From contig NC_089458.1 in the NCBI RefSeq assembly GCF_026210795.1, positions 248,001-312,000 of the forward strand: a stretch of 64,000 nucleotides of DNA, in the 5' to 3' direction. The number at the start of each line of letters is the position of its first letter. Position 1 is the stretch's first letter. Position numbers and translations under genes: made by a program. This DNA comes from Rhizophagus irregularis (taxonomy: Eukaryota > Glomeromycota > Glomeromycetes > Glomerales > Glomeraceae). Shown here piece by piece: positions 1 to 64,000 of the stretch. The notes under the pieces are model-generated. The model searched no databases, was not told the origin of the DNA, and saw nothing but the letters and a program-made list of their open reading frames with translations.

Positions 1-57
1 GTTTTATTAAGGAATTTTATTTTTGAAAAAAGTTGGAATTTTTGGATTAATAGATTA

Positions 58-1020
58 CAGTCAACTCTCTTTATAGTCACACATTTGGGACAGTCCATAT
101 TTGGTGATTATAAAGAGATGTGACTATATAAAAAATTTCTTATATTTGTATATCATAATTCCGGCCAAAAATTAACATAATTTTAGCCAGAATTATACTT
201 AAAACTTTATTGTATCGTAACTTCGCCAATATTAATCGTAGAGAGATGATCTTACCGCCATTCGATTCGTCTTGATGAGACGGTTCTAATGGTATAAAAT
301 ATATCAAAATCTAATCACTAGATTAATTTCCGAAATTAAAAAAATATTAATGGTTTTTGTGTAATAACTCTGCCAATATTGATCCTAGAAAGACGATCTT
401 ACTACCATTCGATTCGTCTTGATGAGACGAATCTAATGGTATAAGATACATCGAAATCCAATCACTAGATCGAATTTCCAAAATTAAAAAATATTAAATG
501 GTTTTTAAGTAATAACTCCGTCAATATTGATCACAGAGAGATGGAGCTTACCACCATTCGATTCGTCTCGATGAGGCGATTCCAACGAGCTATAAATCGT
601 CTTTTTACAATCACTAGGTACTGAGAAATCTAGCAAAATGTTAAATGGCGCAGTAAACGTAAATCAAGAAATATTATAATGCCGATGTTTAACATTTTGT
701 TGAATAACTCGTCGGCCAGTGATCTGAAAAGGATAAAACTACCACCATTCGATTCATCTCAGTGAGACGATTCTAACAAGCTATGATACATCTTTGTACG
801 ATTATTAGATGCCAAGTTATTTAATATATTCTTTATATAACTGTGATTATAAACGGTTCTTTTTAATATAAGATTTTTGAGGATAGGTGTGATAGTGACT
901 ATAAATAGATTGTGACTATATAGGATAGATTTTAATAATAAAGTGTTTTGAACATTCAACTGGTGTGACTATATAGTAGAATGTAACTATAATGGGAGTG
1001 ACTATAGAGGGAGTTGACTG
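58..1020 (+). repeat. Left arm: ~963 bp MITE-like unit
   Basis: The unit has TIRs at both ends (CAGTCAACTC at 58 and GAGTTGACTG ending at 1020) and TA on both flanks (56-57, 1021-1022). Its termini are rich in the word TATAGTCAC and its complement GTGACTATA. The middle holds about four tandem units of roughly 145-190 bp, each with a small hairpin of the type CGTCTTGATGAGACG at 268-282, 415-429, 564-578 and 755-769. Short open frames inside it are mirrored in the right arm and show no protein character. Confidence 0.85.
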
Positions 1021-1701
1021 TATAGATGTTTAAAACAAAAAGAAAAAAAAAAGGAGATTAAAAATTAATCTTAAGAAAGTTAAAGAAAATCTTAATGAAG
1101 ATAAATATATTGATCCTAATAGAAAACTTAATCAACTTAACCTTTTCAGTGGTTTAGAAAGTTTACAATCAAATTTATATTTTGGAATGAATATGCAGGA
1201 TTTTATAGTTTTAGTTAACTATGCTTTGCTCTTTTTTTATTAATTAGGGAGGTATGTAGTTGACTGATGGTCAGTAGTTAAAAGGAGGTGAAATAAAAAA
1301 TTAATTTTATCCTAGGAGTCAGGTTTTTAGAGCAAGGTTGATAGAACGTCTTAAATGTATGTTACTATAGTAAGTCTCAAATCCAGTTTAAAACTTATAA
1401 AAGAAACTAGTTGGTTAGTATTCATTAGTTTAGAATCTAGTACCTGCAACTATTATTATAAAATTTTGTATATTTGTATGGTTCATTACAATTTATCGTT
1501 AATAAAAAATAAAAAATAAAAAATAAAAAGACAAATCAGCCCATATATAGAGTACAAATTATGATCTCATGTAGTCGCAATTTTTTGAAGTAAGGAAATT
1601 TTTATAAATCACCAAAATTAAGCATTTCTATAATAAAAAAAAGGGTGCTTAATTTCAGAAGTATATGGTAGGTTCAATATTAAAATTTTTAAAAATTGCT
1701 A
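1021..1701. other. Non-coding AT-rich spacer
   Basis: This lies between the left arm and the inner transposon. It is A-rich with short homopolymers and a small AAATAAAA run near 1500. I see no coding or structural feature. Confidence 0.5.
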
Positions 1702-4626
1702 TGGTGCCAGAAGTCTATATTTGACAATCACGTGATTTTGTTTCAATTTTCTGAGAACTGAACCCTGAATCACATGACTCAAAATCGACCAATAAAATCC
1801 GAGATTTGAAATTTCAATTAGATTTTTACACGTAAAAACGTTATGTGTTTTCATTTTAATTTTAATTTCACTGTAGGAAAATGACACTTTTCAGCAACAT
1901 GAAAGCAGTTAATACTGCTATAAAAGTTATACCAGTCAACCATAAAAGCAGTTAAGTATGTAAAATATGCATTAATTAATGCCTTTATTATTAATATGTA
2001 CTTATGTATTATCTAACTGATCCATTATTCTTTCAATATTTTCAGGTAAACGACGATGTGATTTATATTTATTAACAGCCCACTCGGCAGTCCTACCTTC
2101 CAATCCTTTATTGTATGCATCCATGTATCTCCATAATTTGCATGCAAACTTGCAGATAGTTGTTACAAGAACACTTATGAGAACTTCTGGAACCTGTATC
2201 AATAAATCATTGAAATTATAATTGCATATCCGCCTTATTTCCCATTTTGCAAAACCCCATGCCAGTACCGTTCTATAAAGTTGCATTCACAATAGAATTT
2301 TGGGTAACGCTCAAAAATATGTCCTGCTTTAATTAATGCCTCTTCCAATATTGACCATTGTTCACAAAAATCTGGTTGCAGTGACATTATTCTTCGTGCA
2401 CAACAGTCTAGTCTTTCCAGATCAATATTATCATCTTGTTTTCCTGAACACTGCTTACACATCAAACGAATACTTTTCTCTGACCAAAGGTTACGTTCTG
2501 TAAGTACTTGCTTGATGATATCCTTTGGTTTTCCTTTTAGTTTATGATTACCTGGAAATACTATTAATTGTGTCTGCTTCTCTCCATTTTTATTGATATA
2601 CCATCCATCACGCATTTTAGGTTGTGCTCCTCCAGGATTCAAGTTGATTCTTGTCGCAATTAGTGCATCAGCTGCCATTGCATTGTGATTTGTAGATTGA
2701 TTAAACAGAAAACTCCAACACAACCAGGGTGCAGTATCTCAAATATTGGAATAGCTTGATGCACGAGCTATTTTTGCAAATGAAAAATCCTTAATCAGGG
2801 TTTGTTTTTTTTTCTTTGTTTCTGAGATTTCCAACCATATTTAATCTTACCTGATCTAACATATGCTCTGATTTCCAATATCCATCTGTTTGTATAGAAC
2901 GAATAACAAAAGCCTCTTTATTTTTTATGTGTGAATTTTCCTGTAACTGTTCATTGGATAATCGTAGTAACCCGTGACATGGACAAAGGAAGGCTGAAAT
3001 CATGATGGAACATCCCTGGTGCTTTGAGCGTAGGATATCTTCATTTTCTCTCATTCAGATTTTTCGTTACCTATTATTTGCATGTGTCACTTGGATTAGT
3101 TCTTTTTCTCCTGGCTTAAACTGGGATTCTGAAACAATATCCATCATATCACCATTAAATTCTTTTATAAACTTTTGATATTCAAACATCCTCTTCAACT
3201 ATTCCTTTCTGTATAGCACTACGTCCAGTCGCTCATGCCCATCATAATAAACTCCCTTTCTTCTTTCATCATACTTATATCCCCACAAATGTATGTAATT
3301 TCGGCAAGTTTTCTCAGAAATCGTGTCTTTTTTAATATGACCCGTTAATTTAGGAAATATTATTCCTTCAATATACATTTTCAGGTTTCCAGGGTATGCG
3401 ATTCTGGTTTTTGTTGTCGCAACCATGTTAGGCATTCTTCCTTAAAGTCTTCATCATTTAGCAAACTTTCCAATTTTGTATGTTTTCCTTGATGATAGAT
3501 AAGAAGCTCTTCTATCTGTATAAAGTGGGCTCCCCATTTTCGAATACATCTTGCAATATAATCACCTTTAACCCACATGGTTTGTGCAATTTGATTACTG
3601 GCATCCATTTTACCCTGACCATCTAATAATAATTGTATATACCTACGTATACTTATTAGACGACGTAAATAATCATAGGTAAAAACATTTTTATTTGTTT
3701 TTGCTGATTTCGTTATTGAGCATTGTTGATTTATTTCTTTTAAACGTATTTGTAGATTTCTTGTAAGCTCTTCAGTAATTAAAGAACGATTTTGTGTTTC
3801 GGAAAATAAAAATGGAGATGGAGGTGAAAATTGTAGCTGCAATGATTGTGGTGAGGGCATACTAGTTGATATTTCAGTACTTGTAAATAATGTATCAAGC
3901 GTCCTTATTCCCTTTGTATCAAGTGCCAATTCTTCTTTTTTTTTTGTTTCTTCAGACTGTATCTCTCAAAGTGCTGCTCTAATACAACTTGTAGCATTTT
4001 CTTGCCAACAAAGAACTTCAGCAATATGTCTTTTTCCTACCTTTTCAAACTCTTCATTTGTCCAATCATTAATATTCTCATCCTCTATCCAATTTCTGCC
4101 AATTTCACTCTCTTTCCTTTCTTCAACAGCCTCTATCTCAGTTTCTGCTTGATCTTTTGATATGTAACAACTTCTTTTTCTAGATATTTGGCTAACCTGT
4201 AATTGTCTTTTGGTTTTGTGTGGCATTTTAAAAGAATGATTATTGGCTATTTCGAATAAAAGTTTCTCACTTACATGTGAAAATCAAAAAATTTCTCATG
4301 ATCACTCATTTCTCTCATGAATATAGTTCGGGCCGGCACTAAAATTATCATAACTTTGGCTCGAATTATAAAAAATTTTGGCCAATAAAATCGCATTCAC
4401 GTGATATGATTATTTCAAATTTTGGCCAATAATATGAAAATCATCCGATTTTAAATGCTTATAACTTTTTATGTATATATTTTTTTGGAAATCTGGCCGG
4501 TAGTTTAATAGTATTTATTATGGAGAACAAAGTTACCGGTTTATTTTTGTAAAAATCTTATTTTTTTTTTGTTGAAAGTTTTTCAAGTGTTACAATTTTA
4601 TTGTTTAGTATAGACTTCTGGCACCA
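1702..4626 (-). mobile_element. Inner Tc1/mariner-like transposon (decayed)
   Basis: It is bounded by perfect inverted repeats TGGTGCCAGAAGTCTATA (1702-1719) and its complement (4609-4626), each with TA directly outside (1700-1701, 4627-4628). It contains a transposase pseudogene on the minus strand. Its TIRs are unrelated to the CAGTCAACTC ends of the surrounding arms, so it is a separate family. Its right end is only about 20 bp from the right arm. Length 2925 bp. The TA duplication and the DDE-type transposase together support the IS630-Tc1-mariner superfamily. Confidence 0.8.
2002..4226 (-). pseudogene. Broken DDE transposase, IS630-Tc1-mariner type
   Basis: Five or six open blocks on the minus strand (4226-3966, 3929-3381, 3435-3199, 3054-2791, 2723-2235, 2286-2002) read in order as one protein of roughly 700 residues interrupted by stops and frame changes. 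The N-terminal block is Lys/Glu-rich. A middle block has a DGYW motif, a likely first catalytic Asp. A later block has FNQSTNH, where related transposases usually carry Asp in place of the Asn. The next block has the NFIERYW motif with the usual third acidic residue. The last block is frame-shifted near 2240-2290. With the second acidic residue replaced and several breaks, the copy should be inactive. The family call rests on motif recognition only. Confidence 0.8.
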
Positions 4627-4647
4627 TAATTGGTATTTTTATATATA

Positions 4648-5605
4648 CAGTCAACTCCCTCTATAGTCACTTCCGTTATAGTCACATTCTACTATATAGT
4701 CACACCAGTTGAATGTTCAAAACACTTTATTATTAAAAACTATCCTATATAGTCACAATCTAATTATAGTCACTATCACACCTATCCTCAAAAATCTATT
4801 AAAAAGAACTGTTTATAATCACTGTTATATAAAGAATATATTAAATAACTTGGCATCTAATAATCGTACAAAGATGTATTATAGCTTGTTAGAATCATCT
4901 CACTGAGATGAATCGAATGGTGGTAGTTTTATCCTTTTTGCGATCACTAGCTGATGAGTTATTCAACAAAATGTTAAGCATCAGCATTATTATATTTCTT
5001 GATTTACATTTACTGCATCATTTAACATTTTGCTAAATTTCTCAATACCTAGTGATTGTAAAAAGACGATTAATAGTTCGTTGGAATCGCCTCATCAAGA
5101 TGAATCGAATGGTGGTAAGCTCATCTCTCTGTGATCAATATTGACGGAGTTACTACTTAAAAACCATTTAATATTTTTTAATTTCAGAAATTGATCTAGT
5201 GATTGGATTTCGATGTATTTTATACCATTAGATTCGTCGCATCAAGACGAATTGAATGGTAGTAAGATCGTCTCTTTAGGATCAATATTGGCAGAGTTAT
5301 TACACAAACACCATTGATATTTTTTAATTTCGGAAATTAATCTAGTGATTGGATTTCGATGTATTTTATACCATTAGAACCGTCTCATCAAGACGAATCG
5401 AATGGTGGTAAGATCACCTCTCTACGATTAATATTGGCAGAGTACGATACAATAAAGTTTTGAGTATAATTTTTAGCTAAAATTATGTTAATTTTTGGCC
5501 GGAATTGTAATATACTAATATAAGAAATTTTTTATATAGTCACATTTCTTTATAATCACCAAATATGGACTGTTTCAATTGTGTGACTATAAAAAGAGTT
5601 GACTG
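4648..5605 (-). repeat. Right arm: ~958 bp MITE-like unit, inverted copy of left arm
   Basis: This is an inverted near-identical copy of 58-1020, again with CAGTCAACTC/GAGTTGACTG ends and TA flanks (4646-4647, 5606-5607). The same series of hairpin-bearing tandem units appears in reverse order, with single-base differences that show independent decay. Confidence 0.85.
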
Positions 5606-5995
5606 TATTAGGAAACAGAAATCATTATAAGTTTGAAGCGAAAAAAAGATTATAAATAAACTTTTATATTATTTATTTGATATAACACAAATTTATTTTT
5701 ATCTAATGTAACATGAAATTTCAATGACGTGATGTATGGAAATAACCAAATATTGTCACATAACACTATTTGATAAGTCCTTTAAAAATATATATAGTTT
5801 TTTACTTTACTCTAGATAAAAAATGAAAAAAAGCTAAAATTGACAATTGTAGTATTTTTTATATATAATAATATTAATATAACTTATGTAAAAAACATGA
5901 CTTATAATTAGCTAATAATATTTATTTTTTTTTAAGGTGCTAATAATATTTATACTAATTATATATAGTATAAATAATTATATATTTATATATGA

Positions 5996-6150
5996 ATGCT
6001 TTGCAGTAGAAAGGAACGAAACTACTAAAAAAATTCAAATTTTCTTCTATATGCCAAAAATATTCTAAATGCTATAATTTGTTCAGATTTTATATTAACT
6101 CATTTTTTACTTTTTTTTTAGTAGTTTTGTCTCTTTCTACTGTAAAGCAT
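5996..6150. mobile_element. MITE-like element, ~155 bp
   Basis: The left end ATGCTTTGCAGTAGAAAG is matched by the right end (6112-6150), whose complement reads ATGCTTTACAGTAGAAAG. The inverted repeats run about 38 bp, ending in A/T runs. No open frame and no clear target duplication were found. Confidence 0.7.
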
Positions 6151-6239
6151 CCATATTTTTTAAAAAATTTGGTAATTATAAATTACTAGAATTACAAGTT
6201 ACATATTTATATAAAAATAGGAAATTACCAAGCCATATA

Positions 6240-6896
6240 CAATGGGTTACAAAAAGTAACCGACCACCTAAAAATTAAATAAAATTAAATATTCTCATTA
6301 ATAATTTTATTTTTATTTTAAAATTAAAAGTGTAAAAACTTATTTTAAACCATTTTCTTACTTGATTAATGTTAAAATTGTATATAAATACTTAATTTTC
6401 AGAGTAGAAAAAATTTTAACATTTTAACCAAATCAGATAGAGTAAAATAGGTATAGAAAATTGATTTCTTGACTAAAAATTAGCTTATTTTCAAAAATTC
6501 AGAAAGATTCAATCAGTAGTTGTTAAGAAATCCACTTTTAAAAATCAGCAAAATTGATGATCTACATATAAAATTATAAGAATTTCACCAAAATTCATTG
6601 ATTTTAAAAGTAGTTTTCTCAACAACTACTGATCGAATCTTTCTGATATTTTGAAAATAGACAAATTTTAAGTCAAAGAATCGATTTCTGGTATTTATAT
6701 TACTATAGCTGTTCTGATTAAAAAGTTGAAATTTTTTTTACTTTGAAAATTGAATATTTATACACAATTTTATTATTAATTACGTGAAAAAAATGTTCAT
6801 AAAATGGATTTTACATTTCTAATTTTAATATAAATATAAAATTATTAATGAATTTATTTAATTTTTAGGTGATCGGTCACTTTTTGTAACCAACTG
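6240..6896. mobile_element. Fold-back MITE, 657 bp, Tc1/mariner-like ends
   Basis: The left end is CAATGGGTTACAAAAAGT; the right end read in complement is CAGTTGGTTACAAAAAGT. Both are flanked by TA (6238-6239, 6897-6898). The inverted similarity continues almost to the centre (about 6470-6560 pairs with 6600-6700), so the element could fold into one long hairpin. No coding capacity. Confidence 0.85.
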
Positions 6897-6948
6897 TATA
6901 TTTATATATAATATTTGGAATTCTATTAAAATGAAAAGTTTTATTGCT

Positions 6949-7864
6949 ATTATCCCTTAAATGGTAAGACACTGCAGGCAAATTTGCCTGCAATTTTACT
7001 GAAAATTTAGTTCTCATCCAATTTTATGAAAAATGAAGTTATTTAATAAAATTTTTTTTTGCAAAGAGCTTAAATCTTAATTTATGTGACAAAAATTATT
7101 ATTTGTTAATTTCATATTATAAAATTGAAGATTAACTATTGGTCAAAAGTTGTATTTTTTAGATAACAAAAAATTTTGAAAAATTTTGCATTCAACTTTG
7201 ATGATCTTATTGGAATTTGATTATGGCTATACCAAAGCTTAATAGAATATGTAGAATTTGCTATGGGGAACAACTTTTATTAATATGATTTTTAATGTTT
7301 AGAACTGGAAATTTGACTTTACATAGAACCCTAAAAAAAAAATTATTTTTGTGAACTTGTAAAAAAATGCATAAAGTTAAATTTTATCATTTCTATTTTG
7401 TTCATTAGGGTTTAAAGTTTCATAATAAAAATAAATAAGTATATTAAAATGCTTTGTAATGAAGCAGAATATTATGGTAAAGAAAATTAATTTATTATAT
7501 AAAATTTCTGATGTTATTTTTTCAAAGTTAATTTGTGCTTAATTTTGGTGATATATGGCATATAGATGCCTATATAGTGATGATAGAAGATCTAAAATCA
7601 TGTGGATCTATTTTACATCTTTGAATTTTTTACATAATTTACTTTGGTTTCAATTTTTAGATTTTTCATTTAATTCTGATCTGATTATATCTAATTTTAG
7701 GATTAGCCACATATCGAATCATACAATTGATGCTAAGAATGTAGATCAATATAACTGTGGAATTATAAGATAATCCAAATCATAATGACAAAGTTTGTAT
7801 TTGGTTATAATTTATTTTAAAAAATTACAGGCAAATTTGCCTGCATTACCGTTTAAAGGATAAT
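6949..7864. mobile_element. Inverted-repeat element with an 18-bp palindrome near each end, ~916 bp
   Basis: The ends share ATTATCCYTTAAAYGGTAA in inverted orientation. Just inside each end lies the palindrome GCAGGCAAATTTGCCTGC (6974-6991; at 7827-7844 with A at the first base). The interior is AT-rich with one meaningless 72-codon frame (7555-7773). The target duplication is not clear. Confidence 0.7.
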
Positions 7865-8520
7865 TCATTATATTAATTCAAATTGAAAATTATATTAGTT
7901 TAATTTATATTAGATATTTTTAATATTAGTGACTCTTATTAAGAAATTTTACTTTGTATATATTTTCTTTATTTTTTACTTTAATAAAACTGCAAATGTG
8001 CTGCAAAAAAAAAAAAAATATTAGTAACTCTTATATTAGATCTTTTATTTTTAAAACTATTTTAAATTATTATTTAATATATATTTAAAAAATAAAGTAA
8101 TTACTAAAATTACTATAGATAATAGTTTCAATATGATTTCTGATTATAAAAAATTAGTACAATATTACAACTCAAGTGATTTAATAATAGAATTAATATA
8201 CTATAAATATATAGTATATATTTTAAATTTAATAATTAATGAAGAATTATTACTTTTACAGTTAAGTATTAAAAACTGTGAAAATTAATAGTTAAAGGAT
8301 TAGTATTATTAATTAATAAATTAAAAAGTATATTTAAATTTATTTCTAAAATATTTTTTTATTTACAATTAAATATTAAAACTTATACTTTTAAAATGAT
8401 TAATTATATAATTAAAATTAAATTTAAAATACTAAAACTTTAATATATAAGTTTAAATTTATATTGGCCTATAAAATCAAAATGGAATAAATTACATAAT
8501 ATTATAGAATTATTATTTTG
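7865..8520. other. AT-rich non-coding stretch
   Basis: Very low GC with A and T runs and no open frame of note. I see no feature in it. Confidence 0.5.
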
Positions 8521-8695
8521 AATTTGAAATTATACTTTTCGTCAAAATGACAAAATACTAATTAAATTTATTTTGACAAACGTAATGTATTTTGACAGAC
8601 GTAATTAATTCATAGTAATTTTATAATAAATAGTGAATTGGTCCATTCGCCGAAATACAATATAATTAATTAGCGGAGAAGTATATTTGAAATAG
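8521..8695 (+). repeat. MITE-like arm left of hAT remnant
   Basis: This ~175 bp block recurs in inverted orientation at 10403-10570, beginning with AAATTATACTTTTCGTC and containing ATGGACCAATTC in complement. Its own ends are complementary to each other (TATACTTTTC and GAGAAGTATA), as expected of a small non-autonomous element. Confidence 0.7.
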
Positions 8696-9500
8696 CTATT
8701 ATTGAATTAAATAATTAAATCAAATATAGCATATATTTATATTATATTTCTTTTATTACTTTATATTTAAATGCACAAAATGGTTTTAAATATTTATTTA
8801 TTTATTTATTTATTAAATGTTGAATCATGTATTATTTTATTAGAATATATTTGGATTATATAATAATCACAACTATTCTGTAAATGATACTCCCAGCACC
8901 TAGCCAGTCTGATCAAATATTAACTATTATATCACAAATAAATTAAGAATAAAATTAAATAGTAAAGGTAAAAATTATTAACCCAAAATACTATACTATA
9001 ACCCAAAATTAAACTAAGAAGAAAAATAAAAGAAAAATAAAAGTAAAGTAAAATAAAAATTTTTTTTTTTTTTTTTAAAAAAAATTTTACTCCAGTAATT
9101 TTTTGCTTATGTATAATGTAATCTTATCAAACTTCTTCTTTATTGGGATTTAATCCTCACATATGTATTTCTTTATAAAGGTATCCATTGATTTCTTTAC
9201 TATAGGAATTGACTTTTGTACTTGATCTGCTTTTTTTGTTTGTATATTTTTTGCTTTATCTGAAGGTTGATTTGAGTTGTCTTTTATTTTGGGTTCTGAA
9301 GTAATTTTATCTGTTTGAGTAATGCCTTTTTTTTTTCCCATAAAATAACTTGTTCACATTTTGGTTTCCATAATAATTCTTTAAATGTTAAAATGAACCG
9401 TATTAAAATATTGGCCATAAGTATCTGTACCTCATTAAAAGTTATTTTAAAATCTTTTTGTAATTTTGTTGTTAAATAAGTTTCAACTTTTTTAAATATT
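8696..9500. other. Non-coding AT-rich stretch with a short Lys-rich minus-strand frame
   Basis: A 63-codon frame on the minus strand (9341-9150) is Lys/Gln/Ser-rich and low in complexity. It could be a fragment of a transposon protein, but I cannot assign it. Otherwise the stretch is poly-A/T and repeats of ATTT (about 8795-8820). Confidence 0.35.
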
Positions 9501-10400
9501 TATTAAATAATATGATAAAACAAATAAAACTTAAATTGGAGAATTATTGGAATATAATAGATAATAATTCCAAAGTATTTGCATTTTTTGATTTATATTA
9601 TAAAAATCTTTGTAAAGTAAAGTGTAAAAGTAAATAATACAGTCAACTCTCTATAAATGCATTCCCCTTGGGACCAGGTATAAGAGTGCATTTAAAGAGG
9701 GTGTGCATTTATAGAATACATATAAATCTATATAATATTAATCTAAAATTAAGGTAATACAAAAATTTTATAAGTAAACTATATAAAATTTTTTTTATAA
9801 AGGGTGCATTTACAGAATACATATATATAAAAACTGTGCATTTAGCATCAAGGTCCAAGTTGGGACTAGATAAAAGGTGCATTTATAGAGGGTGTGCATT
9901 TATAGAGGGTGTATTTATAGAGAGTTGACTGTAATACTATATTTTCAGAAATTATTAAATTAGTAGTAGAATTAAATTTGTTATTTAATTCACTTTCAAT
10001 GAAAGTTAATTCAATATTAAATTTTATTTAACAAAAACTTCTATTATTATCTTATTTTAGCACTAGTACAAATACAATTTTATAGTCAAATGTCTTATTT
10101 ATTAATTAGATTTAATAGTAATCAAAATACTTCAATTCAACAAAAAGATGAAATTAGGAATCTTGCATATACTTCACTTGATATTGCACTATTAGAATGG
10201 TGAAAAGCACATGAAACAGAATATTTTCTATTATCAAAAGTTGCTTAAAATCATTTAAATATTATGGCAACTTCTGTGTTGTGTAAACAATTATTTTCTA
10301 TAGCAAGCCCTACAATTAAAAAGTTAAGAAATAGATTAACTGGAAATAATACAAGAGTAATTCTGTTTAAAAAGTTGGTTAGAAGAAAAAATAATTTGAT
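9500..10400 (+). pseudogene. hAT-family transposase remnant (C-terminal half)
   Basis: Upstream of 9640 the plus strand encodes YWNIIDNNSKVFAFFDLYY, similar to the conserved YW...LDPRFK region of hAT transposases. After the MITE at 9640-9931 the reading continues with several stops. At about 10180-10370 it encodes segments like ETEYFLLSKVA and MATSVLCKQLFSIASPTI, followed by KLRNRLTG. This matches the hAT C-terminal dimerisation domain, where the usual form is SxxSEQLFSxAG. Stops, frame changes and the insertion make it non-functional. Assignment is by motif recognition. Confidence 0.75.
9640..9931. mobile_element. MITE, 292 bp, CAGTCAACTC ends and TA duplication
   Basis: It begins CAGTCAACTCTCTATAAAT and ends with AGAGAGTTGACTG, with TA at 9638-9639 and 9932-9933. 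The ends equal those of the 58-5605 structure, but the subterminal word differs: here GTGCATTTATAGAG is repeated about seven times in place of TATAGTCAC. It sits inside the hAT transposase remnant, so it inserted after or during that element's presence here. Confidence 0.9.
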
Positions 10401-10402
10401 AT

Positions 10403-10570
10403 TGCAGTTATACTTCTCTGCTAATTAATTACGTCATATTTCAGCGAATGGACCAATTCACTATTTATTATAAAATTACTATAAATTAATTACGTCTGTT
10501 AAAATACATTACGTTTGTCAAAATAAATTTAATTAGTATTTTGTCATTTTGACGAAAAGTATAATTGCAG
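10403..10570 (-). repeat. MITE-like arm right of hAT remnant
   Basis: Inverted copy of 8521-8695. Its ends TTGCAGTTATACTTCTC and (in complement) CTGCAATTATACTTTTC form TIRs and are flanked by TA, so the arm looks like a complete small element by itself. Confidence 0.7.
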
Positions 10571-11166
10571 TATCATCATATATATATTTGAATTAAAGAT
10601 ATTTAATAATAAATTGAAAACCACTACTAGTAAATATACATTTAATAATTTAGTAATTATGAATTCAATAGTATAACTAAAACGTTAAGTATAGTATAAC
10701 TTTTTATAAATAAAGGAAGTATTGATATAAATAATTTATAAGTTCAGTAGAATTGTGGTTCAGTTCAGTTTGGTTCAGTTCAGGGTATGAGGGAAGTCAG
10801 TGAACCATCTGACTATCGCAATTTACCCCAGTATCGCCCTAAGATTTCTAAGTAAAATTCCACTTCACGTGACCAGTGATGTTTAAGGGGGCGTGAAAAA
10901 AGTTTTTTCAACTTTTCGTCCCAGAATACTTATGAAAAAATGAAAACGGTGAGGTGTGACACGGGGTGACATTTTTATGCAGGTCACGTGGGGATGAAAA
11001 ATCTTGGGGCGAAGATACTATCGCAAATATGATCACGTATTCTTGATTTTTAATCGTAGAAATCACATGCACGGGACAATTACGTGTACCGCAGTTATTT
11101 CCGTACTCCGTAATATTATAAATAAGAACTTCACTCTGAATTTTTCAAACTTTAAATTCTGGAAAA
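10571..11166 (+). promoter_or_regulatory. Upstream region of UPF1
   Basis: GC content rises relative to the repeats on the left. It holds a run of overlapping GGTTCAGTTCAG words (about 10757-10785), a perfect TCACGTGA at 10865-10872, a related TCACGTGG at 10984-10991, and TGATCACGTA near 11030. These CACGTG/ACGT cores are candidate bHLH-type sites. The promoter role is inferred from position. Confidence 0.5.
10865..10872. promoter_or_regulatory. TCACGTGA octamer upstream of UPF1
   Basis: Perfect palindromic E-box, 295 bp before the UPF1 start. The same octamer precedes three other genes in the window. Confidence 0.4.
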
Positions 11167-14100
11167 ATGGAACGATTTACAACTCAAAACACTCAGGACG
11201 ATGAAAATTTTTCTTTTTTGGAATACTCTGGAGGAGATACTCAAGCTTCGCAATATGATTATAACGACTTTTCACTTGAATCTCAGCAAACTAACACTTT
11301 GCTTGACGGTTCGCAATCGCATTTCGTTGAGCCAGATTTATCTGGAGTGGGAGTTGACGAGTTAGACGCGTTCCAAGATCTTGCCATTGTTGAAAGAGAA
11401 TTAGAACACGCATGCAGGTATATGATCAGTCTTGGTAATTTCGATCAAATCGTGTTATAATAACTATTATTTTATTAGATATTGTGGTATACACGCAGTA
11501 AACTCAGTAGCCAGATGCGTGACTTGCAACAAATGGTTTTGTAATTCTCGTGGTAACACTTCTGGCTCCCATATAATCAATCACCTTGTTCGGGCAAAAC
11601 ATAGAGAAGTCGCTTTACACCCGGATTCACCACTTGGTGAAACAACGTTGGAATGCTATAGTTGTGGTTGTAAGAACGTTTTTTTATTGGGATTTATTCC
11701 AGCGAAAAGCGATACAGTTGTAGTATTGCTTTGTCGGTGAGTAGGAAGAATTAAAGTTAATGAATTCCTTTAAGTTTCGATATTGATGTTAAGACATACT
11801 TTCAAAATAGACAACCCTGTGCCGCAATGCCTAGTAGTAAAGACATGAACTGGGATACCTCTCAGTGGCTTCCTCTTATTGATGATCGTTGCTTTCTTCC
11901 ATGGCTTGTTAAAGTTCCCAGTGAACAAGAACAACTTCGGGCTCGTCAAATCACCGCACATCAAATTAACAAGCTCGAGGAGTTGTGGAAAGATAACACC
12001 GAAGCGACTCTTGAGGATTTGGAAAAACCTGGGATTGATGATGAACCACAACCTGTATTATTGAGGTATATGTTTGTGGGAATTTTAAATATGTTGTTCT
12101 GTTTTTCCATATTTTAACTAATCAAATTCTTAAGATACGACGATGCCTATCAATATCAAAACATTTTTGGACCTTTAGTAAAAATGGAGGCTGACTATGA
12201 CAAAAAATTAAAGGAATCTCAGACGCAAGATGATATTGTAGTTCGGTGGGATATTGGGTTAAATCAAAAGCGTATTGCTTGGTTTTACTTACCAAAACTT
12301 GAATCTGGAGGTACTATATCGAACCAAATAATTTGATCAAATGGAATATTTTATTTATCTATATAAATTATTTCTTTTCCTTTAGAGGTTCGTTTGGCCA
12401 TCGGTGATGAATTGAGACTTCGTTATCGTGGTGAATTGCGTCAATCATGGGAGGACGTTGGCCATGTGATCAAAATACCAAATAGTAGGTTAATTTAACA
12501 AATTATTAGTTGCTTTACTATCTTATTATTAAACATATTTTATTTATTATTTTGTATAGATGTTAGTGATGAAGTTGGTTTAGAGTTGCGCCGTAATGAC
12601 AATACTCCAGTGGATTGTACACATAATTTTTCGGTAGATTTCGTATGGAAATCTACTAGTTTTGATAGAATGCAAGCAGCAATGAAAACATTTGCTGTTG
12701 ACGAGACTTCAGTTAGTGGCTTTATCTATCACAAGCTTTTGGGACATGAAGTAGAACCTCAAGTTCTTAGAACAGTAATGCCAAAGAGGTTCATAATTTT
12801 TTTACTATTATATTATGTTCTTTTTATAAATTATTTTGGTCGGTTTGTTAATATTATATATTATCTGTAAATTATTTAGGTTTTCGGCTCCAAATTTGCC
12901 GGAATTAAATCATTCGCAAGTATATGCCGTAAAAAGTGTTTTACAAAAAAATCTCAGTCTCATTCAAGGTCCCCCGGGTACTGGCAAAACTGTTACTTCA
13001 GCTACCATCGTTTATCATCTTGCCAAGATAAATTCCGGGCAAGTTTTAGTATGTGCACCTTCAAATGTTGCCGTGGACCAGTTAACTGAGAAAATACATG
13101 CAACTGGGCTTAAAGTAGTTCGTCTTACTGCAAAATCTCGTGAGGCTCTTGATTCTCCCGTATCATTCCTTACATTACACGAACAGGTGTATAACAATGA
13201 TACTCATGTTGAATTGCAAAAATTGATTCAACTCAAGACCGAACAAGGAGAATTAAGCAGTTCTGATGAGAAAAAATACAAAACGTTGAAGCGTGCTTGT
13301 GAAAGAGAAATTTTACAGGCATGAATTAAAATTTAACAACAGTTTATTTTAATGTTTTTGTTTAATTACGCGATTACTTGAATAATTGCTTATTAATATC
13401 CTAATTTAACTTAGACTGCTGATGTTATTCTTTGTACATGCGTGGGCGCCGGAGATCCACGTTTATCCAAATTTAAATTTCGCACCGTCTTAATTGACGA
13501 AGCGACACAGGCAACTGAACCTGAATGTATGATACCACTTGTGCTTGGATGTAAACAAGCTGTCCTTGTTGGGGACCATCAACAACTTGGCCCTGTAATA
13601 ATGAATAAGAAAGCTGCCAGGGCTGGCTTATGTCAGTCACTTTTTGAGCGCTTAGTCATATTGGGTATAAGACCTATTAGATTACAAGTTCAATATCGTA
13701 TGCACCCTTGTTTATCGGAATTTCCTAGCAATATGTTCTACGAAGGTTCTTTGCAAAATGGGGTCACTACTCAAGATAGATTAAAGAAAAACGTGGACTT
13801 TCCTTGGCCAGCTCCAGAGACACCTATGTTTTTCCACTCAAATTTAGGTCAAGAAGAAATTTCAAGCAGTGGAACCTCTTATTTGAATCGGTAAGAATAA
13901 TTAATGATTTTCAACACCGTTTGGTTAAATTGATTTTTACTTATTTATCCGACAAAATTTTTATATTTATTAAGTACGGAAGCTTCAAACTGTGAAAAAG
14001 TTGTCACGAAGTTTCTAAAATCAGGAATTTTACCATCTCAAATAGGAATAATTACTCCATATGAAGGTCAAAGAAGTTATGTCGTTAGTTATATGCAGTT

Positions 14101-15126
14101 TAATGGTCCTTTAAAAAAAGATTTATATAAAGAAATTGAAGTAGCAAGTGTTGATGCCTTTCAAGGGCGTGAAAAAGATTATATAATATTGAGTTGTGTT
14201 CGAAGTAATGAACACCAGGGGATTGGATTTTTAAATGATCCTAGAAGACTGAATGTTGCCTTGACACGAGCGCGTTATGGTGTCGTAATTTTGGGTAATC
14301 CTAGAGTTCTAAGCAGGGTATGAGATTATATTTCTGTTTAAATTCTTTTTTTTCTTGTATTAAATATCTAAATATTTAAATCTTTGAATTTAAGCATCCT
14401 TTGTGGCACCATCTTCTTGTACATTATAAAGATAAAGATTGTTTAGTAGAAGGTCCGCTAAATAACTTAAAAGTCAGTATGATAGCATTTCGAGGGCCTC
14501 GTAGAGCTTATCGGAAGGATGATAAATTTAGACAAGGTTTTGCACACCAAATCGATGCACGCGAAGCATTTGCTAAAGCTCCTCTTGCTGAAAGTATGTA
14601 TTACACTTAATTTTTATATCTTTATACAATTAAAATGTTCATTAAATCTTTATTGTTAGGTCGCCGTCGTGCTTATGACTCAGATTTTATGAGAACACAT
14701 GATCCTGTCAGTTACATCCCTTCAGATATGACTTCCATGCCATCTTCGTCTCAGTTCAGCATTCCCCTACTTCCAACACCTAATGGTCCATTTACTCAAG
14801 ATTTATCACAAAGTAGTGTTTCTAGCAGAAAAAATGCCAAACAACAAATTTCTTCTTATACCAATTCAATCTCATCCCAAGGACCATTAACACAAAACGC
14901 TTATAGTAGCCAAGGATCTATGAGTCTTGCACTATCTCAATCTGATCGTCTTCGTATGATGGAGAACTCAAACAATTCTTTAGGTCATGGCTCACTAATG
15001 TCACAGGATAGTTCAATTGGATATTTAGACGATTACAAAAGTCAAGGAGATGACACTATTTTAAGTCAAGACTTCGAGATTAGGTCTCAATCAGGATATC
15101 AATCTCAAAGTTTTACACAATATTAA
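11167..15126 (+). CDS. UPF1: ATP-dependent RNA helicase UPF1 (nonsense-mediated decay)
   Basis: Eleven exons: 11167-11417, 11479-11736, 11811-12065, 12135-12310, 12386-12484, 12560-12788, 12880-13318, 13415-13890, 13975-14317, 14395-14593, 14660-15126, giving 1063 residues. UPF1 is the cytoplasmic superfamily 1 helicase that marks and clears mRNAs with premature stops. The Cys/His-rich UPF2-binding domain begins near residue 80 (CxxC series, [16 protein letters not shown]). Walker A GPPGTGKT is at 453-460, DEAT at 597-600, then GDHQQLGP, the QYRMHP motif and the [10 protein letters not shown] and NVALTRAR helicase motifs. The last exon is low-complexity and very rich in SQ and TQ pairs, the form of site phosphorylated by SMG1-type kinases; the first exon is also SQ/TQ-rich. 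Intron 7 (13319-13414) appears to start with GC rather than GT. Length is close to animal UPF1. Very confident. Confidence 0.97.
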
Positions 15127-17242
<2,116 letters not shown>

Positions 17243-17793
17243 GTATGGTGTGATACATTTTCTATTTTATAAATAAACTAAGTATGGATTGTAATCTGTT
17301 TTATACGTTTTGTCCCAGGAATTAGGTATTAGACCATTTGGACAATTATTTAATATTTAAGTTTATTAAATCGTTGGATGAACGTCACAAATCTTAATTG
17401 TTTTATATTGGTAAACATTTGTACAAAACAATTATGGTTGCCAATATAAAAGTTATTGTATTATAAGGAAAATTTTATGAATTCATAATTTCGGAACAAT
17501 AACCATTAATAAAAGAGAATTATATTTTTTTATAATTGCTTTATTTTAAAACTTTTTTTTTCCTTGTCCATATCACCCTTTTAGTGATATACCAAAATAT
17601 CAGTTATTTACATGATACTATATAAATTAATGTACCATCAATAAAAAATCTTAAATTACAATTTGATAACTTAAACAATGAATTTAAGTTTGTATAAAAT
17701 TATTTGAATATTCATACAATAAAGAATATTGCATGATAAATTGTTCGTTTAGTTTTTAATTAAATTATTAGAAAAATTTAAATAATCCATTCG
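17243..17793. other. Convergent 3' intergenic region
   Basis: It lies between the ends of the PRMT1 gene and the minus-strand gene that follows. AT-rich, with AATAAA-like words near 17725 and 17510 that may serve 3'-end formation. No gene seen. Confidence 0.4.
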
Positions 17794-19593
17794 TTATTTA
17801 ATATCCGAGGTATGTGAAATATTCAACGCGTCTATTTCTTTCATAATATTATCGGAAAAATCCATAGGAATAATTGTCGACTGTGCATTTTTATTTATGG
17901 TACTACATCTTTTCCTCTTATTTAATCCAGTTTCTTCGTCTGATGTTGACGGTTGTTGATCGTCCAAATCGAATGTCACTGAACGTTCCCTATCTTTTTG
18001 CTTACCAGACATACCATCAAATTCTGAAACGAATGCACCACCACTGCAGCTACTATTATCTTGATCTTCCATTCCACTAAAATCTCTACTATCAACATAA
18101 ATATCAGTACTTTGTATACTTGGATACCGAAATGCTAATAATTGCATTTCATTATCCTTAGATCCAATTATTATTGAAGAAAATGGACCCCAACTTTTTT
18201 CTCTACGATGACCATCATGATGTTGATTATCTTTCTGAAAAGCATGAAAATTTCCCACTTTCCGTAATATTGATGAAATCGAATGCTCACGTGAATGATG
18301 ACCCGATCTTCCTCCAGGAGGCACTAAAGAAATTCCACTATCTCGATACTCAGGGGATGTTTTACAAACATCATTTTCACACTTTTCATTATTGGGTGAA
18401 GGCGGCGAAGAGTTATTTGAAAATGGTAAACTTGAAGATAAATCATTCCTTATTTCAGAATTCAAATGAGTATTCGTGTTTGAAGTTAATAAAGGAGGCA
18501 AAAGAGGAGAATTTTGAACGGAACTATAAGCATTATTATTAAGAGATGAAGAAAGACTAGTTGGATGAATAGAAAGGGTATTCGTTGTGTCCACACTATT
18601 TGTTCTGTTATGAGTAGATTTAGATGAATGTGGGATAAAAATACTTTTAAAAGGTGCCTTTGGACGTGAAGAAGAATTTCTTCTTGATCTTACAGTTGAT
18701 TGAGAAGGTGATGGTGGTACTGATAGTTCTACGTTTAAAGAAGCTATCTCTCTGTCAAAATGTGGTGTTAAATTATTATCATCGTCATTAGACGACCTCT
18801 TTATTATCAACGTTAATTTATCCACTGTTTTTTTAAATAAATTTTTTATACGTTGTGATTTTCTTCCATTTTTTATTACGGAGTCTAAAAGTGAAGGAAT
18901 TTCTTCAATGGATTTTGGTGAACTGATTTCAGGTTCATTTGAACAAATGACATCGTTTGTTGGGAATGAAGAAGTCACTTCATCATCAAAAGTAGGCGAT
19001 GAAGTTTGTGGTGATTGTGGTACATGTATTACTTCAGGTATAACAGGTGGTGTATTTTCAGGTAAAGATGCATTGAATTTTTCTTTGGCTTCTTCCGCTT
19101 CTTTCTTCAATTGAGCTTCCAGAGCCACTAGTTGTTTTTGTAAATCAACATATATTAATACAAAATGCGCTTTCGTTTCTCGTGACGAAGGCACCTAATA
19201 TAAAAAATAAAATAAAAAGAAACGTAAATAATCTGAAATTATACCTTAAATTTTTTGGATTAAAATTGGTTATTTTTTGATTTTTTAAAGAAAAATTATT
19301 GCTATCAAAGTAGTTGAAATTATCTACTATATTTAAAGTTTACCATACGTCGTTAATTAAAAAAAAAAATGACGATAGAAATCTACACCGATTTTTAAAC
19401 ACTAATAATAATAATAAAAATAAATATAGATGTCAGATAATAGAAAATAATAATAACATACCATTCCAGTATGAAGTTTTAAATTTTCCTCCGTTAGGGG
19501 ATAATTTTTACAAGTAGAATTATTTTTCCCATTTCTCGGTAAACGTGATAAAATATTATTATTTGTTGAAGTAATTAAAGGTTGTTCGGTCAT
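17794..19593 (-). CDS. Unrecognised Ser-rich protein with N-terminal coiled coil
   Basis: Two exons on the minus strand, 19593-19462 and 19194-17794, with an intron of 267 bp; 510 residues. I do not recognise the family. The part spanning the splice (residues ~30-75, about LTEENLKLHTGM then VPSSRETKAHFVLIYVDLQK) is the least repetitive and predicts an alpha-helical coiled coil rich in Lys, Glu and Ala. The rest is Ser/Asn/Pro-rich and probably disordered, with basic patches near residues 115-140 and 170-190 and an RS/RR-rich linker, as in phosphorylated cytoskeletal or signalling adaptors. No membrane span or enzyme motif is visible. The splice is supported because both exons stay open and the frame is kept. 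It is convergent with the PRMT1 gene. Confidence 0.75.
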
Positions 19594-20442
19594 AGCTTTA
19601 TTTATTAATTAAAAAATGTATATTTTCAATCACAACTTTTATTCTTTTGAGTAAGAAGTTAAATGAACTGTGGTAGAACAGTTTTGTAACATAGTCAAAT
19701 AGGTAAAAGAATTTTTTCTTTATTGCAGTCTCTGCAGACACTACTTTTGGTGAAGCAGTGATGATAAACGCGTCACAACCTTTATTATCTGATTTGGGCA
19801 AAAAAAAAAATCAATTGTTACCAAAAAGCGAAGAGGAAGGGGAGGTTGTAACAGGATTTTTAGTTGTGGTAACGCTTACGGTTATTTCCGAATAAATCGC
19901 TTCGTTTCAAGGTATTTTTTGACTGACATCGAAGAATATTTGAAAGTGTGGGGCGATTTGTTATCATTACACAAAGGATAGCAACGATATAACACGATGA
20001 TCACCAAGTTGTACTATCTCAAAAGGATTACACGGTACCAGAATTTATAGCAAAAATTAAATTCCATTTCCTCACAAGGAAACAGATCAAACTAAAATCA
20101 CGCAATTAAAGAGGCGTTCGCCTAAATATAAAATCAGTCTAATTCTCTCCCAATTCAAACAAATAACGATTTTGTTAAAAAGAAAATTTTCTGCTAAAAA
20201 GAATTTTTAACTTATAACGATAGTTACATTAACAAATTATATATCTGTCGTGTAACTGTTTACAACAATGTATGAATGAAAAAGCATTGCCCAAAAATTT
20301 ATCGTAATTTAAATAATTTTAAATGTTAACATAATTTAAATGCCAGTGAATAAACTTTAATGATAATTAAATATATTGGTTATATATATTATTATTAATT
20401 TTTTTACTATCGTTATTTTATATTGTCTGTATTTATATCGTT
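19594..20442. other. Intergenic: promoter of the Ser-rich gene and 3' flank of the CtIP gene
   Basis: Both flanking genes are on the minus strand. The part from 19800 to 20100 is richer in GC than usual intergenic DNA (for example CGCTTCGTTTCAAGG near 19900) and may be 5' UTR or promoter. No further gene seen. Confidence 0.4.
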
Positions 20443-22698
20443 TTATTTCGATGTTCCATTATCCCATTTTCGTTCACGAGATTTAGCAAATTCCATTTCT
20501 TTCCTCTTTTGTTCTTCTCTTTCTCGTTCATAAGTAACTGATAGTTCGTTGATTTCCGCAATTTCTTGTGATGTTGGAAACCCAACTTTCCAAAATCCTG
20601 GTGGAGTTTGCGGTCGACTATATTTAGCACGGTGTCTTCCAATCTTTTGCACTAAGGTTTCCGAAGACTGGTTATGATCACATTGTCGCGATAAACTAAT
20701 GCCTGTCATTTCATAGTACTAGAAATTGAAAAAAAAGTTAGTATAAAAATGAACTATTTATTTATTTATTTATTTATTTGATCAAATATAGAAGAATTAT
20801 TACTTTACGACAATCAGGACAGTCTTGTGCCATTAATTGACGTCTTTCGCTTTTCTTTCGTATGGTTTCAATGTATCTGTAACCCTCCCCTTGTTTAGAA
20901 TAATTATTTTTATTATTGGATTCTTTATCTACATTTTTATTCCTTATGGAAGTTGGTGTAATTGGTGTTAAAAGATTGGCGTCATCAATATCATTATTAT
21001 CATATATGTTATCATTTGACGTTTGTGATCTTTTTGAATCCACCTTAAAACGATCGTTATAAGGAGTTTTTGTGATAATATCATCTGATATAAAAGCTTC
21101 ATCGAGCTCATTTAATTCTTCTTGTAATTTACTTTCTTGTTTACTGGCGAAAGGCCTACAACGTTTGTTAGTAACTTCTGTAGAAGGTAGTCCATCATCC
21201 TCAATATTCTCTTGCATGTTCACCATGTCCGCAGTCCGTTTCTTGTTTGATGATGGATCTTCTTCATCAAGAAGGAATTCATAATTTCCTTTTTCGAGGT
21301 TAATCGGAAGTTCAGGTGTTGTGCCTTCGAGTACTTCCAAGTTCTCATTTTCTCTGGAAGGAAGATTATCTTTTTCTTCCGCATTTACATTAGCCATATC
21401 TTGATCGGAGTTATTTGGTTGGCCAATGTGGTCTTCGTTCCACTCCTGATCACAATAAATGGGATTTGAATCAGGACAGTAATTTGTTTGCATTTTATCA
21501 AGATTTTTTGTAATCATTGATCCACATAAATTTGGAGAAAATAAGACATGCGAAGATCGATTATTATTCTGACGAAAGTCAGTATTATCTTCTTTATTAT
21601 ACGATAACCCAAGGGTTAATGCTCTATTGACGCCAATTACATGCTCATTAGTTACAACCTTCTCGTCGTTTTGAGAAGGTGAACTTTGATTTCGCATATT
21701 AGTCACGTCAGCAAGAGCACAACTCGGATTTTTCTTTGAATCATTACCAAAATGTAAACCTCTTTCACGAATAACCGTCGGAGATTTTTCAAATTGATCT
21801 TTTGACTTAGGCATTTTACTAGTCAATTCATTCACCTGATCAGTACGTTCAGGATTTTTCTGCACAAATTTTTGTTCGTCTAACCATTTTTTCACCCGTT
21901 TCCATTCAGCGGATCTTTTTTGATAATGTTCTTTAAGTTCTTGATACGCCTTATATTGCGCATCATACTTAGATTGGAGTTGAGCATATTTATCACGCCA
22001 TTCATTGTCCAAATCCTCTAGGGCTTTTTTATGTCTTCTATATAACAAAGAAGATTAAATATGAATATGATAATAAAGATTTTAATGTACAACTTAGTAA
22101 TACCTTTCTGTTTCCACGTCAGGTGACTGACGCAATGAAATATGTTGTCCATCTTTATCTTTAACGAATAATGCGTCATTCGAGGAGGATCCTCGAGTTG
22201 CTGGGACAAATTGATTACTTTTATACGAATAAGTATATGTAGAATGTCTAATCTGAAAAAAAAATCATTTTATGCATGTACATACTCTTCTTTGATGTCC
22301 TCGACGGTGCCAATTGCTTCCGTATTGTCAAGATCCATCGCATCAAAATGATCTATATCCCGTTTATAATTATGAATATATTGTTGTAACGTATCGATTC
22401 TCTGAAGAAGTGCATTATTCTGTTGTTGTGTAACTTGGTTGACTTTATTTTGCTCCCTAATAGCTTTATTAAGTATATTACAATAAAATTAAACGAGAAT
22501 TTTTTTGTGTTTAATGCAAAATATAAAAAAAAGGCCGAAAAAAACTTTCAACTTACTTTCTAAAGCCTGACTTTGCCATTCAAGTATATTCTGCACCATC
22601 GAAGTAGGAACAAAACCTTCTCCAACTTTACTCGACATTGTTTGATTTTCTTGAGTATTATCGAGAGACGCGCTTTTGTGGTTAGAAGAATTTTGCAT
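20443..22698 (-). CDS. SAE2: CtIP/Sae2/Ctp1-type DNA end-resection factor
   Basis: Five exons on the minus strand: 22698-22557, 22463-22286, 22247-22104, 22037-20804, 20718-20443; 657 residues. These proteins stimulate the Mre11-Rad50-Nbs1/Xrs2 nuclease to start resection at double-strand breaks. The C-terminus is diagnostic: YRYIETIRKKSERRQL, a CPDC zinc-type motif at 561-564 followed by RKYYEMTG, an RHR motif at 594-596 (DNA contact in homologues), and TPPGFWKVGFPTSQE, where Thr604 sits at the conserved CDK site needed for activation. The N-terminus is coiled coil (about 45-110), suited to the tetramerisation seen in the family. The middle is acidic and disordered. The start is the first in-frame ATG after a likely splice acceptor; an upstream 5' exon ending near 22835 is possible. 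Exon 3 has two candidate acceptors 5 nt apart; only the inner one keeps the frame. Confidence 0.92.
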
Positions 22699-23455
22699 CC
22701 TGGGCACTTGAATAAAAATATATTTGTTTCTTTATTTGGACCACTTGTTAAACTTACTTTATTTTTATGGTCAAGTAAATATTTATTTTAGACTAAAATA
22801 ATAATTCAATAGTAAGATAGTATCGAACCTACCTTCTTTTAGTCTATCAAGAAATAAAATGAGCGATTCTGTCCAGGAATACTTCCTGTTGAAAATGTGA
22901 ACGACTTTCGACCGAAGCTGCGTCTTTTCATTTGAAAAAAAAAATAAGAAAATCCTGCTTTTTATTACCGTATTTAAAAAAAATTGTTTTAAATAGAAAG
23001 TATGTAAAAATCAAAACAACGCCTTGTCGCCACCGCGTTTCAGTCTTGTACTATTTTTAAACTCCTTAAACTCTTATTGGTGAAGTTTGTTATTGTGTAT
23101 ATTAAGATCACCGCATGTCCCCATGTCCGTCATAGTTTTGACAAAATAAGAAAACAAGATTTAATTCCAATTCCGACGTCTCCGTGATGGTCATACAAAA
23201 ATAGCACATGTTACAAACATTTTACAAACACATGATACATATTAACAAAAACCTTTCGTGCACAGTATAATTTGTGCGCACTGCGCACATTTTTTCGACT
23301 ATTTTTTTATATACTCAATTTTTTTTAAGGTCAGCCATTTTATACAAATTTATCTATAATATGGTACAATGACTTTAAAATCATAGTTCGGGCCAAATTA
23401 TATATTAATTTTAAGATTATAGACCTTACATATGAATATCCTAATTTCATTCATT
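22699..23455. other. CtIP promoter and PCNA 3' flank
   Basis: The stretch 22830-22930 reads open on the minus strand and ends at a good donor (GGTAGGTTC complement near 22830), so it may be a 5' non-coding exon of the CtIP gene or extend its protein, though no in-frame ATG is present. The remainder (22930-23455) has no coding feature. It contains GTGCGCACTGCGCAC near 23273-23287, a GC-rich near-palindrome in AT-rich DNA. Confidence 0.4.
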
Positions 23456-25543
<2,088 letters not shown>

Positions 25544-25662
25544 TAGTGATGAGTTTTGGACACAAATTTTAACTTTAAAGGTTTTGGACAAGAGAAAACT
25601 GTTCAAAATCCTGTCCAAAACTTGTCTAAAATTGTCCAAAATTGTCCAATTGCCCAACACTA
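25544..25662. mobile_element. hAT-type MITE, 119 bp, 8-bp duplication GTTATAAG
   Basis: Ends are TAGTGATG and (in complement) TAGTGTTG. GTTATAAG is repeated exactly on both sides (25536-25543 and 25663-25670), the 8-bp duplication typical of hAT transposons. The interior is almost only the word TTTTGGACA and its complement, repeated about six times. Confidence 0.88.
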
Positions 25663-27143
25663 GTTATAAGTCCAAAAGTCAAGTAAATAAATGGTTGTAA
25701 ATCAGAATTGCCATCTTTTAACTAATCACAATAGTGTAGTATTTACAACCAATTTACAGCTTACAACTACTAAAGGTTGTAATTTAATATATAATAATCA
25801 TTACTTATAGTTTGAGTTGCTAAAGTATTAAAATTGCTAATTAATTCATTTTGATATTAGTAAATCTTTGTAATTATTATTAATATAATTGTTAATAATG
25901 TGTTAATTAAAGTCAAAAACAAGTCTTATAGCAATAATTTCAAGTTTTAAAAAGTTTAAAATTATAAACTTTTTTTTTAACAAATATTTCTACTTTTTAT
26001 AGTTTTTTTACTATTAAGAAAGGGATAAAAAAAAAGAATTTATTAATAAATATGATTAAACTTTTGACAATAATAATAAAATTATTCATAAATTTTATTA
26101 TTAAATACTAAGCTTTTAACTAATAAGAAAATAAATTCTTTTAGGCTATTTTTAAGCATTTTCAATTTTATCCTAATATAAATTTAAATAACAGATTTTT
26201 TTAGTAAATTAAAAAAGCAATTAAAAATTTCTTGCATTAAAAGTAAATAAAAAAAACTTATTAAAAATCTATTGAACTTATTTTTATTATATTAAAATAA
26301 AACAAATTGAAATAATGATTAAATATTGAAGATTATTGAAGAAAAAATGTAGTTTTTAGTTTATTTTTTATTTATTAAAATAAGAAATTCTTCAAATCTT
26401 TGCAAAACTTTCTGATATTTTTTTGGTTAAAGTTTATTAATTGAAATACTTGAAATTTTCAATTGAATGTAATTATTTTTAAAGAAAAATAAAAAATAGA
26501 AAATAAGAATTAAAATAGATAAAATCATATAGTATTATTTGTAAAAAAAAAAATATATAATAAATTATAAGTTTATACTTTTAAATTTAAAGAGTTTAGA
26601 TTTAAAGAGTTTAATATAGATATAGTATCTTGATAATATATAATGTAGAATTAGTAAACTTTAAATATATTATAACTTAAGTAGAATTATTATATTTAAT
26701 ATTTTTACTATTATTACCATTTTCAATTTGGTTAAAACTGCAGCTTATCAATTAATTATAATAAAAAAACTAAAAATTCATAATTTTGTAAACCTGTACT
26801 AATAAAGCATTATGTTTTACATATAAATATATAAAATATTTTGATTAATGTATTATGCTAAGTTACTTCTATATTACTTTTATTATTTATTTTTATTTTG
26901 TAATGTTCTAATAAAAGATTACTACTCTAAATATAATGGAAGTATAATAGCAATTTTTTACTGAAAACTGTAACTTTACACTAAATATTATTATTTTTTT
27001 ATTTAACTGAAGTATTTGACTGAAAATACTTATTAAATAATAATAAAGCATTTACCAGTATTTTAGATTGCAAAGTTTAACATTATTTTAAAAGGTAAAC
27101 TAAATTTATTATTATATTAGTTATACTGTATAATATTAGCAAG
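25663..27143. other. AT-rich non-coding DNA
   Basis: Poly-A and poly-T runs with no open frame of note. I see no gene and no clear element boundary. Confidence 0.5.
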
Positions 27144-28122
27144 TACCCTATAAAAAGTATTATACTTAAAATATATTTAAAATATACTTAATTTAAAATT
27201 GCAAAATACTTATAATATATTTTTAATATATCTAAAATATACTTAAAATTATCTTAAAATATATGTCTAATATATTTAATTTTTGTTCATATACTTAAAA
27301 TATATTTAAATTATATTTAAATTAAAATTTAAGTATATTATAAGACTATTATAAGTATATTCCTCCACTCCAGTGAACATAAGTAAATTGGTTATATTTT
27401 TTATGTATTTAAAATATACTTAAAATATATTATGAAATTTATAAGTATATTTTAAGTATATAAAAAATATATCTATAATATACTTAAATTTTAATTTAAG
27501 TATAATTTAAGTATAATTTAAGTATTTAGGCAAAAATTAAATATATTAAAAAGGGTTTAAAATTTGAACGCATTTGCATTTGAACGCATTCCTCTTTTTG
27601 AAAATTTTTAAATAGTAAATTTGTCGATCATTTATGATCACGTTATGATTAGCAAATATACTATTTAATAATTTTCAAAAAGGGGGATGCGTTGCAACAC
27701 ACCTGCATAAAATTATTATTTCCTATTAAAAATATATTTTAAGATAATTTTAAATACATTTTAAGTATATTATACTAAGTATATTTTAAATGGCAATTTC
27801 TATTTGTACACAGAGTGTTTAAACACGGGTCATATTAGTAGATTAAAAACGGCATTCAAAACCTCATTTAATGCCTTAAGTAAACTTGCAGAGCAGGTGA
27901 AAATACATATATTTATCTGTAATATAATAAGAATAAAAAGTAAAAGAGTATAATGTCGGTAGCATTCAATTTCAAATTAAAAAACAAAAAATTAGTCTAT
28001 TAAAAATTATATTTATATGACCTGTGTACAAAGACCCTGTGTAAACTTAGAAATTTTCATTTTAAATATATTTTAAAAAGTTTTTAATTATATTTTAAAT
28101 ATAAATACTTTTTATAAGGGTA
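27144..28122. mobile_element. Inverted-repeat element, ~980 bp, with nested palindromes
   Basis: The left end TACCCTATAAAAAGTATTAT pairs with the right end, whose complement reads TTACCCTTATAAAAAGTATT. TA lies at both junctions. The interior left part is dense in AAATATACTTAAAATATA-type words. Two smaller inverted repeats lie within: 27582-27693 (GCATTCCTCTTTTTGAAAA and its complement) and 27790-28060 (both ends with TTTCTA...ACACAG...GTGT...GGTCAT). No coding capacity. Confidence 0.7.
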
Positions 28123-28175
28123 ATAATTACTGATTTTTATTTTTATTTACTTTATTATAGGTCTTATTGGATAAA

Positions 28176-28496
28176 CAAGTGTTTACGCTCTTAAATTTGA
28201 ATAATTATAGTAATTTAAGAATATTTCGCTATCTATTAATCCAATCAAGACAATCTATAGCTCATTGGAATCAGCTCATCAAGATGAATTGAATGGTAAA
28301 TCGTATCTTTACATTTGATAGATGACTTTCTATTAATTTAAAACTTTATTGCATACTATAGAGCGTTCTATCAGCTGTAAAAATGTGATTTTACTACCAT
28401 TCGATTTGTCTTAATGGGCTGTCTTGATTAGATCAGTAGATAGTGAGATATTCTTAAATTACTATAATTATTTAAATTTAAGAGCGTAAACTTTTG
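28176..28496. mobile_element. MITE, ~320 bp, ~70 bp inverted repeats
   Basis: The left end GTTTACGCTCTTAAATTTGA and ~70 bases inside it are mirrored at the right end (complement GTTTACGCTCTTAAATTTAA), with under ten mismatches. Between the arms are degenerate copies of the TCATCAAGATGAAT...GAATGG hairpin motif also found in the 58-1020 arm, so the two families share interior sequence. Target duplication not clear. Confidence 0.8.
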
Positions 28497-28884
28497 TAAT
28501 ATTATGTTTTTAGTGTAATATTTCAAAATTTTACATCACCTCTGAAATATTAACTAAATTACATCTAAACAAATTTCCTGATGTAGAATTCTGAGAGATC
28601 TTGAAATTATCATCTTACTTCATCTTTTAATAGTGGTTCCTTTTTTGCTTTAAGTTAAAGATAAAATACCTCTTTTAATCACCAGTAAATTTATCTAAAT
28701 TGAAAGTCTTACCAATGATTTTATTCAAGTCAGCCTATGATTCGTAATAAATAATCAATTTGTGGATGTCTTTATCTTTAATTAATTTAAATACTTTATA
28801 TTTTAAAAATGTAAGAATAAAGTGAACAAAGTTATTTAGATAAAGGAATAGTATGATAATAAAAGTAAGAACTTCTATTATTAA

Positions 28885-31094
28885 GGGGCGTGCCAGAAAT
28901 TACGTGATTTAGTGGGTGGGTGGGGGTCAGGTCCTGCAATCAGATGTCACAATATACCTTTTATGGTAATAGTATATCTTTTATAGTAAATAATATATAA
29001 TTTGTTTATTAAGAAGCTTTTTTTGCAATTATCTCACCATCTAAAAGTCCAATTTTAATGAATTTTTTTTTTTATAAAGTATAAAGAGAGCTACAAAATA
29101 AAAAAAAGTTTATGCAAATTGAATTATTGGATAGTAAAATAATTGTATTATAATATATATGTAATATATATATAGTAATTTATTTATTAAGAAGCTTTTT
29201 TGCAATTAACTTACTATATAGCAGTTCAATTTTGATGAATTTTTTTTTGTTTTGTAAAGCATAAAGAGGTCTACAAAAAAAAAAAAAGTTTATACAAATT
29301 GGATTATTGGATAGTGAAATAATTGTATTATAATATAAAATATCATATGTGCCGATTTTTGGAATTAGTTTAAATTAAGATTTTTATAAAAATTTAATAT
29401 TTTAGTAAGATTAACATTACACAAATCTAAATTAAATATGTGTTACATATTTACGTAACTCAGATTTAATAAAAAATAAAAAAAATTTTTTTAATCAATA
29501 ACCACTTCTTTTTTCCCATCACTGCCCATCACTTTTCCATCATTTTTCTATTCACTTTTATTAAATATGACAAAAAAGTTTATAAACAAATATAGCAGTT
29601 ATTTTTAAGTGGTAAGTAAAAGAAAAAACTTAATATTTTATATACATAGATAAGACATATTTTTTCATAATTTTTAGCTTTAATTTATTGTTTTTTCTTT
29701 GTAAAAAATACATGCAAATAAAAAATAATTATGATGTAAAATAGTTGTAAAATGAATAATAAGATATTCTTTTTTTTTCAAAATAACTAATTATATATTT
29801 GTTTTTTATCTTTTAAAATTATTTTATTAGATTTATTCTACTAAAATCCTTAAATGGCAAATAAAATCTTTTAAATAAAGTAAAAGAATTTGGGATTCTC
29901 TTATGAAAGCATTTTTTGGTAAGAAATAGAATTTTCAGATCGGACTTTATGCAGGTGACAAAATCGTGCATTATTATTCCTGGAGATATGCTAACGTCAT
30001 CATTTTACATTCATTTGAAAGCTGAGAATTTGCTCTATCGTAAGAATCAAAGATCAGGAAAATTGGATCACTGGATGAGGCGTAATTAACGATCAAAGTC
30101 AAATCAAATTTAAAAATTAAAAATAAATATATTAGACGTAATTATTCACAATCCAGTGATTCAATTTATTCGATTTTAGGCTTATTAGATAGACCTCGAT
30201 TTTCTCTTTCAAATGAATATAATTTCATTCGTGTAGCTTGCATCTACAGGTATTTAATAAATTTTTTTATATCAGATTTTATCAAACTTATAAAATTTTA
30301 TATTAATAATATAATTGATGATTCCTAAACATCTACATATATTAAACGAATTATTTTAAATTTATTTTAAAGATAAAAGTTGGCATCACCTTAGGGAGCA
30401 AAGATCATTCAAATTGAATCACTACATGTGAAGTAATTAATGATCAAATTTAGATAAAATTCAATAAATATACTGAACGTGATTACTGAACAACTAGTGA
30501 TTCAATTCACTTGATTTTAGATTCATTAGATAGATCTCGATTTTCTCTTTCAAATGAATGTAAATTTATTTGTATAGCTTATTTCTACGAAGAATTATCA
30601 ATGATTTTGTCATGAGAGTTATATTTGATCTTTTAAATTTTAATGATATCTTATATTAAAAAAAAATTAAAAATTATATAATTAATTAGTTTTTTTTGCA
30701 TTATCTAGTATAAATTTATTATTCTTATATAAATGATAATTTATATTTGCTTTAATAAAATTATTTTTGTGTAAAAAAATTAGATTCCAAGGATCGGCCC
30801 ATATGTATGGTAATTTATTTATTAATAAGCTTTATTGCAATTATTTCGCCATCTAGCAGTCCAATTTCAATGAATATTTTTTATTTTATAAAGCATAAAT
30901 GGGGCTACAAAACAAAAAAAAGGTTATGCAAATTGGATTATTAGATAGCAAACTAATTGTATTATAATATATATATTAATATAATATATATATTATATTG
31001 TATGTATTTTTTTAGCCAATCAGAATTCAATCACATAGTGGGTAGGGGGTCAGGTCTCTAATTGAGCATAATCACGTGATTTCTGGCATGCCCC
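28885..31094. mobile_element. Non-autonomous element, ~2.2 kb, with internal repeats
   Basis: Ends are GGGGCGTGCCAGAAATTACG and (in complement) GGGGCATGCCAGAAATCACG, followed inside on both sides by GTGGGTRGGGGTCAGGTC words. The interior has no coding frame but two kinds of repeats: a ~165 bp unit three times (about 28990-29155, 29175-29336, 30810-30972), and a ~200 bp unit twice (about 30040-30240 and 30400-30590) that ends in GATTTTCTCTTTCAAATGAA. The flanks suggest a TA or TTA duplication. Confidence 0.75.
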
Positions 31095-32048
31095 TAATAT
31101 AACTTAAAATCTTTTCTGTTCTTTTCTTTATTTAAGATTTCAGTTAGCCAAAAACTATTGTATAGGTAAACCTTTAAGTGAAGCTATTCAAGCTCTACCA
31201 TTTTATAGTTCTAAAGTTGTCTTATTGAAGTCTACTAATACTATTACTATAGTATACTTCTGTTGCAATTTAAATTTAATTACAAATACATAACTTTAGA
31301 CTTTTAAGTGATTAAACATGATATTAAGTTGTATCTATTTGAAAGGATATTATAAACTGTAATTTTATGAATATTATTCTTAACTTTAGGATTATATTCA
31401 GTCATCACAATACTAATAGTTTTAAGTGCAGATGTTGCTATTTATTTCTTAGAACTTACAAAGTGACTTTTACTAGTAATACTAATCTTGAAAACAAATG
31501 CAGTTTACCTTTTCTTTTCCTTTGTAGAAGTAAATAAGTTCAGCCTGCTAAAATCACTATTTAAATCTTGTTTAATTATTTCTGCATAAGAAACTCACTT
31601 GTTCTTTTCTTTAAAAGTAAAAGATGTAGCTTTTGCAAAGAAAATTAATCAGTTTTTCAGGTTATGTAATATTTGCTAATTGATATATTAGATTTTTTAT
31701 AATTCTATATCCATTAGTTGATTCTCTACTAATTTGAATTGTTGTGATAATGTATATTATAAATCATACTTTTTATACTATTTTAATTAAACTCATTATT
31801 AACCAAATTTTTAAAATGCTTAGAAATTTCAAGCATAATAAAAAGAAAGCGATAAAACTTGGTGAAGTCTTTTATAAATATACTGTATATTGTAGCCTAT
31901 ATATAATACTTGAAGTTATATTTTCCAATAATTTTATTATTTAAATAATCTAGCAAATATTTTAGATATGATGTGTAACAATTCCTAATTATTTTATAAG
32001 TTTAAATACTCTCTATTAATAGTAAAAATTCACATAATAGGGGAGGTA
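31095..32048. other. AT-rich non-coding DNA
   Basis: One 66-codon frame (31744-31944) is AT-driven and has no protein character. I see no gene. Confidence 0.5.
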
Positions 32049-32294
32049 CTAAGGTTGCTTGCCAAAACCTAGGGGTTTAGGCAAGATGGCATTTCGCTGA
32101 AAAGCAAAATTCTGCCGAAACTATATTAAAGTTATATTAAAAAACTGGTGAAACTTTAGAGAAAGGCGAAACTGCCAAAACTTATTATAAATGCTGAAAC
32201 TGCCAAAACTCTGCCAAAACTATAATAAATCTATATTAAAATTTTGATGAAACTAATTGTAGGATTTTGAAGAGGTTTAGACAGGCAACCTTAG
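32049..32294. mobile_element. MITE, 246 bp, GAGGTA duplication
   Basis: Ends CTAAGGTTGCTTGCCAAAAC and (complement) CTAAGGTTGCCTGTCTAAAC form TIRs of about 25 bp. GAGGTA is repeated directly at 32043-32048 and 32295-32300. The interior repeats the word CTGCCAAAACT and CGAAACT several times. A 6-bp duplication does not point firmly to one superfamily. Confidence 0.75.
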
Positions 32295-32799
32295 GAGGTA
32301 TAAGGCCAAATCTCTGAAATTTGCAAAATACCTAAGGTACTGTAACTTATGATATTCCTATGAAAAAAGTCTGTATGATTTTTATTGAAAAATCATTCAA
32401 TTAAATTCACTATGATTTCTGTATATTTGACCATACAATAATTGTGCTAAAAATTGCAATAAATCACACAATTATTGCATAGTAATTCATTCAATAATTA
32501 TCCTATTTTTGACCTGAATTTATACAATTATTGTGTGATTTTTGAGCCAAATTTTAGGCCATATTTTAGGAATTATAGGTTAAATTTTACAGTAATAACA
32601 GGCAATTTATAAGTAAAATTATGAATTTTTGTTGACTTAAAATATAAAAAATATACACAATATTTCATAAATAAAATACTAAATTTGATATAATCATAAA
32701 TATAAAAATTTGTAAGAAAATAAAATAAAATAAAAATTTGTAAGAAAATAAAAGAAAATTAAAGATGTGAACATAAAAGTAAATTAGTAGTATCAAAGA

Positions 32800-33310
32800 A
32801 GAAAGTAAATTATTAGTGTAAATAAATTATTAGTATTAAATAAAAAAGTATGAAGTTAGTGAAGAAAGCAAATTAGTAGTGTTAAAAAGTAAATTATTAG
32901 TGTTAGTAATAAAAAAGTATGAAGTTAGTGATGAAAAAAGCAAATTAGTAGTGTTAAAAAGTAAATTATTAGTGTTAGTAATAGTGTTACGATTTGGATA
33001 AATCCATTATCTGTTCAATCTGGTTCGAAAATAAACGGATGATCTGGATGAAAATCTGGATTTAATCTGGATGAGAAAGTTATATGTACAATCCAGATGA
33101 TTCAGATCCAATCCATTAAAACATAGAGGTAACAGATGACAGATTGATCTGGATGAGCAAAAATGGATTCATGAATGATCCAGATGAATTTCAAATCAGA
33201 TAAATCTGCAGATTGACGAATTGACAGATTAACAGATCACAACACTAGTTAGTAATAAAAAAAAAGTATGAAGTTAGTAAAGAAAGCAAGTTAGTAACAT
33301 TAAAATGTAA
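32800..33310. repeat. Tandem repeat, ~72 bp unit, interrupted by a MITE
   Basis: About three units built of AAGTAAATTATTAGTGTTAG, AAAAAAGTATGAAGTTAGTG and AGCAAATTAGTAGTGTTA follow each other; the third is split by the element at 32982-33247. Confidence 0.8.
32982..33247. mobile_element. hAT-type MITE, 266 bp, 8-bp duplication GTTAGTAA
   Basis: It begins TAGTGTTACGATTTGG and ends with the complement of TAGTGTTGTGATCTG. GTTAGTAA is repeated exactly at 32974-32981 and 33248-33255. Because it sits inside a tandem repeat, the pre-insertion site can be read from the neighbouring unit. The interior is dominated by ATCTGGAT and its complement, repeated many times. Confidence 0.92.
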
Positions 33311-35434
33311 AAAGTTAGAAAAATAAAAAGATAAAGAACACAAGTTTTTTTTATCTGATATTTTAAAAGAAAGTTGAAGAAAAGTTAAAGGTTAAAAAAA
33401 CATAAACAAAAACATTTTGATGATCAGATTACGTAATCAACATATATAATTTTAAGAATTGATTTTACCATATAATTCTAGCCAAATTATAATTCCAGTC
33501 AGAACTAAATGTGTAATCTAATAAAAAGTTTAACTTTTTTTTAGTTATAATATGATACAAAAATTTCACCAATGGGTTCAAAAGATATCTATTTATAAGT
33601 AAATATGCAGTTGAATTTTATGCAACCTTACTGCATAAATCACTTTACTTAGGAAAATCTATTTGTAATGGTTAAAAGTGGTCTATTTGACCCTAAAAGT
33701 GGTCAAATGTAACCATACAGGTAAGATGGAAAGTAGCATAGTAGGATTATTACCCAAAAATTGCTTTCTGTATCCTAAATTTAAGTCTATTTTCAAGTTA
33801 TACAATAATCACAATTTTTATTGTACAAAAATTGAATGTTTTCTGTATCCTAAATTTAAGTTGTATAAAGATCACATAAAAATTGAACATTTTCTATATC
33901 TTAAATTTAAGTTGTACAAAAATTGCATACTTTTAATATGCTTTGAAAAACTTCATAGCTATTTTTATCCAAAAATCTGCAATAGTTGTACAATTTCCAT
34001 ACAGACTTGAACAAATATTGTACAAAAATTGGATGATTTTTTTTCATAAGGTATATGGTAACATCTGTATAGGAGTTAGGTCTATCTTAGTTACAAATAT
34101 CTTTAATAGCCTTTACTATATTAAGCTCAGAAAAATTATTTGAAATATATTCTGTAAGACTAAACCTAACAAATTCAAAAAAAGAAACTGTTTTAAGGTT
34201 ACATATAAGTTATTAAGCCTTGATAAGGTTAATATCAAGTCTTTTGATACTTTGGAAAGCTATTTTATCATAAAAATATTAAAAATATTGCTGATAGTTT
34301 TCTTGAAAAAAAATGGTTCATATGATTATCAGAAAGAGTTCTTTATAATTATGCATTATTTATTATATAGTTAATTTTTTAATGCCAATTAAATATTATA
34401 ATCCTGCCAATTTTTATGATTTGTTAATTTTTTAGTAAATATATTAAAAAAGTTATATACTACAGAAAATATTATTTAAAAGATCAAAATAATTAATAAT
34501 GATGGTATAATTAATATTATATTGTAAATATAAAGGGTTAATAAACCTTAAATAGTACTTTGGATTTAATAATAGTTTTTATTTTTTAAAATTTTTAAAA
34601 TTATATAAATAAGAGTATTTATTAACTAGTAAGCAGAATTATATAATTTTTAGTTAAACTTCAAAACTGGATATATTAGAATTAATACAATTCTTTACTT
34701 AATTAATTTTTCCTTTAATTAAGATTAGTAATACTTTTTTTTATTATTTATTTATTACATTTTATTGTACTTTAGAAGTGAGTTTTTTATCTTATTATAA
34801 GTTGCTTTTTTTATTATATAATAAAGTATATCAAATAACTTTACTAAAAAAAAATAAACAAAGAATTTTCAAAAATCTTAAAAATTTAGAAATTTTGAAA
34901 GATTTTTTGGCTATTTTAGGTTTCTTTGAGGATTTTAATGCAAAAAAAAATTACTGTTAAAGAGATATAACTATATATAAAATGACTATAAAGGATGCTT
35001 AATTGTACTATAATTTATATTTTTCTTTCAAATATATTACTATTAAATGCATTTTATATATTACTTTAAAAATAAGCCAACAAGCTAAAACTGAAATTCC
35101 AAATTTCAAATATTTTATTTAATTTCAGTTAAATTGCCATTGTTATGTATAATGCTGAATGTTTTGTATATATTTGGAATTGCTTATTATATTATAAACA
35201 AGTACTAATAAAAACTTATTAGTTATTACTGGATATAAATAGTTGTATCAACTAACATCTACATCTATATTTTAAAAAAGTGGCCAGTATATACTTATTT
35301 ATTTATTTTTAAAACAAAGGAAACTGATATACAACGATAATTTTGTGTTAAGTTAAAAGCATAATGCAAATAAATAAAAAAAATTACATCTTTAGGTTAA
35401 TGTCCGTCTCTTAATTATATATATTTAGCATGAT
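33311..35434. other. Gene-poor DNA with a short tandem repeat
   Basis: At 33764-33910 the phrase TTTCTGTATCCTAAATTTAA occurs three times (starts near 33764, 33838, 33889), producing a Phe/Tyr/Leu-rich open frame that I take as an artefact. The rest is AT-rich with no gene seen. Confidence 0.5.
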
Positions 35435-36979
35435 CTAATTTATATTAATCCTTTTCAATGCAAGTTCAGCTTCATTTATACAATCTGAGAAATTAATTTT
35501 CTTTGCAAGATTATGAGCTTTTTTGTAATATTCACTTGCCTTAATAACATTTCCCGATAACTAATAAAATCCAAAATAAATAAATTATATATATATATAT
35601 ATTTACTAAAATTTTTTTAAGAAAATGAAATTCTAAATACCTCTGAAATCATTCCTAAATTGAATAGTAATACTCCACAACTTTCATCACATTCTCTAGT
35701 TTTCTTTTTTTTATTAAAATTTTCAACGAGTTTTAATCCACGTTCAGCCCACCCTCGTGCTTCTTCCAAATTACCCATTCCGGTGAATACTTCCGATATG
35801 TTATTCATAAGAACGGCTGAATGACAAGAAGACTCGGGCGGATTAATCAATGATAAAGCACGAAGATAAAGTGGGAGAGCATAACTAAAATATATATGTT
35901 GTTATGTCCATCCATGATTTGTTTAATAATTAGTGTAAATAATATTTTAAAATTGTGTGACAATAAATTTATGCGTACCGAAACAGAAAAATCTTATTGT
36001 GACATTTCCTACCCCGGTCTTTCATTTTATATATCACTTACGCGTATTTGTGTCGCGAAGAATAAAAAGCTGCAAGAGCTTCAAGAGAAGCACCGAAGTC
36101 AGTAAATGTCATCCATGGTGGGAGAGTCATGTCAATTTTCTTTGAAAATAGACTATTGCGATTGCTGTTATCATGATTTAAATGAGCTACTTCGGAATGT
36201 GATTGCAAAAGTTGTTCTACGGACCATATGAAATACTTTTCTGCTTGCTCATCTTGTTTTAAACTTTGATGCAAATCGCCCAATTTTTGCGCTAATCCAA
36301 TCGACTTTAGTTTTATTTTCCCATCCAGTTTTACGGGAGTATTATTCGGAGTAACAATAGCATCATATGCCATTGTAAAAACATCCGTAGCCTCACGTAT
36401 TCGGCCAAGTTCTTCATATAAACTTCCCAGCTGAATCATAATTCCGGTAACTTCCGGAGACGCATTGTCTAATTCTGCATGATTAAAAGCATCATTTAAA
36501 GCAGTTTGGTAATAATTAACAGCACGATTTGGATCATTTCTGTAATTTTGATAATATAAGCCTTTTCGAAGATTTTTACGAATTTCTTCAGGATATTTAT
36601 AAACCGCAGAAAAAAAATAGTGGTATAACCCAAGAAATGTGATTGCAGATGTTGTAAAAATTAATACTAAAGGAAACGCTGGTAAGGTTGGCTTTTTATA
36701 TTCGTTTGTCTTTTGAGTGGAAAATTCAAAAGATTTATCTTGTTTATATGATTCATATGCTTGTTTTTGCGCCGTATTCTCAGTAATATTACTGTTTTTT
36801 GATGATTTTTGATTAATCTGTTCAGTAGAAAAGAAACGGTTCTTTGTGATGACAACAATTTTCGGCTTATCGTTTACCAGTATTTGACGTTGATTTGCAA
36901 GACTAGAATATTTGAAATTGGACGATATAGCATTATGTAAATATTTTCTTGACAATGTCCTTGGAATTATGAATGCCAT
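35435..36979 (-). CDS. Mitochondrial TPR membrane protein, MGR3-like
   Basis: Three exons on the minus strand: 36979-36042, 35884-35641, 35560-35435; 435 residues. The N-terminus (MAFIIPRTLSRKYLHNAISS) is basic and amphipathic like a mitochondrial presequence. A single membrane span lies at about 101-124 (PLVLIFTTSAITFLGLYHYF), followed by the conserved stretch around EIRKNLRKGLYYQNY and several TPR-like helical pairs (ALND, LYEELGRIREA, LHQSLKQDEQAEKYF, NEAELALK). This layout resembles yeast Mgr3, an adaptor that brings substrates to the i-AAA protease of the inner membrane; the orthology is inferred from layout and motif feel, not from a search. It shares a 139 bp divergent upstream region with MTR3. 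Confidence 0.85.
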
Positions 36980-37118
36980 CGAAAAGAGGTTAATAAACTT
37001 GTTGCCAATCTAAATCTTTAAATATGAAAATAACTCGGCCAATCGGAGAATTTGTGTTGATCATTTGACAATTCTCCTCACAGTTAGATAATCTGTCAAT
37101 TTGTTATAACCGAAAAGA
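36980..37118. promoter_or_regulatory. Bidirectional promoter, MGR3-like / MTR3, with two CCAAT boxes
   Basis: Only 139 bp separate the two divergent start codons. CCAAT occurs at 37005-37009 and 37039-37043, the core bound by the HAP/NF-Y complex, which often controls mitochondrial genes in fungi. No TATA box is evident. Function inferred. Confidence 0.55.
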
Positions 37119-38269
37119 ATGGCAGGAGATCGGAGACGAATACAAGGACCCGAAGTAACTGTTGCGCCAATAATCATAAAGTCTTCTGATAAAGGAAAGA
37201 TACAACTTACGGACGCTAACGGCCAACGACGTGATGGAAGAAATCTGGAAGATATTCGGCCGATTTGTATGTGCTCTGAAACTTTTTATTGCTATCGCGC
37301 TCAGATTAAGGGAATTGTTTTATAGTTGAAAATCACTTTTGTTTAGTCCTAAAAACTGGGCTTATAAGCCAAGCTAATGGTTCAGCATATATAGAGTTGC
37401 GACGAACCAAGATAGCCTGTGGAGTGTAAGTCCTAAGTATAATATCTGTAAACAGTTTTTTTTTTCTTTTTTTTTATCACTATTTGTCATATATGTTAGT
37501 TATGGTCCACGTCAAACGAAAATTCCGTCATTTAGCGGGAAAGGCAATTTAAATTGTGAAATCAAATTTACGCCATTTTCATGTTTGAAACGTAGACAAC
37601 CTTATCGTGTAAGTTTTTTATATTAATTTTTATTAAAATTTTGAATTTACTAACAATAAACAATATTCTTGAAGGATGCGCAGGAGAAAGAATTGTCACA
37701 ACTTGTATTTGAAGCATTGGCCCCTTCCATACGACTTGATTTATTACCAAAATCGACTATTGATATATATATAAGTGTACTGGAGAATGATGGGATGGCA
37801 TCTTGCTTTGCCGCTGCAATTACGTGTGCTTCAGTAGCCGTGGCTGATGCGGGTATAGAAATGCTAGATCAGGTTGCAGCTTGTTCTGCGGTAAATATTT
37901 TGTTTCAAGAAATTATCAAAAATAAATTCGAAACTGACATTATTATATTCACAACTTAGTCATATATTGATGGGGATATTTACATGGATAGTGATCTTGT
38001 GGAAGAACAGCGTGAATCAGGTTCTTTAGTTTTGTCTTATATGCCTTCACTGAACGAAGTAACACATATTTTACAATCTGGAGAAGTTGAAGTATCTCTA
38101 ACCACTCAGGTGCGATCATTGTCCATTATCTATTTTATTGTAACTCAATAAAGTAACTGATTACATAAATTAAATTTAGGCTATTGAACAATGTACTGAT
38201 ACATGTTCGAAAATATATTCAGTTATGAACCATAGTCTATTAGAATCTGTTAAGAACAGGATTCAATAG
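37119..38269 (+). CDS. MTR3: Exosome ring subunit MTR3 (RNase PH fold)
   Basis: Six exons: 37119-37266, 37347-37425, 37500-37608, 37675-37890, 37960-38109, 38180-38269; 263 residues. MTR3 is one of six RNase PH-like proteins of the exosome core ring, which degrades and trims RNA 3' to 5'. The RRDGR motif near residue 36, the segment PIFLKTGLISQANGSAYIE, the VYGPRQ motif and an ending helix fit MTR3 (EXOSC6) better than RRP41, RRP42, RRP43, RRP45 or RRP46. The catalytic residues of bacterial RNase PH are not evident, as expected of a structural subunit. Its end is 65 bp from the convergent end of the HMG-CoA lyase gene. Confidence 0.92.
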
Positions 38270-38334
38270 TATTATATAATAACTAAGATTTTTAATCATT
38301 GATTGATTTATTAAAAATTAAAGATAGCAATATT

Positions 38335-39822
38335 TTATAAATTCTTAGCATTTAAAGCGACAGCTACTTTTGATCTGTTAGGTCTACCTAAATTCTGCGA
38401 AATATAATTACCAACGCGCACCAAATCGGTAAGATTCACACCTGTATGAAAGCCCATCCCTTGAAACATGTATACCACATCTTCCGTTGCTACGTTGCCA
38501 GTTGCTCCTTTGGCAAAAGGACACCCACCTAATAATCTTATTTAGTATATAAATCGAAATTATTGAGATGAGATATATTAATAAAAGAAATTCATACCCA
38601 AACCCGCAACAGAACTATCAAAAACCCTTATTCCATGCTGTATAGTTATTTATTAGATAAATATAATATAAAATAAAGTATTATTATAAATTCAAGAAAT
38701 TTAAGAAAATTAAGAAAATTGAAAATTAATATGCAAACCAACCTCTAAGGCACAATATATATTAGCAAGAGCTTGACCATAAGTATCATGACAATGTAAT
38801 GCTAATCGTTCAATTGGTACTACTTTACGAACTGCTGTTAACATTTTGTTTAATGATCCTTAACATAAACAATAATTCCGATTAAAATTGATTTTAATCA
38901 CTTATTGATATTTGATATTTTTGGTATTTGTTTCATATATAATAATTCTCACCAGGTGTGCCAACACCAATTGTATCTCCTAGAGATATCTCGTAACATC
39001 CCATTTTATACATTTCTTCAGCAATTTCTGCAACTGCTTCAGGAGAAACTTCTCCTTGGTAAGGACATCCGAGAACACAAGACACATAACTTTAACACTC
39101 AAAATAGAATTAATAAAACTTGATATTAAAAAGATATAATTAAATAAATACACAATTACCCTCTTACAGTAATTCCTGCTAAATTAGCACGTTCAACTAC
39201 CTCACGGAATCGAGATAAACTATCTTTTATTGAACAATTTATGTTTGCCTGACTAAATTTTTCGGAAGCAGCACCAAAAATGGCCACTTCTTTTACACCT
39301 ACGGAAATTGCTTTTTCTAAGCCTTTAAGATTTGGTGTTAGAACTGGATAATTAACTCCTGGCTCGCGCGTTATTTTTGTCATTATTTCACTGCAATCTG
39401 CCATCTATATTATAAATGGTTATCAATGAAGTGTGTGGTAAGAGAAAAGCGCAGTAGAGAAAAGCACTTTCACATACCTGAGGTACTAGTTTTGGTGATA
39501 CAAAAGAAGTTGCTTCGATTACTTTCAACCCTGTCTTTGATAACTTGTTTACAAAGCTTATCTTTATATCTGTTGGTACTTGTTGTTTTTCATTTTGTAA
39601 GCCGTCGCGAGGACCAACTTCTACAATTTTAACTTGGCCTGGCCCTACATTTGAGCCTAAATTCTAGGGTGACTCAACTTTTTAGAAAATAGTCTTTGTA
39701 ACAGTAGAAGCAAAACCAAAACTATTTACTTGTTCACGCAATACAGATATTGAACGTGTTTTAGTAAAAAAAGCTTTGTTCGCACGGAAGGTGGATCTAG
39801 AGACATAACGAAAAATAGCCAT
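38335..39822 (-). CDS. HMGCL: Hydroxymethylglutaryl-CoA lyase, mitochondrial
   Basis: Seven exons on the minus strand: 39822-39730, 39663-39478, 39404-39160, 39089-38953, 38858-38743, 38637-38598, 38528-38335; 336 residues. The enzyme splits HMG-CoA into acetoacetate and acetyl-CoA, the last step of leucine breakdown. The first 30 residues ([20 protein letters not shown]) look like a mitochondrial presequence. Motifs: [12 protein letters not shown] (metal and substrate binding), the LHCHDTYG metal ligands, and the active-site signature [17 protein letters not shown] with catalytic Cys at 275. The C-terminus lacks a peroxisomal CKL-type signal. The 40-nt exon 6 encodes the start of the active-site signature. 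Divergent from the P5B ATPase gene. Confidence 0.96.
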
Positions 39823-40230
39823 ATTGACGAAAGCATAAATCGCAGCCGCGCAGTCTGATAAATCTGGGTATATTAGGCGTTGATAGGTGTAACATTGATA
39901 GATATAATAACTATCGCTGCGGAATCGCGAAATATAGCCCAAGAATTTCAAAGTAGAAATCTATTTATATTCGTAACTTTCAGGTTTTAACTTTATTTTC
40001 GTGCTGAAACTTGGATCGTTATTTTTCGTATCAGCATTATTAGTTCGCCTCACATGCCGCCCGAATTTCGATGACCATTCGCGCTTTTTAACGTTTTGTA
40101 GTTGTATTTTATTTTTATTTATACCATTTGAACAACTACTTTATATTTATTATTATTATATTTTTTTCATTATTTGTTTTTTATTATTAATTAAAAACAT
40201 TTAGATTTATAAGAGCACTAACAAGAGAGC
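39823..40230. promoter_or_regulatory. Divergent upstream region, HMGCL / P5B ATPase
   Basis: A 408 bp region between two divergent starts. The half next to HMGCL (39823-40080) has moderate GC and CpG-containing words; the half next to the ATPase is pyrimidine- and T-rich. No clear shared element recognised. Confidence 0.45.
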
Positions 40231-43200
40231 ATGGTACTTGCAACTCGAGAATTTGCTGGCGGTAGTAGCCGTTCAGATAGCACAAATCCAAATTTTAATA
40301 CTTTAGAAATCGAAGAATTTAACTTTGAAGAGAATCATGATATATTGGAAGATAATGAAAGTGTCAATGGGACGAATGATAGTAAGCCATTATTAAAAAA
40401 TACAAACAAAGGGTCTTTCAAAGGAGGAAGTATAGTAGTAAATTTGTCAGGTAAGTGTATTTTTTTAACATATACTGTAAGTAACGAATTCTATTAGATC
40501 ACTCCAAAGAGCTATTATTGATATTATCACTAATTTTCTAGAAAGTCAAAGTGGTTTGTCTTTTGTCCAGAATGTTTATCTAGAAGAAGAAGACCTCAAT
40601 GTATGTTTGGTATTGTATATTTTTAGAGGTTTTTTTTCCTAAATTTTCATATCCTTTTTATTTGCATTTCAGATCATTTTAATGGGGTACCAATTTAATC
40701 GCTTTCGCCTCTACTTATATTATATTCTTTGTTTTTTGACTGGAGGGGCACTGTATCTTCTTGCACGATGGTTCCCAAAAATGTGGATTTGGTGGATTGG
40801 AAATGTTTGTATAATGGGAAAAGCTGAATGGGTAGTCGTAGAGGTTTGTAGTTTATATATTCCTCTTTAAGAATATGGAATATAATCATATTTTATATTA
40901 ATTGCCTTACATATTTTAGAATCAATGGGGCGAAATTGCGATTGAATATGTAAATCGAAAATATTATGGAGGAACTATTTCATCTGTATTTTCAATTGAT
41001 CAACTCGACGATGAAGATGTAGCATGTCATAAATCTTATCCTGATGAAATATTGCATTATTTGCATTATTTTGATCATCGTTATATAAGATTTATTTGTC
41101 ATCCTGGAATTGGAAAATTTTTACAAAATAGGTTAATATCTATAGGTCTTTTAAAATCATAGTTGTAGATATAGAGAAACGTTTATTAACGAATTTTATT
41201 AGTTTTTGGAGAGATCCAAGCTGGACATCTACTAGGATCTTAAAAAAAGGAATCACTCGTGATGTCCATAATGAACGTGAAATCATCTTTGGACCGAATG
41301 TAATTGATATTCAGGAGAAATCTACTTTACAATTATTAACAGATGAGGTCTGATTTTATTCGAGTATTTTAGATACAAATAAAGTAAGAATATGATAGAA
41401 ATTAATTTTTTGTTAAATCATATTTATAGATTTTGCATCCATTTTATATTTTTCAAGTTTTTTCAATAATACTTTGGGCTCTTGACGAGTACTATTACTA
41501 TGCTGCATGCATTTTTATCATTACTGCTACAAGCGTTATTAATACTCTCATAGAAACAAAACAGGTAAAAACATTGTATATATAATTTATAATTGTTTTA
41601 AAACTCATTGATGATATTTTTTTTAAATAGACCATGCGTCGATTACGTGAAATGTCAAAATTTGTTTGTGACGTGAGAATATTTCGCAACGGATTATGTA
41701 AGTTTATGATAATATCGATAAATTTCTTATATTTTAGTTAACATGTTTTAACAATAAATTATAGGGCGATATGTTTCATCAGAAGAATTAGTACCTGGAG
41801 ATATATTTGAAATCTCTGATCCAAATCTACACGTTTATCCATGCGATGCAGTTTTGTTAACAGGCGATTGTATAGTAAACGAAAGCATGCTTACCGGTAA
41901 GTATTAATTGTATTATATTTTATTATTTATAATTATAACCTTTTTTTCTTATATCATTTTAGGAGAGTCAGTTCCAGTTTCTAAACTACCCATTACAGAT
42001 GCAACATTACGTATGTTGGATTTAACAGCAGCTAATGTTCGACCTGAAGTTTCCAAGCATTTTCTTTTTTGTGGAACAAGGATTGTGCGAGTTAGAAAAG
42101 CCAAGAGTAATGGTATATCGGACAATAATGATGATGAAGGAGTAGCATTGGCATTGGTTGTCAGGACAGGTAAATTATTAAATATTATATCATTTATTAT
42201 TATACATTTTAAGCTAACTGTTCCATTTTATAGGATTTAATACAACAAAAGGTTCTCTTATTCGATCAATGTTATTTCCAAAGCCAAATAAGTTTAAATT
42301 CTATCGTGATTCTTTTAGATTTATTGGAGTTTTAGCGTTAATAGGTATCATTTATTTGTAAAAAAATATAAATTGAATTCATTGAATTGTTTTGACAAGG
42401 CTTTTTTACTTCTCAGCTGTAATTGGATTTTTTATAAGTACTATCAATTTTATCCGAATGGGAGTAAAATATCACATCATTATAGTACGTGCTCTAGATC
42501 TTATTACTATTGTGGTTCCCCCCGCTCTACCTACAACAATGTCTATCGGCACAAGCTTTTCTTTAGCAAGGTTAAGGAAAGCACAAATATTTTGCATAAG
42601 CCCTGCAAGGTATTTACTAATTTAATTTCCGTGAATTTGGATCCAGGAACTTTTAGAAAGCTTAAAAATTTTAACGTATTTAAAGGGTTAATATAGGAGG
42701 GAAGTTGAATGTTATGTGTTTTGATAAGACTGGTACACTTACTGAGGATGGTTTAGACGTACTTGGGGTACGTTGTGTGGATCAACCAAAAAACAGGTTT
42801 GTATTTCATTGAAATTGACTATCAATAATCCTAAATAATCCTAAATTATATTATTGGTATTAATGTATTTTGATACTTTTATTATTATTTTTTTATCTTT
42901 CAAGATTCTCAAACCTTCATACATCTGCCGATACCCTTTCTAATATAAATTTGAATGATCCTTCTGTGGACATTAAATCCGTAAGGGGATCTGATTTTGT
43001 ATCAATCTTATACGTTATGACGACTTGTCATTCTCTTAAGCTTGTTAATGATGAATTAATTGGCGATCCTCTTGATCTGAAAATGTTCGAGTTTACAAAA
43101 TGGCTATTGGAAGAAAGTGGACAAAGCAGCTCACGCCCTTCAAGTGGTGCAAAAATTTCAAGTAGCGCTTTGACTTCTTCAGCCCAGCCTGCAACTTCGA

Positions 43201-45867
43201 TGATAAGAAGTGGTAGTATTATTCCAACAGTTGTTAGGCCGCCGGGTAGTGAGCAATTCAATTTGTCTGACCTATTGAACAATGAAGTAAGTGAAAAGTG
43301 AAATATTCTTAAATATATTTTTTGACAATGAACTTTAGCCCTTAACAATTTCGTCTCTTCTTTTTTTAAGAACACATCATATCTAGAACTCGGTATTATT
43401 CGAACATTTGAATTTGTTTCTTCATTACGACGTATGAGCGTTTTAGTTAAACGATTGCGAAGTCCAACGATGGAAGTTTACGTTAAAGGGGCGCCGGAAG
43501 TTATGCGTGAGATTTGTAGACCAGATACCAGTAAGTTATCATGTTGCAAGCAAAATTTTTAGTTTACTTCCTTTTAATAATTTATTTTTTTTAAATTTTT
43601 CAAGTTCCAGATGATTATGATGAATTGTTAAATTATTATACTCATCATGGCTTTCGTGTTATCGCATGTGCATCCAAAAGCTTTAATAATTTAAACTGGG
43701 TGAAGGCACAAAAAATCAAAAGGTTTTATTTCGGATTCATTTTTATTATTATTATAACTGTCTTTTTTTATAAAATTTTGACATTCCGTAACTTCAAAGG
43801 GAACAGGTAGAACAAGATTTACAATTCCTGGGAATCATTATATTTGAGAATAAGTTAAAAACCGGTACACCGCCCGTTATTGAAAATCTTATGCGTGCAA
43901 AAGTTCGACAGATTATGTGTACAGGTAATAGTTTATTGAGGCGATTAAAAAAATATTCATTAAATTTCGTAACACAATTTCGTTTATATATATACAGGTG
44001 ATAATGTTCTCACTGCCGTAAGCGTATCACGTGAATGTGGATTAGTCAATAAGAATACAAAGACGTATATACCAAGGTTCACTGAGGGCTCTTCCGTTAC
44101 ACCTAGAGCCGAAATTGTGTGGGAAAATTTGGACGATCCGAAAGATTTATTAAATTCAAAAACTTTGAAGGTTTATAATTTTAACAATTCATTTTATTTC
44201 ATATTAATCATCAAAATTTCTTACTGACTCAGTCCAATAATTTGATATTTATTAAGCCGTTAACTCAACGAGAATCAAATTATTCCAACGAGTATCCGCT
44301 TCTCGACGCTCCTAAATATGACCTTGCTGTTACAGGTGACGTATTCCGATGGATGGTAGATTTTGCTGATGAAACTGCACTTTTTACGGTAAATACGCTA
44401 TAGCATTGAAAGTTTAATCCATATAAATTATAAATGTTTATATAACCACTTATTACGATTTACCATTTGTTATTGTTAGATGTTGATCAAGGGGCAAATA
44501 TTTGCTCGTATGTCACCTGATGAAAAGCACGAACTTGTAGAAAAATTACAACTAATGGGATATTGTGTGGGATTTTGTGGAGACGGCGCCAACGATTGTG
44601 GTGCTTTGAAAGCAGCAGACGTTGGGTTGTCATTATCTGAGGCTGAAGCTTCTGTAGCAGCACCATTTACCAGCCGCACAATGGACATTGGTTGTGTTAT
44701 AGAGGTTATCATGTGAGTAATAAGATGATCATTAAAAATAAATATTTGCTTATTATAAGAATGTCGATTAATGTAAAAATTGAATATAAATTCTTTTAAT
44801 TTATAGAGAGGGGCGTGCGGCCTTAGTAACAAGCTTCAGTTGTTTCAAGTTCATGGCTTTATATAGTATTATTCAGTTTACCACTGTCAGTTTGCTATAT
44901 TCTTTCGATTCTAATCTAGGAAACTTGCAGGTAGGTAGATTTTTGAAATATGCAATTTTTCATTTATTATTCTCTATAGCTCTAAAATTTGATTTTTATA
45001 TTTTTATTTTAAAGTTTCTTTATATAGATTTGTTCTTAATATTACCAATTGCGATTTTAAGTAAGTGATTATAATTAATTTTTTCTTCTTTTGAGATAAT
45101 GTAACTAATTTCGATGTATATCATATATTTGTAATTAGTGGGTCGCACGGAGCCTTATCCACGTATATATCCTAAACGGCCTACTGCGAGTTTAGTTTCT
45201 CTGAAAGTATTGACATCTCTCATTGGTCAAGTTTTAATTCAATCAGGATTCCAATTTTTTGTTTATTTCTTAATACGCAAGCAACCTTGGTAAGATTAAC
45301 TGATTTATTGTTTATAGATTTTTATATTATTTTTACTATTTTTATTTTATTTTTAAGGTATACACCTCCAAATATCGATCCAGATGGTAACAATATTGCT
45401 AGTTATGAGAATACCACATTGTTTCTATTATCATGCTACCAATACATTTTAATTGCCGCAGTCTTTAGTGTCGGTCCACCTTATAGAAAATCAATGTTTA
45501 GCAATGGTACCAACATATTTTATTTTATCTTGAACTTTCAGAATTATAATCATAAATCTTACGATTGGCTGTTTCTTTTATCTTTAAAATAACAGTTCCT
45601 TTTATCCTCTCAACAATTTTTCTCACATTTCTTACGTCCTTTATCCTCTTCTTTCCGACTAGTTTAATGCAACAAATATTTGAGCTTGTAATTATTGAAA
45701 ATTATTTTAAATTGTGGATTTTGTTTATCGCGACATTAGACTTTATCGTATCATGGTTAATGGAAAAATATGTATTTGGACGTATTGCGCAATGTATTGG
45801 AATTTTAGTAAATGGTAAAGTAAAGGTACAAAAGAAATTATACAAAAAAGTACAGAGTGAATTGTAA
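40231..45867 (+). CDS. YPK9: P5B-type ATPase, YPK9/ATP13A2 family
   Basis: Twenty-four exons sum to 3828 nt, 1275 residues. Exon ends: 40450, 40600, 40843, 41131, 41347, 41564, 41697, 41896, 42169, 42344, 42609, 42796, 43286, 43530, 43722, 43924, 44170, 44388, 44712, 44930, 45060, 45289, 45506, 45867; exon 12 starts at 42686 and exon 24 at 45596. P5B pumps sit in vacuolar/lysosomal membranes and export polyamines. Motifs: TGESVP near 380, the P5B signature PPALP at 521-525 in M4, phosphorylation site DKTGTLTE with Asp564, TGDN at 849-852, and GDGANDCG at 985-992. An extra hydrophobic stretch precedes M1 ([10 protein letters not shown] region), as in P5B proteins. The N domain has a Ser-rich insert near 690-730. 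The last intron and the acceptor of exon 12 were chosen because they restore family-like NVPF and RVNIGGK sequences. Confidence 0.95.
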
Positions 45868-46078
45868 ATTACTTTGAAGAATTATTTACATTATATATTT
45901 AGAATTAATTGATATTTATGAGGGGACAATAATAACTTAAGCTAGTTAATTTGGAAATCCAATTATTTTTTTGAATCGAATTTTAAATGTTTATATTCTC
46001 CATCTTTAAATTGCTTAGACCACTAATTAGAAATAATAATTAGCAAAATAGATCATTTTTCATAATAATAGAAGGATA

Positions 46079-46604
46079 TTACCATACCATCATTGAAGGA
46101 ATCCATTGATTAGGTTCGTTATGTCGCCACTAAAAATAAATTATATTAATTACTTTGTTGGTATTTAAAAAATAATTTACATGCTTATACTCTAAAATGA
46201 TTAGACTGATTTTGTAAAACACTTACTTCTCTCTCTGCAGAAATTTTCCAAACAAACCCCACAAGGACAACAATACCTGTCGTGATTATAGTAGTATTAC
46301 TTTTCCAATTAGCTGGTCGACTCCACCACCCACCGGCTATAAAATAAATTAAAATAATAAATGATCTGTTAAATTATTAGAGCGACTTTCTCAAATACCT
46401 GGAGACCTAATATTAAGATAACGGAATATGTTAAATCAAGACGTATCATAAAATACTGATTATAATAGACTTACCAAACTTCTTTAGGGTAAGGATATCG
46501 CTTGACTGCACCCTAAAAGCACCAAATTGAATCAAAGAAATTATGTTAGTTTAAGACGAAAATTGAAATAAAATAAAATATTTTCGGAAACGAAATTATA
46601 CCAT
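46079..46604 (-). CDS. 69-residue single-span membrane protein with an 8-nt micro-exon
   Basis: Five exons on the minus strand: 46604-46602 (start codon only), 46512-46475, 46406-46399 (8 nt), 46336-46227, 46129-46079; 210 nt with stop. The product starts MGAVKRYPYPKEVWSPAGGW and has one membrane span at about 30-50 (TTIITTGIVVLVGFVWKI), then a short polar tail ending IPSMMVW. The YPYPKxVWSPAGGWW pattern recalls small fungal and plant mitochondrial proteins found as accessory subunits of respiratory complex I; I cannot name it with certainty. The micro-exon GTCTCCAG is framed by good acceptor and donor sites and is required to make the conserved SPAGG. The gene is too short and split to appear as a normal open frame. 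It is divergent from eL33. Confidence 0.8.
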
Positions 46605-46798
46605 ACTATTTATTAAAAAGAAAATCAGTTAACGAATAAATATAACAAATTGATAAGTGATAAGTAAAAATATCCTAAAAGATTTGATTGGTTATTAGTT
46701 TTTATGATCAGATCTAGCAAAATGATTGGCTGAGAATATTATGAATGAAAGAAAAAAAAACTTGATATTTTCCTTCTCTTTCAAATTTTTACTTTAAA
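46605..46798. promoter_or_regulatory. Bidirectional promoter, small membrane protein / eL33
   Basis: 194 bp between divergent starts. Two inverted CCAAT boxes (ATTGG at 46687-46691 and 46725-46729) lie centrally, and a pyrimidine-rich tract (TTTTCCTTCTCTTTC near 46769) precedes the eL33 start, as is common for ribosomal protein genes. Confidence 0.5.
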
Positions 46799-47526
46799 AT
46801 GTCTGGCCAACCAGTACGGTATGTAATTTATACAATATAATTATAAAAAATACTAGATAACTTGAATTTGTAAAAATCTTGAAACAAGTCATTTGATTTT
46901 ATGAGAAGAATTTATAATATATTTTAGCTGAATGGAATATTTTTGATATTTGATTTATTAATCAAATACTAACAAGCAGTTAAATTAATAGTCTTTACTC
47001 CAAAGGTCGTGTTCTCGGATACAAGCGCTCAAAGACTAATCAATCCCCAAATACATCTTTAATCAAAATTGAAGGTGTAACAACAAAGGCAGATACACAA
47101 TTTTACCTTGGTAAACGTGTTGCTTATGTATATCGGGCTAAACGGGTGGTAATTATTTTTTGTATATAAATATATATAAATTTTTTTCTTATGTATCAAC
47201 TTTATCAACTTGATTATTTTTAGAAAAATGGAAGCAAGATTCGTGTCATATGGGGTCGTGTATCTAGGTAACAACCCTTTAATCATTATTTTCAAAGTAA
47301 TAAACATATTTGAATTTAAATTATTTATCGAATTATGATAGGCCTCATGGTAATGGTGGTGTTGTGAAAGCTAAATTCAGAAAAAATTTACCCCCAAAGA
47401 TTTTTGGTGCTTCCGTACGCATTGTAAGTAACTTAAAAAATAATTTTCATGTTTATTAAATTAAATCTTCATACTAATCACATTATTTTGTTGAAATTTA
47501 AGATGTTATATCCATCACAGATTTAA
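46799..47526 (+). CDS. RPL33: Large-subunit ribosomal protein eL33 (L35A)
   Basis: Five exons: 46799-46818, 46992-47148, 47224-47267, 47342-47423, 47503-47526; 108 residues, the normal family length. eL33 is a small basic protein of the 60S ribosome. It reads [20 protein letters not shown] at the start, then the conserved [42 protein letters not shown] and the ending VRIMLYPSQI. The first coding exon is only 20 nt and the last 24 nt, typical of intron-rich ribosomal protein genes here. Convergent with the BTB gene. Confidence 0.97.
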
Positions 47527-47658
47527 ATTAATGGAATCTTCTTAAAAATAGTTTTTCTAATGAAATAATAACTTTTTTTTTGCAAAGTTTGAATCTATTA
47601 ATATAAAAATTAAAAAGATAAAAAATTGGATTTCAAGTGATTCTTTTATTATAAATAT

Positions 47659-49352
47659 TTATTCTCTTTCGTCAGCAATCTTTAATTTTTTAAAAAGATC
47701 TTTAGCAATTTCACTAAAGCCCGTGTAATTTTCGGGATGTTCCATAACCTTATTAAAACCTTCAGTATCTCTAACTGTTGCAAAATGTTTTAATATATAA
47801 TCCATACAAACTTTTTTCAGATCTAACCATTGATGACCCAAACTAAATAATACTTCAGCAACGTTAGATATCGCCAATTCTTTGTAAATTCTTGCTAATG
47901 TACGTTGTCTTAAATCAGTGATCTGATATTTATCGGCTAGACGAAAAAGATGTACAAGAGACGTCACTTTAGACGTTCCCACAGGCTCGGAGAGCGTGAT
48001 TTCATTAGTATATAAATAGTGAAGCAAAGCATAAAATGTTGGTACATCGCAATCTGTAATGTTGACAACATGATAAAAACCAGGAGGTAAATCTTGGGGA
48101 AACTCTTCGTCATCAACTTCAGCTTCTGGTCCACTGTTTTTAGATCTACCTGATGACGAAATTCGATCTTCTTGTTGAGTAACTTGTTTTTCAATGACAT
48201 TTTCTTGAGTACCGCTTTTTGATTTAACGGTTGACTCTGGGATTTCATGATCATTTCTGTTATTTACTTGCCCATTATTATCATTAATCTTAATATTTTT
48301 GTCAACAATCTTGTAATTTCCATCACCATCATTATTAGGTGTAGTAGAAGATGTAGATGTCCCATTATCTGTATGAGTTGATCGTTGTTTTTTAGTAAAC
48401 CTTTGCTCTTCATCTTTAATCTCAACTTGTTTTGTTTTGTCTAAATCTTCTATATCTTGTCCAGAACTTTCAATATCCATATTTCGTTCAACTAATTTTC
48501 CATTTCCTGTAGAATCACGAAGTCGTTTTCTTAAACGTCCACACTCCGCAACAGATATCATGCGGGACTCAACATATCCACTAGCGAACATGGCTTTAAA
48601 ATATTCACTTCTCCCGCAAACAATTTCTTTATTTGCGCAAAGAATTTCTCCTTGAACCTGAAATAAAACATCTGCCATCCTCGGATTATTAACAACGGTA
48701 CCCCATGAGTATACTAGTGATTCTGGGGGAGCACAATTATTATCATTCCATAGAACATAATTCTCAGTAAAAGGAACATTTAAAAATTCGATTCCTAGAA
48801 CTAATTTGGTAGATGGAATCATGGACCGCTTAACAAAAAATTCACGCCCTAAACAATTTTAATTACATTTCAGTCAATAAAATTGATGGATCATAAAAGC
48901 ATCAATTTATAAAATGCCGTACCTCTATAAGAGCACCTAATAGAAAATTTTCTGAGATTTTTGTTAGTATAATAAATTGTACTCCCTATACGAGTTCGTG
49001 TTCTGGGATCAGCAAGATAAACTGTCGCGGTTGTCAACATTCGTTCTCGCCATGGCTCAACCGTTTTAATTTCGTTGGCATTAGGAATAACGCAAAGATA
49101 CAAAGATAAATATTCTTCACCATCTTTAAGGGTATCAGCCTAGCATCGTAAAAGAAAATTAACAGTAAATCCTTAAATAAAATCTTAGAATAGAAGAGAA
49201 AAAATATAATTTATAATCACTGGTTGTATCCAAAGTTGCCATAAGTGCTGGTCACTTCCTGAAGAAAAGACAGGGCTATATATTGCCTTATTCAGTTGAG
49301 CTAAACCGTCGAACGCAAATTCATAAGTTGCACTAGTAGTATTTTCACTCAT
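47659..49352 (-). CDS. MATH- and BTB-domain protein with interrupted BTB
   Basis: Three exons on the minus strand: 49352-49221, 49139-48923, 48848-47659; 512 residues. Residues ~5-145 resemble a MATH/TRAF-like substrate-binding domain (HLWQLWIQP, YLSLYLCVIPNANEI, RGREFFVKRSM). The BTB begins near 173 (RMADVLFQVQGEILCANKEI...SEYFKAMF), breaks off at about 215, and resumes near 374 (FYHVVNITDCDVPTFYALLH, YLYTNEITL). The ~155 residues between are polar, Asn/Ser/Thr/Glu-rich and probably disordered, with a basic KRLR-type patch. The C-terminal helices resemble the BACK/3-box region. Such proteins are substrate adaptors for Cullin-3 ubiquitin ligases (SPOP type). The insert continues in frame with no splice signals, so I treat it as real. 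Confidence 0.85.
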
Positions 49353-50226
49353 TGGGTATCGTCGATAAGTCGATAAGTGAAGTCGTCGAAGTTGTCGCGG
49401 ACAATAAAATTAACGGTAATAACTTTTATTGGTTTATATTATATTTCCCAATCACGTGACTTATATACACTGATAATCGAAGTTGGTTTTTTATCTAGTA
49501 GCACGTAGGCTAAACCTTTTATTTAGTATAGATAGTTAAAATAGTTAGTACATAGTATAGTTACAAAAAAGTATCATGTAATTTTTATTTTATATCACTC
49601 TCTGGTTTCGATTCACTTTTACAAAAACGTAGAAATTTACTTATAGTTCGTGAGGAATTTATTTTGGTATAATTATTACTCTCGCACCGCAATATTATAA
49701 AATACATCGATCGGTATTTACTTTAACATAGTTACAGATTATTCAGCCCTTAATGAATGGTTGTTAAATGCTTCTTTAAAAATAGCTAATTGTCATTAAA
49801 AAAAATTAGTGAACATGTGAATCATTAGCATTCAACCTTGAAATTCTGGTATAATCTGTATATTAAAACTACTAGTTTTTGACCAAGAAAAAACTGTGCT
49901 AGGAAGAAACATCCGCAGAAAGTTCAACCATCAATTTCAATCACATAATATAACGTGCAAACATTTTGAATTTCATCTAAATCATAAAATGATGAAGGGA
50001 AGGGCTTACGGAGCATTATCACTGATATTGATATAATGTTATTCTGTTTTATTAATATCGAAGAACATATCGCCTGGACCATGTGTAACTGACCAGATAA
50101 TTGTAAACGGATGTTGAGCCAAAGAGGTAAAGAGACAAAGAGGTTCATATTTTATAATTTATAAAATATATATTTTTTTTATATAAATTATATATTGTAT
50201 CTATTAATTGATTGATATTTATATTA
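49353..50226. promoter_or_regulatory. Upstream region of the MATH/BTB gene, then non-coding DNA
   Basis: The proximal part has ATCGTCGATAAGTCGATAAG repeats (49357-49378) and a TCACGTGA octamer at 49452-49459, 100 bp from the start. Beyond 49600 no gene is evident; a 74-codon minus-strand frame (50148-49924) has mixed composition and I leave it unassigned. Confidence 0.45.
49452..49459. promoter_or_regulatory. TCACGTGA octamer upstream of the MATH/BTB gene
   Basis: Perfect palindromic E-box 100 bp upstream of the start codon on the minus strand. Confidence 0.45.
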
Positions 50227-50396
50227 CACAGTGAAACTTGATATAATGGAACCATCCATTCCATTATTAAAATTTGTCAAAATCCGTTATATCGAGGGTA
50301 AATTAATTATAGATTATGATAATCCGCTCCAGACCCCAATTGGACTTTACTTATGTTCCGTTGTATCAAGGTTCCGGTATATCGAATTTCACTGTG
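50227..50396. mobile_element. MITE, 170 bp, pogo/Tc1-like ends
   Basis: Left end CACAGTGAAACTTGATATAA; right end complement CACAGTGAAATTCGATATAC, both followed inside by GGAACC. TA flanks at 50225-50226 and 50397-50398. The CAGTGAAAYTYGATATA form resembles ends of pogo-like elements. The open frames here (50231-50519) arise from the repeat. Confidence 0.85.
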
Positions 50397-51606
50397 TATT
50401 TAGATTCCAAATTTGCAAAATTAAATCATTCACAAGTACAATTAGTAGTTTTAGTACTGCCTAAGTTTTTTACAGAAATAACTCATGGATGTTTAGTGAT
50501 ATTCAACCAAAATGCATAACTACCAGAATTAAGAATTTTAAGCTGTATATATGATTAATATACTCCAGGTCTAAAGGTCAGTGTTATACTGTATATATAT
50601 TGTATATACTTTATAAATTGTTTTGGAAAAAAAAATCTCATGTCTTTCAGATATTTGCAAAATTTTCACTCAGCTGTCATTTGTCCATCATCTTTCAAAT
50701 ATTACTGGGGCTTATGCACAAATGTTGTAAGTTATAAAAAGTTTTGGGATTTTTATTATTAAATTTAGTATTTTGTATAATCAATAATTTTTTTTAACTC
50801 GTGATTTATTATCCAGACAACAAATCTTAAAGGAACAAGTTAATAATATTAGTCTATTTCTGATATAAAAACGTTGAAGGAGAGTTAAAAAGCATTTAAT
50901 AAAGTTTTATAGTTTTATAAAACGAAGGAATCTTGTACATAATGTTTTGTTTAGAATATTTTTTAATCTTAGGTGATAATAAATGATTTTGATAATATCT
51001 CCTATTTTAATATTTGTTTTATTACTTTTGATTATAACTTTTGATTATAAGTTCTGATTATATAATTAATTTTTAACATATATTACATAAATGGATCAAC
51101 AATCAAAGATATATTTAATGAAATCAAATAATTTTAATGATGATATTAATAACACATTAAATAAGAGTTAGCAAATTGGATATTATGTGGGTGGATACTA
51201 GTGATCAAAAAACTATCGTTCTTTAATTTATGAAGTTACATTATGTTAACAACTTGGTCCGTAACAACTATAATTATGACTAGTTAGTTGGCCAATCATT
51301 TCTTATTACACGTGATTAAATTAATAACAAAATACAAATAATACTAGCATGATATTCAACAAGATGAATGCAAAACAAAAATAATGGAAAACTTTTTTAT
51401 AATACTTTAATTAATCGTATTATAATTAACCTTATTATAATATTTGAGGAGATGCCATTGTAGCCATTGTTCCTGGGCATATAATTCATTTATCGAACAC
51501 AGATCGGATGATCATGTTCGAAATTTTTTTTTTTTTTTTTTATTTAATTAAATGGACCAAGTGAATATCTTTTCTTTTTCATAAAAACTTTCATTAAATA
51601 GTTAAA
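50397..51606. other. Non-coding DNA upstream of the F-box gene
   Basis: AT-rich, with ACACGTGA near 51309 and a T-run near 51522-51541 shortly before the start. No gene seen. Confidence 0.45.
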
Positions 51607-53250
51607 ATGGGAACAAATTTCTCAAGTTTAAAACAGTCCCAGTCATCAAAACCTTCAATTGTTTTTGAACATAATTTTTCTTTAAATACAAGTATAGCAA
51701 CTAGTTTATCACCTGAATGTCTACAAATAATCTTTGAATATCTTGAAAAAGAGTCATTTTATTCGTGTCTTTTAGTCAATCGAAGTTGGAGTAAAGTTTT
51801 AATTCCTATTTTATGGAGAAATCCCTTTAAATTTTCAAATGACTTGTCACTTGAATCTTCAAAAATAATACAAATTTATCTTACGTGTCTTGATCGAAAG
51901 TCAAAACAATATCTTTATAATAATGGGGTTATATTACCGAACAATCTTTTATCTTCACCTTCATTAATATTTGATTATCCATCATTCTTGAAAGAATTAA
52001 AATTTTCGGATTTATATAATGGAGTTTCTTATTGGTTTTCTAATATTATAGGAAATCTTACAGATGAACAACAAACATCATTTCTGAAAATTTTAATTAC
52101 AGAACAATTACTTAAATTATTCATGAATCAATGTTCTACATTTGAATTACTCTCATTATCAGATATACCTTATGAAACAACCATGCCATTATTACCATTT
52201 TTAACAGGTAATGATACATGTTTTTCTCGTTTAAAAATATTTCAATGTGTTAGTAAACATAAAAATAAAAGTGATATTTTTAGAGCAATATCTCAAGTAT
52301 CAGAATTTATTGAAATATTAGAAGTTGGAGGGGTTGATCATGATATGGAAGTTAAAGCATTAGGAGTTTTAATTAGAGCACAAAAAAGATTAAAAAGTTT
52401 TAAATATACATGGGATCATCAAACAAAATTACAAATTGTATTATCAGAAACTCTTTTTACACTTAAATCTCAAGCAAAATCATTAAAATCAATACAATTT
52501 GAATATTGTAATTTTCAACATTGTGAATCTATGGAATCTTTAATAGCACTTGAAAATTTAGAATATTTACAATTTATACATTGTATATATATAGGTGATA
52601 AAATGAAATCTTTATCTTTAGCAAATTTTTCAAATTTAAAATATCTTGGATTTTATACTAATTATATAGAATCACCTCGTTGTTGGGTATGTCCTGATGA
52701 TGTAGCAGCATTAATCGAAAATTGTCATAATAGTTTAGAACAAGTTATGTTACCAAGAACTGGAAGTTGTACAGTATCATCTAATAAATTAGTAAAAGCT
52801 CTTAGATTATGTAGAAAGATTAAAGATTTAAAAGTACAAATGGGAGAAGGAGATGCTGAAGAATTCTTGGAATTTTTAAAAAATAATGATAAATTAGAAA
52901 AAGCAACATTAATTTGTTATGGGGATTCAAATATTGAATATTTTTTTACGAAAACTATAAGACAATGGCCAGATACTTTATCAACATTAAATTTAAGAGG
53001 ACAATGGATTATTTCTCCCGAATATTTAAAAACATTTTTAAAAGAATGTAAATCTTCAGTAAAACAATTAGATTTACATTCTTCTCATATAACAGATGAT
53101 CATGTTAGAGCTGTAATTGAATATATTAAAGAAATGAGGGATGCGAAAAAAACTCCATTAAATAGTTGTTTAATATCTGGTGATCAAATATCTGAAGAAG
53201 GAAGAAGGAAAGCAAGAAATTTTGTAAATTTGACAGGAATTTTTCTTTGA
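51607..53250 (+). CDS. F-box-like / leucine-rich repeat protein with possible N-myristoylation site
   Basis: Single exon, 547 residues. An F-box-like motif lies at about 32-75 (LSPECLQIIFEYLEKESFYS, CLLVNRSWSKVLIPILWRNPF), followed by a leucine- and asparagine-rich region with degenerate LRRs to the end (for example SLANFSNLKYLGFYTN, TLSTLNLRGQWIISPEYL). F-box proteins recruit substrates to SCF ubiquitin ligases; large families of this layout are known in Glomeromycotina. The N-terminus MGTNFSSLK has Gly2 and Ser6, the pattern used by N-myristoyltransferase, so membrane tethering is possible. It lacks introns, unlike all other genes here, and its coding bases are more AT-biased, which fits recent gene-family expansion. 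Confidence 0.88.
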   Translation: MGTNFSSLKQSQSSKPSIVFEHNFSLNTSIATSLSPECLQIIFEYLEKESFYSCLLVNRSWSKVLIPILWRNPFKFSNDLSLESSKIIQIYLTCLDRKSKQYLYNNGVILPNNLLSSPSLIFDYPSFLKELKFSDLYNGVSYWFSNIIGNLTDEQQTSFLKILITEQLLKLFMNQCSTFELLSLSDIPYETTMPLLPFLTGNDTCFSRLKIFQCVSKHKNKSDIFRAISQVSEFIEILEVGGVDHDMEVKALGVLIRAQKRLKSFKYTWDHQTKLQIVLSETLFTLKSQAKSLKSIQFEYCNFQHCESMESLIALENLEYLQFIHCIYIGDKMKSLSLANFSNLKYLGFYTNYIESPRCWVCPDDVAALIENCHNSLEQVMLPRTGSCTVSSNKLVKALRLCRKIKDLKVQMGEGDAEEFLEFLKNNDKLEKATLICYGDSNIEYFFTKTIRQWPDTLSTLNLRGQWIISPEYLKTFLKECKSSVKQLDLHSSHITDDHVRAVIEYIKEMRDAKKTPLNSCLISGDQISEEGRRKARNFVNLTGIFL

Positions 53251-53443
53251 TAACCATATTACAGTATATAAAAAATTTTATTACCTTTTCAACAAAATTT
53301 TTAACCAATATTAAAATAATTTTATAATTCTATTTAATATGAAGACGCGTAAAAAAAAAAAAAAAAGATCCAAAATAGAGTAGATGTAACATGACACGAA
53401 TGTCACGTAAATTTACATATATTATTGATAATAAAGGATCTAA

Positions 53444-54089
53444 TTAACTTTTAGTAATTGTCGAATTTGATCCAACAATACTTCCGGTACCAGGACCCCC
53501 ACTATTATTATTATTATTATTATTATTTGTTCCTCCTGATGTTGAATTATCGAAAGACTAAAAAAAAAAAAAAATATGTATACAAATATTATTATTTTTT
53601 TTTAAAAAAAAACAAATAAAATAAATAAAATTATTTAATAAAATACTTTTAATGAAACACTTTCTCTTCGAAGTTCCTTTATTACTGCCTAAAAAAAATA
53701 ATTAATGAAAAAATAATAAAATAAGATTTTTTTTTTCTTATGATTAAATATTTCCCGAACTTTTTTTTTTTTTCATTCAGAGACAAAAAAAAACACGTAT
53801 ATTAGTTATCATCATATTTCAACTAATTCAAATATACTTACAGCTAAAGCTTCGGGATTTACACCGTTTTCACATAAATTCAAACATAATGAAAGTGTAT
53901 CACGATCCAAACCGGTATTGAGTAATGTAGACATTTCATGAAGTACTTTTAATATCATTAATTAGTCATACTTTGTACAAAAGAAGGATAAAAAATGTTT
54001 ATAATTTTATAAATATTTATAAAGTTATTACAAAATAAAAACATACTATCCAAAGTTTCTATAGCTTCTTGAATTTTAGGATCTTCCAT
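53444..54089 (-). CDS. MZT1: Mitotic-spindle organizing protein MZT1 (MOZART1)
   Basis: Four exons on the minus strand: 54089-54047, 53945-53842, 53688-53647, 53557-53444; 100 residues. MZT1 binds the N-terminus of gamma-tubulin complex proteins and activates microtubule nucleation. The conserved helical core runs from about 15 to 63: [43 protein letters not shown], matching the three-helix MZT1 fold. The tail is Gly/Ser-rich with seven Asn encoded by an ATT/AAT microsatellite (plus-strand 53502-53530), likely to vary in length. The pieces are short, so the gene is only visible when spliced. A TCACGTGA lies 69 bp upstream. Convergent with the F-box gene. Confidence 0.95.
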
Positions 54090-56689
54090 GATTAATGATT
54101 AATGTTTTTTTTCATGATGTAAATAGCGATATATAAAGTATGCAAAGTATGCAATTATCACGTGAAGTTTACTATAACGAGTTAGACTTAATGTATCTTA
54201 TATCATGTCATACACGTGATTTGTGATAGAACCCGTTGAATTACTTGATTTTTTTTTTAAAAAATGAAAAAAAAAAATTGTAACAATTGAAAAATAATGA
54301 TTGTCATAAAAAATTTTTTTTTTTTTGTAGATATTCGGGCCAAAAAAAAAACTTTGAGGCTTCAAATACAAAGATGGATATAATAATAATGATAACAATC
54401 ATATAAATACTTTAAAGTGAGTACACAATATGGTTATTATCAACTATTATGTTGAAATTATCGATATTTGACTTAAGAATGCATCGTAAAATATCGAACA
54501 CAATACTTCATAAGTACAACAACAATACTGGAAAAAAAAAGATAAAGATGATAAACTTCGCCGTTGGAATATTTTTACCGCAGCGATCTCAAGTTAAAAA
54601 GAATAATCAATATAAGCAGGGGGAAACGAAGTGACATAAATGACATATGAAAATCCACACTAAAAATGGTAATATTTTTTTCTTTTTCTTTCATTTTCTT
54701 ATTGTTAAAAAAGTTCAAATAACTTCTACATTTTTACGCGTACTTTGTTCGTATTACCATTTAAAGTATAGACACTTTGAAGCATAATGCATAAGAGCAA
54801 AGCAATTGTATTTTGTGAGGCTGCAAGTAATCTGCATTCACTTCCCCCCCACAATGGTTGCACAATGTTACATTAAATCAAATATTGCATAATTTAAAAA
54901 TTTTTTGAAAGCTTTGACAAGTAAGTAAACAGGTTTAACAGTTATACATAACATTATTCTTACCAAAAAGGACCTCACCTGTCTTTTTGATGTCAAAATT
55001 AAAAAAACTAAAAAACTGAATTTGTCCATTGTAACATCAAATTCCCAGGTCAAAGGTTCTTTAGGAATAAAGAAAATTTTGTGGTCTGTGTTATTAATTA
55101 AAATAAATAAATATTTTTAATTTTAATATCTATTTGAGGAAATACTTAAAAAGTGTATTTATTCGCGTTCAACGCGTTGAACGGTTCCCCCTATTATCAA
55201 AATAAAAATATAATATATATAGAAAATTATGTGGATATATATATATATATGATTCTTGGCGCTTGCCCCTGATTTAGACTGGAAAAAATACAACATAAAC
55301 AATGATACACACGTCCATACAAGTATAATCACCCCCACGAAAAAAAAACAATGCATAGAGATAAAAGTTATGTTACTACTGCAAGACATCGATCATTGCG
55401 CAGTTCTTTTAGAATTACTTTTTGTTACGATCAACTTTAGATACCAAAATAAAATTTCCATTGAGGATTAATGACCAATTAAAAGACATAATTATTGCAC
55501 AATGTTTTCGCGAAGGGTATTCATAGAAACTTACTTGAAATGGTCATTCTCACGATCTTCTGTTTATCATAAAGAAAATGAACAATGAAATATTTTGAAA
55601 ATGTTTTTCTTTGATCTACGTATTTATGATAATATAATGTTATCGTAAATGATTGAGAGTTTGATCCACAACATATTCCGCGTTTACCGTTACGTGAATT
55701 ACAAGATTGGTCCATTGAATATTTTTTTTTTTTTTTTCTTGGAAAAAAAAAAAAAAAAGGTTTCCCAAAAAATTCCTCTTGTACTCCTAATTTTTTCATA
55801 TTTCGAGAAAAGCGGTAACAAAATTATTAAGTTACAAGAGTTACAAGTAAAAATAATACTAGACTTTTTGAGAATATAATTACCTTATATTATACAAGTT
55901 ATGCAGTAATGTAAGGCTGAAGTGGGAAGATTCATAAAAATTTTTTACAATCAATTTTTTTTGAACGTGACCTTAATTAAGACAAAAATTTACCCTTTTT
56001 TGGAGAAATAAAATAAATTGTATAAAAAAAAAGTAAGATAGTAATACAGATGATAATTTATTATCAATATATCATAATTATTATTATTATTTATTATTGA
56101 CTTTTTCTTTTTTCTTCCCTCTTTTTTTTTTTATAGCTACTATAATGAAAAGGTGTATTGTGAACTTTAGAAGAAAAAAAGAATTCTAAAATAGTATCAA
56201 TGATATATACTCAGTAATAATGTGCCACGAGGGTCATCAATATTATCAGTAGAGATTCGTAAGAACACCAATTCTTCGGTAACATGCGACCTAATAATAT
56301 TCGTGCGCGCAGACAATCACATTATCCATTTTTTATACTGCTATTCATTTTTTTTTTTTATATGGTGTTTTACAATACTTAACTCGTATTAATAGATAGT
56401 GAAACAGAAAAAAAAAAAAAATTAATTAGCAAAAAAAAAAAAAAAAAGGTACAAATAATAATAAAAAAAAATCCATTATAAAATAAACCAAAAAAAATAA
56501 TGTATTAAATGCAATAAAATTTAATCATAATATTCTTACTAATTTCCATTTTACCGCCTTAATCTTTCATCACATTTTTACGACTTTCCAAGCGATATTA
56601 AACGCTTTTTTTAAGTAAAACCAACTCAATTCTTTCCCTGTTCTTAAAAATTTTATCTCTTTTGATCTAATCGTATTTATATTTTAATA
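54090..56689. other. Long upstream region shared by MZT1 and the Sel1-repeat gene
   Basis: 2.6 kb between divergent starts with many long A or T runs (near 54245, 54315, 55721, 55745, 56350, 56410, 56430). A perfect 16-bp palindrome GTTCAACGCGTTGAAC lies at 55167-55182. A minus-strand frame at 55053-54868 begins like a signal peptide (MDKFSFLVFLILTS) and meets a GTGAGG-type donor, but I found no matching exon. Moderate GC in 54750-55560 hints at a long 5' UTR or non-coding RNA; nothing firmer can be said. Confidence 0.4.
54158..54165. promoter_or_regulatory. TCACGTGA octamer upstream of MZT1
   Basis: Perfect palindrome 69 bp from the start codon; a second imperfect copy (ACACGTGA) is at 54212-54219. 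Confidence 0.45.
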
Positions 56690-58581
56690 ATGGGTAGTCA
56701 ATGTTATGTAAATTCTGAGTGCGGTTCAGTATTCTCGCAAGAGAATATTTCATCAAGCCATTTTCAAGCTATCGATACAACAAATGTAAATACATTCAGT
56801 ACTGGAATTATATATCCAAGTCCTGTATATGAACCAAAAGAGCTTAATGCTTATACCCCCTTTAAAAATTCTCACCAACCGTTACAAATACAGCAAGAAG
56901 ACACCGCGTCTACGCTCTATCCGACACAAATGTCTACATCTACAATTAATTTAATCAAAACAGAAGAGGAAGTTTCATTATCAGTTTATCCTCAAAATGA
57001 GTACAAACCAGAGGTATCCTGTTATTTATTTTATGATCATTTTTATTGTTATTATTAAACTTTTTAAACTTTTAACTATTTATATTTTATATTATAATTT
57101 AAACTTTTTATACTTTTTTTTATCAACATGTATCAGTATACATCACAGTGTTTTGGTAGTCAAAATGAATTCGGTATGTTTGTCATATCCGAAGGTATAA
57201 TTTCACTTTTTTTTTCCTAAAAAAATAAAAAGATTTTTTTTTTTTTTTTTGATAATTTAAGATAACACGTTTTGTTTCTTTTAGGAATGGGACATTTAAC
57301 TCAAAAATTTCATGTTTCTCCCGTAAATCAAAATTATATCGCATGTCCACCTACACCAACTACTCCTCATACACCTTATAATGAAAATTTCTTTCCTGAA
57401 GTATTTCCTACAACACCTCCAGCGGATATAAACATGTTCAATCCTGCAACTTTACTCGCGTTTTCTCAACAAGCAGAACATTTTTATGATCAAGGACATT
57501 ATTTTCTTCATGTCGCGAACCCTCGTAATGCTTATCTCGCGTTTTCATATTTCGCGTATGCTGCAAATTTAGGTTCTCAACGCGGTAAACATCAACTCGC
57601 TTACTGTCTTCAACATGGTATCGGTGTTGTTAAGTAAGTATTATTTTATTTCTTTATTAATTATTTAAACTTTAACATCATTTATGAACTTTTAAATTTT
57701 TATTAGAGATGAAAAGAAGGCCGTAAAAATATATTTGGAAATAGCAAGTGCAGATCCCCCAAATGCGGCAACGTTGTGTCAATTAGGAATCTGTTTTCAA
57801 ATGGGCATTGGTGTTGAAGTTGACGCGTCGCGTGCTGTTCAATGTTACGAACGTGCTGTTCATATGAGGTAAACCATATTTTTATTTTTGGTTTTTTTTT
57901 TAAGAAAAAAAAAAAAAAATGAAATAAATTCAAAATCCAAAAAAAATAAAAAAAATTAAATTAGCTATTTTAACAAAAAATAGACACAAAGACGCAATGT
58001 TTAATCTCGCGTACTGTCTTCGATATGGTCTTGGTACCCCTGTAAATCATAAACGCGCATATGAGTTATATTATCATTTGGCCGAATTAGGTGATCCACA
58101 AGGCATGAAACTTTTAGGTAACTGCAAAATGTCAGGAATTGGAACCGAAAAAGATGAAATTGGTGCACTTGAATGGTTTCGACGTTCTAGTGAAAGTGAT
58201 ATTTACTGGGGTGGTAAAATGCAATATGCTTTACATCTTCTTAAAGGCATAAATACTGCTCCAAATCACGTCGAAGCATTTAATTTGGTTAATACTGTTT
58301 GTGAGAATTTTCCTTCATGCCCTGGACCTAATAAACTACTTCTCGGAAGATTTTATCACTCTGGAACTGGATGTCAAGTAGATCTTGAAAAAGCCTTATA
58401 TTGGTATGAAAAAGCATTACGAAGCTATTATATGCCATCATGCTATGTACAAGAATCTGAAATGTTGATCAATGATATCCGTAATCGACAAATTCAAAAT
58501 TCAATGATTTTCTTAAAGGGGGTTGGGAATGAAAATGGTATAATCGATGAAGATATTGGTCATGAAGATGGAAATTGCTAA
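56690..58581 (+). CDS. Sel1-repeat protein, SKT5/chitin-synthase-regulator-like
   Basis: Five exons: 56690-57013, 57137-57173, 57285-57633, 57707-57868, 57984-58581; 489 residues. The first ~120 residues are Ser/Thr/Pro/Gln-rich and disordered. Residues ~120-165 are Pro/Thr-rich (CPPTPTTPHTPYNENFFP). From about 180 on there are tandem Sel1-like repeats of ~36 residues with the typical A.Y.LG..Y..G.G...D...A..WY pattern (for example LAYCLQHGIGVVKDEKKAVK, LGICFQMGIGVEVDASRAVQ, LAYCLRYGLGTPVNHKRAYE, LLGRFYHSGTGCQVDLEKAL). Similar fungal proteins activate chitin synthase III; here there is no C-terminal CaaX box (ending DGNC lacks the motif spacing), so that role is uncertain. Exon 2 is only 37 nt. 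Confidence 0.9.
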
Positions 58582-59805
58582 AAAAAAAATGGCAGTTTGA
58601 TAATAGCTTTAATATATATTATAATGTATATATATATATATATTTCATTTTCCCCGCAAAATTTTATAATACTTTTCTTTTTTTTATGTCGAATGAACAA
58701 CTAAGAATATTATTTATGCTGCCTTTACTCTCCTTTTATTCTTTTTTCATATGGAAACTGTAGGTTAATTTTTAATTTTAAGCACAAAAAAAAATTATTA
58801 TTTTCGTATAATATTATATATACATTTATATATGTATATGTCTATGAACAAAAAAAAACTAAGTAACTAATTTATAAAAACTAATAAAAAAACTAAGATG
58901 TTTGTGTGGTAAATAATAATTTCCAATTTCCGCAGTATAAATTTGATCAAATCTTTCACGTGATGACGTGATGATCAACATGATAGGATTATAATAGAGG
59001 TCACATCCGCAGAACTAATTAAAAATTTAAAATATCCATTTTTATATAAATTGAAGTTTAGAGTAAACCAAATTTTGCCATGTTAAAATTGTTAAAAATA
59101 TATGAAACTGCTGTGATTGTTAAAAATTTGAAGTAATCTTTAATTCAAGAATATTTTAAATTCCTTAGAAAAGGCTATTAAATTACCATCTAATAAAAAC
59201 TAAAAAGTAATTTTCTAAAGTTATTTCATTCTAAAGAAAAAGAGAATGTAAGTAAATACTAATCATTGATTTCTTTCCATTCAGAAATGACTTCAAGTTA
59301 CTTCTTCTGACTGGTCAATATAGTTGCAAAAATATATAAATAAGTAAATCAGTATTTTTGTTTCTGTTTTTATTTATTTTTAATTTTAATAACAAAACTA
59401 ACATTCTTTTCTTTATTTTTCTATAAGAATTTATTTTTAGATAGTAAGTACAAAACTATATTTTAAAGGTTAAAATCAATTAAGATTAATTGATTAATAA
59501 GATACCTCAAAAATTGATTAATCAATTAAAAACATAGATTATCTTAAAATAGATTTATTTAATTAGATTGACTTTTTTAAAAAAAATTATTATTTTTAAA
59601 TATTATTTTTAAATAAATCTTTATTTTATATTACATTTTTATAAAGTAGCTATTTAATATATAGGTAATAATAAACCAAATAATAATTTTTTTAAATATA
59701 TTGACTATAGGAATATTGAAGATATTAAAGAATTTTTATTTGAATTATCAAAGTTTGCATTTTCCATTTCTAAAAAATCATTATTTTTGGAATCAAAAAC
59801 TAATA
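58582..59805. other. Gene-poor DNA with TA microsatellite
   Basis: A (TA)n run lies at about 58627-58643. A near-perfect TTCACGTGA plus TGACGTGATG cluster is at 58956-58972. No gene seen. Confidence 0.45.
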
Positions 59806-59994
59806 CAGTCATCCTTCCATATAATCACACCCTTTGGGACCATAAAAAAATGGTGTGACTATAAAAATTATATATAATGTGATTAAAGGGAAGGTTTTTT
59901 TAATAAGTTTATTAGTAACTTGGGATTAATATAAATGTGCTTATAAGGGAGTTGTGATTATACAGAGGGGGGTGACTATATAGGAGGACAACTG
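59806..59994. mobile_element. MITE, 189 bp, CAGTYRTCCT ends
   Basis: Left end CAGTCATCCTTCCATATAAT; right end complement CAGTTGTCCTCCTATATAGT; TA at 59804-59805 and 59995-59996. The interior repeats GTGACTATA/TGTGATTATA, the same word that fills the 58-1020 arm. Confidence 0.85.
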
Positions 59995-61393
59995 TATATA
60001 TAAATCAACAGCAGCAAGTAAAAAAGTTAAAATTATTTAAATCCAAAAAAAACTTCAGTTTGTATAAAAGTATTTTGAAACTTGAAAGAACTGATAATAA
60101 AAAAATACAATATATAATAACTATAATAAAAAACCTTTTTTTTTTTGTTTAGAAAATAGTGAAAGTATATACTAAAGTCTTATAATATGATGATCCTATA
60201 TAATTCAATAGTTACTATAGAAGGATATAGATGAATTTTATAAGGTGATAGTAGGATACAGGAGCAATTTTATAGATAAAAAACTAGTTTAAAGTTTTAA
60301 TAAATTAGTTATATAATAGGTGCTTCTATATTCTTATATATAATTAATAAACTCACGAATTGCACTACCTTATAAAAAACAAATAACTATAATAAAAAAT
60401 AGAAAAGAAAAATCATATAATACAATTTATAAATATTTTAGTAGAATTCTGAACAATATATAGAAAGGCTAATTGTAAAAATTACTTATTAATCATATAA
60501 AGTTGGAATATTTTTTTAAATTTTCTATATTATATAATATCATTGTTTTTAAATAATTTAACTAATTGGATTTTAATAAATTTTATATCATTTAATGATA
60601 GTAAAATTGCATTTTTAAAACTAATATTAGTTGAGTTATTATAAGTTAAAAATTTGATTATATGTATTTACTAAGTTAGATAAAGTTATATTTTAGTTTT
60701 ACATCAAATATAAAATATTACTTAAATTTATTGTATAATATAATTAATAGATTTAGAAAACTTTTTCTATAATTAAATCTATTATCTTCTAATAAAACAA
60801 TCAAAATTTTAATTACAAATATAAATTAAAAAAAAATTATTATTAATAATTAATACTTATAAATTTATTTCAAATTTTTCTTTTTTAAATACCAGTTTTT
60901 TTCTTTAGATTTGAATTGATAATAATTGAAACTTGTACATTTTTTTTTTAAATTTTTCTTTTTTTTTTGTAGATATTGTACCTTTAGTTTAAGTTTTAGA
61001 TTTAGTAAGTTTCAATTTGAACTTATATATTTCTTTAATTTTTTTTTTTAAATTTATCTTTTTTTTTTGTAAGTATCAGTTCAAATATTGATGACTTTTT
61101 CAGTTTGATTTTTTGATATTGAAAGAAATTAGTAAATTTTGAAGCATTTCATTTCAAACTTTTTTAAGTTTTTTTTTTAATTTTTTGTCTAATTTATAAA
61201 TATCATTATAGATATCATCAGTTTTTAAGTTAAGTTTATTATAGTAATAAATTAGCAATAGATATAATATATTATATGTACATTTTGTATAATAATTAAA
61301 ATAATTAAAATTAAATTAAATTATATTTAAATTACATTTAAAAGTAATAAAATATAAATTCAGAATTTAAATAATTAAAAATTGGCTAAAATT
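59995..61393. other. AT-rich DNA with poly-T tandem repeats
   Basis: From about 60870 to 61130 a loose ~90 bp unit with TTTTTTAAATTTTTCTTTTT is repeated about three times. No gene seen. Confidence 0.45.
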
Positions 61394-62172
61394 ATCGCCA
61401 TTTTCAATTTAGTGCGACCCTCTGATTGTGTAACTAGATGTAAATCTAATTTGATTTTCCCAATTTCCTCTATTTTTTTTCAATTATTTCTAATAAAAGT
61501 TTTTTGTTAAATTTATTTCTTGTAAATTTTCCATGATTTCATAAACTTTTTATGATAAATTATACACTTGCAAAGTTATAAATATGATATTTATCAGGTA
61601 AAAATTAGTTTTCAAATTATAAAGTTTTACAGATTTCCTTCAATTATCTTTTTATGCAAAAAGTTGTCTTAAAAGTTATACTTTCAAACAAAAATATTAC
61701 TTTTATTTAATTATATAAAGCTAAACAAATTTTTTTTTCATTTTATATTTTAATAAGTTTAAGTTTTATTGAACAAACAATATATTTCATATAATTTATA
61801 CTTTAATTAGTATTATGTATATTTAAATGGTTATAACTATGTATAGTCATGTCAGATTAAGATAATTTTAAAATATTAAAACAAGCTTTATTTGTTCTTT
61901 CAAAATATTAAAAATTATTTAAATTGAATCACAGGAAACATAATTATTAATTTTTAGAATTATACTTTTTTTCTTTTTTTTTTCATTCAAAATTAATCAC
62001 GTAATACTGTTAATTTTATTGGCCATCAATAATTTCTTACTGTATGATACATGTCGTAACAACAATTTTATTGGCTTTTAATGTTGATTATTATGTGAAA
62101 AATCTGAAAATCTGATTTTCTATAATAATATGATGAAAATCAGAAGGTTGCACTAAATTGAAAACAGCGATA
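61394..62172. mobile_element. Inverted-repeat element, ~780 bp
   Basis: Left end ATCGCCATTTTCAATTTAGT and right end complement ATCGCTGTTTTCAATTTAGT continue inward for ~34 bp with four mismatches (GCGACCCTCTGATT against GCAACCTTCTGATT). No open frame inside. Target duplication uncertain. Confidence 0.75.
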
Positions 62173-62819
62173 AAACAAAATTCCTTCAACATTCGACAAT
62201 TTAAAATTTGAACAAAATGCATTATTCTGACTGATGATTTACATCTGAATTTAACTAAAAGTTATTTCTAATATTAATTGAATTTTAATTAAAATTCTAA
62301 ATTAAATTTTAGATGAGTAGCAATGAACTGCAGCTAAAAAATTGGTCAAAGTTCATTTAGCATTAAATTACAATTCAGCCTAAAATCAGCTAGCCAAATT
62401 TTAGCTGATTTAGACTATACATTTATTGGAAAAATCCACAGAAATAATATTATTTTTAATTTTAACAATTTACTAAACCCTTTAATTCCTGTTATTACTA
62501 GCATCTACCATATACCAATAGATAAAACTCTATATCTATCCTTAATATTTTTAATAAAATATTAATATATTTTTACTTGGTTTAGATTTTATTATTTATT
62601 TACTTAACTTTCAAACTTCAATAATTTCCTTTATAAAGATTTTATTAATTTTAATTTATAGATTTACTCTTAAACTAAAATAACTTTCCTATATTTTATC
62701 ATCTTTAATAAATTAAATATTAATTAAATTTTAGGTGAACCATGAATATATTTAAAATAACTTTTAATAAATTAAATTTTATTGAACTAAAACTTCTGAT
62801 TGCAGAATTCCTATTGAAT
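62173..62819. other. AT-rich non-coding DNA
   Basis: It has a local near-repeat of CAGCTAAAA/AATCAGCTAG words around 62330-62415. No gene seen. Confidence 0.4.
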
Positions 62820-62952
62820 GGTATCAGAACATTTCGCTGAAAACCATTTCACTGAAAAATAATCTCTAATCTGAATTATTTATAATTCTGCATAATGTTG
62901 GCCTTAAAACGTCTTTTTGGCAAAATGGCTTTTGGCAAAATGTACTGTAACC
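62820..62952. mobile_element. MITE, 133 bp, 9-bp duplication CTATTGAAT
   Basis: Left end GGTATCAGAACATTTCGCTG, right end complement GGTTACAGTACATTTTGCCA; CTATTGAAT repeats exactly at 62811-62819 and 62953-62961. A 9-bp duplication is typical of Mutator-like elements. The interior words ATTTCGCTGAAAA and TTTTGGCAAAATG recall the element at 32049-32294. Confidence 0.85.
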
Positions 62953-64000
62953 CTATTGAATTCCACTTATATTTATAGTAATTTATATTATATCAAAAAT
63001 TATAAATAAGAAAAATAAGAAAATATTCTTATTTTTTTTTATTTTAGGACCTCTTTAAATATAATTGGTTTAATTAGCCATCAAAATCAATTGAACAAGA
63101 CTTATTTTTGTATAATATTTATTTTAAAAATATATTATATATATGTATAATATTTATCTTAGAAATTTTTTCATAAATTTTTTTTATAATTTATACTAAT
63201 ACATATATATATTATTTTTATCAAAAAATTTTATAAACTTTTTTATAGCATATACTAATAAACGTATAATATTTATAGAAAAATTTTTTTATAATATATG
63301 CTAATATATATATAATATTTATTAAAGATTTTTTAATTAATTTTCTTTATTATAGAAATTTTTTATAATGAAAAAAAAACAATATAATAATAAATTAAAC
63401 CAACTATTAGAAATATTTATTAAATATTTAATAACTGAATAAAAAATTATTTATTATATTTTTATTTATTTTCTACTTATAAAATAATCTTATATTAAAA
63501 AATAATATTGCTATTAAAATAAAAATACTTTTTAAATTTTTATTAAAGTTTTGTAAATATGAGTATCAAATAATTTTATTTTTCAACACATTAATCAAAG
63601 CCAATTAATTTAACTAAAATACTAAAATTATATCATAAATATCTGTAAAAATACACACATATATATTAGTAAAATTATAAATTTTAGCTAAAAAAAATTT
63701 CAAACAATACATAGTAATTTAATTTAAAATTTAAAGAAATCAATATAAATTTACCTATTGCAAATAAATATTAAAATATAAAAAATACTTTATATTTATT
63801 AAATTTAAAATTTTTGATAAAAAGATTTTTTTTATTATTTTAATATATACTATTATGAAAATAATAGTAATAAAAAATTATTTAATATAAAAAGAAAAAT
63901 AATTTGTGCAAAAAAAAATATAAAAGAAAAAAAATAAAAAAAATTAAATAAAAAAATAATTAATAATATAAAAAAGAGAATAAATATTTATTTTATATAA
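62953..64000. other. Extremely AT-rich non-coding end of window
   Basis: Short TA-rich words such as TATACTAATATATATA recur around 63180-63320. No gene seen. Confidence 0.5.

Follow-up and report, generated by a model that had tools for sequence, protein, structure and literature searches.

Two inverted TA-flanked elements enclose a different transposon

Near the start of the window, by which we mean the whole 64-kb stretch of Rhizophagus irregularis DNA that was analysed, lie two copies of one transposon-like family in opposite orientations. Arm 1 (positions 58 to 1020, plus strand) is 963 bp long, and arm 2 (4648 to 5605, minus strand) is an inverted copy of 958 bp. Both arms start with CAGTCAACTC and end with GAGTTGACTG, and neither contains an ORF of at least 90 aa. 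The two ends of an arm form a TIR in which, over 23 bp, two positions are mismatched in arm 1 and three in arm 2. A TA dinucleotide adjoins each of the four arm ends, at 56 to 57 and 1021 to 1022 for arm 1 and at 4646 to 4647 and 5606 to 5607 for arm 2; TA makes up 11.6% of the dinucleotides across the window. Internally, TRF finds 2.4 copies of a 147-bp tandem repeat in arm 1 (218 to 579) and 2.4 copies of a 146-bp repeat in arm 2 (5093 to 5443).

The arms agree at 902 of 956 aligned bases (94.35%), and their pairwise alignment contains 45 transitions, nine transversions and seven gap runs. An inverted repeat as long as this is not a product of chance; the mere fact of pairing is less noteworthy. 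Dating the insertions by the divergence of the arms was set aside, since members of a family also diverge before they insert.

The arms share several features with non-autonomous ITm (Tc1/mariner-pogo) elements and MITEs: a short TIR, TA flanks as expected for an ITm target site, the lack of an ORF of this length, and repeated subterminal motifs, here nine TATAGTCAC-like motifs per arm close to the arm ends. In contrast to such elements, the arms extend over about 960 bp, which is long for a MITE, and contain the 146- to 147-bp tandem repeats. From the TA target and the end sequences, the corresponding transposase is probably of the Tc1/mariner or pogo type. Because four complete ends abut TA and the homology between the arms stops there, each arm is regarded as its own unit. 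This agrees with the initial annotation, which described arms of about 960 bp with TIRs and TA at both ends; its further proposal that each arm could move alone is borne out in so far as each is a complete, bounded element that, by its structure, would be able to do so.

The DNA between the arms had been described as a 3.6-kb segment holding an element with different TIRs. A foreign element is indeed enclosed, with TGGTGCCAGAAGTCTATA at both of its ends, a sequence unrelated to the arm ends. However, this inner element (1702 to 4626, minus strand) accounts for only 2.9 kb (2925 bp) of the segment from 1021 to 4647, the remainder being about 680 bp of other DNA on the arm 1 side, 17 bp on the arm 2 side and the TA flanks. 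Those of the inner element itself lie at 1700 to 1701 and 4627 to 4628, the latter separated from the inner TA of arm 2 by the 17 bp. A decayed, transposase-like coding stretch occupies 2005 to 4283 on the minus strand; read as unspliced sequence, it falls into pieces in two reading frames and contains stops. When five of these pieces were compared with Pfam at E values up to 10, three matches were obtained, of which none involved a transposase or had an E value below 0.07; among the curated models, the inner element thus corresponds to no known transposase. A comparison of one coding piece with solved structures gave five weak matches, to designed barrels and a glycosyltransferase, the best having an E value of 0.014.

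To reveal a possible insertion into something known, we examined the junction left at arm 1. No long open frame spans it after removal of the arm, and no coding frame or repeat was recognised through it in the sequence from which both arms and the inner element had been deleted. The spacer from 1023 to 1699 carries no recognised feature in this check.

The DNA flanking the arms beyond TA was also compared. The inner flanks share 23 of 60 bases, with a shuffle mean of 21.7 and 391 of 1000 shuffles scoring as high. For the outer flanks the figure is 26 of 55, a score that exceeds the shuffle mean of 19.2 and is reached by nine of 1000 shuffles. We do not read this match as homology, because 26 is also reached by 225 of 5000 pairings of genuine AT-rich 55-mers drawn from the window and because local alignment of the outer flanks detected nothing, with a score below the shuffle mean. 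On the same grounds, a larger inverted duplication extending past the arms was rejected.

A neighbouring pair resolved by its target-site duplications

A second inverted pair, 3 kb downstream of 58-5605, offers a comparison. Its left copy (8531 to 8685, plus strand) and right copy (10409 to 10563, minus strand) are 155-bp elements with TATACTTYTC ends that agree at 147 of 155 positions. Like the arms, they bracket the remains of another transposon, in this case a hAT C-terminal dimerisation remnant with one stop (10219 to 10404, plus strand). With the stop read as X, the remnant matches PF05699 at E 6.7e-5 and scores 23.1 bits, above the cut-off of 21.4; the portion downstream of the stop, taken alone, stays under that cut-off (E 0.036, 14.3 bits).

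The left copy is flanked on both sides by an exact 8-bp duplication, TTTGAAAT, and the right copy by another, ATTGCAGT. An 8-base match at that offset is expected by chance with a probability of about 1.5e-4 from base composition, and occurs once in 2802 in the local background. Had the pair arrived en bloc, its two outer flanks would match and the outer and inner flanks of each copy would differ. The opposite is seen, although the two outer flanks, TTTGAAAT and ATTGCAGT, share five of eight positions without being identical. Because each copy has its own, different duplication, the pair is, judging from these flanks, the result of two independent insertions.

Between the two copies stands a single 292-bp element (9640 to 9931, plus strand) with CAGTCAACTC ends and TA flanks. 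Of the arm sequence it shares only the ten-base ends, its subterminal motifs being different (GTGCATTTATA). The 64-kb window holds two copies of the arm family and this one element that has only ends in common with them. Additional transposon-like pieces are found in the first 10.6 kb of the window.

Searches for relatives

Relatives were sought in viral contigs, genome contigs, plasmids and phages, and none was found, a result of little weight for a fungus, as these collections hold viral, bacterial and archaeal DNA. The exact end pattern gave no match in viral or genome contigs, and plasmids and phages yielded no match. A peptide pattern matched seven stretches in viral contigs and eight in genome contigs, all of which failed a tblastn check. 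No autonomous partner of the arms was detected in the same collections. A text search of the literature for the ten-base ends CAGTCAACTC returned no transposon paper, by title, among the matches listed.

Origin of the layout

The arrangement is probably the outcome of separate TA-target insertions, in which the arms, as non-autonomous elements of a Tc1/mariner- or pogo-like kind, were mobilised in trans. The setting would be a region rich in transposons within an AT-rich eukaryotic genome, and three separate insertions would make up 58-5605. Two copies of one non-autonomous family would have inserted in opposite orientations with 3.6 kb between them, and a different TA-target transposon, since decayed, would have come to lie in the interval; this order of events is one that we infer. 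A transposase supplied from elsewhere, for which the motifs at the arm ends are putative binding sites, would have moved each arm by cut and paste into a TA. That the two arms inserted independently is suggested by the neighbouring pair, a single case from another family, and agrees with the solitary position of the element at 9640 to 9931 that has the same ten-base ends. Most likely, then, the layout reflects clustering of the ordinary sort rather than a novel type of composite transposon.

When elements were placed at random in 64 kb, an inverted neighbouring pair this close arose in 5.5% of runs with two elements and in 15% with three. The value of 5.5% is lowish for a two-copy model, and the third element of the three-copy model belongs with the arms by its ends alone.

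The initial annotation likened the pair to a composite transposon. If it were such a macrotransposon, transposition would use its outer ends at 58 and 5605 jointly, and a 5.5-kb unit with its cargo would have moved, or could move, en bloc. The locus does consist of two copies of one element around a segment, and these copies are complete, inverted and bordered by TA at both outer edges. The outer TA flanks fit en-bloc movement equally well. They do not discriminate joint movement, because TA is too short and is also present at both inner edges. Paired Ac ends in maize are reported to mobilise the DNA that they enclose (PMC9910405), and long cargo is moved by an engineered Sleeping Beauty 'sandwich' vector in which two complete elements stand head to head (PMC4229213). 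In that vector, however, the inner ends have been disabled by mutation such that only the outer ends are cut (PMC4229213), whereas the inner ends of the arms are intact and movement of a single arm would compete. The broken coding stretch of the inner element and the independence of the look-alike pair also speak against joint movement, as does, with little weight for a fungus, the lack of a second copy of the 58-5605 unit in the viral, bacterial and archaeal collections searched. We regard en-bloc movement as unlikely, and a composite origin or behaviour of the pair is unsupported: in the one informative test that the window offers, a similar pair with 8-bp duplications proves to be two independent insertions. 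Still less probable is a natural eukaryotic composite transposon in the full sense, with two complete inverted TA-target non-autonomous arms mobilised jointly in trans and an unrelated transposon as cargo.

A single event, by inverted duplication or by aberrant (alternative) transposition of one arm followed by divergence, would also yield inverted arms of the same family with 94.35% identity, and alternative transposition is known from maize (PMC4270019). Such a duplication would have had to stop exactly at TIR and TA on every side, a boundary that ordinary insertion produces anyway, and measured against real AT-rich controls the arms show no homology beyond their ends; we consider this origin very improbable. 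It is more doubtful still that 58-5605 is one large element with terminal inverted repeats of about 960 bp and the inner transposase as its own. Long inverted repeats do occur in the superfamily, those of Tec measuring about 700 bp (PMC7325037), but here the inner edge of each arm likewise carries a full terminal repeat next to TA, and the enclosed element is bounded by a different TIR and by TA flanks of its own. Foldback elements with composite terminal repeats, such as Tm1, were set aside as a model for the arms, because the repeats described there are the two ends of a single element, which is flanked by 9-bp duplications (PMC3169594).

Relation to known systems

Composite transposons of bacteria are IS-flanked. 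They resemble 58-5605 in layout only, since the arms here lack a transposase gene and their joint movement is hypothetical. Sleeping Beauty has TA as its target, as do the arms in our reading. Closer counterparts exist among eukaryotes. The macrotransposons and composite insertions of maize Ac/Ds likewise consist of two nearby elements of one family enclosing other DNA, but for these both excision, associated with a modified 8-bp footprint, and reinsertion are documented (PMC9910405, PMC4270019). For AgaP2-P12MITE of Anopheles, the authors suggest that two adjacent copies moved en bloc, by 'macrotransposition', and so gave rise to a MITE; these are again neighbouring copies of a eukaryotic element, but they are P elements with 8-bp duplications that gave a single fused MITE rather than a bracketed transposon (PMC1562414). 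En-bloc movement by paired eukaryotic elements is thus already known for maize Ac macrotransposons or proposed for the mosquito P MITE, and these precedents (PMC9910405, PMC4270019, PMC1562414) weaken the suggestion that such a layout is rarely reported in eukaryotes.

If the 58-5605 unit had moved whole, it would mean that non-coding TA-target elements can turn the DNA between them into cargo, as maize Ac ends do. Of greater use is a point of method: the pair of another family 3 kb away can be resolved through its 8-bp duplications, and it shows that independent insertions easily mimic the layout of a composite transposon.

Two Bounded Elements in Inverted Orientation

Aligned with the reverse complement of arm 2 (4648-5605), arm 1 (58-1020) is identical at 902 of 956 aligned bases; the two differ by 45 transitions, nine transversions and seven gap runs. 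A CpG is kept in one arm at 14 of the 45 transitions, and in 12 of these 14 cases it is kept in arm 1. Both arms start with CAGTCAACTC and end with GAGTTGACTG. The ten-base end is found in exact form at six positions of the window, each of them an end of one of three TA-flanked elements (arm 1, arm 2 and 9640-9931). The last of these, 292 bp long, has the CAGTCAACTC ends of the arms but another subterminal motif, GTGCATTTATA, such that the ends are common and the interiors differ. Near its ends, each arm carries nine motifs that match TATAGTCAC with at most one mismatch, compared with a mean of 0.3 and a maximum of 3 for arm 1, and a mean of 0.4 and a maximum of 4 for arm 2, in 500 base shuffles per arm. 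Each arm also contains tandem repeats of 146-147 bp. Pieces resembling this repeat unit are present at 28247-28416, inside another inverted-repeat structure (28175-28252 and 28420-28497), which suggests that the unit is common to more than one element family.

TA adjoins all four arm ends, and the homology between the arms stops there. Thus, each arm is a bounded element, and a single large element with the arms as its long terminal repeats is unlikely. Beyond the TA, the inner flanks of the two arms match at 23 of 60 positions and the outer flanks at 26 of 55. The outer value lies above shuffles (9 of 1000 were as high), but 225 of 5000 pairs of real AT-rich sequence equaled or exceeded it; local alignment of the arm flanks beyond the TA gave a score not above that of shuffles.

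The inner element (1702-4626) carries TGGTGCCAGAAGTCTATA at both ends with TA outside, and is separated from arm 1 by ∼680 bp and from the TA of arm 2 by 17 bp. The initial annotation had described inverted, TA-flanked arms around an element with ends unlike theirs, and this layout is indeed present. The minus-strand coding stretch of the inner element is broken, with pieces in two frames and stops when read without an intron model, and Pfam searches with five of its pieces returned no transposase match. Judging from the TA flanks and known relatives, our guess would be a further TA-target DDE element.

An Element-Dense Neighborhood

The window is AT-rich (16-34% G+C per 2-kb step across 64 kb), and its genes are of eukaryotic protein types, apparently split by introns. 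They include genes for PCNA (PF00705), an AAA_11/AAA_12 helicase, and F-box, BTB and Sel1 proteins. Base composition and the style of the genes suggest a likeness to arbuscular mycorrhizal fungi (Glomeromycotina). The available portion of curated repeat work on Rhizophagus irregularis (PMC11075540) puts repeats at about half of the genome, with two-thirds of elements unclassified before curation. Overlapping AT-rich inverted and tandem repeats form a dense cluster at 27156-27772 of the window.

Random placement of two, three or four elements in 64 kb yields an inverted neighboring pair within 3627 bp in 5.5%, 15% and 28% of runs, respectively. The first 10.6 kb of the window is element-dense, holding the two arms, the inner element, a short inverted-repeat structure (5990-6156; 44-bp arms, 89% complementary), a largely self-complementary, TA-flanked element of 657 bp (6240-6896) with ends like CAGTTGGTTAC, a pair of 155-bp elements, a hAT remnant and the element at 9640-9931. 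Clustering looks like a property of the neighborhood rather than of the pair.

A Second Inverted Pair

The 155-bp elements (8531-8685 and 10409-10563), which serve as a comparator, have opposite orientations, ends of TATACTTYTC and 147 of 155 bases identical. Their inverted repeat was detected first; exact ends and duplications were spotted by eye and then checked computationally. Between them lie the element at 9640-9931 and the hAT remnant (PF05699; E = 6.7×10−5 with one stop read as X, and 0.036 for the portion past the stop). The layout is of the same kind as that of the arms, in that two small elements in opposite orientation enclose a decayed piece of a transposase.

En-bloc arrival would have left one new duplication at the outer flanks, and neither outer flank would then match the inner flank of its own copy. 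Instead, TTTGAAAT flanks the left copy on each side, and ATTGCAGT likewise flanks the right copy. Each copy's own two flanks agree at 8 of 8 positions, whereas the outer flanks agree with each other at 5 of 8. An 8-mer match at this offset is expected at a frequency of ∼1.5×10−4 by composition, and was found at 1 of 2802 local positions. Because each copy has its own exact 8-bp duplication, this pair, the one comparator analyzed, represents two independent insertions.

Joint or Independent Movement

The arms would be passive, with a transposase encoded elsewhere cutting and pasting each at TA, and their repeated TATAGTCAC motifs are likely, putative binding sites for it. The CAGT start of the arms is similar to pogo/Tigger ends. 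TA flanks fit the IS630/Tc1/mariner group, pogo included (PMC7325037, in part), and Tigger elements are described in the accessible text of PMC9219625 as having ∼20-bp TIRs and TA.

The initial annotation had likened the layout of 58-5605 to that of a composite transposon, and joint movement has precedents in the portions available of several reports. Maize Ac macrotransposons undergo excision and reinsertion (PMC9910405), and alternative transposition gives rise to composite insertions (PMC4270019). Macrotransposition has been put forward as one way in which a mosquito P MITE could have arisen (PMC1562414). In an engineered Sleeping Beauty vector, two complete elements are placed head to head and their inner ends are disabled (PMC4229213). 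The available part of the curated Rhizophagus irregularis repeat work (PMC11075540) makes no mention of a paired-arm arrangement. Our analysis does not support the composite reading, which we consider very improbable; the arm pair most probably derives from independent insertions. The comparator pair provides an example of independent insertions that resemble a composite.
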